Below, piece by piece: positions 1 through 64,000 of a DNA stretch of 64,000 nt (position 1 is the stretch's first letter; each line of letters opens with the position of its first letter). The stretch is from Liolophura sinensis (taxonomy: Eukaryota > Mollusca > Polyplacophora > Chitonida > Chitonidae). Made by a program: the position numbers and the translations under genes. The notes below the pieces were generated by a model. The model was not told the DNA's origin, made no database searches, and saw nothing but the letters and a program-made list of their open reading frames with translations. The stretch covers positions 1,215,001-1,279,000 of the forward strand of contig NC_088299.1 of assembly GCF_032854445.1 (NCBI RefSeq), given 5' to 3'.

Positions 1-1765
1 GTTCTTTGGGCCTTGGCGACAGTTAGAAACAGTCCGAAGCACTAGAAACGGCACTCCAGTCTCCTCCACCTAGAAACTGTACTACAGGCACTCCAGTCTC
101 CTCCACCCAGAGATGGCACTATAGGCACTCCAGTCTCCTCCACCTAGAAACGGCACTACAGGCACTCCAGTCTCCTCCACCTAGAAACAGTACTACAGGC
201 ACTCCAGTCTCCTCCACCTAGAAACCGTACTACAGGCACTCCAGTCTCCTCCACCTAGAGACGGCACTATAGGCACTCCAGTCTCCTCCACCTAGAAACT
301 GTACTACAGGCACTCCAGTCTCCTCCACCTAGAAATGGTACTACAGGCACTCCAGTCTCCTCCACCTAGAAACCGTACTACAGGCACTCCAGTCTCCTCC
401 ACCTTGAAATGGTACAACAGGCACTCCAGTCTCCTACAGGCACTCCAGTCTCCTCCACCTAGAAACCGTACTACAGGCACTCCAGTCTCCTCCACCTAGA
501 AACGGTACTACAGGCACTCCAGTCTCCTCCACCTAGAAACAGTACTACAGGCACTCCAGTCTCCTGTACCCGTTATTATTAGACCTGTTAGTTTGTGTAA
601 ACCAATAACCTTCTGACTGGTTGACCTGTTGGTTCTATACCTGACCAAGGAAGTCAAGGAGATTCTGTTCTTTGGGCCTCGGTGACAGTTATAAACAGTC
701 CGAAGCACTAGGAACGGCACTACAGGCACTCCAGTCTCCTGTACCCGTTATTATTAGACCTGTTAGTTTGTGTAAACCAATAACCTTCTGACTGGTTGAC
801 CTGTTGGCTCTATACCTGACCAAGGAAGTCAAGGAGATTCTGTTCTTTGGGCCTCGGTGACAGTTATAAACAGTCCGAAGCACTAGGAACGGCACTACAG
901 GCACTCCAGTCTCCTGTACCCGTTATTATTAGACCTGTTAGTTTGTGTAAACCATTAACCACCTGACTGGCTGACCTGTTGGTTCTATACCTGATCATGG
1001 AAGTCGAGGAGATTCTGTTCTTTGGGCCTTGGTGACAGTTATAAACAGTCCGAAGCACTAGAAACGGCACTCCAGTCTCCTCCACCTAGAAACTGTACTA
1101 CAGGCACTCCAGTCTCCTCCACCCAGAGATGGCACTATAGGCACTCCAGTCTCCTCCACCTAGAAACGGCACTACAGGCACTTCAGTCTCCTCCACCTAG
1201 AAACAGTACTACAGGCACTCCAGTCTCCTCCACCTAGAAACCGTACTACAGGCACTCCAGTCTCCTCCACCTAGAGACGGCACTATAGGCACTCCAGTCT
1301 CCTCCACCTAGAAACTGTACTACAGGCACTCCAGTCTCCTCCACCTAGAAATGGTACTACAGGCACTCCAGTCTCCTCCACCTAGAAACCGTACTACAGG
1401 CACTCCAGTCTCCTCCACCTTGAAATGGTACAACAGGCACTCCAGTCTCCTACAGGCACTCCAGTCTCCTCCACCTAGAAACGGTACTACAGGCACTCCA
1501 GTCTCCTCCACCTAGAAACGGTACTACAGGCACTCCAGTCTCCTCCACCTAGAAACAGTACTACAGGCACTCCAGTCTCCTGTACCCGTTATTATTAGAC
1601 CTGTTAGTTTGTGTAAACCATTAACCACCTGGCTGGCTGACCTGTTGGTTGGGTACACAACCACAGAGATTAGGAAGATTCTGTTTTTTGGGCCTTGGTG
1701 ACAGTTATAAACAGTCCGAAGCACTTGAAACGGTACTAAAGGCACTCCAATCTTCTCCACTCTTA
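1..1765. repeat. Higher-order satellite built on a 37-bp unit
   Basis: The basic unit is about 37 bp (aggcactccagtctcctcc then acctagaaacggtactac). Three 175-bp units at about 561, 736 and 911 contain a diverged module (gtacccgttattattagacc ... ttctttgggcctcggtgaca). The whole composite repeats with a 1016-bp offset: the first bases of the window reappear at 1017. Minus-strand open frames here are by-products of the repeat. The same sentence-like parts (tgggcct.ggtgacagt and aggcactccagtttcctcca) occur as single copies near 5720-5900 and 21300-21450. That suggests the satellite was amplified from a dispersed retroposon. Confidence 0.9.
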
Positions 1766-3340
1766 AAAGTACTTCTGTCGTAGAAGAGAAACGTTTTTAT
1801 AGGCACAGCTTTGAACCCCAGTCATATAAGTTACCCACTGGTTATTATCAACGTGGAAAGGGGAAGTACATTCATCATGCACTATTCTACGGTACCAGTT
1901 AAGGCAGTAAGGTGCACGAAAACCAGATTTGTAGATTCAACGCCCCCCCCCCCCCCCACCCCGCTTTCACTGTAAGTGATCAACAGTGCTCTTGGAGTGA
2001 TTTGCACATGCATGGAATGAAGACAAAGTAGCATGCAAATCACACAAGAAAACTCGTTAGTTAATTGCCTCAGGCACTTGGGATCCATTAAACTGACTGT
2101 CATCATATAAGTGAGTTAAGTAACTAGGTAAAGCTCTTGATTGACTGGTTTAACTTATTTTTGGATGTGTATATGTATATTTGCATGTATGCTCTGGGTT
2201 TACGTCACTCTTAGCAACTTTTCAGTTATTTGGCGACAAGGAGTCACTAGGTGTGTGTACATATACTACATCTTGTGGCAGTGCGAGTCCAGGCCGCTGA
2301 AGTGCTGCCGCCACTGAAGTATCATACCAAAGATTTTTTTTTTTTTTTTTTTTGATTGGTGTTTTACGCCGTACTCAAGAATATTTCACGACGGCGGCCA
2401 GCATTATGGTGGGTGGAAACCGAGCGGAGCCCGGGGGAAACCCACGACCATCCGCAGGTTGCTGGCAGACTTTCTCACGTACGGCCGCCAGCATGAGCTG
2501 GACTTGAACTCAGAGCGACCGCATTGGTGAGAGACTCCTGGGTCATTACGCTGCGCTAGCGCTTTAACCGACTGAGCCACGGAGGCCCCTCATACCAAAG
2601 ACACCAGACATGACACCCAACACAGTCACATTATACTGACACCGGGCCAACAAGTCCTTGTTCTAATCTTACAGTGCTGAGTGCCAAGCAAGGCTGCAAC
2701 AATTACAATTCTTAAAGTCTTTGATATGACCTGACCTGGGTTTGCATTTTGGATGTGTGAGGTGAACATGTTCTCACCATGACCGTCCCAAGCTAGCAAC
2801 AATGCCATAGGCCTATTAGGAAAGACAAGTGGTCTACAAAGAACGTACTCTATTAGGGAGTCTGACAAACAGACATTTAGATGCTGTGGACCACTTATTG
2901 TCCTCCAAAACCCAAGGGACAATGAGCGCACAGGAATCTAGAAATTCCAAGGTCAAGATAAAACCTGCGCCTCCTGGGTCTTAGTGGTTGAAAATCATGT
3001 ACGTGTACATGTAACCACTCAGTCACCGCTCTCACTCCCGCACCGGTGTTGAACCACAAACTACCTGACGTAGATGTAGCTGTAATGTTGAATTACTTGA
3101 AGAAGTAAGTGGAAGCTGTTAAAGATCACAGTACTTGAAGTACCAGTAGAATGTTTAGTAATCATGCCCCCTCAACTCGTCGTGACCCTCACCACCACAG
3201 CCAGCAACGCGCCACAACACGGAGCGGAAGTGGAAATCCACTGACAAGTAGCAAAAGTGTCATGGCGCATTGGGATGAATAACTTGACACGACGTGAAAC
3301 AGTTTGACGTATTTTTTGTTGCAGTGGGAAACTCATCACT
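1766..3340. other. Upstream region of STX16
   Basis: No coding region seen. The segment holds a C-homopolymer at about 1943-1957, one SINE (2334-2589) and the presumed promoter and 5' UTR of STX16. I could not place a TATA box or a transcription start with confidence. Open frames at 2626-2931 and 3172-3462 on the minus strand have no recognisable product, and the second is antisense to STX16 exon 1. Confidence 0.5.
2334..2589 (-). mobile_element. Full-length tRNA-headed SINE (family 1) with target-site duplication
   Basis: Read on the minus strand it begins ggggcctccgtggctcag, a tRNA-like head with A-box resemblance. It passes through the central block with ctcccaccataatgctggcc-type sequence and ends gagtacggcgtaaaacacca followed by an A-rich tail (T-run on the plus strand). 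It is flanked by a 12-bp direct repeat, tcataccaaaga, at 2322-2333 and 2590-2601, which is the signature of target-primed retroposition. It resembles molluscan tRNA-derived SINEs of the RUDI/V-SINE type; the family name is from memory. Confidence 0.88.
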
Positions 3341-3421
3341 ATGGCCACTCGGAGTTTGACGGAAGTGTATATCCTGATGCGAAATAATGCTCTCCAAAGT
3401 CGCAATATCTTCTCAGAGCAG
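3341..3421 (+). CDS. STX16: STX16 coding exon 1 (N-peptide)
   Basis: Starts at ATG 3341 and ends ...NIFSEQ before gtaaat, phase 0 (27 codons). The peptide is the conserved SM-protein-binding N-terminus. The 5' UTR boundary is not determinable by eye. Confidence 0.93.
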
Positions 3422-3896
3422 GTAAATATATTCGTAATGCCATTTGTCAACAACGACAACAAGCACTACAAACAAGACGGTTAGGTACTTATACCGGCAC
3501 TATGCATGTGTCTGTGGTCTGGAATTCATTAGGCTTGATGAGGTTTGAAAAATAAAACGTCAGCTGCTAACGGTTCTCTGGGGTTATTTTTTTTTGTATT
3601 ATTATTGATCCTGGTACACTTGGCCAGCCCCAAGTGACAGTTCAACTCTTCTCATTATACTGGGCTGGCGGAGTGTCGTAGCCACAGGGGCAAGCAATGG
3701 TAAACCATACATTGATTCACGCAATGTCCGATAAGTCATTTCTAGACAAGGGCTGTGGTCAAAACCTGATGTCAACGTTGGCTCTTACCTCTCAGCTCGT
3801 GTGCACACACAACAAGTACAGTCAGAACGCCCTCTATATATAATGCATGTTCAAGCTAGCAGCATGGGCTTTGATGTATGTCTACGATCATATTGT

Positions 3897-3933
<37 letters not shown>

Positions 3934-6900
3934 CCTATAAAAGTTGTTAAATGTTGCTATTGTATAATACACATTTTAAAATTATTTCTGGACTTGAAAG
4001 TGTGCAAACTGATTGCATGTAAATATGATAGTTGTTGTATAGAGAAATAAACATGACAATCTGTTGTGGTAATGATATTTCTGACAAAGATTACTCAGTT
4101 AGGTCAACTGATATTTGTCATGTACTTCCAAAAATACGTAGATTTACAGCGACACTTACACTGCACTCGCTGATCAACCAGTGTTGTTGTTGTAGACTGT
4201 CAACTGCACTCACGTTGGACCCCAGACGTTTAGGTAGAGGGCGTTCTTGCGTATATATCTCACGTATATTCCTCTTGTTAAGGACACAGAAGACTCAAAT
4301 TCACCTCACTGTCATCAGTTGAAGTAGCCCCCTGGGGCTAGCCCTTGGGCTTTAGTTTCGTTTGATCATAGCTCATACTAGAAGTTATGCCTTGCAGTCA
4401 AACAAAGAGAAATAAAAACCAGTGTGATTTTACGATAGTTGCTTGAGTGAATATGTAAATTATATTGTTGATTCTATGAGCCTTGCTACCCTTTATCCAT
4501 ATGGATTGAAATCCGTACTCACTTTAGTGTAGATATATTGATGCCAGGAAGGCATCCACGGCATGTACCTTCATCACACCTTTTATCTACCCATAAAAAA
4601 CTCACATTCATCCCGACGTATACATGTAAGTGAAAACTTTTTATTTATTTATTTATTTGATTAGTGTTTTACGCCGTACTCAAGAGTATTTCACCTATAC
4701 GACTACGGCCAGCATTATGGTGGGTGGAAACCAGGCAGAGCCCGAGGTCAACCCACGACCATCCGCAGGCTGCTGACAGACCTTCCCACGGAAAACTTTT
4801 TAAGCATGGCATTTAAGTAAACAATAATCAAATCAGTGAATATTTATGAGTGTGTGCATATGTATGTAAAAGTGAATGTGATTTTCTTGTTTTACAGATG
4901 GCTGATGACAGAATGGCTCTTGTGTCTAGCTCAAGTCATGATCCAGAATTAGGAATGAGCTCAGCAAAGGCCAAACTTCCTCCAGAATGGTGAATTTTAA
5001 ATTGCATGTACATAAGGCCATCATAAAAAAATGCTTTATTGTGGTAAACCCAATTCGATCTGAAATATTTTTTCAAAAGCCAAGTTGAATAAATACTTTG
5101 ACTCAAGACTCTATTGGAGGTTCAACCCAGTTACATGTACTCTCAATAAGTACATTTTCATTGATGGTCTAAGTACCAAGATATCTTCAACAATATGACA
5201 GTACATGTCATTCGTTTTATTGATAGTTAGTACCGGCTTTCCATGAAAACATTTCTATGATATTCTGCATGTTTAAAACATCTGCAATAATGTTCCCCAT
5301 ATTGTTGTCACATAAATCATGAGGATTATGTGAGCGTGTTTATCTGGCCTGTTTTAGTGAATGTAAATGGCATATATATATGTATATCTGAAAGGTTTTT
5401 TTTACTTGATTTCAGGGTAGATGGTGTTGAAGAGTTCCAGTACGAGGTGTCCAGAATAAAGGACAAAAGTACGTGTCTGCACATGAATACATAAATTCTT
5501 TTATTCTCAGCTGCTCATTACCATGATGTTAATGTTGATTATTTTAAGCACTGTTAAGTGTCAGAATAGCAGGATATATTTATTAATTAGCCAGAATAAT
5601 GCTTTGATAGTTTTGGTACATACAGGGTTTGCATTTCAATCACTAGGACATGAGATGTGGGTTCAAACCCAACATTGTCAGGGATTTTTTTTTTTTCACT
5701 TGTTGTTAGCTCTCATTCTTTGTGGGGCCTGGTGACAATAAGCAACTGTCATGTGACTGTTCATGCAGTTTTATGTTTGTTGTAAATCACTTGCCTTCAA
5801 CCAATATGGAGCGCATATCTTTAGATCACATGTGGGAAAATTTGTCAGTATGTTGCCAAAGATCAGTGCTTTACCCCAGGCACTCCAGTTTCCTCCACCC
5901 ATTACACTGACTGCGTTCATATAGAAGAAAAATACTTGAATATGGCTTTAAGCAACAATGAGATAAATAAATATGAACTGAATCAATGAGGCTTGCATGA
6001 ATTTTAAGAACAGTTGGTATATTGTTACATGTAAATGTGGAAGTTTTCAGTGGTGCTAGATACGTATAAAGCTAAATGTGATCTTTTCTATGGTATGATT
6101 TTTTTCTAAACATAGTGAAAGAACTAGCAACATTGCATGACAAACACCTAAACAGACCCACACTAGATGACAGCGTTGATGAGGAACATGCCATAGAGAT
6201 ACAGACACAGGATATTACACAGGTGAGGAATGTGGGTAAAACATGTTACGTGACACACAGCTGACTAGTTCTGAGATTGTGGGTGAGAAACTGACCCTGG
6301 TGATACAGACACAGGATATAACACAGGTGAGGGATACAGGTAAAACATGTTATGTGACACACAGCTGACTAGTTATGAGATTGTGGGTGAGAATCTGAAC
6401 CTGGTGATATAGGCATAGGATATAACACAGGTGAGGGATACAGGTAAAACATGTTATGTGACACAGAGCTGACTAGCTCTGAGATTGTGGGTGAGAAACT
6501 GATCATGGTGATACAGACACAGGATATAACACAGGTGAGGGATACAGGTAAAACATGTTATGTGACACAGAGCTGACTAGTTCTGAAATTGTGGGTGAGA
6601 AAGTGACCATGGTGATATAGACACAGGATAGAACACAGGTGAGGGATATTGGTAAAACGTGTTATGTGACACACAGCTGACTAGCTCTGAGATTGTGGGT
6701 GAGAAACTGACCCTGGTGATACAGACACAGGATATAACACAGGTGAGGGATACAGGTAAAACATGTTATGTGACACACAGCTGACTAGCTCTGAGATTGT
6801 GGGTGAGAAAGTGACCATGGTGATACAGACACAGGATATAACACAGGTGAAGGATACAGGTAAAACATGCTATGTGACACAGAGCTGACTAGTTCTGAGA

Positions 6901-9900
6901 TTGTGGGTGAGAAAGTGACCATGGTGATACAGACACAGGATATAGCACAGGTGAGGGATATGGGTAAAACATGTTATGTGACACAGAGCTGACTAGTTCT
7001 GAGATTATGGGTGAGAAACTGACATTGGTGATACAGACACAGGATATAACACAGGTGAGGGATACAGGTAAAACATGTTATGTGACACAGAGCTGACTAG
7101 TTCTGAGATTGTGGGTGAGAAAGTGACCATGGTGATACAGACACAGGATATAACACAGGTGAGGGATACAGGTAAAACATGTTATGTGACACACAGCTGA
7201 CTAGTTCTGAGATTGTGGGTGAGAAAGTGACCATGGTGATACAGGCACAGGATATAACACAGGTGAGGGATACAGGTAAAACATGTTATGTGACACACAG
7301 CTGACTAGTTCTGAGATTGTGGGTGAGAAAGTGACCCTGATGATACAGACACAGGATATAACACAGGTGAGGGATATGGGTAAAACATGTTATGTGACAC
7401 ACAGCTGACTAGCTCTGAGATTGTGGGTGAGAAAGTGACCCTGGTGATACAGACACAGGATTTAACACAGGTGAGGGATACAGGTAAAACATGTTATGTG
7501 ACACAGAGCTGACTAGTTCTGAGATTGTGGGTGAGAAAGTGACCGTGGTGATACAGACACAGGATATAACACAGGTGAGGGGTATGGGTGAAACATGTTA
7601 TGTGACATACAAATGGTGATACAGACACTGTGACCATGGTGATACAGACACAGGATATCACAGGTGAGGGATATGGGTAAAACATGTTATGTGACATACA
7701 AATGGTGATACAGACACTGTGACCATGGTGATACAGACACAGGATATCACAGGTGAGGGATATGGGTAAAACATGTTATGTGACATACAAATGGTGATAC
7801 AGACACTGTGACCATGGTGATACAGACACAGGATATCACAGGTGAGGGATATGGGTAAAACATGTTATGTGACATACAAATGGTGATACAGACACTGTGA
7901 CCATGGTGATACAGACACAGGATATCACAGGTGAGGGATATGGGTAAAACATGTTATGTGACATACAAATGGTGATACAGACACTGTGACCATGGTGATA
8001 CAGATACAGGATATATTCCGTATTTGTTAACTGAGTGTGTATTAGTCATTTTTGATATTCACGTCAACATTTTTAAAATATACAGATTCCTTGTACACAT
8101 ACACAGTGATGCATAAAAATTGCTGGTAAACATATGGCCAAATATTCCGCATCTGACAAAATACTCTGCTTTTCATTAGGCAACAACAATCACGTGGGGT
8201 ACAAATATATTCTCGAATCCTGCAGATGATGTTAAATGTGTCTGCTAAGTAGGTTATCTCCCTTTGTTGGGTCCTGAATATATTGGTCACAGTGCTGAAG
8301 TGATTTACCTGTACATGTACATTGGTCTGAATTGATGGGCCTTTACAGGATAAATTCGTAACATGGTTACTAAATGATAGGTTACGCAAATATATGGTGT
8401 CAGTAATCCTCATATTGGACAAGGGTATGAGGATTATTGACACCTTATATTTGCGTATCCTATCACTGAGTAACCATGTAACTAATAAAACTACTAATGA
8501 TGTACATACAGTCTAAATATTGGAAATGGTATACATGTAGCCTAAATATTAGAAATAATGTACAGATAGCCTAAATATTGGAAATGGTATACATGTAGCC
8601 TAAATATTGGAAATGGTATACATGTAGCCTAAATATTAGAAATAATGTACAGATAGCCTAAATATTGGAAATGGTATACATGTAGCCTAAATATTAGAAA
8701 TAATGTACATATAGCCTAAATATTGGAAATGGTATATATGTAGCCTAAATATTGGGAATGGTATACATGTAGCCTAAATATTGGAAATGGTATACATGTA
8801 GCCTAAATATTGGAGATGGTATACATGTAGCCTAAATATTGGAGATGGTATACATGTAGCCTAAATATTGGAGATGGTATACATGTAGCCTAAATATTGG
8901 AAATGGTATACATGTAGCCTAAATATTGGAGATGGTATACATGTAGCCTAAATATACATGTAGCCTAAATATTGGAAATGGTATACATGTAGCCTAAATT
9001 TTGCAAGTGGCGGAAAAAAATTACTAATGACAGATAAAAGCATGCACATCATTCAGATTTATTTATCTTCCTCATACCTGTGACAGCTGACAATGAAAGT
9101 CTGCTCGTTCACCATATTTGAGCTAAATGTTGTTTCAACTGAAAGTGAGACTATTCCCTATAATCCTCTTCTCTATGCTTTTCACAGCTTTTTGGAAGAT
9201 GTCAGAGGCTTGTTCATCAGATTGGATCAAAAAGTCGACTTGGAACAGAACAAGAGAAAAAGTTATCACTAAACATTACCTCTTCATTAGCGCGAGGGTT
9301 GACAGAAATGTCCACCAACTTCAGAAAAAGCCAGTCCTCCTACTTACGAAGTAAGTGCTCTTTATGTGTGATTAAGTAGTGGTACAGGTGAGGAATATGG
9401 GTAAAACATAGGTTGTGCATGGAACTAGGAAATAGATGTCTGGTATTTGCTGGTTTTATGGTCGCAAATTGAGCTTTATCAGCTGCAGGCTGAGTCTGTA
9501 CATCAGATATATATATGTATGTGTGTGTGTGTGTAAAATTGTCACATAATACTACCAAAGCATTCTTGTGACATTTTCACCATTGTCGAGGTTACCTTAG
9601 TCTATTTTCCTGCGAGATCAGCTGGATCTGGGATGTCACAGTGTAAACACATCACTGCCTCCGCTGGACAAGCTTTACCTTTGGAGCTGGTTTAAGCTAA
9701 ACTTGGCCACTGGGTTTTTTGCCCTGAACTATTTAAACAGCATTCAGCGATAAAATTGTTTCAGGAGGTGTTTAGGCGCAAGTTTGTCGTACTTTATGTT
9801 ATGAGAATGCATGCATATAAAATAGTTTAGACCTCAGATGTAGCTTGATACAGTTGTACCTGGGCAGTGACATCTGCTACAGATCATCATGTAGGTGTCT

Positions 9901-12900
9901 GCTTTAGCTTATGACCTGTTTTACTGGTGGCATTGTAGTCTTGACTTGTAGACTGATACAGTTGTACCTTGTTGGTGACATCTGCTACAGATCATTATGT
10001 AGTTGTCTGCTTTAGCTTATGACCTGTTTTACAGGTGGCAATGTAGTTTTGACTTGTAGATTGATACAGTTGTACCTTGGTGGTGACATCTGCTACAGAT
10101 CATTATGTAGTTGTCTGCTTTAGCTTATGACCCGTTTTACAGGTGGCAATGTAGTTTTGACTTGTAGATTGATACAGTTGTACCTGGGCAGTGACATCTG
10201 CTACAGATCATCATGTAGTTGTCTGCTTTAGCTTATGACCTGTTTTACAGGTGGCAGTGTAGTCTTGACTTGTAGACTGATACAGTTGTACCTTGTTGGT
10301 GACATCTGTTACAGATCATTATGTAGTTGTCTGCTTTAGCTTATGACCCATTTTACAGGTGGCAATGTAGTTTTGACTTGTAGATTGATACAGTTGTACC
10401 TGGGCAGTGACATCTGCTACAGATCATCATGTAGTTGTCTGCTTTAGCTTATGACCTGTTTTACAGGTGGCAGTGTAGTCTTGACTTGTAGACTGATACA
10501 GTTGTACCTTGTTGGTGACATCTGCTACAGATCATTATGTAGTTGTCTGCTTTAGCTTATGACCTGTTTTACAGGTGGCAATGTAGTTTTGACTTGTAGA
10601 TTGATACAGTTGTACCTTGGTGGTGACATCTGCTACAGATCATTATGTAGTTGTCTGCTTTAGCTTATGACCCGTTTTACAGGTGGCAATGTAGTTTTGA
10701 CTTGTAGATTGATACAGTTGTACCTGGGCAGTGACATCTGCTACAGATCATCATGTAGTTGTCTGCTTTAGCTTATGACCTGTTTTACAGGTGGCAGTGT
10801 AGTCTTGACTTGTAGACTGATACAGTTGTACCTTGTTGGTGACATCTGTTACAGATCATTATGTAGTTGTCTGCTTTAGCTTATGACCCATTTTACAGGT
10901 GGCAATGTAGTTTTGACTTGTAGATTGATACAGTTGTACCTGGGCAGTGACATCTGCTACAGATCATCATGTAGTTGTCTGCTTTAGCTTATGACCTGTT
11001 TTACAGGTGGCAGTGTAGTCTTGACTTGTAGACTGATACAGTTGTACCTTGTTGGTGACATCTGCTACAGATCATTATGTAGTTGTCTGCTTTAGCTTAT
11101 GACCTGTTTTACAGGTGGCAATGTAGTTTTGACTTGTAGCTTGTTACAGTTGTACCTGGGCAGTGACATCTGCTACAGATCATTATGTAGTTGTCTGCTT
11201 TAGCTTATGACCTGTTTTACAGGTGGCAATGTAGTTTTGACTTGTAGCTTATTACAGTTGTTTTATTCAGCAAATAATATCTGAAGGGTTTGTTCATTTT
11301 ATTGTTTTTTGTTTTGTTTTGTTTTTCCATCTACATGTACATGTTCAATTGAATATTGACATGGTGACTGTTTTTGTCCATAGAGCTTCAAAGTCGAGAA
11401 GAGAGATCAAAACAGTATTTTGACACAAATATTGGTTCAGAAGCAAGTGTGATGTCAGAAGAGGTGAATCTTTTAGATAATGGATTTGACAGGGTGAGTC
11501 TACATACCGGTTATACCCTCAGGCTTCTGTATAAACCAGGCTTGATATAAATATATGTGATTTAGCATTTGTATGAAGGTATCAACTTTATGCAGCTCTA
11601 TTATTTTAATACATGACTTAATGTATGGATCTGTATTATTTCTTATTTCAGATTATTCAGATAAAATGACAGATGTAAATAGTTAATAGAAAATGAATGT
11701 TGTTATAAATATTGATGTGTTTAAGCGTGAATCTGCTAATCCACTCACTGTTTCACGTTTCATGACGCAAATTTCACCTCTTACCTGACCAGTATTTGTG
11801 GTGCATTAAACATCCACTGCTTACTATCTTCTGTGTACAATGTATTAGGTTTTGTAAAGTGGCTGAGAGGTATCAAAGAGAATTGAACAATAAGGAATTA
11901 CTCAATTCAAGTATATGCTTAATAATATACAAGATTTTTGCCTGTATTATAGATCATTTGTTTTAGCAGTAGATGTCAGATATGTGCAGACAGTATGCTT
12001 TTGTTCTGAGTCGCTATTTGACAATTTGTAGGGTTTTACAGACATACAACTACAGATGGTGGAGGACAACACATTGATGGTACACAACAGAGAAAAGGAA
12101 ATAGCACAGATTGTCAAATCCATAAATGATCTCAATGAAATCTTCAAGGATCTGGGTTCAATGATTGTAGACCAGGTAGGTTTTTACTAAATGAAGGAAT
12201 GTAGTGTTTAAATCTCTCCGGGAAAAATGGAGTCAGATCTAGTATTTTGCTAGCAAGAGCTGTGCCTTAGAGTTGGAGAACCACGGGGAATAACTCGTCA
12301 GTTCCTTGACTGAGTTTGTAAATAATTCCCATACCCCTAACGGCACATGCGTTGCTCTCTACCTGTCGCTTTACATCAATGCCACCACTAGGCTGGTTTT
12401 GACCTTTGCAGCCGGTGCAACGCACGTGGGCTTATTTAGGCTTAGCCTCACCACCTTTGCCCCTCTGTTTAATCAGCAGTGATTAATAAAATTTGACCAG
12501 GGGCCTCCGTGGCTCAGTCGGTTAGCGGGCAAGCGCAGTGTAATGACCCAGGACCCTCTCACCAATGCGGTCGCTGTGAGTTCAATTCCAGCTCATGCTG
12601 GCTTCCTCTCCGATCGTAAGTGGGAAGGTCTTCCAGCAACCTGCGGATGGTCGTGGGTTTCCCCCTGGCTGTGCCCAGTTTCCTCCCACCATAATGCTGG
12701 CCACCGTCGAATAAGTGAAATATTCTTGAGTACAGCGTAAAACACCAATCAAATCAATAAATAAATAAATTAATAAAATTGTTTCAGCTATTGGGTACAA
12801 TCATGTTGTGCATACTTCTGATAGAAAGACTGAATGTGTATAAAGCATAGTTAGAAACCAACATGGAGACAAAGTTTTTGAGTGGCCTCGGCATTGTTCA

Positions 12901-13538
12901 GTATTTCTGTTCAAACTTGACTATTGGTGGCAATGATGTAATTTAAAATGAAAAGTAAAGAGCGACACATGCACTGCGAGGAGTATGAATAATTCGTCAT
13001 TTGCATACATCCTGTTTCACTGGTGCTAAATTACATTTTTCAAAATGTGTTTGTTTTTAAGAAAATATTTTTTTCTTCGTACAATAACAGTACTAAGATC
13101 CTAATATATTATATTTCATAAATGGAGATAAGTATGCCGCACTTTATTCTTTGAAGTAATAAAAGTGGTACTAGAATACGAGTGTTGGAAAGCTATGAGA
13201 GTCTAACATGCAGGTGTACATGTATTTCGCTACGACGTCAAAAGTGAAAAGTTATTTTCCAGATTTAAAAACTGCTTAAACACCTATTGATCGTTCATTT
13301 TCCCAGCTGTTTTCTGAAATCTTATTAGCCTGCTTTGTTTTTTTTTTTTCATCAGGGAACAATACTCGACCGAATTGATTACAACATTGAACATGCAACA
13401 ACAACAGTGGAAAAAGGTCTTCAGCAGCTCCAGAAGGCGGAGAAATATCAGAAAAAGAATCGCAAAATGTTTATAATCTTAATTTTATTTGTTGTGGTAA
13501 TTATATTAATTATTATTTTGATAGCAACAAGAGGTTAG
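3341..13538 (+). CDS. STX16: Syntaxin-16, Qa-SNARE (8 coding exons)
   Basis: Join 3341-3421, 4898-4989, 5416-5468, 6116-6222, 9188-9350, 11384-11493, 12032-12175 and 13356-13538. This gives 933 nt and 310 aa, and all junctions are GT-AG and in phase. The start [20 protein letters not shown] matches the syntaxin-16/Tlg2 N-peptide that in known members binds the SM protein VPS45. [19 protein letters not shown] and NRPTLDD are family hallmarks. Exons 5-6 carry the Habc-type helical region and exons 7-8 the SNARE motif, with zero-layer Q250 as the last codon of exon 7. Residues about 288-307 form a hydrophobic C-terminal anchor, typical of tail-anchored syntaxins. Known members act at the trans-Golgi network in endosome-to-Golgi fusion. 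Relative to the longest human isoforms it lacks the segment between exon 1 and MADDRMALV. It converges with MTBP. Introns 4 and 5 are filled with minisatellites. Confidence 0.95.
3901..3930. repeat. (TA)n microsatellite
   Basis: About 15 TA dinucleotides in STX16 intron 1. Confidence 0.95.
4898..4989 (+). CDS. STX16: STX16 coding exon 2
   Basis: The acceptor ttgttttacag precedes [20 protein letters not shown] and the exon ends PPEW, with the Trp codon split before gtgaat. The exon begins with an in-frame ATG, so an alternative N-terminus lacking the N-peptide is possible by promoter choice. Confidence 0.93.
5416..5468 (+). CDS. STX16: STX16 coding exon 3
   Basis: Acceptor ttgatttcag. The exon encodes [17 protein letters not shown] and its donor is gtacgt, splitting a Met codon with exon 4. 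This is the start of the conserved N-terminal helical bundle. Confidence 0.93.
5610..5985 (+). mobile_element. Retroposon-like dispersed repeat (family 3)
   Basis: It contains a B-box-like tRNA promoter remnant (gggttcaaaccc at about 5651), then tgtggggcctggtgacaata, aggcactccagtttcctcca and a poor (AAAT)-rich end near 5965-5985. Related copies lie at 21258-21530 and 58290-58460. Its parts recur in the 1-1760 satellite. Boundaries are approximate and I see no clear target-site duplication. Confidence 0.55.
6116..6222 (+). CDS. STX16: STX16 coding exon 4 (seed of the downstream minisatellite)
   Basis: Acceptor ctaaacatag. The exon encodes [18 protein letters not shown] through EIQTQDITQ and ends ...tacacag before gtgagg, phase 0. 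Its last 25 bases plus the donor are the founding part of the 104-bp array that follows. Confidence 0.94.
6223..8015 (+). repeat. 104-bp then 89-bp minisatellite containing exon end plus 5' splice site
   Basis: From the exon copy of gatacagacacagg (6198) the motif recurs at 6302, 6406, 6510 and on to 7550, with exactly 104-bp spacing over 13 periods. It then recurs at 7641, 7730, 7819, 7908 and 7997 with 89-bp spacing. Every 104-bp unit carries gatacagacacaggatat and (t/a)acacag followed by gtgagg, which is the exon 4 end and its donor. If a decoy donor were used, translation would hit TGA 14 codons past the true exon end. Confidence 0.95.
8140..8489. mobile_element. Fold-back dispersed repeat (copy A)
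   Basis: 8361-8415 and 8425-8480 form an imperfect inverted repeat of about 55 bp (acatggttac...ggtgtca...aatcctcata and its complement). The remainder, 8140-8412, matches 38363-38626 in opposite orientation (gacaccatatatttg.gta..ctatca, cagatg.gga etc.). A dispersed non-autonomous DNA element is the simplest reading. Exact ends are not determined. Confidence 0.7.
8515..8998. repeat. 29-bp AT-rich minisatellite
   Basis: Unit tacatgtagcctaaatattg plus gaaatggta, about 16 copies. Two sub-types alternate in part (ggaaatggtatac versus agaaataatgtac). Lies in STX16 intron 4. Confidence 0.93.
9188..9350 (+). CDS. STX16: STX16 coding exon 5 (helical domain)
   Basis: Acceptor atgcttttcacag and donor gtaagt. 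It encodes [20 protein letters not shown] through [18 protein letters not shown]. The length is 163 nt, leaving one base for exon 6. Confidence 0.93.
9840..11258. repeat. 108-bp minisatellite with 540-bp higher-order period
   Basis: The gatacagttgtacc motif recurs at 9847, 9955, 10063, 10171, 10279, 10387 and on to 11035, every 108 bp. Variant types marked tgggcag (A), cttgttgg (B) and cttggtgg (C) run A-B-C-A-B', A-B-C-A-B', A-B, giving a 540-bp higher-order repeat. Lies in STX16 intron 5. Each unit holds ctgttttacag followed by gtgg, an acceptor-like motif. Confidence 0.95.
11384..11493 (+). CDS. STX16: STX16 coding exon 6
   Basis: Acceptor tttgtccatag and donor gtgagt after ...DNGFDR. It encodes [15 protein letters not shown] and then a variable linker ([12 protein letters not shown]) where human has a similarly divergent stretch. 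Confidence 0.92.
12032..12175 (+). CDS. STX16: STX16 coding exon 7 (first half of SNARE motif)
   Basis: Acceptor tttgtag and donor gtaggt, 48 codons, phase 0 at both ends. It encodes [17 protein letters not shown] and [19 protein letters not shown]. The final Gln is the ionic zero-layer residue of a Qa-SNARE. Confidence 0.95.
12499..12768 (+). mobile_element. Full-length SINE (family 1) with target-site duplication
   Basis: Head ggggcctccgtggctcagtc, tRNA-like region with gtgagttcaattccag (B box), and end gagtacagcgtaaaacacca plus an (AAAT)n tail. Flanked by attaataaaatt at 12482-12493 and 12769-12780, a 12-bp duplication. Lies in STX16 intron 7, same strand as the gene. Confidence 0.92.
13356..13538 (+). 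CDS. STX16: STX16 coding exon 8 (SNARE C-half and membrane anchor)
   Basis: The acceptor is a long T-run plus catcag. It encodes [24 protein letters not shown], then a hydrophobic anchor ([20 protein letters not shown]) and TRG with stop TAG at 13536-13538. Confidence 0.96.
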
Positions 13539-13581
13539 CCTCTTTCATCCTAAGTTATTGTTTATATATATGTATCTCAGC

Positions 13582-13802
13582 CAATGGGATCCGCCAGCCC
13601 TGTACAAAGGAAAGCAAATCTTGTAACTGATACAACAGCAGTGCCCTCTACCACTTAAATAAAAATACCACTGATTTCAATACAAACACCAGTAATCATG
13701 AATAATAAAAGCGGACATTGTTATTCAAATATATAGGGGGCACTGCTGTTTTATCAGTTACAAGATTTGCTTCCCTTTGTAGACGGCTGGCGAATCCCAT
13801 TG
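13582..13802. repeat. 67-bp inverted repeat in the STX16 3' UTR
   Basis: 13582-13648 (caatgggat.cgccagcc... acagcagtgcccct) is complementary to about 13736-13802 with few mismatches, separated by about 87 bp. It starts 44 bases after the STX16 stop. Candidate AATAAA signals (13658-13663 and near 13701) fall in the loop. It looks like a MITE or other fold-back insertion. Confidence 0.85.
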
Positions 13803-14029
13803 TAATATTTTACTCCATTCAGTGGTAGAATTCCTTGAGGTTTCAAAAGCGATGCTGAATATGATTTTACCATAGCAGAATGACATCCCGTTATGGCATT
13901 ATATTGATACTTATTTACTTGGTAGGGAAACTTGCTTATCCATTAACAAGGCAAGATGACTTTTCAAGAAAATCCAGCAAAAGAACTACATAAATATGTT
14001 ACATGATGAATGTCTTACCCACAAGTTGA

Positions 14030-14285
14030 TTTTTGTCATGGCACTTGTTGAAGATTACCCACAATTTGCATGTTGACAAGTTACATGTGGACATTTGATG
14101 TTACCTGATGAATTGCCCACATGTGGACATTTGACTCTCCATGATCAATTACCCACGTGGACATTTGACTCTTCTTGATCAATTACCCACGTGGACATTT
14201 GACTCTCCGTGATCAATCAACCACATGTTCACATTTGACTTTATTTGATCAATTACACTCGTGTGGACATTTGACATGGACATTT
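14030..14285. repeat. 34-bp degenerate tandem repeat
   Basis: Unit gatcaattacccacgtgga plus catttgactctcc, about 7 diverging copies (gatc at 14143, 14177 and 14211). The ORFs crossing it are by-products. Confidence 0.8.
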
Positions 14286-14415
14286 TTGACATGTTATTTA
14301 ATGAATGATTTTCCCACAACTGGAAATTCCTGCGCTTCATTACAAAAAACTTCCACATTATCCTCAACTTTTGGCTTTTCGCCATATCCTTCTTCCCTTT
14401 TTCACATCTGAATAA

Positions 14416-15023
14416 TCACACGCTGAGAAAACTGATGTGATAGAAAAAAACTGTCTTTATGTACAGGTCATTTTGGAAGAAATCCAGACTGACTTCATGG
14501 ACTTCGTGTGTAGGCCCATGTTGTAGTTGACTTAACGTTTCCACTGTTAGACCATTTGCCGAATACCATACTGACAACACAAGACAGGTGAGATTCTGTG
14601 GGGCAGAAGGGCAGTTTGACTGCTCTTGTGAAATGTGCAGAATCATGGCTGCCATGGCCATTTTAGGGTATCTCATCTTTACTATGATAGTTTGAAGAAG
14701 GCTAATTTTGGCCAAATTCTTTCTTACTTGGGTACATGCACGTCAAAAGACAGGTTCTTGGGGAAATAGGTTACTGGTACATAAGCCATAGTTATCATGT
14801 CTGTGATGAACATGCAGATGCCACTAATTAATTGCAGGCCTCCAACTTGTATGGTAACTCTTTGTGTATTCTTTTGGAGATCACTTGGGAATACAGATGT
14901 TCTTTTTAGGCTTTTTTGGTGAATTACAACATTATTGAAAGATGCCTGTGATGACAGTATTGCTTCCAGCATCCCACCAAGCTTGTTTAAACTGAAAATT
15001 TCTTTGGACGAACTTGCATCCAA
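14416..15023 (-). other. Unassigned minus-strand open segments, possible decayed or spliced gene
   Basis: Two open stretches in different frames. One includes VGGLQLISGICMFITDMI, which is hydrophobic; the other includes NLTCLVLSVWYSANGLTVET. A strong acceptor-like site (cttctgccccacag) lies before the second, and a donor-like CAT/gtaccc in the first would join them in phase. Neither begins with ATG. An SINE fragment lies immediately upstream. I do not recognise the product and it may be non-coding. Confidence 0.15.
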
Positions 15024-15029
15024 CTTAAT

Positions 15030-15140
15030 TTATTAATTTGATTGAAGTTTTACGCCATACTCAGAAATATTTATATGACACTTATATGACAGGGGCCAGC
15101 GTGATGGTGGAAAGAAACTGGATCCATGATCATCCGCAGA
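15030..15140 (-). mobile_element. Diverged SINE fragment (family 1)
   Basis: tttgattgaagttttacgcc, catactcagaaatattt, ggccagcgtgatggtgg and atgatcatccgcag match the family-1 3' half on the minus strand, with many substitutions. Confidence 0.75.
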
Positions 15141-17249
15141 TGAAAAGTGTCCAGCTTTTATCAGTATGAAGTATATGGATCATTGGTGTATTTTGTGCTA
15201 TCGTACAATATCATGCAGACATAATTGTGGCGCACCTGATTCTTTCTACCTCTCTGCCAGTGATCACAGTGTGTCTCGACAAAGCCTATGAATCCTACAT
15301 TTCAAATTGTCAAATTTGAAAATTTGACACCATGGAAGTGTCTAGCTTGTATTACCTTCTTTTGATTAAGGATAACACCATGCTGGATTCATTGGTTTCA
15401 CCTTTCTCAGTGTAGTGAACTTGACAGTATTATCATATACATGTACAGTGCCTCCCTTTCTTGTGTGCTGTTGAAGAATGCAGAAATGAAATACAAACCA
15501 CCATTGGCATATCACTGGATTCCTTAAAGAGCTGGGGTATTTGGATGGTTAGTACGTGGGCTGAAGTGCTGGGTACATTGAGAGTAGATGTAGGGCTGGT
15601 ATTGGGGGTAGAATGGTAGGGGGGGTGGGGGAGAGCTGCATTGGTGGCTAAAAAATACTGGGGTACTTGGATGGCCTAAATACATGTCAGCATTAAGATA
15701 TTATTATTATTTTACAATAGCTTTATATCACTGGAGATCACAGATGATGACAAAATCAAAGTTACAACTTGTACAAATCGTCAAATTGCTAAATAAAGTA
15801 TTTATTTCTCTAACATGGTCCTTGGTATAAATACTGCAAAAATGCATATCGGGTATACTTTGAGATGTTCAGATGTACAGGTATTGTTCATACATGTGTG
15901 ACTGAAGGGTTATAGCTTTTAGCATTGTTAAAATTTGATTTTAGTCCATTTAGATTTCAAAACAAATATTGTCAACAGACCAAATTCAGAAAAAGAGAAG
16001 AAACAGTAATTGTATTTTAATATTTCAGGTGATAAGCTGAAACATCTAATATCATGCAGTATTTTTGTTCTCTTCATCTTTGTGCTGTGTTCTGGTTGGA
16101 TACTTAGCAACATGGTCTGCGGAGCAAGACGCCTACACTGTATAAACAGGTGCACTGCCTTTTCTCCTATGTCTGCCATTCATTAGTGATAAGTCGTTAT
16201 GTGCCGTTGTAGCTGTCTCGTCTTAGTGCAATACACAGACTATTTTATAAATATCATGCTAATCTCAACTGTGTGTGTACCATAAGCATATGATTGCTAA
16301 TTCTGATTTTATCAGTGTCATATAGGGTGTTTAGCTTCAGATGAGTGTCAACATTAAAGTTTATTCTCACATGTGCCACATACATCACTTATTGATTATT
16401 CACAAAGTAAAATTCTTGTCAATGCAGGCATTCCAGTGGTTTTCCAGTGTCATTTTTGTCAAACTTCTAGTGGCCAAGTACATATGTATGCAATGACAGG
16501 TATCACTACTTTTGACGCTGTGTCTTTGATCATAGACATTTGAAGCAGATTTTGAATGAATGTTACCATGGAGTACAAACTAAATGTTTCCAGGTCAGGC
16601 CTACATTTTAATGTATGTAGTCAACTGCACACTTTTTATAGACCTTAAATTTCATAGTCTACTGGAGCATATCATACAGGTATGTATTTGTGTAGGTATT
16701 TCAATTCTACCGTTTGCTGATCAGTGCTGGCAGGTAGTGTATAAATGTGTTGTACAATGTTAAGGTGACTTGAAAGGTGTCTGTGCAATAAGAAACTACT
16801 ATCAGATTCTTAATGTACCTAGTCATCTCTCTGTTTCCTGTTGCTTTGTGTATGCCAACTTGTATAGAAAAATAGGTACTGTACTTTTAAGGCACCTTTG
16901 TTAGTGTTAATTTGTTGCTTGGTAACATGTACGCTAAAGCTGTGGTTGTCTTTGAAATACCTGCGCTATCGGATAAGACATTTTAAGGGGCCAACTGATA
17001 AGTTTTAAGCTTTTTTATATATCATACTACCAAAGCCAAGACCATTCCACATTCCTGAACATGTCTAATTGGCTATTTAAATTGATTAGAGTTTTCAGAA
17101 AACATTGAAATTGTGCATCCAAACCTGTGTCGTCTGTATGAACTACCTTACAATCCAACCTGCACATGGATCATACACTTGCAGAGCTTGTAAATAATGA
17201 TCATCTAAAATAAAGTTGTAAATAGGTGTAAATTGTTACAAAAAAGTTT

Positions 17250-17302
17250 TTTATTTTATTTATTTATTTGATTGATGTTTTATGCTGTACTCAAGAATAT
17301 CT
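17250..17302 (-). mobile_element. Short SINE 3'-end fragment
   Basis: Plus-strand tttatttatttatttgattg then atgttttatgctgtactcaagaatat is the family-1 tail only, about 50 bp. Confidence 0.7.
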
Positions 17303-17711
17303 TTTTTTTATTTTAGGACAAGGTAACCTAATGATGTTATTCTGGAGATTTTTGGCTTAAAAAATAGATCAGCGCAATCCCAATCAAATTTGTGCTAATA
17401 ATTATAAAGAATAGCCCAAATAATTTCCTTACATAAAATTTCAACCTTGTCTCTGCCTGCATTACCATTTAAGATCAGCAATGTTTCTAAAATTTTGCAG
17501 TTGGGTCGCATTATAACTTTCCAAATTTGAGTGTCAGGAATCGAATCGAACAGGAATGAGGGTGATATTTACTGAAAGCCATAATTTGACTTGTTAGTGG
17601 TAAATTCAGAACATTTATTTGATTAGCAAGTATGTTTTTGACAAAAAATCTGTGGTTATAGCTTCTAATCCATCCACTGTCACATACATATAGACAGCTT
17701 TTTTTTTCATT

Positions 17712-18065
17712 TTACTGCAGGCAAACATTGGAGCTGTAATCGATTTCGCCAGTGTGATGAGAATGAAAACATCTGTGGAGATAATTGATATTTTCACAAA
17801 GGTGCCTGTGTCCTTTGAAGATGGTAGAGTCCTGGAACTTTGTCTCAGTATTGGAGGTTTCATGCGTGACTTTCAGTAGTTCTTGCATCTGGTTAACGGT
17901 CCCAAAGAATAGATTTACCCCTTCTTTATTGACATTCATGATGATACTACCATCAGTAATATGGCTAAATATCGCATTATTAAAGTTCAGAAGGGTGTAA
18001 TCTTTACAGCATTTGCTGTTAAAAGAATCAGCAAACAAGACGTGGAAACAGACCTGAGCAGCCAT
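17712..18065 (-). CDS. Unidentified open reading frame, possible coding exon
   Basis: 117 codons from an ATG in fair context (aacatggctgct), starting MAAQVCFHVLFADSF and including NLFFGTVNQMQELLKVTH. No family recognised. On the opposite strand a very strong acceptor (T-run plus actgcag at about 17721) is followed by 52 open codons (from ANIGAVIDFASV to GGFMRDFQ and stop), so the coding strand is itself ambiguous. It may be neither. Confidence 0.2.
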   Translation of the reverse strand: MAAQVCFHVLFADSFNSKCCKDYTLLNFNNAIFSHITDGSIIMNVNKEGVNLFFGTVNQMQELLKVTHETSNTETKFQDSTIFKGHRHLCENINYLHRCFHSHHTGEIDYSSNVCLQ

Positions 18066-18133
18066 GTTAGAAATTTTTTTCTGATATTCTTGGTTACTCT
18101 ATAAATTTCATTTTTTAATTTGGAATACTGATA

Positions 18134-18695
18134 TTAAAGGAGAAGAAAATTTAAATATCAATCAAATACCGTTGAAAAGAGTATGCATTCCCTCGCAGGT
18201 GCATGCCAAAAAAAAATTTTTAATAAGTACCTCAAGTTGATAAATTATAAATACAGTGCCAAAATCCGCAACTCCATTTTGCCTAAGAAGTCCTGAAGTC
18301 TTCTGTGTTGGGAGAATTGCTGTCGGAAACTGCCGAAGTGCAGTTCGTACATTACCGGTAGAACTCTTCTTCCCAGAAAGTTGCAAACCGTATAGTTCCT
18401 TTTCCGCTTGACAATCGGGAAGCCGGAATGTTGGACATAGGTTCCGAGGTTACGCAAACAAGCAGTTTTAAGGGCTCTCAGTGGCTGAGAGGCAACACGC
18501 CCCCCAGCATAATTACAGGGTGTTAAAGATGGAGGACGCCATGGACTCAGCGATTTATGCCAGTTTTGTCGTTTTCAGGCTTTACGTGTATGGTGAGGAA
18601 AAGTCACAAAATTATGCAACAGGCCCCACCAGATAGAAAAAAATGTGCTCTTTTCAGCCTATAGTGTAATGTTTTTAAGTTTTCTTCTCCTTTAA
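18134..18695. mobile_element. MITE-like element with 19-bp terminal inverted repeats
   Basis: Left end ttaaaggagaagaaaattt (18134-18152) and right end aagttttcttctcctttaa (18677-18695) are inverse complements with one mismatch, 562 bp apart. The interior includes a long minus-strand open stretch (encoding ACLRNLGTYVQHSGFPIV and FLGRRVLP) that may be a remnant of a parental element's coding region. Target duplication is uncertain. Confidence 0.7.
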
Positions 18696-19587
18696 AGGCT
18701 ATAGGGTGCGCCAAGTTAAAGCAACCGGAAACACGAAGTCGCATCACTAGTACGCCACACATACATGGTTAAAAGGCAAACCAGGGTTCAGGTGATGTTT
18801 GCAGAAATGGCTGCATTCTTAACTAATGGAGATAACTCGCACCTGATTGACCAATACTGATAACATGGTGGCACTTTCGATTTTCTTAATGTGTGCGATT
18901 TTGCTTACTTTGCGAAAACTTGGTTATGCATCGTCACAAAGACAAAATTTACGCTTTTAAGACTTCATGAAGAAAACTTCACCAATGCATACCCTAAATA
19001 ACAAAAAAATTCAACCACAAAAGAGCATGTTTGGAAGCAATTAAACGTCATGAGATAATACTTCTGGTACTAAAGTTTACATTTTCCCAGTAGGATATCG
19101 TCCTACCTTCCCAACACCTCTCAAAACATCTTTCTAAACTCAGTAGAACTCCCAGAATCTGGAAAAATGGGCAACTAAGTCATGGACGAAATTTTAGGTC
19201 ATTTAGGGTATGTACATTTCGCCTGGTTGTTATCTGTTCTTTTGCACATGAACTCGTTTCTAGCAACATATCATCTGTGAGTTTGATGATATCACGTGTC
19301 ATATTGAAGCGAGTAACCGGATGGGCAATCAGTGTGTCCAGTATTTCAGTAGAATTACACTGTACAGCAGTACAACAACTGGACACTTAGTTGCGAACAG
19401 ACACTTTTACAACTGCAAATATGAGAGGAGGAGGGAGGTAGTTTCCAGAGCAAACCAGCAGCCTTCATGCTGTGCCTGCTGTCCTGAAGCCACAGTCTGT
19501 CACAGCTGGATGTGAGTCTACATCATTGTGCAGAAGTCAATCAGTACTTGGGAGACCAGCACTTAACCGAAGGTGCCACCGAATGTG

Positions 19588-19768
19588 AATGATCTATTTA
19601 TTTATTTGTTTGATTGGTGTTTTACGCCGTACTCAAGAATATTTCACTTAGACGACAGCGGCCAGTATTCTGGTGGGCAGAAAGCGGGCAGAGCTCAGGG
19701 GAAACCCACGACCATCCACAGGTTGCTGAGAGACTTTTTCACTTACGGCCGGAGAGGAAGAGGAATGT
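19588..19768 (-). mobile_element. 5'-truncated SINE (family 1)
   Basis: Tail and central part on the minus strand (tttgattggtgttttacgcc, gtactcaagaatatttcac, acccacgaccatccacagg) ending near ggccggagaggaag. The tRNA-like head is absent. Confidence 0.85.
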
Positions 19769-20089
19769 GAATGAAGCATGAAGTCAAATTTCTGTTTGGT
19801 AAAAATCTCCTTTTGTTTTTATTATCCATGTCATGAACTGATGACAGACCCTTTAGACTGAAACAAGTATCATCAGCATTTTAATTTTTTTAATCACATG
19901 ATAATAGTAACGTCTGTCTCTCAAAGGACAGCCATTATGATATTCTAATGATTCCAAAAAATGTATCAATATGGTATAATCTGTAATGCATGGCTATGGA
20001 GACTGAAATGAACAATGGGTATACAGCTGTACAAATGTGAAGTTAAAAAAAAAATTAAATTTTCGTTTGCATCCTGGTAATCACAAGAC

Positions 20090-20128
20090 TTAAGTGGATT
20101 TCCGTTTCATCATCTCAAGGTCAATAAC
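20090..20128 (-). CDS. MTBP: MTBP coding exon 22 (C-terminus)
   Basis: Acceptor ttcctttcccag, then VIDLEMMKRKST and stop TAA. It corresponds to the VIDWVLEK end of vertebrate MTBP. Confidence 0.9.
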   Translation of the reverse strand, partial: VIDLEMMKRKST

Positions 20129-22166
20129 CTGGGAAAGGAAGAAACAAGTCAAATCAGATGGAGGCTGTCTTGTTTTGTTCCAATATTTTCCTGGACGTAC
20201 AGAACTGATGTATTACATATATACATGCTGAAAAGTATACTGGGGTAGATCAATATTTTTCAGTTTACATACAGTATACATGTATCATTAAATTAAATAA
20301 CTCTAAGCTATTCCGTAAACTTATTTATTTGAATATTTACTGCCAAACTCCAGAATTTTTCACCTGTACGACGACCGTCAGTTTTACGGAGGAGGTAACC
20401 TGAGTGTCGGGTTACAAGCGAACTTTTCTGTATACTAGTCAAGACTTGCATACCACACTGGTAGAAGACAAGTGGTCTTCAATGAAATAATCCTGTGCAA
20501 ACAGCTAATTTTCACCAAGTATCCACACTGGAAGTGTCGGAATCCTGCAATTCTCTGTTATTAAGACTGGGATTGAACCTGTTCACTCCATGTGCCAAAG
20601 GGTTGGAGTGGAGCACTTTTATATATCACATAAATGATGGTAACTGGGCGGAGCCTGGAGGGGATCACCCCAAGTCTCCAGCTACATGCATCTGATAAAC
20701 TTCCTCATGTAAATTTAGCAACAACCGAACATCCTGTGAACATTCTCCTGTATGCATAAAACCATACACCACTCATACACTTATATACCACATACATACA
20801 CCTGTATCATACACGTGAACCTGTACCACACACATAAACCTGTACTACCTACATAAACCTGTGCTACACACATAAACCTGTGCTACACACATAAACCTGT
20901 ACCAACCACGTAAACCTGTACCACACATAAACCTGTACCACACACATAAATCTATACCACACATATAAACCTATACCACCCACGTAAACCTGTACCACAC
21001 ACATAAACCTGTACCACACACATAAACCTATACCATCCACATAAACCTACACACCTAACCCTATACCACACACCTAAACCTGTACCACCCACATAAACCT
21101 GTACCAAACACATAAACCTATACCACACACATAAACCTATCTCTGTGATAATATGGCCATTGTGGCAATAAGCCATATTCATTCATTCATTCATTCATAA
21201 ATCCATCTAAACTTTCATATCCCCGTGAAAACCATCTCAAAATAGTCGGCGCCATTTTGATACTATTAGGACCAACTCATTCCCCCAACTCCCGCTGCTC
21301 AAGGGGCCCTGGTGACAGTAAGCGGACAACCATGCTTGTGTGGATGTTTGCCCTGTGTAACATTCGTCATCCACAAATATGGTGTACATATCTGTACCTA
21401 TCTTTGACCTTGCCAACTTTTGGGTCCGTGGTTATGTCAGGCACCCTAGTTCCCTCCACCTACGAAACTGACTGCCATCGTATACGTGGTCTTGAGTATA
21501 GCATTAAGCTGCATTCAAATTTAAAATCTTGAAGAAGTGAACATTTCCTACCTGTTGTACTTGCCCCTCAGCTATCTTTGTCATATCAGCCACCAGATTT
21601 CTGGAGGTAGGTAAATCCTACACAAACAAACAAACATGCAATTACCAGTCTCGCCACTCACAGAGAACTGTCCAAGGTATTAACCTATACAACTCTCCTG
21701 AAAAAGCAAAGCCTAAAAATAACACCAAGAAATTACTATCAAGTAATAGTTGACTGAATTACACTGGTCTTGCTTTATCCATGCAAAAAATTTAATTTAC
21801 CTACACTTCAGGCAAGTAACCTTAATTTACCTATGTTTTTACACAGGCAGTTTGCCACATTCCATCCAGGACTGTTAAACCCAAATTATTATAATTAAAC
21901 TAAAATAAATTTACTGATAAGCCAAAGAACTTGAGCCTGTTTCCAAATTCTGAAACACTGTCATGGTTGTCTTGAGCCGTCATGTACAGCATGGCTGTAC
22001 AGTGAAGGCAATGTGTTGCATATACATATATTTGTTTGCACAAATAAATAAATAAGTACATGTAGGCTTATTATTTAATAATTAGTGAAGTAGTTTATAT
22101 TAAAACAAAATATCGTATACTCGAGAACAAACTTGAATACCCTGTAATCAAGAGAACGGTGCGTGG

Positions 22167-22197
<31 letters not shown>

Positions 22198-25100
22198 GGG
22201 GGCGGCAGACCTAAACACTTGTGGTCTCAAAGAGTAAGCTACTATAAAACTCAAATTTTGTGCGAAATTCGTGTTAAAGTAAATATACTGCAAGTCATCA
22301 CGGTGTTCATAACAGACATGACAGTTTACAAGAAATAGGTCAGAATTTATCGTTAAAATATCTAATGATCGCGGGCCAACGGTCAACCAAGGGTCCGCAT
22401 ACGATGACCAGGGGATCACGTTGTGATGAGGGTATGAGGGTCCATGGATGGCCACAATGGGGGTAGGATTGATGGTTAGGATCGGGCTGTACTGTACGTC
22501 TCATGTTGAGAACTTTGATGATGACACAACCATCCATTGTAGTGTTAAAACTGTTATGGAAATTGAGACACCTCTGAACGAAAGCCTAAAAGCTGTTACT
22601 GTTTTGGTGTTATGACAACTAAATGTATTTAAATCCCGATACAACAAAATTTATGTTAAGTTCTCGACAGTGTCTCAGAAGAGTAAAAGACAATGCCTTT
22701 AACATAAAAATTAAAAACTCTTTAATTCACCAAGTCTAATTAACAAAACTGCTTTTTTCATACATGAAACACTTACATGACAAGATCGTATTGATTTCAT
22801 TTGCAAAAAAATTTCACTAGTTCTTGGAATTTTAAGGCAGAACAAGACTTATCTGGATTTGAAGTCACGAAAAACTTCTTTTCATAGCTATATTTTCCCA
22901 CATTTTAATTACTGTAGTTCAGTATGAGGAACTTGTACAGAGTCTCTTATTGATATTAATTAAGCTTCGACATAGAGCTGCTAAAATTAGTTTAGACTGT
23001 AAAAATACATACTTCTACAGCTCCAATTCTCCTAGAGTTACATTGGATGCCAATTTCTGATCGCATCAGATACCGTACGATTTGTCTTTTAACTGTTTTA
23101 ACTATATTTTAACTATTGCATGATGAGTCACCACTATATCTAAAAAAACTGCTTCTTAAAAACACAGCTGTACACTAGAAATTTCTCATATCAACTGTTA
23201 ACAACCGTCATACTGATAAGCATAATTCTAACTATTACAAAAATTTACAATAGTGCGCTGTCATGCTTTGAACAGTTTAGAATGTCTAATCAAAACAGCA
23301 CCATCACTTTCCGCTTTTATAAGTCAAGTTATTTGAAAAATTATTTCAACCGGTAAATTGATATAAGCTGATATGTACATGTAATGATGTATTATTGACT
23401 GTTTTCATGTTTTTAAAAAAAATGGAATGACATATACTGTTAGTACTTGTTTAATCTTCTTGTATTGTTAAAGAGGGCGTCTGGGGAGAGCAAACTGTTC
23501 AATTTGACAGAGCTACCCTCTTTAAATAAAGGTTTCATTCATTCATATAATAAAACATTCACGAAATACAGGTTTCCCTGCAAACACCAACTGGATGAGG
23601 AAATCAACATCCCGCATCAATTTGCCCTTGTAACCATAGTGATGAATGACGGGAATATTTACAGTGAAGACAAATGGTGAAGAGATAACTGAATCATGTT
23701 AGCGTGAAAACAAAGATCTCTGACCTGCCAACAATCACAGCATAGATCTTTGTGACTGAGTAGAAAATAATGGAGCAGGCTACAATGGAAAGCAATGCTC
23801 TGTATTTTGTTACTCACCATAACATAGATCTTTGTGACTGTGTAGAACTTAGCGGAGCAAGCTACACTGCACAGCAATGCTCTGTATTTTGTTACTCACC
23901 ATGGCATAGATCGTTGTGACTGTGTAGAGCCAGGAGGAGCAGGCTACACTGGACAGCAATGCTCTGTATTTTTTTACTCACCATAGCATAGATCTTTGTG
24001 ACTGTGAAGAGCTTAGCGAGCAGGCTTCACTGGACAGCAATGCTCTGTATTTTGTTACTCACCATAGCATACATCTTTGTGACTGTGAAGAGTTTAGTGA
24101 GCAGGCTACACTGGACAGAAATGCTCTGTATTTTGTTCCTCTCCATAGCATACATCTTTTGTGTACAGCTTAGCGGAGCAGGCTACACTGGACAGCAATG
24201 CTCTGTATTTTGTTACTCACCATAACATAGATCTTTGTGATTGTGTAGAGCTTAGCGAGCAGGCTACACTGGACAGCAATGCTCTGTATTTTGTTACTCA
24301 CCATAACATAGATCTTTGTGACTATGCAGAGCCAGGAGGAGCAGGCTACACTGGACAGCAATGCTCTGTATTTTGTTACTCACCATAACATAGATCTTTG
24401 TGAATATGAAGAGCTTAGCAGAGCAGGCTACACTGGACAGCAATGCTCTGTATTTTGTTACTCACCATAGCATAGATCTCTGTGACTGTGTAGAGCTTAG
24501 CGAGCAGGCTATACTGGACAGCAATGCTCTGTATTTTGTTACTCACCATAGCATAGATCTTTGTGACTGTGTAGAGCTTAGCGAGCAGGCTACACTGGAC
24601 AGCAATGCTCTGTATTTTGTTTCTCTCCATAGCATAAATCTATGTTACCGTGAAGAGCTTAGCGGAGCAGGCTACAATGGAGAGAAATGCTCTGTATTTT
24701 GTTACTCACCATAGCATAGATCTTTGTGACTGTGTAGAGCTTAGCGGAGCAGGCTACACTGGACAGCAATGCTCTGTATTTTGTTCCTCTCCATAGCATA
24801 GATCTTTGTGACTGTGTAGAACTTAGCGAGCAGGCTATACTGGAAAGCAATGCTCTGTATTTTGTTACTCACCATAGCATAGATCTATGTGACTGTGAAG
24901 AGCTTAGCGGAGCAGGCTACACTGGACAGCAATGCTCTGTATTTTGTTCCTCTCCATAGCATAGATCTTTGTGATTGTGTAGAGCTTAGCGAGCAGGCTA
25001 CACTGGACAGCAATGCTCTGTATTTTGTTACTCCCCATAGCATAGATCTTTGTGACTGTGAAGAGCTTAGCGAGCAGGCTACTCTGGACAGCAATGCTCT

Positions 25101-28100
25101 GTATTTTGTTACTCACCATAGCATAGATCTCTGTGACTGTGTAGAGCTTAGCGAGCAGGCTACACTGGACAGCAATGCTCTGTATTTTGTTACTCACCAT
25201 AGCATACATCTTTGTGACTGTGAAGAGCTTAGCGAGCAGGCTACACTGGACAGCAATGCTCTGTATTTTGTTACTCACCATAGCATAGATCTTTGTGACT
25301 GTGTAGAGCTTAGTGGAGCAGGCCTTATACAGATCATCTCCTGACCGAACCCCTTTAGCCTTTAGGACATCATGCACAATCTGCTGTAGCCTCTGATAAA
25401 CACAACCAGAAAAGTAAGATTGAAAATTTATCCCCGAACATATAATCAAAAATTCATTCTTATGAAAAAAAATAAAAATGATGTGAAGATTACATGATGT
25501 GACCAGTCTTACCCTCTTGTGTCTATCAGATCTTGAGCTTTTTTTCTTGTCAGCTGCTTGGTCTGCTGTGGGTTCCTCTGCTGGAGGCACATCTTCCTTG
25601 AGTACTCGTCGCGTTGGCCCTGTCTTCTTCTTGTCATCAGGAAGGCCCCTGGCAGGTCTCTCCACAGTCAGTTGGGTAAGGGGATCACCCAAAGGCTTCT
25701 GCTTAACACCAGGCTCCTTTGAAGTTTTGGGGCACAGTTCAATCCGTCTGCACAAAAACAAAAAAAAAACATGAACATATACATATTAAATTAAAAAAAA
25801 AGAAAAAGAAATACATGTAGATCAATGAATATCAAATCATCAAGAAAAATTCATCTACAGAAAACTTGTTTTCATCAAGTCTCTAAATACAATATATCAC
25901 TCAGAAAATAAACTTAAAGGGTGCAAATTCTGGTTTTGTGCTTGACTATCATCACATCACAGCACAAACGGCTGAGAGTGGAGCTACGCATTTAAACAAT
26001 AAATGGTTGCTGAGGCAAGATCAGGATTTACTGGCCTTAGAACTCTGGAGATTCATCCTGATTTTGTTCCCATGTGCATCGCCACAGGTATGCCATATTT
26101 TGTTTCCATCTACGAGTTGTGTATTGCGTATTTTAAACCTCTTCTTGAAGTCCCATGCTGTACAAATAGCTTACTGATTGCCAGCAAAGTATAAATTAAG
26201 CCAGTAGTGATGCTATGCCATTGCAGACACACAATATGATAGCAAATGGTCAAGAGCTTATTTTAATTCACCTTTCAGCTGCTGTGAAATTGTCGTGTTT
26301 TAATGACTTTATTTCAAGACTCCTGGCTGCAGCCGCGATGGAGTCAACCATCAAAATCTAAATTGCTGACCATACAGCCATGAAGATGGTCCCTGCCTAT
26401 CATGTCTTCATAGCTAGAAGTTTTAGAGCTACTGGTTTCCAGACCACTCAAATGATAACAAACCTACCTCTTATCCCTGATGACACCAGTGGAGAGCCTG
26501 TCCCTTGGTGGGGCATGTTTCCTAGGGGATCGTCTGACAGGGCTTCGACAGACTTTCCTCACAGCCTTCGTCTTGATGGCAGAACAAGAATGATCGAGAA
26601 TTCCAGAGGAGCTCACAGAGATTGTAGATCGTGTCTCAGAACCTAGGTGGCGCTGTTTTAGTTTAGAGTACTGCAATTCTAACTTCTCACATCTACGGCC
26701 ATTGTTGTAACTGAAAAAAGTTATGAAATATATAACTTTGAACTCAAAAAAAAATTACAAGAAGTAAATTCTACAAATTTATATCCCACACTAATGACTG
26801 ATCAGGATGAAGTGTATCGTTAAATATGCAAAACTTATACATGGATCAAAATGGTTTTGAACTTGATCTGAGGGGCCACAAAATGAGCCTGACAGGCCAC
26901 AAAATGAGACTGAGGGGCCACAAAATGAGACTGAGGGGCCACAAAATGAGCCTGAGAGGCCACAAAATGAGCCTGAGAGGCCACAAAATGAGACTGATGG
27001 GCCACAAAATGAGCCTGAAAGGCCACAAAATGAGACTGATGGGCCACAAAATGAGCCTGAGAGGCCACAAAATGAGACTGAGGGGCCACAAAATGAGCCT
27101 GATAGGCCACAAAATGAGCCTGAGAGGCCACAAAATGAGACTGAGGGGCCACAAAATGAGCCTGAAAGGCCACAAAATGAGACTGATGGGCCACAAAATG
27201 AGCCTGAGAGGCCACAAAATGAGCCTGAGAGGCCACAAAATGAGACTGAGAGGCCACAAAATGAGCCTGAGAGGCCACAAAATGATCCTGCACCCAAACT
27301 TTTATCAAAACCAGACAATGTTTGAAGCAGTTATTTCCACATAAACCACAGGCCAAAGATAGTGTTAAATATGCAAAACACACAGATCTTGCTGGTTTTC
27401 AAACCTTACCAGAACCTACACAAAATTGTACCTAACTTGAAATAAGATATCATTTTAATAAGTTACTTAGTTAAACTTATGCACCTATTCAACTGGTTTT
27501 TGAACTCTATCTAAGATTTAACACTCACTGAACAGATTACTAGTGATTTCAGAGCCATCAGATTGCACACTGGGATTTCAGCCAGTTCAAATAAATTGTT
27601 ACATGAAAGTCATGTTTATTGTAATCAATCTAATTGCTTACAACTTTCAAAAGTATGTTCTGTGTTGTACTCGTTAAAGGCCTACACTGTAGAGTCTGTA
27701 GAAACTTTTTGTTTCTACATACTTCAGTACAAATCTTCAATGACTTACTATATGTCATGAAACTTTACATCCTTGCACTCAGGCCAGCTTAACTCACGGT
27801 CATCGAAGGATGATATCTTAGATAGCACAGAGCTACCTTCCTGCGAAAAAGAACAGAAGCTTAGTTTCACAACCGATAGCCGGGTTTTTTTTGCTGCACT
27901 GTACACAGTGAGTGAGTGCTTTGGGTTTTACGTCATACTTACACTGTACATAGAGTGAGTGAGTGAGTGAGTGCTTGGGGTTTTATGTCATACTTACACT
28001 GTACACAGAGTGAGTGAGTGCTTGGGGTTTTATGTCATACTTACAATGTACATAGAGTGAGTGAGTGCTTGCGGTTTTACGTCATACTTACACTGTACAT

Positions 28101-31100
28101 AGAGTGAGTGAATGCTTGGGATTTTATGTCATACTTTTACACTGTACACAGAGTGAGTGAAAGCTTGGGGTTTTACGTCATACTTACCCTGTACATAGAG
28201 TGAGTAAGTGCTTGGGGTTTTACGTCATACTTACACTGTACATAGAGTGAGTGAATGCTTGGGATTTTATGTCATACTTACACTGTACATAGAGTAAGTG
28301 ATTGCTTGTGGTTTTAAGTCATCCTTACACTGTACATAGAGTGAGTGAGTGAGTGCTTGGGGTTTTAAGTCATACTTACACTGTACATACAGTGAGTGAG
28401 TGAGTGCTTGGGGTTTTACGTCATACTTACACTGTACATAGAGTGAGTGAGTGCTTGGGGTTTTACGTCATATTTACACTGCACATAGAGTGAGTGAGTG
28501 CTTTCGGTTTTAAGTCATGCTTACACTGTACATAGAGTGAGTGAGTGCTTGGGGTTTTATGTTATACTTACAATGTATACAGAATGAGTGAGTCCTTGGG
28601 GTTTTACGCCATACTTACACTGTACACAGAGTGAGTGAGTGCTTGGGGTTTTACATCATACTTACACTGTACATAGAGTGAATGAGTGCTTGAGGTTTTA
28701 CGTCATACTTACACTGTACATAGAGTGAGTGAGAGCTTGGGGTTTTACGTCATACTTACACTGTACATAGAGTGAGTGAGTGCTTGGAGTTTTACGTCAC
28801 ACTTACACTGTACATAGAGTGAGCGAGTGAGTGAGTGCTTGGGGTTTTACGTCATCCTTACACTGTACATAGAGTGAGTGAGTGCTTGGGGTTTTACTTC
28901 ATACTTACAATGTACACAGAGTGAGTGAGTGCTTGGGGTTTTACGCCATACTTACACTGTACACAGAGTGAGTGAGTGCTTGGGGTTTTACGTCATACAT
29001 TGTACATAGAGTCACTGAGTGCTTGGGGTTTTACATCATACTTAAAATTTACATAGAGTGAGTGAGTGTTTGGGGTTTTACATCATACACTGTACATAGA
29101 GTCACTGAGTGCTTGGGGTTTTACATCATACTTACAATGTACATAGAGTGAGTGAGTGCTTGGGGTTTTACGTCATACTTACACTGTACATAGAGTGAGT
29201 GAGTGCTTGGGGTTTTATGTCATACTTACACTGTACATAGAGTGAGTGATGGCTTGGGGTTTTACGTCATACTTACACTGTACATAGAATGAATGAATAC
29301 TTGGGGTTTTACGTCATACTTACCCTGTACACAGAGTGAGTGACTGCTTGGGATTTATGTCATACTTACAATGTACATAGAATGAATGAATACTTGGGGT
29401 TTTACGTCATACTTACCCTGTACACAGAGTGAGTAAGTGCTTCGGGTTTTACGTCTTACTTACACTGTACATAGAGTGAGTGAATGCTTGGGATTTATGT
29501 CATACTTACAATGTACATAGAATGAATGAATACTTGGGGTTTTACGTCATACTTACACTGTACATAGAATGAATGAATACTTGGGGTTTTACTTCATACT
29601 TACCCTATACACAGAGTGAGTGACTGCTTGGGACTTATGTCATACTTTTACACTGTACATAGAGTGAGTGAGTGCTTTGGGTTTTAAGTCATGCTTACAC
29701 TGTACATAGAGTGAGTGAGTGCTTGCGGTTTTACGTCATACTTACACTGTACATAGAGTGAGTGAGTGCTTGGGGTTTTATGTTATACTTACAATGTATA
29801 CAGAATGAGTGAGTCCTTGGGGTTTTACGCCATACTTACACTGTACACAGAGTGAGTGAGTGCTTGGGGTTTTACATCATACTTACACTGTACATAGAGT
29901 GAATGAGTGCTTGAGGTTTTACGTCATACTTACACTGTACATAGAGTGAGTGAGAGCTTTGGGTTTTACGTCATACTTACACTGTACATAGAGTGAGTGA
30001 GTGCTTGGAGTTTTACGTCACACTTACACTGTACATAGAGTGAGCGAGTGAGTGAGTGCTTGGGGTTTTACGTCATCCTTACACTGTACATAGAGTGAGT
30101 GAGTGCTTGGGGTTTTACTTCATACTTACAATGTACACAGAGTGAGTGAGTGCTTGGGGTTTTACGCCATACTTACACTGTACACAGAGTGAGTGAGTGC
30201 TTGGGGTTTTACGTCATACATTGTACATAGAGTCACTGAGTCCTTGGGGTTTTACATCATACTTAAAATTTACATAGAGTGAGTGAGTGTTTGGGGTTTT
30301 ACATCATACACTGTACATAGAGTCACTGAGTGCTTGGGGTTTTACATCATACTTACAATGTACATAGAGTGAGTGAGTGCTTGGGGTTTTACGTCATACT
30401 TACACTGTACATAGAGTGAGTGAATGCTTGGGATTTTATGTCATACTTTTACACTGTACACAGAGTGAGTGAAAGCTTGGGGTTTTATGTCATACTTACA
30501 CTGTACATAGAGTGAGTGATTGCTTGCGGTTTTAAGCCATACTTTTACACTGTACATAGAGTGAGTGATTGCTTGCGGTTTTAAGTCATACTTACACTGT
30601 ACATAGAGTGAGTGAATGCTTGGGATTTTATGTCATACTTTTACACTGTACATAGAGTGAGTGATTGCTTGCGGTTTTAAGTCATACTTACACTGTACAT
30701 AGAGTGAGTGAATGCTTGGGATTTTATGTCATACTTTTACACTGTACATAGAGTGAGTGATTGCTTGCGGTTTTAAGTCATACTTACACTGTACATAGAG
30801 TGAGTGAATGCTTAGGATTTTATGTCATACTTTTACACTGTACATAGAGTGAGTGATTGCTTGCGGTGTTAAGTCATACTTTTACACTGTACATAGAGTG
30901 AGTGATTGCTTGCGGTTTTAAGTCATACTTACACTGTACATAGAGTGAGTGAATGCTAGGGATTTTATGTCATACTTTTACACTGTACATAGAGTGAGTG
31001 ATTGCTTGCGGTTTTAAGCCATACTTTTACACTGTACATAGAGTGAGTGATTGCTTGCGGTTTTAAGTCATACTTACACTGTACATAGAGTGAGTGAATG

Positions 31101-34100
31101 CTTGGGATTTTATGTCATACTTTTACACTGTACATAGAGTGAGTGATTGCTTGCGGTTTTAAGTCATACTTTTACACTGTACATAGAGTGAGTGATTGCT
31201 TGCGGTTTTAAGTCATACTTACACTGTACATAGAGTGAGTGAATGCTTGGGATTTTATGTCATACTTTTACACTGTACATAGAGTGAGTGATTGCTTGCG
31301 GTTTTAAGTCATACTTACACTGTACATAGAGTGAGTGAGTGAGTGCTTGTGGTTTTATGTCATGCTTACACTGTTCATAGAGTCAGTGAGTGCTTGGGGT
31401 TTTACATCATACTTAAAATGCACATAGAGTGAGTGAGTGCTTGGGGTTTTACGTCATACTTACACTGTACATGTGCAGGTAACAAATTGGTCTTCAATGA
31501 CATGCTCAAAAATTTATGACTTATTATTTTATATGACAGCTGTCAGATTTATGGGAATAAATATTAATATCAAATATTATCATATATGTCACAGTGTATC
31601 ATTTACCATGTACAAGGTAAATGCTGGGGAAGTTGATTACCTAACATTCTGCACAAAGACCAAGGCTTCAAAGATTCAACAAAGCCATACAGTAATGTTT
31701 GCTAATTTTTTAAACTTCGTGATCTGGATTCAAACCCTGGAACTAAGAAATTGTAGGCAGGTGGGTCTGAGGTTCTGATGTTAGCAGGTTTCGGCTGTCA
31801 TTTTATTAAGTCGGAAAAATCAACGCACTGAATTATCCCTGCTTCTATTTTTCTTTGAATGTGACAGGAAATGGTCTACGATCTCCATATTGCACGGTAT
31901 GTGACAGGTGTAATCTTGTTAAACAGTGTTTATCTCATTCAAGTCATCTTCAGTTTCTTTGAAGAATTAATTAAGTTTAACAAGAACAGGTACATGTATC
32001 ACACCACAATGTGCAACAATGCACTGCGGCAGCAACAATGTACTGCGGCAGCAACAATGTACTGTGGCAGCAACAATGCACTGTAGCAGCAACAATGCAC
32101 TGTAGCAACAACAATGTACTGTGGCAGCAACAATGCACTGTAGCAACAACAATGCACTGTAGCAACAACAATGCACTGTGGCAGCAACAATGCACTTTGG
32201 CAGCAACGATGTACTGTGGCAGCAACAATGCACTGTAGCAGCAACAATGTACTGTGGCAGCAACAATGTACTGTGGCAACAACAATGTAATGTACTGTGG
32301 CTGCAACAATGTACTGTGGCAGCAACAATGTACAATAGCAGCAACAATGTACTGTGGCAGCAACAATGTACTGTGGCAGCAACAATATACTGTGGCAGCA
32401 ACAATGTACTGTGGCACAACAATGCACTGTGGCAGCAACAATGCACTGTAGCGGCCACAATGCACTGTAGCAGCAACAAGGACAGCCATCACACAGGAAA
32501 TACCAGTAGTCTAGTCTACTTCTGTGTAGCCCAGATTACCGCTCTTAATGTCCAAAGCAAGCAACACTCTGTTCGGCCTTTGAAGAAAGTAATTATTCGC
32601 AGGTTTAAAAATTCCTTATCCTTCCACTTAACTTAAAGTTTTACCTGCCTACATTATTTTAACATTATGAAAATAGAATCATGTAACAAAACAAAACAAC
32701 GGTGACTAAATCTTCTCTTCGACAAAAAAGGGATTACTTTTCCTTAATTTAGACTTTATTATAATACAGCACAGCAAGTTCGTTTTGGACTCAATCTTAC
32801 ACAAAGCACGTCATCTCAACAAAACAGTCTTACCTTTCCCTGTAATATGGAGAGGTTAGTTCCAGCTGCGCTGCCATCAGCTGCGAACAGTTTCAGGAAA
32901 TCTCCGACATTAACCGACTTCTCAGCCTCTGAAACACACAATTACATACACTATTCATTTGTTTAAAGCTACACTATGCTTTTCACTTCAATGACTGCTA
33001 CCACTTTTAACACTGGAAGAAACCGGAGTGGCCAGTGTAAACCACCGACCTTTGACAAGTTATCGTCCTACAAGTATTCTACCTTGTTCGTGGAAGACGA
33101 GATCTTTAATGAACGTTAGATTATGCAAACAGTCATACCAGGGTTCGCCCAGGTGATAAGGAAATAAATTCCATGACTTTCCAGGACCCAGAACACCAAA
33201 TTCACGCACCTGGTTATACTGTCTGTCACACACAGGCCTCACATGTAATTCATCCCGATATTATGTCAGTGAATGACACTCTCATCTCTCACCATTGCCA
33301 GCAAGTCTAAACTCAGTTTGTGTGTGATAGAGATTGTAATTTGCATTTGTTCACCTTCATCTCCAAACTTACTACAAGAAGAAATGAAGCACATTCCCGC
33401 CATTTTGCACTGGAGAATTGGTCTTGGTCAAGAGTTGCTTCCCCTGTCACCTAATGACTGGGAACCTCATCAATACATATATGCAGTTAGGATCACATTT
33501 GCAATATTATAGCCATTTTTTGGCCTTTGTGTTTTATTCTTATATTTGAATCAAGCTTATTTATACCCACTTCAATTTCGTTTGAACAGGGAAGCCCTAA
33601 CAGCCGCCAATTGGTCACAAAATGAAATGTGTAGTGTGGCATTTATTTCAACATTTTACTCCTGCTAACTGACTAACTCAAACCAATATGCTAGTACAAA
33701 GGATTCTGATATTATCTACTGATTGGCACAACACCAGCAGTCTCATGTACTTACATGCAACCCCTTGAGCCAAAGTTTGATCTCTACCATTAATAGCCAC
33801 TCATCACACAAATTTTCTGGGCATTTTAACGGTCAAAATAATCATGGGTCATGCACAGCCAAACTTGTAGAAATATCAGTCACTGCTTTAATGAAGCTAA
33901 ACTATAGTTATCCATTATCTAGGGTTGCTAACTTTATATACACGGCCATGGAACTGTAATACTAAAATGCTGCAAAACATGAGTCAACCAAGTTGCGATA
34001 TGGAGTGGACACAGATGATGCCTTGGAAGAGAACTGATATAAATACAATCAAACTTTATACCTCTTAACCTTCCATATCTAAAATTCAAGCACTTTGAAG

Positions 34101-37100
34101 GACGTTTATTACAAATTAGTCAATTTAAACCACTTTCAAGGCTTAGAATACGTAAAAACAAATTTAAGCGCTTTTGAGGTTTTAGTAAAGCACTTGTGGA
34201 TAAATCCTGCAATACGAGTGCCCTCAACCGCTTATTGTCACAATGACCACAAGAAGAGTGCGGGCAGGGAAATTCACCAATTACCCTCTTTCTAGGGCCG
34301 GGACAGAACTGGTACATTTCTACCTCTTGTGTCCTTGTGACTGAAAAACATGCACCTTTAACCACTCAGTTACTACCTACATGTATACTGTAATTCGTTG
34401 ACCTTTTATAGGACCAGTCATTCACAATAGAGACCCGATCCAACCACCTGTTGTTCTGGTATTTGCTCTGAACAGATTACATGTACTTGTTGTGAATATC
34501 TTTGTAATACACCCGACTGGCACCTGACTTTATGATGGCTTTACTGAAATAGTTTAGTAACAAAGTCAAACCCGAAGTCCAAATTAAAATGCAAATTAAA
34601 ATTTTCAGCCTCCATCTGCAAGTCTAGATTTGGCGGGAGATTTCACAATCGTGTTGAATTTTGAAGTAGTGGGTCAATGATAATAAGTTCATCTAATTGG
34701 TCAACACCGAATTCTGTAAGCTGTCAGTTACCCATAAGACTTATGCACACGCGACTGAGTCCCCCAGATAATGTGAGTAGGAATAGATTCAGCCCTGCAT
34801 GAACACAATGTTTACAACTGTTGCAATATGAAGCTGGTAATGGGCACACATTTCCACATATGCGAACACAATATTCGATGTTGTATGTTGAGTTTATGAT
34901 TGCCATTTTATGAAATCGGGAATGTCTGGAGACTGTTCTCGTCTACCTATACGGACTCGGTGCAAATTTTCTAATGTACAGACATGGCAATCGGCTGTCA
35001 CAATAATGCCAGAATGAGGTTTGAACATGTGTTAGTTTTGGAAATCTTGTCCCGAGTATGTTTACGTGTATAACTGATGGTTCCCAAAATGAAATGGTGG
35101 GAAAGTAGAACACTTCTAAAATGGGATGACGAAACACCACACCGCTTCGGGACCAGTAGATCCAGGACCAATCCTTGATCGAGTCACACCTAAGACTTTA
35201 AAAGAGGAAGTTGTAACTTCCTCGCTTGGCGTTCAGCATGAAGGGGATAGTGCAACGACTGGTTGACCTGTATCAGTATAATGGCTCGGGCGGGGCGGCT
35301 TACTTGCCTTCGGTAAGTCGTCTCAGTGAAGCAGCACTAAATAAAAGAGCGGTGGAAATCCGTCCTGCTACAAGGAGGCACATTACATGTACATGCACCC
35401 TAATGATTCCTTCGTCGTCATATGACTGAAAAATTGTTGAGTACGACGTTAAACCCCAAGCACTCACTCACTCACTCACGAAACACCACATGCTTGAGGT
35501 TTGGAAAACATCCCCCTGTATGTTATTGGACCTTACTGACAATTGCTTGTTAGTCAGGTTTTTATCGCTGAAATACATTTGCATGCTGATTTGTTACATT
35601 TATATATGGGATCTTGAACAGACAACACTGTTTCCCGTATAATGCATTCACCGAGGCTGTATAGCTGACAGCCGGAGAATTAGTCGTTAGCTTGCCAAGT
35701 TGACAACAACATGCTTTGAGTCAGTTTCAGAATTTACAGGTTTGTAACAACTGTGGCTTGATACTTTCTTCATTTCAATTCATTGATAAAAATATAGGTG
35801 TTGTCAAGCCTGCACCCCCTGGACTACTGTCATCTCGCCAAGCATGTGCACTGCACTCCTGTGGGGATGTTTGTCTAGACATCAATCGAGGCAGGAAAAC
35901 AACCGCCCACCCCACCACTGCAGCACCGTTTAAATTTCGATCATTCATTATAAAAGTGGCAAATTTCACGGTCTGACACACAGATGTGGCTTTAAACCAA
36001 CTGGTCGAAAAGGTCACCGAATTACGGCAGTGAATAAGGTTTCTATCTTGTAGTTCTTTTTTACTCTCTGTGCGAATTTTTTTTTTATAATCTATAATTA
36101 CGAACAAATACACATCTGCATAACACCCTCCATTACCATCTGTGAACTACTAAACCCACCTGAAATCAGTCAACTGCTAAACCCACCTGAAACCAGTCAA
36201 CTACTAAACCCACCTAAAACCAGTCCACTGCTAAACCCACCTTAAACCAGTCAACTGCTAAACCCACCTTAAACCAGTCTCCTTCACCCACATCTGGATG
36301 CATTCACCATTAAGGTCAAGGACAGAAACTAAATCTCATGCACCCACACTTCACTCACCCAGCCATGCTTCAAAATCTGTGGGTTACATCAAAGGGGAAG
36401 ACCACTGGAGCCACAAGCCTTATGTCACACATATCTTTCTCATCCCACCCATCCACCCACCAAGCCATTTAACTATCCACACTTACCTTCTGTGGGCTGT
36501 ATAGGTGAAGACTGCTGTAGACTGTCAGATGACATAAAGCGTGACATCTTCCTGGAGCTACTCTCCTGTAACTTGAGGGCTTGTCTCTCTGGCCAGTCCA
36601 TATTCTCTGAGAAAGAAGCATTAATTCCAAGCTTGGAAAGGTTAAATGGATTGTTACAATTATCCAAAATATAACAGAGAGCTAACACCACCTGACAATA
36701 ATCAATTTTGTTTTATAAATCTACCTGTTAGCCCAAAAGACTGTTAAACAACTCTATATGTATTCTAACTCCCAGGGTTACACACTGATCATATAATTAT
36801 TCCTCAGTTGGTTAGCGCACTAGCGCAGCGTAATCACCCAAGAGCCTCTCACCAGTGCGGTCGCTGTGAGTTCAAGTCCAGCTCATGTTGGCTTCCTCTC
36901 CGGACATAAGTGGGAAGGTCTGCTAGCAAAATGCGGATGGTCATGGTTTCCTCCCACCATAATGCTGGCCACCGTCGTATAAGTGAAATATTCTTGAGTA
37001 CATTGTAAAACACCAATCAAATAAATAAATAAATAAATAAATATAATTATTCAATTCCCTGAATCAACTCTACATGTACATTACATCGTTCACTCTCGTG

Positions 37101-39686
37101 TTCCCAACTCCAGAGGACACTCTTCTCTCCCAGAGGTACAGAAGTCAGACTGCTTTGATATGACGAACACAGTGGGTTAACAAAGAAGATGTTATTATCC
37201 ATCAGTGTTCCACACTAATGTTACATTAGACAGAAATGTTTTTTTTTTTACATCAGACATCAGATTGTTGAAGAATAGCACAAAAGACATGCAGTAAGAT
37301 AAAAGCTGACCACAACCCTGTACCCACCAGCTGATGTCCCATGTGCATACGTCCACAGAGAGTAAGGTTTATAGGCATCTGTCCCAGCCTGCCCCACCCT
37401 CTCTGCCTTGGTCACTTCCATCACATGTCTGTGAACACCCTGCAATGTCAAGTCACCACCCTCAATCAACCTTCATGACCAACTGCCCAAAATGATCCCT
37501 TCTGACACACAATAACACAGCCCTAGCCTGGAAATAAGCACTATTTAATTATTTGATTGGTGTGCTATGCTGTACTCAAGAATATTTCACTTATATGACG
37601 GTGGCCAGCATTATGGTGGGAGGAAACCGGGCAGAGCCTGGTGTAATGTCACAACTATTCGCAGGTTGCTTGCAGACTTTCTCATATATGGCCGGGTAGG
37701 AAGCCAGCAAGAGCTTGACTTGAACTCACAGCGAATGCCTTGGGGAGAGGCTCCTGGGTCATTATGCCATGCTGGGGTGCTAACCATGGAAGCCCCAAAA
37801 TAAACAGTACAACAAGGACAATGTCCTGCACCAAGTAGAGTTGTGACAGGGGCACCAAATGCCCAAATACAAGATAAAACTGCCAAGTAAATAATTTTCT
37901 TACTGGGTAGCAAAAAAAATTTGCCAGTTATGTCGGTTACACACTTAAAAATTTTTACCAGGCTTGAGAGGCAACACTTATGTCAAGCAAGAAGGATAGC
38001 ATGATCAAAACTAGGTGCCTGCTTTTTGCTGTTTTATCCATGATATCCATTGTCACATGATGTTTTATCTTCTTTTATAGATGTATTGATGTAGACAATG
38101 TGTATGCTGACATTTTTTTTGTTACCCCTAGGATGTAAACCCAGTGTTTCCTACATAGCTGAAGACATCCCATCTACTCTGATCATACATAACCCAGACA
38201 CCATACATTTTTTCTACTCATGAATTACTCATGATCTACTCAGTGAACAAGTTCATTCATGAGCTGTATTTGAAATATCATGCAGTTCAATGTACATTGT
38301 ACATTCACTGGCTGAAGAAGAGCCACTGGGTTAAATCAGCTCAGCCCAATACATTTATGAGGGTTTCTGACACCATATATTTCCATATCCTATCACTGAG
38401 TAACAATGAAACTAATTTATCCTCCAAAAGACCCATAAATTCAGTGAAGAATTCTGATGAATAGGCAAATCACTTCAGCAATGTAACCATTGTTTTCACA
38501 ACCAAACAATGGGAGATAATCTAGTCAGCCGACACATATGACATCGGCTGCAGCATAGGGGTATGTACACGTTCCACGTATAACAGTTACTGTTCTATGA
38601 AAAGCGGAGTATTTTAGTCTGATGCAAGATAACGTCCATAATTACCTGTAGGATGCTCATCACCTCTGTCTCTGTCATACACATGGACTGGCTTCTACTG
38701 CGCCTCTCATCTGACAACCATAACATCACAAAGATCCTTCAGTTTTTCTATTCTCGACTGTTGCCACTAGACCACTGCAAAACATACCGCCACTGTGCAC
38801 ATATCTACATCGGCCAAAGCATTTCATGTTTCTCCTAGAATATTATTTAGGTTGCCAATTTTGTCGATATTTTTACCAATTCACAAACTTTTTCAAAATA
38901 AAATTTCTAATTTATGGCATTTTCGGGCTCTAAATTTATGAGCTTATAAAAATACAATTCCATCAAGAACTATAGCCATATTTATGTGTGGGGTCAAAAT
39001 ATCACGAACTAATGAATGACTACTGCCTAACATCCCCACGACAGTAGTTCAAGAAACCTTAATATCCTTTCAGGCTTTCTAATGACAGCCGGCAATCACA
39101 CAGTGTTAATCATACCTAACCACGCCTGTAGAACATCTCTCTGAGCTTTCACTATGTAGTCTGCAATACACCCTAAATCTGTCAGGTTCCACACAGGCAG
39201 GCCCTGGATCATGGAGCCCATGTCTATGGCACCAACATCCTCCATAGCAGGGCTCTTGAGCCAGTTTCTGTGTAGCATTTCAAGGATGCCACCATTGACT
39301 TCTTCAGGTGATCTCAGAACGTATGCTGTACATTCATTGCCAGGTGTGTTAAATCCCAGACCAGATGTTAATAACAGGTGTAGATAGCCGTCCATCACCT
39401 CATCACTTTCCATTACATCTGCAAACATGATCCAGTAATCAGTTAGTAATGGTTAAGCAGTTTGCTGAATCAGAATAATCATAACTCATGTATATGAAAG
39501 GGTGACGGGAATTGCAAGGGGATTATCTTAAACTGTAATTTGGCAAAATACACACAGTTAGGACTGAATTTTTTCAACTAAATGAAGGAAGCCTCACTGA
39601 ACAAAAAAAAAAAAAACACCTGTATATAACACCACTTGAATGGGGAATAACTGAAGTATCCTCAAATTTCTTATTCAATTCGCCAG

Positions 39687-39721
<35 letters not shown>

Positions 39722-42700
39722 TCTTTATTCAGCGAAGACAGCTCAGTCAATTTACAATGAAACTGTTCTTCCGCAAGGCCTTCACAGAGAAAACAATATA
39801 TAGAAAACATGTAGTCCAACCAAAAAATACATCAATACATATATAAAAGAAGATAAAACATCATGTGGTTTGGAGAGTGAAACTACTTACATTAATACAT
39901 ACAAAAGAATCAACACAACCAATAATGCTATCCCAGTAACTGTCCCAACCAGCAGATAGTGAGAGACGGCCTATTACCAACCCCTTCTTGCTCTCCTGCT
40001 GGCTGGAACCCCTACGTAGATGTACAGAGAGCAACCTGGTGAATGGGAGATGGCCCCTTTCCCATCCCCTCTTTGGTTTGAACAATGTACATGTGTGCAA
40101 GAGTGTCACAGGGACCTAGTCTAACGAAGAGGTTTTCTGCAGTAATAATAATAATACATCTGAGTATAAATAAAAAAAAAACATAAACAAAAAAAGAAAA
40201 AGTAGATTTTAGGTTTAAACACATCACATTTAGATTCTGAACAAGTTAAGAGAGATGGGAATTTTATCGAGATGGTTGATACAATGAAAGCATACATACA
40301 TACATGTGCATTTCAGTTATCTGAAGATAACTGTTATTTTAAGTAGCGTGACTGAAAGCTAGAAAGGGGAGGGGCTTCTTTTACGTAGATTGGGAGGCAG
40401 TTCCATAGTTAAATGCCTATATGTGTAAAACTTTCTGTCATGTAATTTGTCCTTGTTTCAGGGAGATAGATACTATGTTGTGTTGATCTGAGAACACTAT
40501 TCTGCAGCTGTTTGTTTGGAGGGAAAAGTTTTTTAACACAGTTTGGACAGAGATTATGTAGTGTTTTATATATGACACAAAGAATTTTGTAGCTTACCCT
40601 TTTATTCAAAATGCATCCATTTCAGTCTTGCACGTAATGTTTATCCAGATGTGTTTATTCTTTCTTGTAGAACTAAACAAGCAGCTCTTTTCTTACTATC
40701 CTTTATATGTTTGAATTGAACAGTTTCCCCATACTGAACAGCTATAATCAAAGCGAGAAAGAGCATAAAACTTATAGAAAATATCACTTCAATGACGTGT
40801 TAGAAGAGTTCTCTTCCTTCGTAGAGTCCCTAACGATTTAGAAACCTTTTCACACACATTTTTGATTTATGTTCATCAATATAAATACGAAGCAGTTTAC
40901 CAGTACTGACTCGTTCGAGTGTACTTCCATCAAGCATAACAGAGAGAGGAACATGTTTGATAAACTGCAGCCGTTGTCTGGGGCCCAGTACTATGTATAT
41001 TTAGATTTTTGGGATTTATCGGTTTTTGTCACAGTAGACTTTAATGCAATCCATACGGCTGTGAAGATTGCGCTCAATGTCAGAAATATTGCCGGAAGAG
41101 CAGTATACAGTTGTGTCATCAGCAAAGTTGTCAACATAATTGCCACTGTCTTTCATAAATAATGGTAGATCATTTATAAATAGAATAAAAAGCAAAGATC
41201 CCACTATAGAGCCTTGGGGGACACCGGCTTTAATATCCATGGTACGAGCTATTTCTCCTCCAACAACATCCTTTTGTTGTCTGTTACATAAGTAGGACAG
41301 GAAGAAAGTGAAAGCAGTTGAGTGAAATATGTATAGTTTTAATTTCTTAAGTAATACATATATACCAAGATTAACAATATCGAATACCTTTTAAAAGTCT
41401 GCAAGTACAGTTCCAATAACTTCATCAATATCTATCGCCCGACAGCAGTGTTCAACCATTTTCAGCAATGCTGTTTCACAAGAGTGTAAGGAGCGAAAAT
41501 CAGATTGATTTTCAGGCAATAATTTAAAATTTAAGAGATGCTCATATAACTGTTACGCACATGTTGTTCACTGACTTTTGAAACAATGGGTAGGACAGAT
41601 ATTCGCAATAGTTTTCAACCTTATCCTTTGGATCCGCTTTGTGAAAAGGGATAACTTACGCAACATGTCTGGAAAAGAACTGCTCATAAGACATTTGTTT
41701 ATGAGCATGGTCAAAGATTTTGCAATAATAGGGGCAGTTGATGAAAGAAATTTAATATTGACTTTGTCAAGACCGCTGGCCTTTTTTTATCAAGGTTTAA
41801 AGCATATTGTCAAACAGAAACATATGATATTTGGTATGGAGTAAAACATATCACAAGGAACTTTTTTCTCAACTTCCTTGAGAGTTTGACTTTGAACAAA
41901 TTGCTGTTGTTTATATTATTAATATCCATCAAATGTTGGGCTACATTTGAGAAAAAGGTTTTGAAAATACAGCTAATTTTTAGCTGTATCATTTAATACA
42001 TTGCAAAATATTATTACAAAATGATCACTTATCGCCAGGACCAGGATTTGAACTGCTGAACAGGAACAACTTTTTCAGTTGAGATCACATATATATGATC
42101 GATGAAAGTTGATGTGGAGATATGATGAGAATAAACTTGGAAACACAATATCAAATGCCTTTGATAGAATGGCATCACTTGTGGTTATACATCAATGTTG
42201 GATGACATATTCCATACACAAATTCTCACCAAAAATGGATGCTGCATTTGCCGACAGAGCCTCCTTCCAGTGTTTTGTGCTGCGTAGGCCTTGTTCACAA
42301 GTCTTCACTTCTGTCTTCTTCAAATAGCTGATTCTTAGGATGTAACCCACCTGGGGAGTGAAAGCAGACAACAAAGCTCACCTGTGCTGCTCTTTACTAC
42401 GTACCTTTACCCACCTGGAGAGTATAATAATGTAACAAAGCTCATCTGAGTGGCTGTTCATTCACATACCGTATTTTCCACCAGCACAAATACAGAGAAG
42501 ACTCCAAGATTATCCAGACATTTCCTGATAACCATATTGCATTCATTTTACAGCTATAAAATAGAAGTGAAGGTTTACCTCATTAATTTTACAGGTATAA
42601 AAATGTAAGAAGTTTTATCTTATTCTAAGCAATTTGTTAAAACATTCTTCTAATACATTATAAGCCTCACCTCATTGTTATTGTGGACATTCTGCAGGAA

Positions 42701-45700
42701 CTCATTCACAGATGTCCCACCATTCTGTTTTCTGATACAGCGTGTTAAAAGAAAATTAGTAGGCTGTTTGGATGCTTTAGTGATGGAAAGCAAGCCGTAC
42801 TGTGAACTAGGATCAGTTTGTGTGTACCTTATCGCTGTAAAAGTGAAAGCTTTGGTGTAGTAGTGACTGAGATGTAGTATGAAAAAGCAACTGTTAACAG
42901 ACGAATCAGACAACTGGACCCCACAAGTGGTGGAGTAGTGACTGAAATGTAGTATGAAAAAGCAACTGTTTACAGACGAATCAGACAAGTGGACCCCACA
43001 AGTGGTGGAGTAGTGACTGAGATGTGGTATGAAAGAGCAACTGTTTACAGAAGAATCAGACAAGTGGACCCCACAAGTGGTGGAGTAGTGACTGAGATGT
43101 GGTATGAAAAAGCAACTGTTTACAGAGGAATCAGAGAAGTGGACCCCACAAGTGGTGGAGTAGTGACTGAGATGTAGTATGAAAAAGCAACTGTTTACAG
43201 AAGAATCAGACAAGTGGACCCCACAAGTGGTGGAGTAGTGACTGAGATGTAGTATGAAAAAGCAACTGTTTACAGAAGAATCAGACAAGTGGACCCCACA
43301 AGTGGTGGAGTAGTGACTGAGATGTAGTATGAAAAAGCAACTGTTTACAGAAGAATCAGACAAGTGGACCCCACAAGCCTTTGACCTAAAACACTTGGTC
43401 AAACTACATGCTCTAACAGTGGAGGTACATGTACTAACCAATAAAACTACCGGCACACACGTCTGAATACCAGACAGATGATGAAGTACTTTAATGTATT
43501 TACATGGATTGGATTGGTGTTCAATGCTGTACTTGAGAATAGTGGTAAGGCTGAAGGGTGGAAGATGCTGGATTGTCCAGAGTAAACCATGACCCTTCAC
43601 CAGGTAGTCAGATATAATACTGTATTTCACTTCAAGTTTATCATTTTCAAGTGTCACATCTTGCTTTATTCTGAATTATCCATCCATGATGGAGCTAATC
43701 AAGAGTGTTGTTTTTGTTAACTTAGATTCTTATGAGAAAAACTTCAGTGTTGGCATCAAAAGAATCATTTTAAGGCTTTTATGTGCTTTTGAAAGTGCAT
43801 TTTTACGTGGAAAACGGTATATACCAGTAGATAAATGACATGCACAGCAGTGATGCAAACAGCTTGTTTATGGAAGACCATTTTCCAGCAAAAACTGAAC
43901 TGAAAGATGTAGCTCATTGGACAACCAGACCAAACACTTGAACTGAAACATGCAACCTCACTGGACAACCAGACCAAACACTTGAACTATTTGACACAAG
44001 CAGGGCCCTTGTTCTTGTAGCTGGCGGGGCCATCACATGAGTGACAGGTTCAAGCCTGTGCTCTCCTGGGTTGTGTGACAATGGAATTAAGCATGTCAGC
44101 TATTCCACCCTCAGAGCTGCCCAATCCAAACTGCTGATAAGATTGACACTTACGGAAGAACAAACCAAGTGAAAATTTCTGACAAAAATAAAATTCTTAC
44201 TGGTTTGCTATGTTTCACAAGAACTCATCAGACAGACTCAGCCAAAGGATACAAGACCAAAGAACAGGGTGACAGGAGAAATGAGGGCACAGTGACCACG
44301 TCTACCTCCTCCAGAACTTCCAAGGTGTGGCTCAGACTTAAGTGTCTCTGAAATTTATTAAATTTGGAGATCTAATTACAAATTAAACATCTTGATATTT
44401 ATGGAATAAAATGTGCAGAACATCAACTGATCAATATAAAAGACTAACAGCACAGAGAGTAAAATCAGAGCAGAGACGACTGAGTGATAATTGGCAATTT
44501 GGAGCAAATATTGGATGTTTCTGACAATTCACCTACCTCAAAAGAGTTTTATTCTAACCATTCATGTAAATGCTTAGCAAAATGGCTTAAGCAGAATTTG
44601 GTGAAAAAAAAAAGTAGCTAGGTAAACTGCAATTTATTAGAGGTCACTTGGTCCAGAAATACTCAAAATGCTATGTTACTGTATACAATAACATTAAAAC
44701 ATAAATTTAAAACAATGCAAAGACAATCACACTGGTTGCTCTCGTTCCTACCATTAGCTTATGTCCAGGATTCAGTAATGAAGACATATTCACCATTTAC
44801 ACCAAGTTTAGGGTACCGCTAAATTCCACATCAAAATTAAAACACTGTTTGTTTCATCTAAGATTTTTCCTCTGAGAGCATACACTGGTAATTTACAACA
44901 CGATGCATTTGTGTTTATAAAACGACTCTTTCATCATTGTCTGATGGTCAAGAAAACTGGTGTTAAAACAAAAAATGTCTTTGGGTGAGGATCACAAAAA
45001 CTGAGATACAGTGACCACATGTATGCTCTGACAGACAGTCTGTCAATTCATGTTTGAGGGAGTCAGTTGATAAGGGTACAAAATGTTCCAAAAGTACAGC
45101 TAATCTCTCTCGGAATGTTGACCGCAGAATGCTGTTTTGAAAGCAAAAAAGTTTATTGTCACATATCGTGTCTTATCTTTCAAAGTCTAGATTACCCATC
45201 TATAACATCAAGTACCCATTCCAATGGTGTTCAGATTAAAATTTAAACAACACAAATTTTAATACCTGCTCCTGTTGCCTACTTTGCATAATTAACTAAG
45301 CATAAATATCATGAATCTAAATATTATACTAATCTACCAGTTACATCAAACTTCGGTTCTAAAATGTGTCTGAACATACAATGTGTTTGAACATACAAGT
45401 TACACCAAGCTTTAGTTTTCATAATGCGTCAAACTACATGTACATAATATATTAACTTCAACATTCAGTTCAATGGGTGGAGTCTTTCTTGTTATACCTG
45501 GTTTTAGTGTTATCAGCCACAATATCATCCAAACGAAAATTGAAACTAGAAGAAAATCCAAATTTTCACTTCCAGAATGCAGAAGTTGTTAAGTTACTCG
45601 CTAGTTTGAAACAGCAGGTGGTGACGCTAACTGTAAGGAGCCACTAGCCTTTGTCCTACTAAAGTCATGAGGCTACAGGGTCGCCCTCCAGCTCAGATCA

Positions 45701-48700
45701 CACCTAGATTACCGGCCACTCTGCACACATGATACCTCATGGCATGCATTACCTTGAAGCCCGTTACAGGAACTGGCATTTCTAGGAGTTACCAATTACT
45801 GCTCCCATTCAGTATAATTCAAGCCTTATTAATGTTTGTTGGTGATACTTTTTGAAACCATAACCATAGCTCTTATGTTTTTTGAAAACATAAAAGATTA
45901 GCTCTTATGTTTTTTGAAACCATAAAAAATTAGCTCTTATGTTTTTTGAAACCATAAAAAATTAGCTCTTATGTTTTTTGAAACCATAAAAAATTAGCTC
46001 TTATGTTTTTTGAAACCATAAAACATTAGCTCTTATGTTTTTTGAAAACATAAAAGATTTGCTACTTTCACCGGTGTTGAGCGACAGAGTCTTCTCATCA
46101 CTGCCACTCACAATCCACTGGCCCAAATGCATGGTTCCTCATGTCACAGCCAGTATCGCTCGACTTGACGATAAAAATTTATATTCTGTGGACTGCAAAA
46201 CTGTGCCAAATTCTCCACGGGTACTACAATCATTCCATGGATGTCCAATTCATGTCAGACAAACCAGACGGGTATCTCCTTTAAGCACTGAATCTTTCGT
46301 GTTTGTACGAAGCTTCGGTTTAATGTGCTGAACCTTCATATTATACTAATCTTCAGTTTAATGTGCTAGATGTATCAGGTGTGAAAAATTAAAACACAAA
46401 AAGAAAGAGGACAATTAAGTTAACCATACTTATTTCAGATGAGGAATGGAAACAGATCACAGCCATTTCTTTCTGACATGCCTGGCTACTACATACAAAT
46501 AAATCAACAGTTAATCTGGAATTCTTACGAGGCCATGTGATATGTAATATTAGAGAAACCGGAAACAGTGTTGTGTGTCACTCATATTTTACACTCATTT
46601 AGTCCACAAAAAGCCAAAACAGGAATCTGTCACTGTGGAAATGTAGTGTTTTCAACCTTTTGATCAGAGCAATTTTTCTTCCTTTGAACTGCTATATTTC
46701 GATTATACAATTTATATGTGGGAAGGTCTCTCAGCAACCTGTGGATGGTCATGGGTTTCTCCTGGTTTCCTCCCACCATAATGCTGGCCACCGTCGTATA
46801 AGTGAAATATTCTTGAGTACAGCGTAAAACACCAATCAAGTAAATAAATAAATAAATAAATTAAACAATTTCACAAAAATAAAAGGTATGTTTTTCAAGC
46901 TTTGGGTGGGATTAAGAGTTTAACCAGAATTACACAACAAACACCAAGACTAAGGTGTTGAAGTCTATTCTACCCCACAAAACAAAGAGCATGAGGCAAT
47001 AACTGCACATTTCATGCTGCCATTCTGTTTTACCCCCTTCACAGAGGACAGGCATTTTAGACCAGTGTGAAACACTCAATATTTTTTTAACATATTTAAT
47101 ATGTATATTTGCACACAGTCTGCAACTATCAGCAGGGTAAAATACTCTTTCAATACATGTATACCTTTGGTCTAGTCTAGTCTTGTCTCTTCTTCTAAGT
47201 ATAATGGCCTGGCCTTTTATGTGCATGTACTGCTGTGGGTGTTCCAAATAAACCAAACTCTAGAGTTCTGAAATGAATCTTGAAGTATAATCCACAATAT
47301 ATTCTTGGAAAATTGTGCCTCGTGTCCTTTCCAAGGCAGTTTATTGCAAGGAAAACTGTTTACATCCTGCTCAGTTAAGTATGAAATGCACATGCAGTTT
47401 ATCAGATGCATGGTCCAGACCTAGATGGGTTTTAACAAACAATGATCTCACCAAATTCCTACTGTTAATGTAAGCCTGTTGCCTCTGTGTGACCCCTGAT
47501 CCCAGTCTGACCTCGGTGTCACCGCTTTCCATCGGTTCATCTTCAGAGTCTGGACTCCACTCCAGGCACATGTCTCTAAGACATAGTAATACATTCCTCT
47601 ACAAAGAACATACAGTAGGATGTTCACTGAGTTTAATCCGCCAATTACTGAAAGATAATGCCACATCAAGAGATGACTGACACCTTGTTAATTTATTTAT
47701 TTATTTATTTGATTGGTGTTTTACGCCGTACTCAAGAATATTTCACTTACATGACGGCGGCCAGCATTATGGTGGGTGGAAACCGGGCACAGCCCGAGGG
47801 AAACCCACAACCATCCACAGGTTGTTGGCAGGCCTTCCCACGTATGCCCGGAGAGGAAGCCAGCATGAGCTGACCTTGAACTCACAGCGACCACCTTGGT
47901 GAGACGGCTGGGTTATCACACTGCGCTAGCGTGCTAACCAACTGAGCCACGGAGGACCCCGAGACTTTGTTAAGCTTACCAGTATGTCATACTAGTACAC
48001 AGGTGTCTGAAAATCACAGTTAATGCATTAAGGGCCCAAATCTGTTAACCACATAGTAACTTGCTAACAGAATAACCGAATTCAGATGAACAAATACGAC
48101 TATCCATTTCAACATTTGCAACTTTGTAAGTATTGAACAGATTGTCATGAAACTTAAGAAAGCACAAGGTCATATGAAAGATGTATACAATAATTTCATG
48201 CATGCCTAATGATCATGCAGAAGATGTATACAAATTTTCATGGAAATCAGAGCAGTAACTAGGAGAGCTTGTGTGAACGAAATCAAACCTACCGACAGAA
48301 GCCCACAGTGTATCCAGAACATATACCCCCGACCCACTAACTTCAATGCGGGGGAAACGTGTATAATAAAACAATCGGAAATACACACATATCTTGACTG
48401 AACAGTTACCTATAATCTGATGGGAAATTATATGAAATGGAAAACATCTTACCCTAGAGTCCAACACCAGAGCCTGTCCCCTCCACAGAGTGAGGTGTGA
48501 TGGTACTGTCAACTCCTTAACTCTCCCAATCACCTCTGCCTCCAAATGAGTCATCCATCCAAGCAGAGGGTTACTCTCTGTATAGCTCCCTTCATTGACC
48601 AGCACCTTAATAGCCGCATTGTGCCATATTCGCAGTCGCTTCAAGCTGGCATACAGCATAACCAGGGATCTGCATAAAGTTTTAAGGGTATACTTACACA

Positions 48701-51700
48701 TCTATACTCTCAAATTTTTGCAATTTATTCTTTTTTTTAACTGGCATTATAACAAACTTTAGAATATTTAACCAGGTAAATAACCTCTAGGTGTTGACTT
48801 TAAAGTCGCAGCTGAGCCAGCGATTGCTGGTTTCTAACATGCAAACACACTGGTCGAGGGCCATTTTTCTGCAATGGGCCATTTTTTGGCATTACACCAA
48901 CATTTTTGACGAATGAACCAGCCAGGACTTTATTTTGCAATGGTCCAAAACTTATCCGAATGAACATACAGTGATTGTCACCACATCTAGTTTTGTGCCA
49001 ATGTAAAGTTCAGGTATATGTAAAACTGATCAAAACCTATTTACACAGAATAATGACCATGTCAGGACAGCTTTACATTATTATCTCAACTTATACACAG
49101 TCCATAGTCCAAGCACATAGTCCCATGCACATGGTCCAAGCACATAGTCCCATGCACATTGTCTAAGCACATAGTCCCATGCACATTGTCCAAGCACACA
49201 GTCCCAAGCACATAGTCCAAGCACGTAATCACATGCACATTATCCAAGCACACAGTCCAAGCATGTAGTCACATGCACATTGTCCAAGCATACAGTCCGG
49301 TGCACACTGCCCCTCACATATACATGTAATCCCAGAACATAGCACTAGAAAACTCACTCTGCCTGGATAACCTGTAGAGAACGGACACTCAGAGAGATGA
49401 CCACTTCAACACAGCAGCCTGCAAGTAAACAACCATAATATACATCAGTACTTCTTAATCTGTTTCAACAAAATGGCATGTACATATGTACACAACTGAT
49501 GTTTTGGTATAATAATAAAGAATGGTTTGGAGATTTCATTTTATGGGACAAGGGAGCTTGTATTTCTGGGTCATTTATTGTTGTGGTATGTTTTAGGTTG
49601 TGCCCTAATATATCAATGTATAAAAATGCTTCTCACCGTTCTTTATCAAATGTAAATATGTCAGTCTGGAAATTAAGTAGCAACAGGGGTTGTTAAGAGA
49701 TATTAAATATGCCTCAAAAATGACAACTTTCTTTTCTCTCTCTGCTTTGTTTTTTCTTCTTTTTTTTTTTGTTGATGGCATAACTTTCTGTTAAAACAAG
49801 TCTACATTTTAGAGTTGCTTTTCATGATTTCTAAAGAACCACGACATAAAACTCCAAATCAAAATAGCTTATGCTTTCTTCCCTTATTAAGGAGATGAGA
49901 AGAAAATAAATATTATTTTTTAGTTAACATCAAAAGTCCAGAAAGCAGATTGAATCTTGCCAAGGACTTCCTCACCATGAGTGAGAAGACCGTCAGCAGC
50001 TTCGAGTAACTTCTCTGCCAACAGAAATCTGCCCTCACTGGAACAAAAAAAAAACATACACAACCATGGCAACTATACAGCAGATAGACATCATTTTAAT
50101 CACACCATGGTGGCATCTCCATTTAGCTGGTCAACTGAAGACAACAACATATTTATAACCCTGTCTCACTGGAAAGCCATGCCGGACACCAAACAGGACA
50201 CCCTTACTCTGAGCCAGTCATTTCTTGGCTTTTCTCTTTATGTTCAGAACCAAGTCAAGGAAGTACCAAGATTACTAAATCTAAACACCCAACATTACAA
50301 CATGGCTCTGAACATGGTCTCTTGTTTACCCGGTACATGCTCGAACTCCTTTGCCACCACACAGTGGTTATGTACCACCACTGCTATATAGAAGGAAAAT
50401 TTTCATGGGGAAATATTAAGATTCATAAATGTACCCAGAAAACAAATTTATTTATTTATTTATCTGATTGGTGTTTTACGCCGTACAAAAGAAAATTTCA
50501 CTTATACGATGGCAGCCAGCATTATAGTGGGAGGAAACCGGTCAGAGCCCAAGGGAATCCCACGACCATCCGCAGGTTGCTGACAGACCTTCCCATGTAC
50601 CACAGAAAATATAAAAAATTCCTAAACAAATACAGAAAATATTATTAGTGCCGTGCACCCTTCCAAGGCTGCACTTACAGTACAATATTTACCCTAAAGT
50701 CTAGCATTTTTAAGGTGACATACTGTGCTTGTTTCCGACTGATTCATCCACCTTATAGGGCCACTTAAACAGTGTTTCGTGAAAATTTGATTAATTTATT
50801 ATCAGAAATGAATAAGAGGACCCAAAATAAGATTTAGAATCTGACAAATATATTTACCTTTGACTGTCATCTGGAGAGGATGTCTGATCATTTGATTCCC
50901 CACTCTTGTCAGATCTCATGCAAGCCTCACCTACCCTGAGCCACAAGTTAGATGTACCAGTGTAGTGGTTTTCTGCAGAGTTGTCTGCAAGCTACAATTA
51001 TAAAGAAACAAATTAATTACAGGTAGTCCCAATCATTTTTATTTCTTGGAAGGACAATGTAATTTCATTCACTTGTTTCACTTCTAATTTTATGTTACTA
51101 GGTAACAACTAAAAATTTAGTAACAATTACAAAGTGTCTCCTTGTTGGTCATCAAGTCCAAAGTCACTCTGTACAGTGTTACATCAATGCATCTCTCAGT
51201 TGAACACAGAAGATGTGAGCAGAATACTGACATTGGGTCAACCAGGATTTACAGTGTAAGAGTTATCCACTTACATTAAAATTAAAGTCCCATGCTGCCC
51301 AACTGCCAACAGCTTTGATTTGACCAAACTCACTACTTGGCCCAACTCACTACATGACCCAACTCACTACTTGGTACAACTCACTACTTGATCCAACTCG
51401 GCACTTGACCAAACCGATGACCTGACCAACATGACGCGCGGCTGTACAACTTCACAGTATATGTACGAATCTGTTCACATGTTAAGCCCAAAAGGCACAG
51501 GGCATAGGTTAATTGGCTGGGATCTGGCTCTATATGTGAAGAGATTAAATTCAAAAACAGATATATCCATTTCTTTTGTTTTGAGTAAAATCAAGTTTTT
51601 TTCTCTGATGAACTCTTTTTCAAATAACCCAATGAACTTTACATTATCTAATAATTAGACAAAATTCAAACAAACTGGTATTGTAATTTAAAATGTTTCA

Positions 51701-54700
51701 TTTAATGGAGCAGATAATTAGAATCAATAAAATTAACTTTAGGCACAAAAACAGATATACGCCACTTTTGGCGCAAAAGCAGACAAATCCTGCACTGTAT
51801 TTTCGTAAAATGAAATGATTTCTTCCCGCAAATTATAGCGATCTTTGATGTAAGACATTGTTGTTTTGTTCCTCTTTACTTTATTTTGTTCCATAATGTT
51901 ACCATAACATAACATTAAATCAGAAGTTTCAATGAACGAGACATTTTGCGTGTGACAACCATAATTTTGTTCTTTGCTACTGATACCGATGATTCCAAGC
52001 ACCTTGACAGGTTCTCAGGGGTCAAACCTGAATATCAGACCAGTAATAGAAGCACACTGTTTATTCACTGTCACTGTGCCCTGCGGCAAGTTGCATGCCA
52101 TCATCTTGTAACAAACCTTCATAGAAGTCCTTCACGTTCCTGTGAGCACCCATTTCCTCCAACAAAGAAAGAACATCCGTTTTCTTGTTGGTGTTGACAC
52201 AGTTAACCATAGGTAAATCCAGAGGATTGAAGCTTGTCCATTTCTTCCCTTTTTTCAGGAGTGAGTGGTAGCAATATTCTCCAGCGTAGTTGGTGCGAAA
52301 TCCAAGCTGGTCGCCAGAGATAAGAACAGATCTGGCCTCACTAAGTTTGAAAGAACGCGTTTGCTTCACATATTTCTTGACTTCACTTTTGAAATCAACA
52401 GCAGCCCAGTCTTCGCCATAAACATGGACACGACCATGGTTTCTCAACTCACTGATATACTCGCCAGGGAGAGAGATTGTGTCAATTTTCCGAAGTTTTT
52501 GTTCAATGCGACCAAACACGCGGTCAGCGGGTAGAAAGCTGTGGCCTCGAATGGGGAAATAGTATTCAATGTTCATTTGGGGCTGCTGTTGTTTTCTTAA
52601 AGCAAAGAGCATTGACAGTAAATTTATATTCTTGTTTTGTCCATAGCAAGAATCACTGAAGAGGCGCAAGAGTGTACACTCATCAAGGTCTCTGTTGATG
52701 ACGGTTGTAAAATAATGTCTGAGAGCTGAGGAAATCATGTTGGAATCTTTCCTGTTCTGGTCCTCTCTCCATACAAAGAGGTCAATGTCATCCGTAGATT
52801 GCCTCTGCTTGCTGCCATGATGTCTGACCACTCCAAACACATACAGATATAACTGCCTGGAGTAGTATGCTTGGCCGACTGGTGTCTTAGGAAGTACCAA
52901 ATTCTCCATAACATCAAAACAGATCGTGATGTCTTCAGCTACTTCATTGAGAATGTCGTAGAAACGCCTGCCTCGCCGACGGTGCAACATGAACATAGTG
53001 GCTTCCCTCTGTTTTTCTTGGTCAGTTAAGTCAGGATCCTTTAATTTCATCTTGAACTTAGTACATGTGGCGCACACATCTTTCACAGGTGTTCCAAATC
53101 CGAGGTTGAAATCGTAGCAAAAGATACTGTAATACAGTGAAAAAGTAACCTGAGCATGATTTTGTTCAAGGAACAGTTTGTGCATTTTTGAAATGCTGAG
53201 ATCACTGGGGAGATACTTTCTTCCAGGAGCGCCTCGTCTAGCATAGTGGCTTGCCCGGCATGTAAATGATGTAATGTGGTTCTTTATCAGCTGCTTTTGT
53301 TGTTCTCGTTCTTCATTGACACGTTTTCCACCGCGGAGTTCTGGCATGGGCGTTCCTTTCTCTAACCAGTACTGAGAAATGTTGCTCAACCGGTCTTTGC
53401 GTACACCTGAAAAGAGTCATGAATGGAAAACCAGATTTAAGCAAAATCAGTTTTAATCGATAATCTTTCAGCTGTTCCGTAACTAGCCATCCACACCCAA
53501 ACAACATCGGGTTAGTTTGTGGCCCTTGTCCGTTAATTCAAACTCTCCTTATTCATACAGTTAAAACGCCATTCAAATACAGAGGAGCCAAAATAGCCTG
53601 ATATTTAGATTTCGTGAAAAACCTATGCCACACTATGACAAAATACCTGGAAGCAATTAATTTCACTTACCAAAGATACTCATGAACGTCTCCTTGCAAA
53701 CAGGTTTTTTTTCCTGGGCTTCATTCACAATGAAATATTTGACTGAAGTGGTCCGTTGTCTTTTACGGCGGTCGTCTTTCACTCGGGACCTTTTTGCCTT
53801 GTTGATGTTCATGTAGGAAAGCAAAATTGCATCCTGTTTGGTCTTGACAGTTGTGCTATAGAATCTATCTGCACAGAAAACTACCTCACCAGGCTGTAGG
53901 GTTCCACCGAGACACCAGTTTTCGTTATGGTCACAAGAAACGTGAGGAACATGTCCATCGCCACCATAGAGCTTACGCTTATTTTCAGCCCTTTTGGTAC
54001 CGTCCTTCCTCACTCGACGCTTTCTTCCAACTGGTGACTTTACTACCCGTTCGTCAAGGCTGTCAAAATCATTCATATTTGCGCAAAATATCGATGTGTT
54101 GTCAAAACAAGCAGACAGCATTCACTCCACCGGAAGTGGATAACCGGCCTTCCCGCAAATCGACGAAAGTCGGTCACTGATTGGTTAATCTGGATATATC
54201 GGATTTTGTGGTGAAAGTGGAATGGCGGATATCGGCTTTTGAACTAAACCCGAACCTATCAGTCTGATTAGCATGGCATATATCGTTTTTTGCCGCAAAA
54301 ATAGATAGCTTGGTCTGAAGCGGTTACTATGTAGTGTTGATTTTTATAGGTTGCTCGATTTTCGCGAAAATGGCGTTTATCGGCTTTTGAACTTAAGCTC
54401 TTCATGTGATTATTGACGAAATATATACAGTTTTTAGGCTAACAATGGTATAAGATTCTTTAATATGTCATTCAACGTTCTCCTTGGTCACTTTTTTGTT
54501 AGCCGAATTTTTGTTGGCCGAATTTAGTTGGTCGGATGAAACATTTACATTAGATAATCGGTACCATTACAATTCTGTCATGAGCAAACTCTGACACAGA
54601 TTTAACAGAGAAAGAATGACAAGCACCTATACAATGAGTTGTTTGAAAATTTTAACATGCCATAATCCATCCAAACATACATATACATCATAAGTTAATG

Positions 54701-57502
54701 TCAGTTTAAACAGAGCCGATATCCCCTCACCTCTTCCCCCAACATACCCTCTAGAAGTTTCGTTATTCACTACCCTTAGCTGCCTGAACTTAATTCGTAC
54801 CATGAAACCTACAGGAGATCCTGTGATGTCCCATGGCTCTCTCTCTTTCTACCTGGACTCAAAACTTATAGTCTGAGGGAAAACTATAGGCGGCTCTTAG
54901 CACAATGAAATTTTCAGTAGATGAAATTTGGTATGCATATTTTCATGTACCTGTCATGTGTGGAGACTGCTTGTAGGCACTTCCCAATACGTTCTTTTGA
55001 GCAAAGGACCCATAGAAAGACTACATGTATGTTTTACCAAGGTAATACACAATTTTCAGTGAACATTTCATCAATCTAAATGAATGTACCAGAACGAAGG
55101 GGTACAAATATGGAGCTATGGATGTAAGACTTTTCTTTGTTGAACATACACCATCTAAGTGGCAGATATTTTGCATAATCACACGTATTTAAACAAAATC
55201 TTATATTTTCATAATTGTGGTAGCCAGTTGAATATAGAGAGAGATTATCATAACAGTATGTGATGCATGATGATTCATCAGCTCAACTTGTCTGAGATAG
55301 GCCTCTCGTATCAGCCTGGCCCAAAGAGCTCATTTCAGAGGATACATACATGAACTATATGAAGAAACACTGGATGCCTCTGTATCATGTAGGTAACCTA
55401 TCAGAGATGGGTATATAACTGTCAATGTCAGGTGTAGCATGCTAGATGCATACAGTCCTGAAAAGATTTACCGAATGCACTTTTTAATTTCAGAGGCTGT
55501 CTGGTAGAATGCAGGATTGTGTTCAATTCCTTGACTATGGATGATACAGGGAGGATGGAAGATCTTGTCAGCAACCATGGCTAGGCCAGAGAGACATACA
55601 GGCCTATCAGTGATCAAGGATCCGTTAAAGCGTGTGCATGACAGCAAATAAGGCTTCTCATGTATAAATTTAATTGACTTGAGATCTTTATGTAAAGAGA
55701 GCAAACGCTCCCCAAAATTGAACATTTTGCTCCAGATGTTCCCCGGGTGCCACTATAACAGTACATGTGTAGAGGTAATTTCTGTAGGGTAAACAGAAAT
55801 TTAAGAAATCCATCCTACACATACATAATATGTATGTAGTGTATAATTTGACTAGCTAAATAAACAAAATAAGCTACCTTTAAAATGTACCTTTAAAAAA
55901 TTCACCCACCTTTACTCAACTTAACAACATAATGAACTTCAAGGACAAGAGCTTACCAACAGGAAAATCAAATACGCATCTGGAACCCATATCTGAATGG
56001 CTGTATGGGCCCCACATGAAAATTTCCAATCATGCATATAAAGCTCCCCACATATTCAGCATGTATCAGTAGGGATCAGAGTTTATGAGCCTAAATACCT
56101 CCCATATGGAACCTATATGGTATCAATATTTGGTACCCAGATGGGCCCCATATGAGCATCCTAGATGGGGCCCATATCCGTTATCATATGGGAAACATTT
56201 GTGCCCCATGTTGGAATAATATATATATGGGATGCACATACATTGTCTTGACATCAGACTATTTTGCTTAGTGTTCAAAGAATGGTTTTCTAAATTAAAA
56301 ATAAAATCAAAACCATGCATCAGAATAAAGCAACAAAATGAAACTGTGCAAAGATAATCTCAATACTCTTCTGTCTTTCTGCCTGTCTGTTAGTGAATAT
56401 TCACTTCTCAAATTTCGCATTCATGATTTTTCTGCAAAATACAGAACAGGCAAATAATCTGTTCATCCGTAAACTCTTTGTTTCTTGACAAGGTTGAAGA
56501 CCTGTGTCTGTGCAACACACTGGCACATTTCACAAGAAAATCTTAAATAGAGCATACATCAGTAGGGATTGTTCATATACCTACATGTATAAGTCTTTCC
56601 ATTGTTTTTGAGAATATGACAAAATGACCTTGTCCACATATCTCAGCGCTGACACATCTCAGAATGGATGAGTCCATAGATCTCATTATGATATTGTAAT
56701 CAGCAGGGAATGCTAGCTTCCATGAGAAGACAGGAAATCCCCATGGCTTGACTCACTGTTGGAAGGACTCTAACCAGCCCCCTATCCTCTATGCTAGTAG
56801 CAACCTGTTGAGATCCCTGTTGGACCAATGTCCAACCTGAATCCTAGTCTAAACTGTTAAAACCTGGGATTTTTTTCCTCGCTGTCACAAGCATATTAGT
56901 ACTGTATTTCTTTAGTCTTCATATGTATTGGTTTAAAATATATTCCCACAAAATTTACATCCTGCCATCTTGTTTTTATCACAAATCCTTGAAAGATTTT
57001 GGCGGCGAACAAACAACATTTATAGTATTATAAGTACCTTGACACAGCTTTGCCCATCAATGGTCCAAGCTGTAATGTATGTAACAGGTTGGAATGCTGA
57101 GAACCGGGTATCAGCGACTGGCTGTCCTTTTCCCAGTTCCAGGAACTTCTTAAGACATCCTGTAATTAATCACTATAATTGCTGGACAAATGACCAATAA
57201 TTATTCTACACATATGTAGAATTAAAATACAATTAGACTTGTGGTTCGAGACAATGTGATATGAGATTTTGTACCTTAAAAACAACAGTGATATTACACA
57301 TTTAAACACACATTATCAGAATAACACCGTGTCCCTGGGAAAATATAATGATAGTTGAATAGTGCAAAACTCACTCAAGTGGAAAACAATTTCTTGGTCA
57401 AATTAACACTATTGTTGAAACATCCATACTCTAATGCTAAAGAAAAGGAGGTATAAACATACCTGACTGAAAATCTGTCACACATATGATGAAGTGCTCC
57501 AT
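20090..57502 (-). CDS. MTBP: MTBP, Treslin/TICRR-binding replication-origin firing factor (22 coding exons)
   Basis: Exons in gene order: 57502-57463, 57159-57038, 55752-55472, 50935-50858, 50037-49976, 49418-49358, 48669-48453, 47598-47452, 44347-~44234, 42834-42671, 42350-42230, 39418-39116, 38710-38646, 37439-37328, 36606-36487, 32928-32834, 27840-27749, 26710-26468, 25747-25513, 25392-25279, 21617-21552 and 20128-20090. About 960 aa; human MTBP is about 900. Marker matches to the vertebrate protein: SLKRLRIWHNAAIK...LWRGQ, STKHWKE, ENMDWPERQALK, GDFLKLFAADGS, DDLYKACSTKLY, DLPTSRNL.ADM and a final VIDLEMMKRKST. These span the N, middle and C-terminal family domains. Known members act with Treslin/TICRR in nuclear CMG helicase activation and have a C-terminal DNA-binding region. 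Only the exon 9/10 splice sites are unresolved. Introns carry a transposon, a LINE and many arrays. Confidence 0.93.
20325..20395 (-). mobile_element. Very diverged SINE fragment
   Basis: ttatttatttgaatatttac, cagaatttttcacctgtacg and acgaccgtcag follow the family-1 3' domain with many changes. The call rests on ordered partial matches only. Confidence 0.45.
20780..21145. repeat. About 19-bp minisatellite (cctgtaccacacacataaa)
   Basis: About 18 degenerate copies of acacacataaacctgtacc with unit-length drift of 16-20 bp. Lies in the last MTBP intron. Confidence 0.88.
21177..21203. repeat. (ATTC)n microsatellite
   Basis: About six copies of attc next to the 19-bp array. Similar cattcattcat tails end LINE copies in this window (23533-23545), so it may mark a vanished LINE 3' end. 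Confidence 0.8.
21258..21530 (+). mobile_element. Retroposon-like dispersed repeat (family 3)
   Basis: aaggggccctggtgacagta, caggcaccctagttccctcc and acgtggtcttgagtatagc match the family-3 copy at 5610-5985 in order. Ends are approximate. Confidence 0.55.
21552..21617 (-). CDS. MTBP: MTBP coding exon 21
   Basis: Acceptor gtttgtgtag and donor gtagga. It encodes DLPTSRNLVADMTKIAEGQV and QQ in 22 codons, phase 0 at both ends. It aligns with the highly conserved DLKTSRGL..EM block of vertebrate MTBP. Confidence 0.95.
22160..22203. repeat. (GT)n followed by a 22-base G run
   Basis: gtgtgtgtgtgtgt followed by an uninterrupted G tract on the plus strand (about 22181-22202). It is G-quadruplex-competent DNA. 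On the MTBP template-sense strand it reads as a C run within an intron. Confidence 0.85.
22700..23545 (+). pseudogene. LINE 3'-end remnant
   Basis: Decayed frames around 22960-23290 read as the typical 3' part of non-LTR retrotransposon ORF2: HRAAKISLDCK, then the equivalent of 'LPISDRIRYRT..LLT' and 'LHDESPLYLKKLL' in shifted frames. It is followed by a 3' UTR ending in gctaccctctttaaataaag and cattcattcat. The tail resembles that of the LINE at 39.7 kb. Multiple stops and frameshifts. Confidence 0.6.
23690..25278 (-). repeat. 81/82-bp minisatellite copying the MTBP exon 20 end and its donor
   Basis: About 19 units. On the minus strand each contains aagctctacacagtcacaaa and gatctatgctatg followed by gtgagtaac, identical in design to the exon 20 end at 25279 and its 5' splice site. 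The spacing is 81 bp (gcgagc units) or 82 bp (gcggagc units). 81-bp units preserve reading frame, so exon 20 stays open through about five units to 24904. Some units have lost the donor (gggagt near 25030; gagagg near 24950). Lies in MTBP intron 20. Confidence 0.95.
25279..25392 (-). CDS. MTBP: MTBP coding exon 20 (C-terminal domain)
   Basis: Acceptor tgtgtttatcag, 38 codons, RLQQIVHDVLKAKGV then DDLYKACSTKLYTVTKIYAM, donor gtgagt. It aligns with the vertebrate CSQRLFEISKFYLK block. It is the seed of the adjacent 81-bp array. Confidence 0.95.
25513..25747 (-). CDS. MTBP: MTBP coding exon 19 (basic, low-complexity linker)
   Basis: Acceptor tttttgtgcag and donor gtaaga. It encodes KPLGDPLTQLTVERPARG and KKSSRSDRHKR. 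Lys/Arg/Glu-rich and poorly conserved, as in the linker before the C-terminal domain of known MTBP. Its end resembles ESRSQKHTR of human. Confidence 0.9.
26468..26710 (-). CDS. MTBP: MTBP coding exon 18
   Basis: Acceptor cttttttcag and donor gtaggt. It encodes YNNGRRCEKLELQYSKLKQR (vertebrate ...DGGFSELQSRLIRYET) and a basic SPVRRSPRKHAPPRD tail that looks like a CDK-site-rich and DNA-contact region. That functional guess is inference. Confidence 0.92.
26865..27290. repeat. 21-bp minisatellite
   Basis: About 20 copies of aggccacaaaatgagcctga. Because 21 is a multiple of three and the unit lacks stops, several frames on both strands stay open for over 140 codons. Lies in MTBP intron 17 and is not coding. 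Confidence 0.95.
27749..27840 (-). CDS. MTBP: MTBP coding exon 17
   Basis: Acceptor ctttttcgcag and donor gtaagt. EGSSVLSKISSFDDRELSWP then ECKDVKFHDI, with a Tyr codon split with exon 18. It matches the vertebrate region ending EKASVCHYHGIEYC. Confidence 0.92.
27905..31470. repeat. 3.6-kb satellite derived from a (CACT)n retroposon tail
   Basis: About 70 units of 46-51 bp: gagtgagtgagtgcttgggg, ttttacgtcatacttacact, gtacata. On the minus strand it reads acgtaaaaccccaagcactcactcac, the 3' end of the retroposon seen complete at 35200-35480 and as a 66-bp copy at 62149-62214. A larger duplication with a 1221-bp offset is visible (the diagnostic variant gttatacttacaatgtatac at 28561 and 29782). 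In 30.4-31.3 kb a different sub-type (attgcttgcggttttaagtc) alternates with attttatgtcatac. Lies in MTBP intron 16. Confidence 0.93.
32020..32480. repeat. 19-bp minisatellite open in all frames
   Basis: About 24 copies of gcaacaatgtactgtggca. As 19 is not a multiple of three, each strand reads one 19-aa periodic peptide in all three frames, which explains the cluster of overlapping open frames. Lies in MTBP intron 16. Confidence 0.95.
32834..32928 (-). CDS. MTBP: MTBP coding exon 16
   Basis: Acceptor tgtgtttcag and donor gtaaga. AEKSVNVGDFLKLFAADGSA then GTNLSILQGK. It corresponds to the vertebrate DAKELLKYFTSDGLP...Q block. Confidence 0.95.
35200..35482 (+). mobile_element. Retroposon (family 2) ending in (CACT)n
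   Basis: Ends cgtcgtcatatgactgaaaa, attgttgagtacgacgttaa, accccaagcactcactcact. The body includes gagcggtggaaatccgtcct. The 3' domain is recognisably homologous to that of the family-1 SINE (gtcgtataagtgaaatattc, ttgagtacggcgtaaaacac). The 5' limit is uncertain. Confidence 0.7.
36140..36290. repeat. 27-bp tandem repeat
   Basis: About five copies of agtcaactgctaaacccacc plus tgaaacc. Confidence 0.85.
36487..36606 (-). CDS. MTBP: MTBP coding exon 15
   Basis: Acceptor gcttctttctcag and donor gtaagt. NMDWPERQALKLQESSSRKM then SLQQSSPIQPTE. WPER is the vertebrate NPLEWPERHVLQ landmark. Confidence 0.95.
36806..37045 (+). mobile_element. SINE (family 1), nearly full length
   Basis: ctcagttggttagcgcacta, gtgagttcaagtccagctca (B box), ctcccaccataatgctggcc, ttgagtacattgtaaaacac plus (AAAT)n. 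The first few bases of the head are lost. Confidence 0.88.
37328..37439 (-). CDS. MTBP: MTBP coding exon 14
   Basis: Acceptor cttgacattgcag and donor gtgggt. GVHRHVMEVTKAERVG and YKPYSLWTYAHGTSA. The start aligns with the vertebrate LLVLTRKHFLDYFDAV helix. Phase 0 in and one base out, both matching the neighbours. Confidence 0.88.
37540..37800 (-). mobile_element. SINE (family 1), diverged
   Basis: On the minus strand it has the gggcttccatgg head remnant, gtgagttcaagtcaagctct, ctcccaccataatgctggcc and ttgagtacagcatagcacac with an AAAT-like tail. More diverged than the copies at 12.5 and 36.8 kb. Confidence 0.8.
38363..38630. mobile_element. Dispersed repeat, copy B (opposite orientation to 8140-8489)
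   Basis: tctgacaccatatatttcca, aggcaaatcacttcagca.tg, atgaaaagcggagtatttt and ctgatgca follow the reverse complement of 8412-8140 in order. The fold-back arm of copy A is not present here. Confidence 0.7.
38646..38710 (-). CDS. MTBP: MTBP coding exon 13
   Basis: Acceptor atggttgtcag and donor gtaatt. DERRSRSQSMCMTETEVMSI then LQ. It aligns with the vertebrate LEECLKRRK...VSVAELKSLL segment. The acceptor was chosen because it alone restores phase with exon 12. Confidence 0.85.
39116..39418 (-). CDS. MTBP: MTBP coding exon 12 (middle domain)
   Basis: Acceptor catgtttgcag and donor gtatga, 303 nt. VMESDEVMDGYLHLLLTSGL, SPEEVNGGILEMLHRNW and ADYIVKAQRDVLQAWL. It matches vertebrate VEVKGECSSYYLLLQ...GEQIVQREKQL. 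Confidence 0.94.
39683..41995 (-). pseudogene. 5'-truncated LINE (non-LTR retrotransposon), broken ORF2
   Basis: The 3' end is at 39683 with an (ATT)n tail (39686-39721). 41240-41016 encodes the reverse transcriptase core, GVPQGSIVGSLLFILFINDL then the catalytic box as FADDT. Upstream, 41992-41870 has TFFSNVAQHLMDIN, a common pre-RT motif. Downstream, 40609-40470 has VSYKILCVIYKTLHNLCP, typical of the ORF2 C-terminus. The pieces are in different frames with stops. Motifs suggest a Jockey/CR1-type element. Inserted in MTBP intron 11 on the same strand. Confidence 0.85.
42230..42350 (-). CDS. MTBP: MTBP coding exon 11
   Basis: Acceptor tttcactccccag and donor gtgaga. VGYILRISYLKKTEV and LRSTKHWKEALSANAASIF. 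STKHWKE aligns with vertebrate SSRKWKEYI. Phase 0 in and one base out. Confidence 0.94.
42671..42834 (-). CDS. MTBP: MTBP coding exon 10 (5' boundary uncertain)
   Basis: Donor gtgagg after NEFLQNVHNNNE. The best-looking acceptor is cacttttacag (exon start 42834, IRYTQTDPSSQYGLLS...). That needs one leftover base from exon 9, which exon 9's plausible donors do not give. An acceptor at tgatcctag (start 42806) would fit a two-base leftover. Confidence 0.8.
42860..43380. repeat. 75-bp minisatellite abutting MTBP exon 10
   Basis: About seven copies of gtagtatgaaaaagcaactg, tttacagaagaatcagacaa, gtggaccccacaagtggtgg, agtagtgactgagat. It begins about 30 bp upstream (gene sense) of the exon 10 acceptor. 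A 335-codon minus-strand open frame (42650-43657) is produced by reading through it. Confidence 0.93.
43505..43605 (-). mobile_element. Very diverged SINE fragment
   Basis: gattggtgttcaatgctgta, cttgagaatagtgg and aaaccatgacccttcaccag follow the family-1 tail and centre in order with many changes. Confidence 0.5.
44234..44347 (-). CDS. MTBP: MTBP coding exon 9 (3' boundary uncertain)
   Basis: Acceptor taaatttcag, phase 0 with exon 8. RHLSLSHTLEVLEEVDVVTV then PSFLLSPCSLVLYPLAES aligns with vertebrate ALEFVQMIKLSDLPS. A stop follows at about 44228. Donor choices are gtctgt (after ...PLA+GA), gtctga (after ...AES) or gttctt (44266, fits the strong exon 10 acceptor); none is strong. Confidence 0.75.
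45870..46062. repeat. 32-bp tandem repeat
   Basis: About six copies of agctcttatgttttttgaaa plus ccataaaaaatt. Each unit holds a short inverted pair (tatgttttttgaaaccataaaaaa). Confidence 0.9.
46715..46862 (+). mobile_element. 5'-truncated SINE (family 1)
   Basis: gtgggaaggtctctcagcaa, ctcccaccataatgctggcc, ttgagtacagcgtaaaacac plus (AAAT)n. The tRNA-like head is missing. Confidence 0.9.
47452..47598 (-). CDS. MTBP: MTBP coding exon 8
   Basis: Acceptor tgttctttgtag and donor gtgaga, 49 codons, phase 0 at both ends. RNVLLCLRDMCLEWSPDSED then EPMESGDTEVRLGSG: a conserved hydrophobic strand (vertebrate ISFPEFCLKG) followed by an acidic insert. Confidence 0.9.
47690..47962 (-). mobile_element. 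Full-length SINE (family 1)
   Basis: Tail (AAAT)n to head ggggtcctccgtggctcagt on the minus strand, with all internal blocks present. Lies in MTBP intron 7. Confidence 0.9.
48453..48669 (-). CDS. MTBP: MTBP coding exon 7 (N-terminal domain)
   Basis: Acceptor ctttatgcag and donor gtaaga. SLVMLYASLKRLRIWHNAAI, HLEAEVIGRVKELTVPSHLT and LWRGQALVLDSR. It is a near-continuous match to vertebrate ALKHLREWYSAKI...LWRGKIQIWERK. Confidence 0.96.
49090..49305. repeat. About 27-bp minisatellite just downstream of MTBP exon 6
   Basis: Degenerate copies of catagtcccatgcacattgt plus ccaagca, starting about 50 bp inside intron 6. Confidence 0.85.
49358..49418 (-). CDS. MTBP: MTBP coding exon 6
   Basis: Acceptor gtttacttgcag and donor gtgagt. 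CCVEVVISLSVRSLQVIQA. It is the hydrophobic strand corresponding to vertebrate AMVDIILLLSD. Confidence 0.92.
49976..50037 (-). CDS. MTBP: MTBP coding exon 5
   Basis: Acceptor tttttgttccag and donor gtgagg. EGRFLLAEKLLEAADGLLTH, aligning with vertebrate ADLYEEAAENLHQLSDKL. Confidence 0.93.
50445..50602 (-). mobile_element. 5'-truncated SINE (family 1)
   Basis: tttatttatttatctgattg, gtgttttacgccgtacaaaa, gccagcattatagtgggagg and cacgaccatccgcaggttgc. The head is missing. Confidence 0.88.
50858..50935 (-). CDS. MTBP: MTBP coding exon 4
   Basis: Acceptor acttgtggctcag and donor gtaaat. VGEACMRSDKSGESNDQTSS then PDDSQ. Joined to exon 3 it gives EIKKCIRVGEACM, paralleling vertebrate NIEECLGAVECF. 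An alternative upstream acceptor (ataattgtag, 50992) would break phase with exon 3. Confidence 0.85.
51733..54396 (-). mobile_element. DNA transposon with TTAA flanks carrying a two-exon transposase-like gene
   Basis: TTAA at 51733-51736 and 54393-54396. Just inside, left cacaaaaacagatatacgcc (51743 on) and the complement of the right end, ttcaaaagccgataaacgcc, form an imperfect inverted repeat of about 38 bp that continues into (c/a)ttttggcgcaaaag versus attttcgcgaaaat. The right end has three direct subterminal copies of atggc(g/a)..tatcgg(t)tttt at about 54222, 54273 and 54370. The interior encodes the 598-aa protein at 52061-54121. TTAA targets are known for piggyBac and Kolobok-type elements; assignment to either is inference. 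Lies in MTBP intron 3, same strand. Confidence 0.7.
52061..54121 (-). CDS. Putative RNase H-like transposase of the TTAA element (2 exons, 598 aa)
   Basis: Join 54121-53671 and 53406-52061; donor gtaagt and acceptor ctcttttcag. The N-terminal part is basic (KSPVGRKRRVRKDGTKRAEN) with Cys/His positions (HVSCDHNENWC). The junction region KPVCKETFMSIFGVRKDRLS resembles the start of a widespread invertebrate transposon-like family. Next come a CATC zinc-type pair at residues about 262-265 and candidate catalytic acids: D315 in ICFDVMENLVLPK, D402 in LRLFSDSCYGQNKN and D445 or the following E in GHSFLPADRVFGRIE. I believe this is the DUF7869-like family, from memory. No internal stops, so the copy looks recently active. 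A second in-frame start (MNDFDSLDE) lies at codon 16. Confidence 0.8.
54397..55471. other. Remainder of MTBP intron 3
   Basis: Unique sequence with no recognised gene or repeat. Confidence 0.5.
55472..55752 (-). CDS. MTBP: MTBP coding exon 3
   Basis: Acceptor gtactgttatag and donor gtaaat, 281 nt. WHPGNIWSKMFNFGERLLSL, CLSGLAMVADKIFHPPC and NPAFYQTASEIKKCI. The fit to vertebrates is weaker than for other exons, but it is in phase on both sides. Confidence 0.85.
56000..56235. repeat. Cluster of palindromic atgggccccatatg motifs
   Basis: gtatgggccccacatg, gatgggccccatatg, gatggggcccatat and ccatatggaacctatatgg occur within 240 bp, each self-complementary around gggccc or catatg. Probably a decayed interspersed element. 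Lies in MTBP intron 2. Confidence 0.4.
57038..57159 (-). CDS. MTBP: MTBP coding exon 2
   Basis: Acceptor tgattaattacag and donor gtactt. CLKKFLELGKGQPVADTRFS then TYITAWTIDGQSCVK. It corresponds to the vertebrate AANVYHLLKRS...WFFAVQAI region. Confidence 0.88.
57463..57502 (-). CDS. MTBP: MTBP coding exon 1
   Basis: ATG at 57502-57500, MEHFIICVTDFQSG, donor gtatgt. It matches the short hydrophobic start MDRYLLLVIW of vertebrate MTBP. The context caaaaatgg is acceptable for initiation. Confidence 0.88.
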
Positions 57503-58289
57503 TTTTGCCAAGTGATGTTGCTGTGTTCACATAAGTACATGGATGTCCACACGAGTTAGCATGCCTCCATGATTCTCAAAATGTCCATCTTCCATGCTGC
57601 ATCTAAAGACCACCCCCCAAACTACAAATTAAATACATATAGCTCAATTTTCACTGTAACATCATCAATATCATTTCAGCTGCATAATATACATAGACAG
57701 AATATGCACATCTTTTGACAATTGCCACCAAAGCACCCCAAATCACAGACGGGGTGCCATACAAAATTTAGTTTATAAATTTAGTATTAATACAACGGGA
57801 TAAGCATGTTTTAGCCCATGCCATTGTCTTTGAACATAGATAATTCTTAATTTCTGGTGGTTTTATATATGTTGAATGTATTCACTGGTTGATAAACATT
57901 ACTTTGAGTCTTTCGTTGTTCATGCTGAACTATGTTTAGCATAAACCAAGATATGTTCGAAAGCAAATTTGTCCATATCTGATATCAGGAAATTCTTAAT
58001 TGTACTATTCGATCCTCGCCGTCAATTAAGACGGAAAGGAATCGGTTTCACTTGTGCACAATCCGTCAATCAGCATAAGGAAGTATTTAAGAGGACTGAT
58101 ATTTTTACAAATACCCTTCATGTCTTCGCACACAGCCATCGGTTACACAAAAACGGTTCATCAAAATCATGCGTCTTTTACCCGTCTTACTCCTTCATTA
58201 TTTCATGTTCCCGCTGTTTTATTCGAGTTATTTTACCTCTAACAAAAAAGAGCACATGGTACCCTGACTTACCTCCCCTACTTCGCCTC

Positions 58290-58460
58290 TCAGGTTCAGC
58301 GGTAATGCCAACGACTCCCAACCATAGGCTGCACACGATGTGAAGGTTCAATCCCGGCCTTGGGTGATATGCAGGGAATTTCAAGATTTCACAGCTTATT
58401 GTTCTTGCAGCTTAGTGACAATAAGCAACTGGCGGCACTTGCTGTTTGCGATTATTATAT
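58290..58460 (+). mobile_element. Retroposon-like dispersed repeat (family 3), partial
   Basis: B-box-like gaaggttcaatcccggcctt, then ttgttcttgcagcttagtga and caataagcaactggcggcac, shared with the copy at 5610-5985. Confidence 0.5.
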
Positions 58461-61400
58461 GTTAGCTGAAGACCACATACATATAAATAAGATAACCCAG
58501 AAATCAAGGTACAAGGAAACGATATCAACTTTACTTACGTAAATGGGACACTGCTGCTATGGGAATCGACAAATTCCAACCATCGATTAACTGCTAGATT
58601 TGCTAGATCTACAGTTATTTTGTTTAAAGATAGGAGAACATTTGGTATGCACACTTTTTCTGTTTTCAAGAGGTGTGTTCGTCAAGAGACCTTTACTTTA
58701 ACGATATAAAGAAACTTGAAATGTTAAATTGGTGCTGAAGTACTTGTGTTATGTAGGGTAAGGACTCACCTTAACTAACTATGTTGTTGGCTCTATATAG
58801 TGACTGGCCAAAGATTTCAAGCTTTAGAGAGTTTGAAGATCAGTTATATGAATTTAAATAATGACAAATGTGTTCTCGTTACTGGTTAAAACATAAAAAC
58901 ACAGGAGGCATTTAAGTTGTGTTGAACTGAAATGTTTCGAATCTGATAAACGACTTTGTTTTATTGATTATTTGAAATGTTTATTGATCAGAATAGAGAG
59001 TTTCTTACAATGCATCAATTATCAGAAATCTTATAAACCAGTTTCATGTAATACTGTTGGCAGGTGTTGACATCCCTGTTTTCACAGCTCACAGTTCAAT
59101 AATAATCTATTTATTTTAGCCAGTCGCCTATATTCACCTGTCTGTAAAACCAGTGATACCTGCTGCAACAATTGCCTTTAGACAATGACATGAAACAACA
59201 CAATCTCTACACATGGATAGGTTTGGAAGCCCATATTCTTGCAAAAAAATGAAGTTAGGACACTTTTTTTTTTAATTCATACTTAGTTTTGACGCCAAAA
59301 ACCCATTGCCTCGGGTGACGTAATTATTAAAAAACCTGTGGCGTGCTGGGTATTGAGCGGAGTTCATTATGGTTTGACGAAGGGTGACACCAGTTACCTA
59401 AACTGCCATGGACTGCTTCGTAAACCTTGTTTCTGATACTGCCATATTTTGAGATTGCTCACATTTTTATTATAACAATATATCTGCTAAAGCAGCGATG
59501 CTGGGGTTCAAGCCAATTTATGCGGCATGTGCGTTGTCACTTCTGGTTACTTGAATGATGTTTATGGATTGATATATAATCAACTTGAAGTGAAAGACAG
59601 CACCTGACTAATAATTATGTGCACTGAAAGACTGCCATTCAAAGTCTCTTAAACCGGCATTAAAAAATTTTTTGAAATTTTTTTCAACCCACTAATAGCT
59701 TAGTGAAACTTCGTCTTAACACAGCTTCAGCGCTTTAGCGCATCTCCATTATCGACATCAGGGTGACGTCACGTTTACTCTCTCTCTCTAACGTCGAAGG
59801 TGTTTTCCATATTGTGTGAACTTCGGCGATGAAGATCCAAGTGATAAACAGCTTTCTGGGAAATTGTACATACTGGAAGGATATTTCTTCCACTGCTTGA
59901 ACTGTTGGTACGTTAAGCTTGCTATATTATTTGCAGCTTAAGTAGACTGTAGATGCACGGTCGGGTAGTCCTGGTTCAGGTCGTACCCTCCGGAGGGCTG
60001 TGCTGGTGATTTTGATCGCTGTTAAATGTTTACAAAATTACAATAGGATTGTTGTGCCACTACATTCATGTACAATTCTGAAACAAATGGAACTAAATCT
60101 AAGCAGCACTGAGGCTGATCTAGGCATTGGGCTGTCACTGAACTTTATGCATGCCTTAGTTTTCTGGTGGTGGCTTCTAAGATGAAAGCAGTGGTAACCT
60201 AGTTATTGTGGACGGCAGAGAAAACACCTCAGTTAGAACACGGCTTTTCAATAATTTTACTTATTTTGTAAGAGAAGACAGGGGGGGGGGACACCCCTTG
60301 TATGCCAAAAAAAGAAAGGAGCAAACTTTAAATTCTCCAATTCTAATAAATTTACAGAAAACAAAATGATATCATAATAATTAATTGATTTTAAGCACTG
60401 TCCCCGAGAATCCTGCTTTCGATTGAAATGTTTTAGCCAGGTGCTGTCTTGTCCGTTAATTGGAAAGCGTACATTCTTTGTAGCCATCAGCACTGTATAC
60501 AGAATTATACTGTAACACTAAAAAGCATATATATTTAAGTGTGCCGACTGTAGTAAATCGACCTTTGGACTATATTTAAAGGCATGCTTGTCCTCTGTTT
60601 TTTACCACACTTCAACGGTTTTCAGCATAGGCCTACACACAGTACATAGATAGCCCTTTTCACACAGCGATTTTCAGCGTCACAGCTGTAACAATTTTCT
60701 GTCACGTGATCTGCAAATATTGGGAAAAATGCGTTTTTTCGCCATTTGATAGCAATTTGCGACGAAAGCATACATCGTAAGAAAAAAAACAAGACCTGAT
60801 TCGTAAGCAGGACATCAAACTTCGTCAGATTCCGGTAACATGTTTAGAATCTTCAGATTCAAATTTTTCGTTCTTACAAGACATCGTTTCTGTTAAATGT
60901 TTTTATACTTTTTTTATTCATTTATAAGGAAATCGCAACGTGTTCTGGACATCCAATGAATAAGGGGTTCAATATAAGACCACTTTTAAAAGTTTTCATC
61001 ACAAAAAATAACACACACTCACATACATACAATGTCTTTGTAAAATGATGTGCTCGCAGAAAAAAGCAAACCCTACTTGAAATGGTCAGCGTATCTTTTT
61101 TTAAACCAAACTGTATTGTATAGAATGTACATGTCACTGAGTGTAAAGTCCGTCATATTCCTAAAACGCACTTCCGGGCTATATATGTCTGTGTGTTGAT
61201 GTTGATCCAGTCGGACATTCCTCCAGCTTATCACATCGATTGCTCTCCTTTTCTTACAGATAAGCTGACTTAAACGAAGGCCGTTCCGTTTTGAACTGTT
61301 TGTTTACACGAACAAGGAGACCACAAATACATAGGAAACACAACGATGCGGAAAAGAGCTATATGTTTCCAACATCTGGCGATCAATACTTTTGAACTTG

Positions 61401-62020
61401 ACAGGTTTTTCTCACATTCTTGCCTGGGATGACTGGGCTTACCCGATGGGCCACGCAGTTCGTTTGTCCGTCACACGTACAAATCACTATCAAGGCGCTT
61501 ACATTCAACTCATAAATGCAGTAATCAAACCAATTAACAGCCCTAGGCCTACTATACATTTCTGATGAAAATGCGAATATATGAAATCCGGTTGCATTGA
61601 AATTTTATATAATTCTCACAATCTTAAATAAATTAATAATTATTGCTAGGGAGTGTTTTGTTTGTCTTTAATAGCTCCAGTTAAGATGTTCTTACATGTT
61701 TTCGTACAATACATATTTATACAGGTCTATATTTCTATGCCCCATATAGGCCGATAAGGTGAATTATCTCCTTGTTCTAACTTAATTGCCATCTTAATGG
61801 AAACGTTGCGAGTAATAACATTTTTGATATTATAGGTACTTTGAAGAATGTAATTTGCGTTTCTTCTTTATTATGACAAATGAAAAAATATGCCTGCAAG
61901 CAACTGTATTTCAAATGAATTGATACAACGCGACACTTTCAAGTGATCGATCAGTGGCGGAATTGAACGGAAAGAGTGGTAGGCGTATAGTCGACAATAA
62001 TTAAGCGGTCTCACGGCAAC

Positions 62021-62100
62021 CAATGACAATGACGTCAACTTTCTAGTATGTAAATCAAAACAAAACATACCCCGCTGCCGTCACAGCTTATATAACAAAA
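62021..62100 (+). promoter_or_regulatory. CCAAT-CRE-TATA promoter-like cluster
   Basis: ccaat at 62021, the palindromic full CRE tgacgtca at 62031-62038 and ttatataa at about 62089-62096, in a 5'-to-3' order and spacing like vertebrate and invertebrate CREB-responsive promoters. It points toward the plus-strand ORF 1.2 kb downstream. That link is inference. Confidence 0.45.
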
Positions 62101-62148
62101 TACATAGGCCTGCATGTTTAGGCCTATATGTCTGAACCTTGACTTGGA

Positions 62149-62214
62149 GTGAGTGAGTGAGTGAGTGCTTGGGGTTTAACGTCGTACTCAACAATTTTTC
62201 AGTCATATGACGAC
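62149..62214 (-). mobile_element. 66-bp retroposed fragment with 15-bp target-site duplication
   Basis: Only the last 66 bp of the family-2 retroposon, (CACT)n end included, on the minus strand. It is flanked by gaaccttgacttgga at 62134-62148 and 62215-62229. The perfect duplication shows a discrete, extremely 5'-truncated insertion. Confidence 0.92.
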
Positions 62215-63297
62215 GAACCTTGACTTGGACTTGAACCACGTAAAACATAACACTTCACATAGTTTAACATGTTGTTTTAGTAACTTTAAGTACTTCTAGT
62301 ATAAATATGTTCTAAATATAGTTCTGACTCAACCAAATCCGGCTGCATGCGTTTGATCTGTAGGTTAAAACACTATTTATTCGAACTCGATTTCGCAAGA
62401 CAAAAGATGGCCTAAATAAGCTATTGATACACACCGAATAACCAGACTTTGTCAGGTCTCCTCAGTATTAATAATACCACTCTAACTTTAAGTTGTTGAC
62501 CGAGATGAAATTAAAAAATGAGGGCCTCTGAAGAGTTTCTCAGAAGACTTTGAGCGAGGTCACACATACCGCAGTTTGGTGTGTGTTTACAAACACTCTG
62601 CCGGTTGTAGACGGGTCACTGGGGTCATCACGTCCTCTTCTCGGAGGGCGGGAGAGAAGCAATCTGCTTACTGCTACAATTATAATTTCTAACGGACTAA
62701 AACGCATTATTCGGCCATTTAGCATCAGAAATTTAGAGTATAATCGAATAACAATGTCTTTACTGATGATAAAATGTTATGAATGCGTTAAGCCACCTTT
62801 AAATGTTCCAAAGTAAAGAAAGAGGTTTGTCGGCAAATATCAGCTCTATTTTCCCAAAATACAAAGCTGCAGAGATCAGAATGTGACGGTTCCAGACCCG
62901 CTTGGAGTGTGTCAGTGTCTCATTCACATGCGCACTACCCCGGTAAACAATTCCATGCGGTCAGTGCGTGTAACATATTCATACACTATGTTTACGTTTT
63001 GTAACACTGCCAAAATACAAAAGCTAATAAGTAATAAGGACTACTTTTCCTCGTTCCGGAAACAAAATACATATAAATTATATTTTAGTATGAATTTATT
63101 GAAGAATTTGAACACAAGATTCAGAAATGGTTGAAAATTGTTGAAACTACTTTTTGACGCGCATGAAAACACCGGCATAGTTATGTGGTCCATTCAAAAC
63201 AGTGCACCTTGGGAAGGAAGTTGTTTTGGTATGTGGCGAGAGTGAAGGCGTGTTGTACAGCAAGCGGTGGGGGAAATTTTCACCTAAAACTACAGCC

Positions 63298-63747
63298 ATG
63301 CCTATCAGAGTGGACCAAAGCAATATGGTATCTTCAAATGCATGTGTCTTGGCAGCCGAAATGGACGGTTTAATCATGAAAATTCAGCAAGGACTGAGAC
63401 TTAAAGCGAAGGAGAAACAGCACACGTATCGTCATGCCAGTACGACGCCATATTCGTTTCCCTGTTTTGGTAGTAAACAGAGTCGGAGTTCCTCAGGGCA
63501 TTTAGAAATGGTGTTTAAGCCGAGGTGTCGAAGAATTATGAAACGCACAAACAAGATTGATCTCGAACCGCACAAACTTTTACAAAAATTGCTCAAAGAA
63601 CAAACTCTGATTCAAGAAGCTGTGAAGAGACTTCAAGAGCGAACATCGTCGTGTGAACTGAACGATTACTCCGACTATGAGCACGAGTCAAGCGATTGTG
63701 AGATGGAGTTGAACAGTAATACAACCCGTGTGAGTAAAGAGAGCTGA
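63298..63747 (+). CDS. Unidentified 149-aa protein, single open exon
   Basis: ATG at 63298 in good context (acagccatgcc), MPIRVDQSNMVSSNACVLAA. Then a polar, Ser/Arg-rich middle (SKQSRSSSGHLEMVF, RCRRIMKRTNK), a predicted amphipathic helix about residues 97-117 (LEPHKLLQKLLKEQTLIQEA) and an acidic tail (NDYSDYEHESSDCEMEL). The frame is open upstream to 63202 without an ATG. No family recognised. A donor-like gtgagt sits at the end (NTTR/gtgagt, about 63730), so the protein could continue in an exon beyond the window. Composition suggests a small nuclear adaptor; that is a guess. Confidence 0.6.
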   Translation: MPIRVDQSNMVSSNACVLAAEMDGLIMKIQQGLRLKAKEKQHTYRHASTTPYSFPCFGSKQSRSSSGHLEMVFKPRCRRIMKRTNKIDLEPHKLLQKLLKEQTLIQEAVKRLQERTSSCELNDYSDYEHESSDCEMELNSNTTRVSKES

Positions 63748-64000
63748 TTATCAGCTTGAAAAAGTGCTTGTTTTCATCAAAGTGCAGGCATATCTCTGTT
63801 ACATTGTTGGAAGAATCGTCCAGCTTGAGGTGGAGAAATGTGGAGGGACCTACAAGCAGTTGGTGGAGAGATCGATGAGGCTGTAAACAGAAATGCTATC
63901 CCAGGGCGGTTGTATGTCCCGGACAGTAGGTGTATTTGACCCACAAACCACACAGCTTGGTGTTTACGGCATTGCTACAGACAACTGATCTACTAACGCG
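63748..64000 (+). other. Presumed 3' UTR or intron after the 63.3-kb ORF
   Basis: No open frame of note and no polyadenylation signal seen before the window ends. Confidence 0.4.

Follow-up and report, generated by a model that had tools for sequence, protein, structure and literature searches.

The window analysed, a 64,000-nt stretch of the Liolophura sinensis genome (GCF_032854445.1, NC_088299.1, positions 1,215,001 to 1,279,000), carries exons of an MTBP gene on the reverse strand and of a syntaxin-16-like (STX16) gene on the forward strand, each with a minisatellite made of repeated exon-intron junction. The assembly was published as Liolophura japonica, with 28,010 annotated protein-coding genes (PMC11068029), and later corrected to Liolophura sinensis (PMC12441733). 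The spliced C-terminal exons of MTBP gave a 333-aa reading that matched Pfam MTBP_C (1.7e-24, residues 86–323), and the exon that seeds the repeat (25279..25392, reverse strand, 114 nt), recognised by its splice borders, its open frame and the MTBP_C match, ends in ...KLYTVTKIYAM. At the upstream edge of the array this authentic open exon is intact, with its acceptor and the authentic donor GTGAGT (25273..25278, reverse strand), located by donor scoring of the units. The next exon (21552..21617, reverse strand) follows the acceptor gtttgtttgtgtag and begins with DLPTSRNL... at 21617, so that any insert produced by a downstream donor would land inside the MTBP_C domain. The junction of exon and array falls within the MTBP_C match, bearing out the preliminary description, which had put the insertion inside the conserved C-terminal domain. 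A PDB search with the C-terminal 72 residues of MTBP gave no matches.

The MTBP array (23739..25323, reverse strand), delimited by TRF and by cutting at the donor, consists of 19 donor-anchored units and a donor-less tail copy. TRF reported a period of 81 (also 163), 19.5 copies, 90% matches and a score of 2541. The first copy is the last 45 nt of the seed exon itself (25323–25279), each unit is composed of the final 44–45 nt of the exon and the first 37 nt of the intron, and the last copy has no donor and breaks off where its exon part ends. Between the 19 donor positions lie 18 complete units, of 81 nt (10 units), 82 nt (7) and 77 nt (1). The earlier claims of about 19 units of 81/82 bp, and of their derivation from the MTBP exon end and donor, were thus confirmed. 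The exon copy (E0) is of the 82-nt form and bears CTCCACTAAG, where the 81-nt units are short of one base; the need of the exon to stay in frame makes the 82-nt form the probable ancestral one. Between the exon copy and the other 18 units there are 3–11 differences, and neighbouring units differ at a mean of 7.5 positions, with no dependence on distance, a pattern to be expected when the copies are thoroughly mixed while the seed is constrained. A genome search, in which repeat counts are lower bounds, found the array at a single locus, and an Rfam search (locus L002) gave no hit at gathering scores.

The 19 donor positions comprise 14 GTGAGT, one GGGAGT, three GAGAGG and one GAGAGA, in agreement with the earlier remark that some units have a destroyed donor. 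GAGAGG is common to units 5, 7 and 15, with GAGAGA in unit 9, and these four read best as one lost-donor variant that may have been spread by exchange among copies. From the exon onward the frame is open for four complete units, up to donor 5. Decoy donors 2 (25197) and 3 (25116), within 25111..25197 on the reverse strand, are intact GTGAGT sites in frame with no stop upstream; their use would add 81 nt (27 residues) and 162 nt (54 residues), respectively. Donor positions 4 (25035, GGGAGT) and 5 (24954, GAGAGG), within 24949..25035, have an open frame and have lost the GT. The unit after donor 5 is 82 nt long and introduces a stop, so that donor positions 6–19 (23812..24872, reverse strand; GTGAGT intact in 11 of the 14) all lie behind an in-frame stop. 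The array had been called frame-preserving; this stands for donors 2 and 3, the only ones of 18 downstream positions with both an intact GT and an open frame, and fails for an exon copy of 82 nt, for positions 4–5 without GT and for positions 6–19 behind the stop.

Selection on the decoys, the other suggestion made previously, was not borne out. Of the 19 units, 14 retain an intact donor hexamer, a count not above the average of 14.2 for the other 6-nt windows (range 8–19). Mean divergence is highest in the donor hexamer (0.079), followed by the exon part (0.053) and the remaining intron part (0.022), and the hexamer is among the most variable 20% of the 6-column windows. Varying more than the remainder of the unit, the donor is thus not protected; there is also no clear sign of purging. 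All 13 intact decoys share the 9-nt donor of the real site and score 10.4 with a donor matrix that, like the acceptor matrix, was hand-written from typical values and follows no published model.

A second junction minisatellite was found in the STX16 gene (6191..8014, forward strand), with 104-nt units at 6191–7611 and an 89-nt derivative at 7539–8014. Its seed exon (6116..6222, forward strand) ends in ...EIQTQDITQ and matched Pfam Syntaxin_2 at 2e-4, below the cut-off of Pfam, and later exons matched SNARE at 7.9e-23. Pfam gives only the family; the names syntaxin-16 and, for the gene described below, CLPTM1L as against CLPTM1 are presumed from human relatives. The array has 18 donors (17 GTGAGG and one GTGAAG), which were found by pattern; as every interval between them measures 104 or 89 nt, none was skipped before the tail. 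All 17 decoys (donors 2–18) lie behind a stop, and 16 of them match the real site over all 9 nt of the donor. Among the 13 units of 104 nt examined, 12 retain the donor hexamer intact, compared with 10.5 on average in other windows.

Beyond the window, two further junction arrays were recognised in a CLPTM1-family gene. The donor array (window-equivalent 74128–75437, C5:1289128–1290437) has a 60-nt unit in about 22 copies, and the reading that enters it matched CLPTM1 at 4e-8. It contains 18 donors of GTAAG type, found by a pattern that needs GTAAG-like letters, so that donor-less units show only as double-length units (three); the frame is open up to donor 4. Compared with the first donor, which scores 6.2 on the hand-made matrix, 14 of the 17 decoys score 9.4, one scores 7.7 and two are equal. 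The acceptor array (window-equivalent 87568–87910, C5:1302568–1302910) has a 118-nt unit in 2.9 copies, the last of which is the real exon; three joined exon readings there matched CLPTM1 at 1.9e-6.

Across 264 kb, 73 merged TRF arrays with a period of at least 20 were counted, 21 of them inside a 2.28-kb homeobox gene repeat. Four of the remaining 52, in three genes, were recognised as junction arrays, three at donors and one at an acceptor. These counts are lower bounds, since exons outside known genes lack annotation; recognition went through known protein similarity, and other arrays may have been missed. An exon finder written for the analysis picked up several known exons and overlooked some, the MTBP seed exon among them; its output did not enter the counts. 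Other donor-rich arrays, among them those at 27907–31472 (resembling a dispersed repeat) and at 36145–36279, touch no recognised exon and were rejected as junction arrays. An array of a 77-nt unit in about 20 copies (window-equivalent −47992..−46459), whose host gene has no Pfam family, was likewise not counted; it seemingly repeats a coding end together with its stop (...DDDVIF*). In 50 kb of another scaffold (C1), none of six arrays was recognised as a junction array. Separately, 10,000 bases of a mitochondrial contig (C632) carry what we take, from recognition of the readings, to be ND1, ND6, CYTB, ND4L, ND4 and ND5 on one strand, with ATP6 and COX2 on the opposite strand, a gene arrangement that is presumably ancestral for molluscs; ARAGORN, run with the bacterial code, found no tRNAs there.

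Arrays of this kind are already known. In amphioxus, minisatellites termed 'mirages' were described in Adh3 and in the globins BflGb6 and BflGb9, and RT-PCR and Adh3 data suggest, according to the authors, that regular splicing is undisturbed (PMC3087553). The MTBP array matches them in having exon end and intron in its unit, an intact authentic edge and 14 of 19 signals kept. The chiton arrays belong to another phylum and other genes, are longer at donors (about 18–22 units, against 3–6 for BflGb6) and are known from one genome assembly, whereas RT-PCR data exist for amphioxus. In human ABCA7, the intron 18 VNTR has a 25-bp unit that includes the exon 18 donor, and one-unit retention has been observed (PMC5954066). 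As in the chiton arrays, the donor of the exon itself lies in the repeat, and every unit can therefore offer a donor; the ABCA7 unit begins at the donor GT and thus holds no exon sequence, and it differs further in being 25 bp long and out of frame, and in its disease-linked length variation. The human CBS VNTR of 31 bp (c.1444_1467+7; 16–21 copies; PMC2630376) runs, by its coordinates, across the end of the exon and 7 nt into the intron, as the MTBP unit covers both sides of its junction, and differs in its shorter unit and in being a human polymorphism. At the exon-intron boundaries of duplicated human genes, internal tandem repeats can alter splicing and create introns (PMC2812944), but these average four units of 30 bp and occur in recent paralogues. 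No mollusc splice-junction array was found in the open-licence literature, among the matches listed. What is described of an abalone intron minisatellite in PMC6905558 does not include boundary-spanning, the words 'tandem' and 'satellite' are absent from the main text of one chiton genome paper (PMC11068029), and 'tandem repeat' and 'minisatellite' from that of another (PMC12005716). The kind is thus known from amphioxus, human ABCA7 and CBS and duplicated genes; the chiton setting and the local recurrence are new.

The MTBP array is most probably such a mirage, an ordinary minisatellite of passive origin beside which splicing is expected to be normal. The founding tandem duplication would have happened to span the exon end and the 5' splice site, leaving the original exon and donor intact upstream and dropping all copies into the intron. 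The extra copies would be tolerated because the array leaves the genuine exon and donor whole on its upstream side, and as nothing is lost by duplication, the array could persist and expand. Unequal crossing-over or slippage may then have multiplied and exchanged the copies, and in doing so spread both the one-base deletion of the 81-nt form and the GAGAGG variant with its dead donor. Nearly all mRNA would be expected to use the first donor; now and then splicing would slip to donor 2 or 3 (27 or 54 additional residues), and the stop-carrying products of later donors would be degraded; the retention documented at ABCA7 (PMC5954066) makes such rare use of a next donor plausible. The passive origin is supported by the content of the unit with the exon as its seed, by the donor counts set against other windows in MTBP and STX16, by the same architecture in STX16 and, twice, in the CLPTM1-family gene, by the density of minisatellites in the region and by the parallels in amphioxus and human ABCA7. 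Against this reading, donor strength alone cannot explain silent decoys, since those of MTBP equal the real donor and 14 of 17 in the CLPTM1 family score higher; if splicing is normal, the choice of donor must come from exon context or from the order of synthesis.

Functional roles for the decoys appear much less probable. That splicing to donors 2 and 3 adds one or two 27-residue repeats to the C-terminal domain of MTBP, as a functional repeat cassette, is highly improbable: both donors are intact, in frame and free of upstream stops, the CLPTM1-family donor array is likewise open up to donor 4, and in human ABCA7 the following donor is reportedly used (PMC5954066), but only two of the 18 downstream positions qualify and donor conservation is not above background. 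The frame was, moreover, probably not preserved at the birth of the array, since the exon copy is of the 82-nt form, and an insert at this point inside a conserved domain would probably be disruptive. A regulatory decoy or poison element, in which donors past donor 5 would give stop-carrying mRNA for NMD and so tune the level of MTBP (or STX16), is about as improbable. It would account for MTBP donors 6–19 and STX16 donors 2–18 all lying behind a stop, and so many identical donors could bind U1. Against it, the MTBP donors show no excess conservation, and the three unrelated genes have different units, as passive origin predicts. An assembly artefact is extremely unlikely: tandem arrays are in general error-prone, but the units are distinct, with adjacent ones differing at a mean of 7.5 positions, and the HiFi reads (average 8.3 kb, 14X; PMC11068029) exceed the 1.6-kb array.

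The place of birth of these arrays was considered separately. For the window, with 13 arrays and 26 donors, two donor-spanning seeds were observed against 0.27 expected at random (P ~0.03); when 26 acceptors were added, 0.53 were expected (P ~0.10), and both values come from a post hoc test in which some exon ends, including several of MTBP, were read by eye. The lower value, which counts against the passive reading, suggests that array birth may not be purely random, and given the post hoc test, preferential birth at donors is possible, not established. A break or slippage process linked to splicing or transcription, giving rise to arrays preferentially at 5' splice sites, would fit three of the four arrays recognised in 264 kb being donor arrays, and long ones (about 18–22 units, against 2.9 copies at the acceptor). 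It is nevertheless unlikely, as the sample is small and post hoc, significance weakens once acceptors are counted, none of the six arrays in 50 kb of the other scaffold was recognised as a junction array and the amphioxus arrays occur at both boundaries (PMC3087553). Equally doubtful is a broader proposal, in which junction arrays would be common genome-wide in the chiton and born preferentially at 5' sites, MTBP and STX16 would be spliced correctly despite 13 and 16 identical decoys, respectively, donor choice would follow position or exon context and not strength, and leakage in the frame-compatible arrays (81 nt in MTBP, 60 nt in the CLPTM1 family) would give isoforms of variable length.

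The donor arrays of this chiton each place many near-identical donors in series past a real one. Nature has thereby set up a test of how 5' splice sites are chosen: should the mRNA prove normal, donor strength must be outweighed by exon context or by the order of synthesis. Their presence in Liolophura sinensis suggests that mirages are not a peculiarity of cephalochordates, and the arrays offer a standing substrate from which introns could be gained and exons extended, a role proposed for those of the amphioxus globins (PMC3087553).

The junction minisatellite in MTBP (23739-25323, minus strand) was found to hold two acceptor-like sites on the same strand, at 24672 (ttctctccattgtag) and 23756 (ttattttctactcag), with scores of 7.1 and 7.2, respectively, compared with 6.1 for the real acceptor of the next MTBP exon (21552-21617), on a rough matrix of typical values written by hand. 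Together with the decoy donors, these sites could allow exonisation of an array unit. Elsewhere in MTBP, an intron was seen by eye to hold long open reading frames and an intron-like gap (54100-52060, minus strand); the frames are perhaps transposon-derived. A 47-bp minisatellite of 75 copies was also noted at 27907-31472, its unit similar to the beginning of a sequence found once more at about 35480 (gtgagtgagtgagtgcttggggttt).

Left of the window, a 77-nt array of about 20 copies occupies C5:1167008-1168541 of the same contig (-47992 to -46459 on the window scale), and seems to consist of repeats of the last coding stretch, stop codon included, of a candidate minus-strand gene (...DEEEGMPDEGDDDVIF*). 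Further left, a 2.28-kb unit is repeated in about 21 tandem copies from G000:C5:1115001 to about 1163000 (sequences L002-L006). Its open reading frames end in a TALE-type homeodomain (Homeobox_KN match of 8.4e-15 in one copy), and 15 of the 21 readings holding the tested motif measured 332 aa, the rest being shorter, longer or cut. The repeat is reminiscent of the spiralian TALE (SPILE) homeobox genes.
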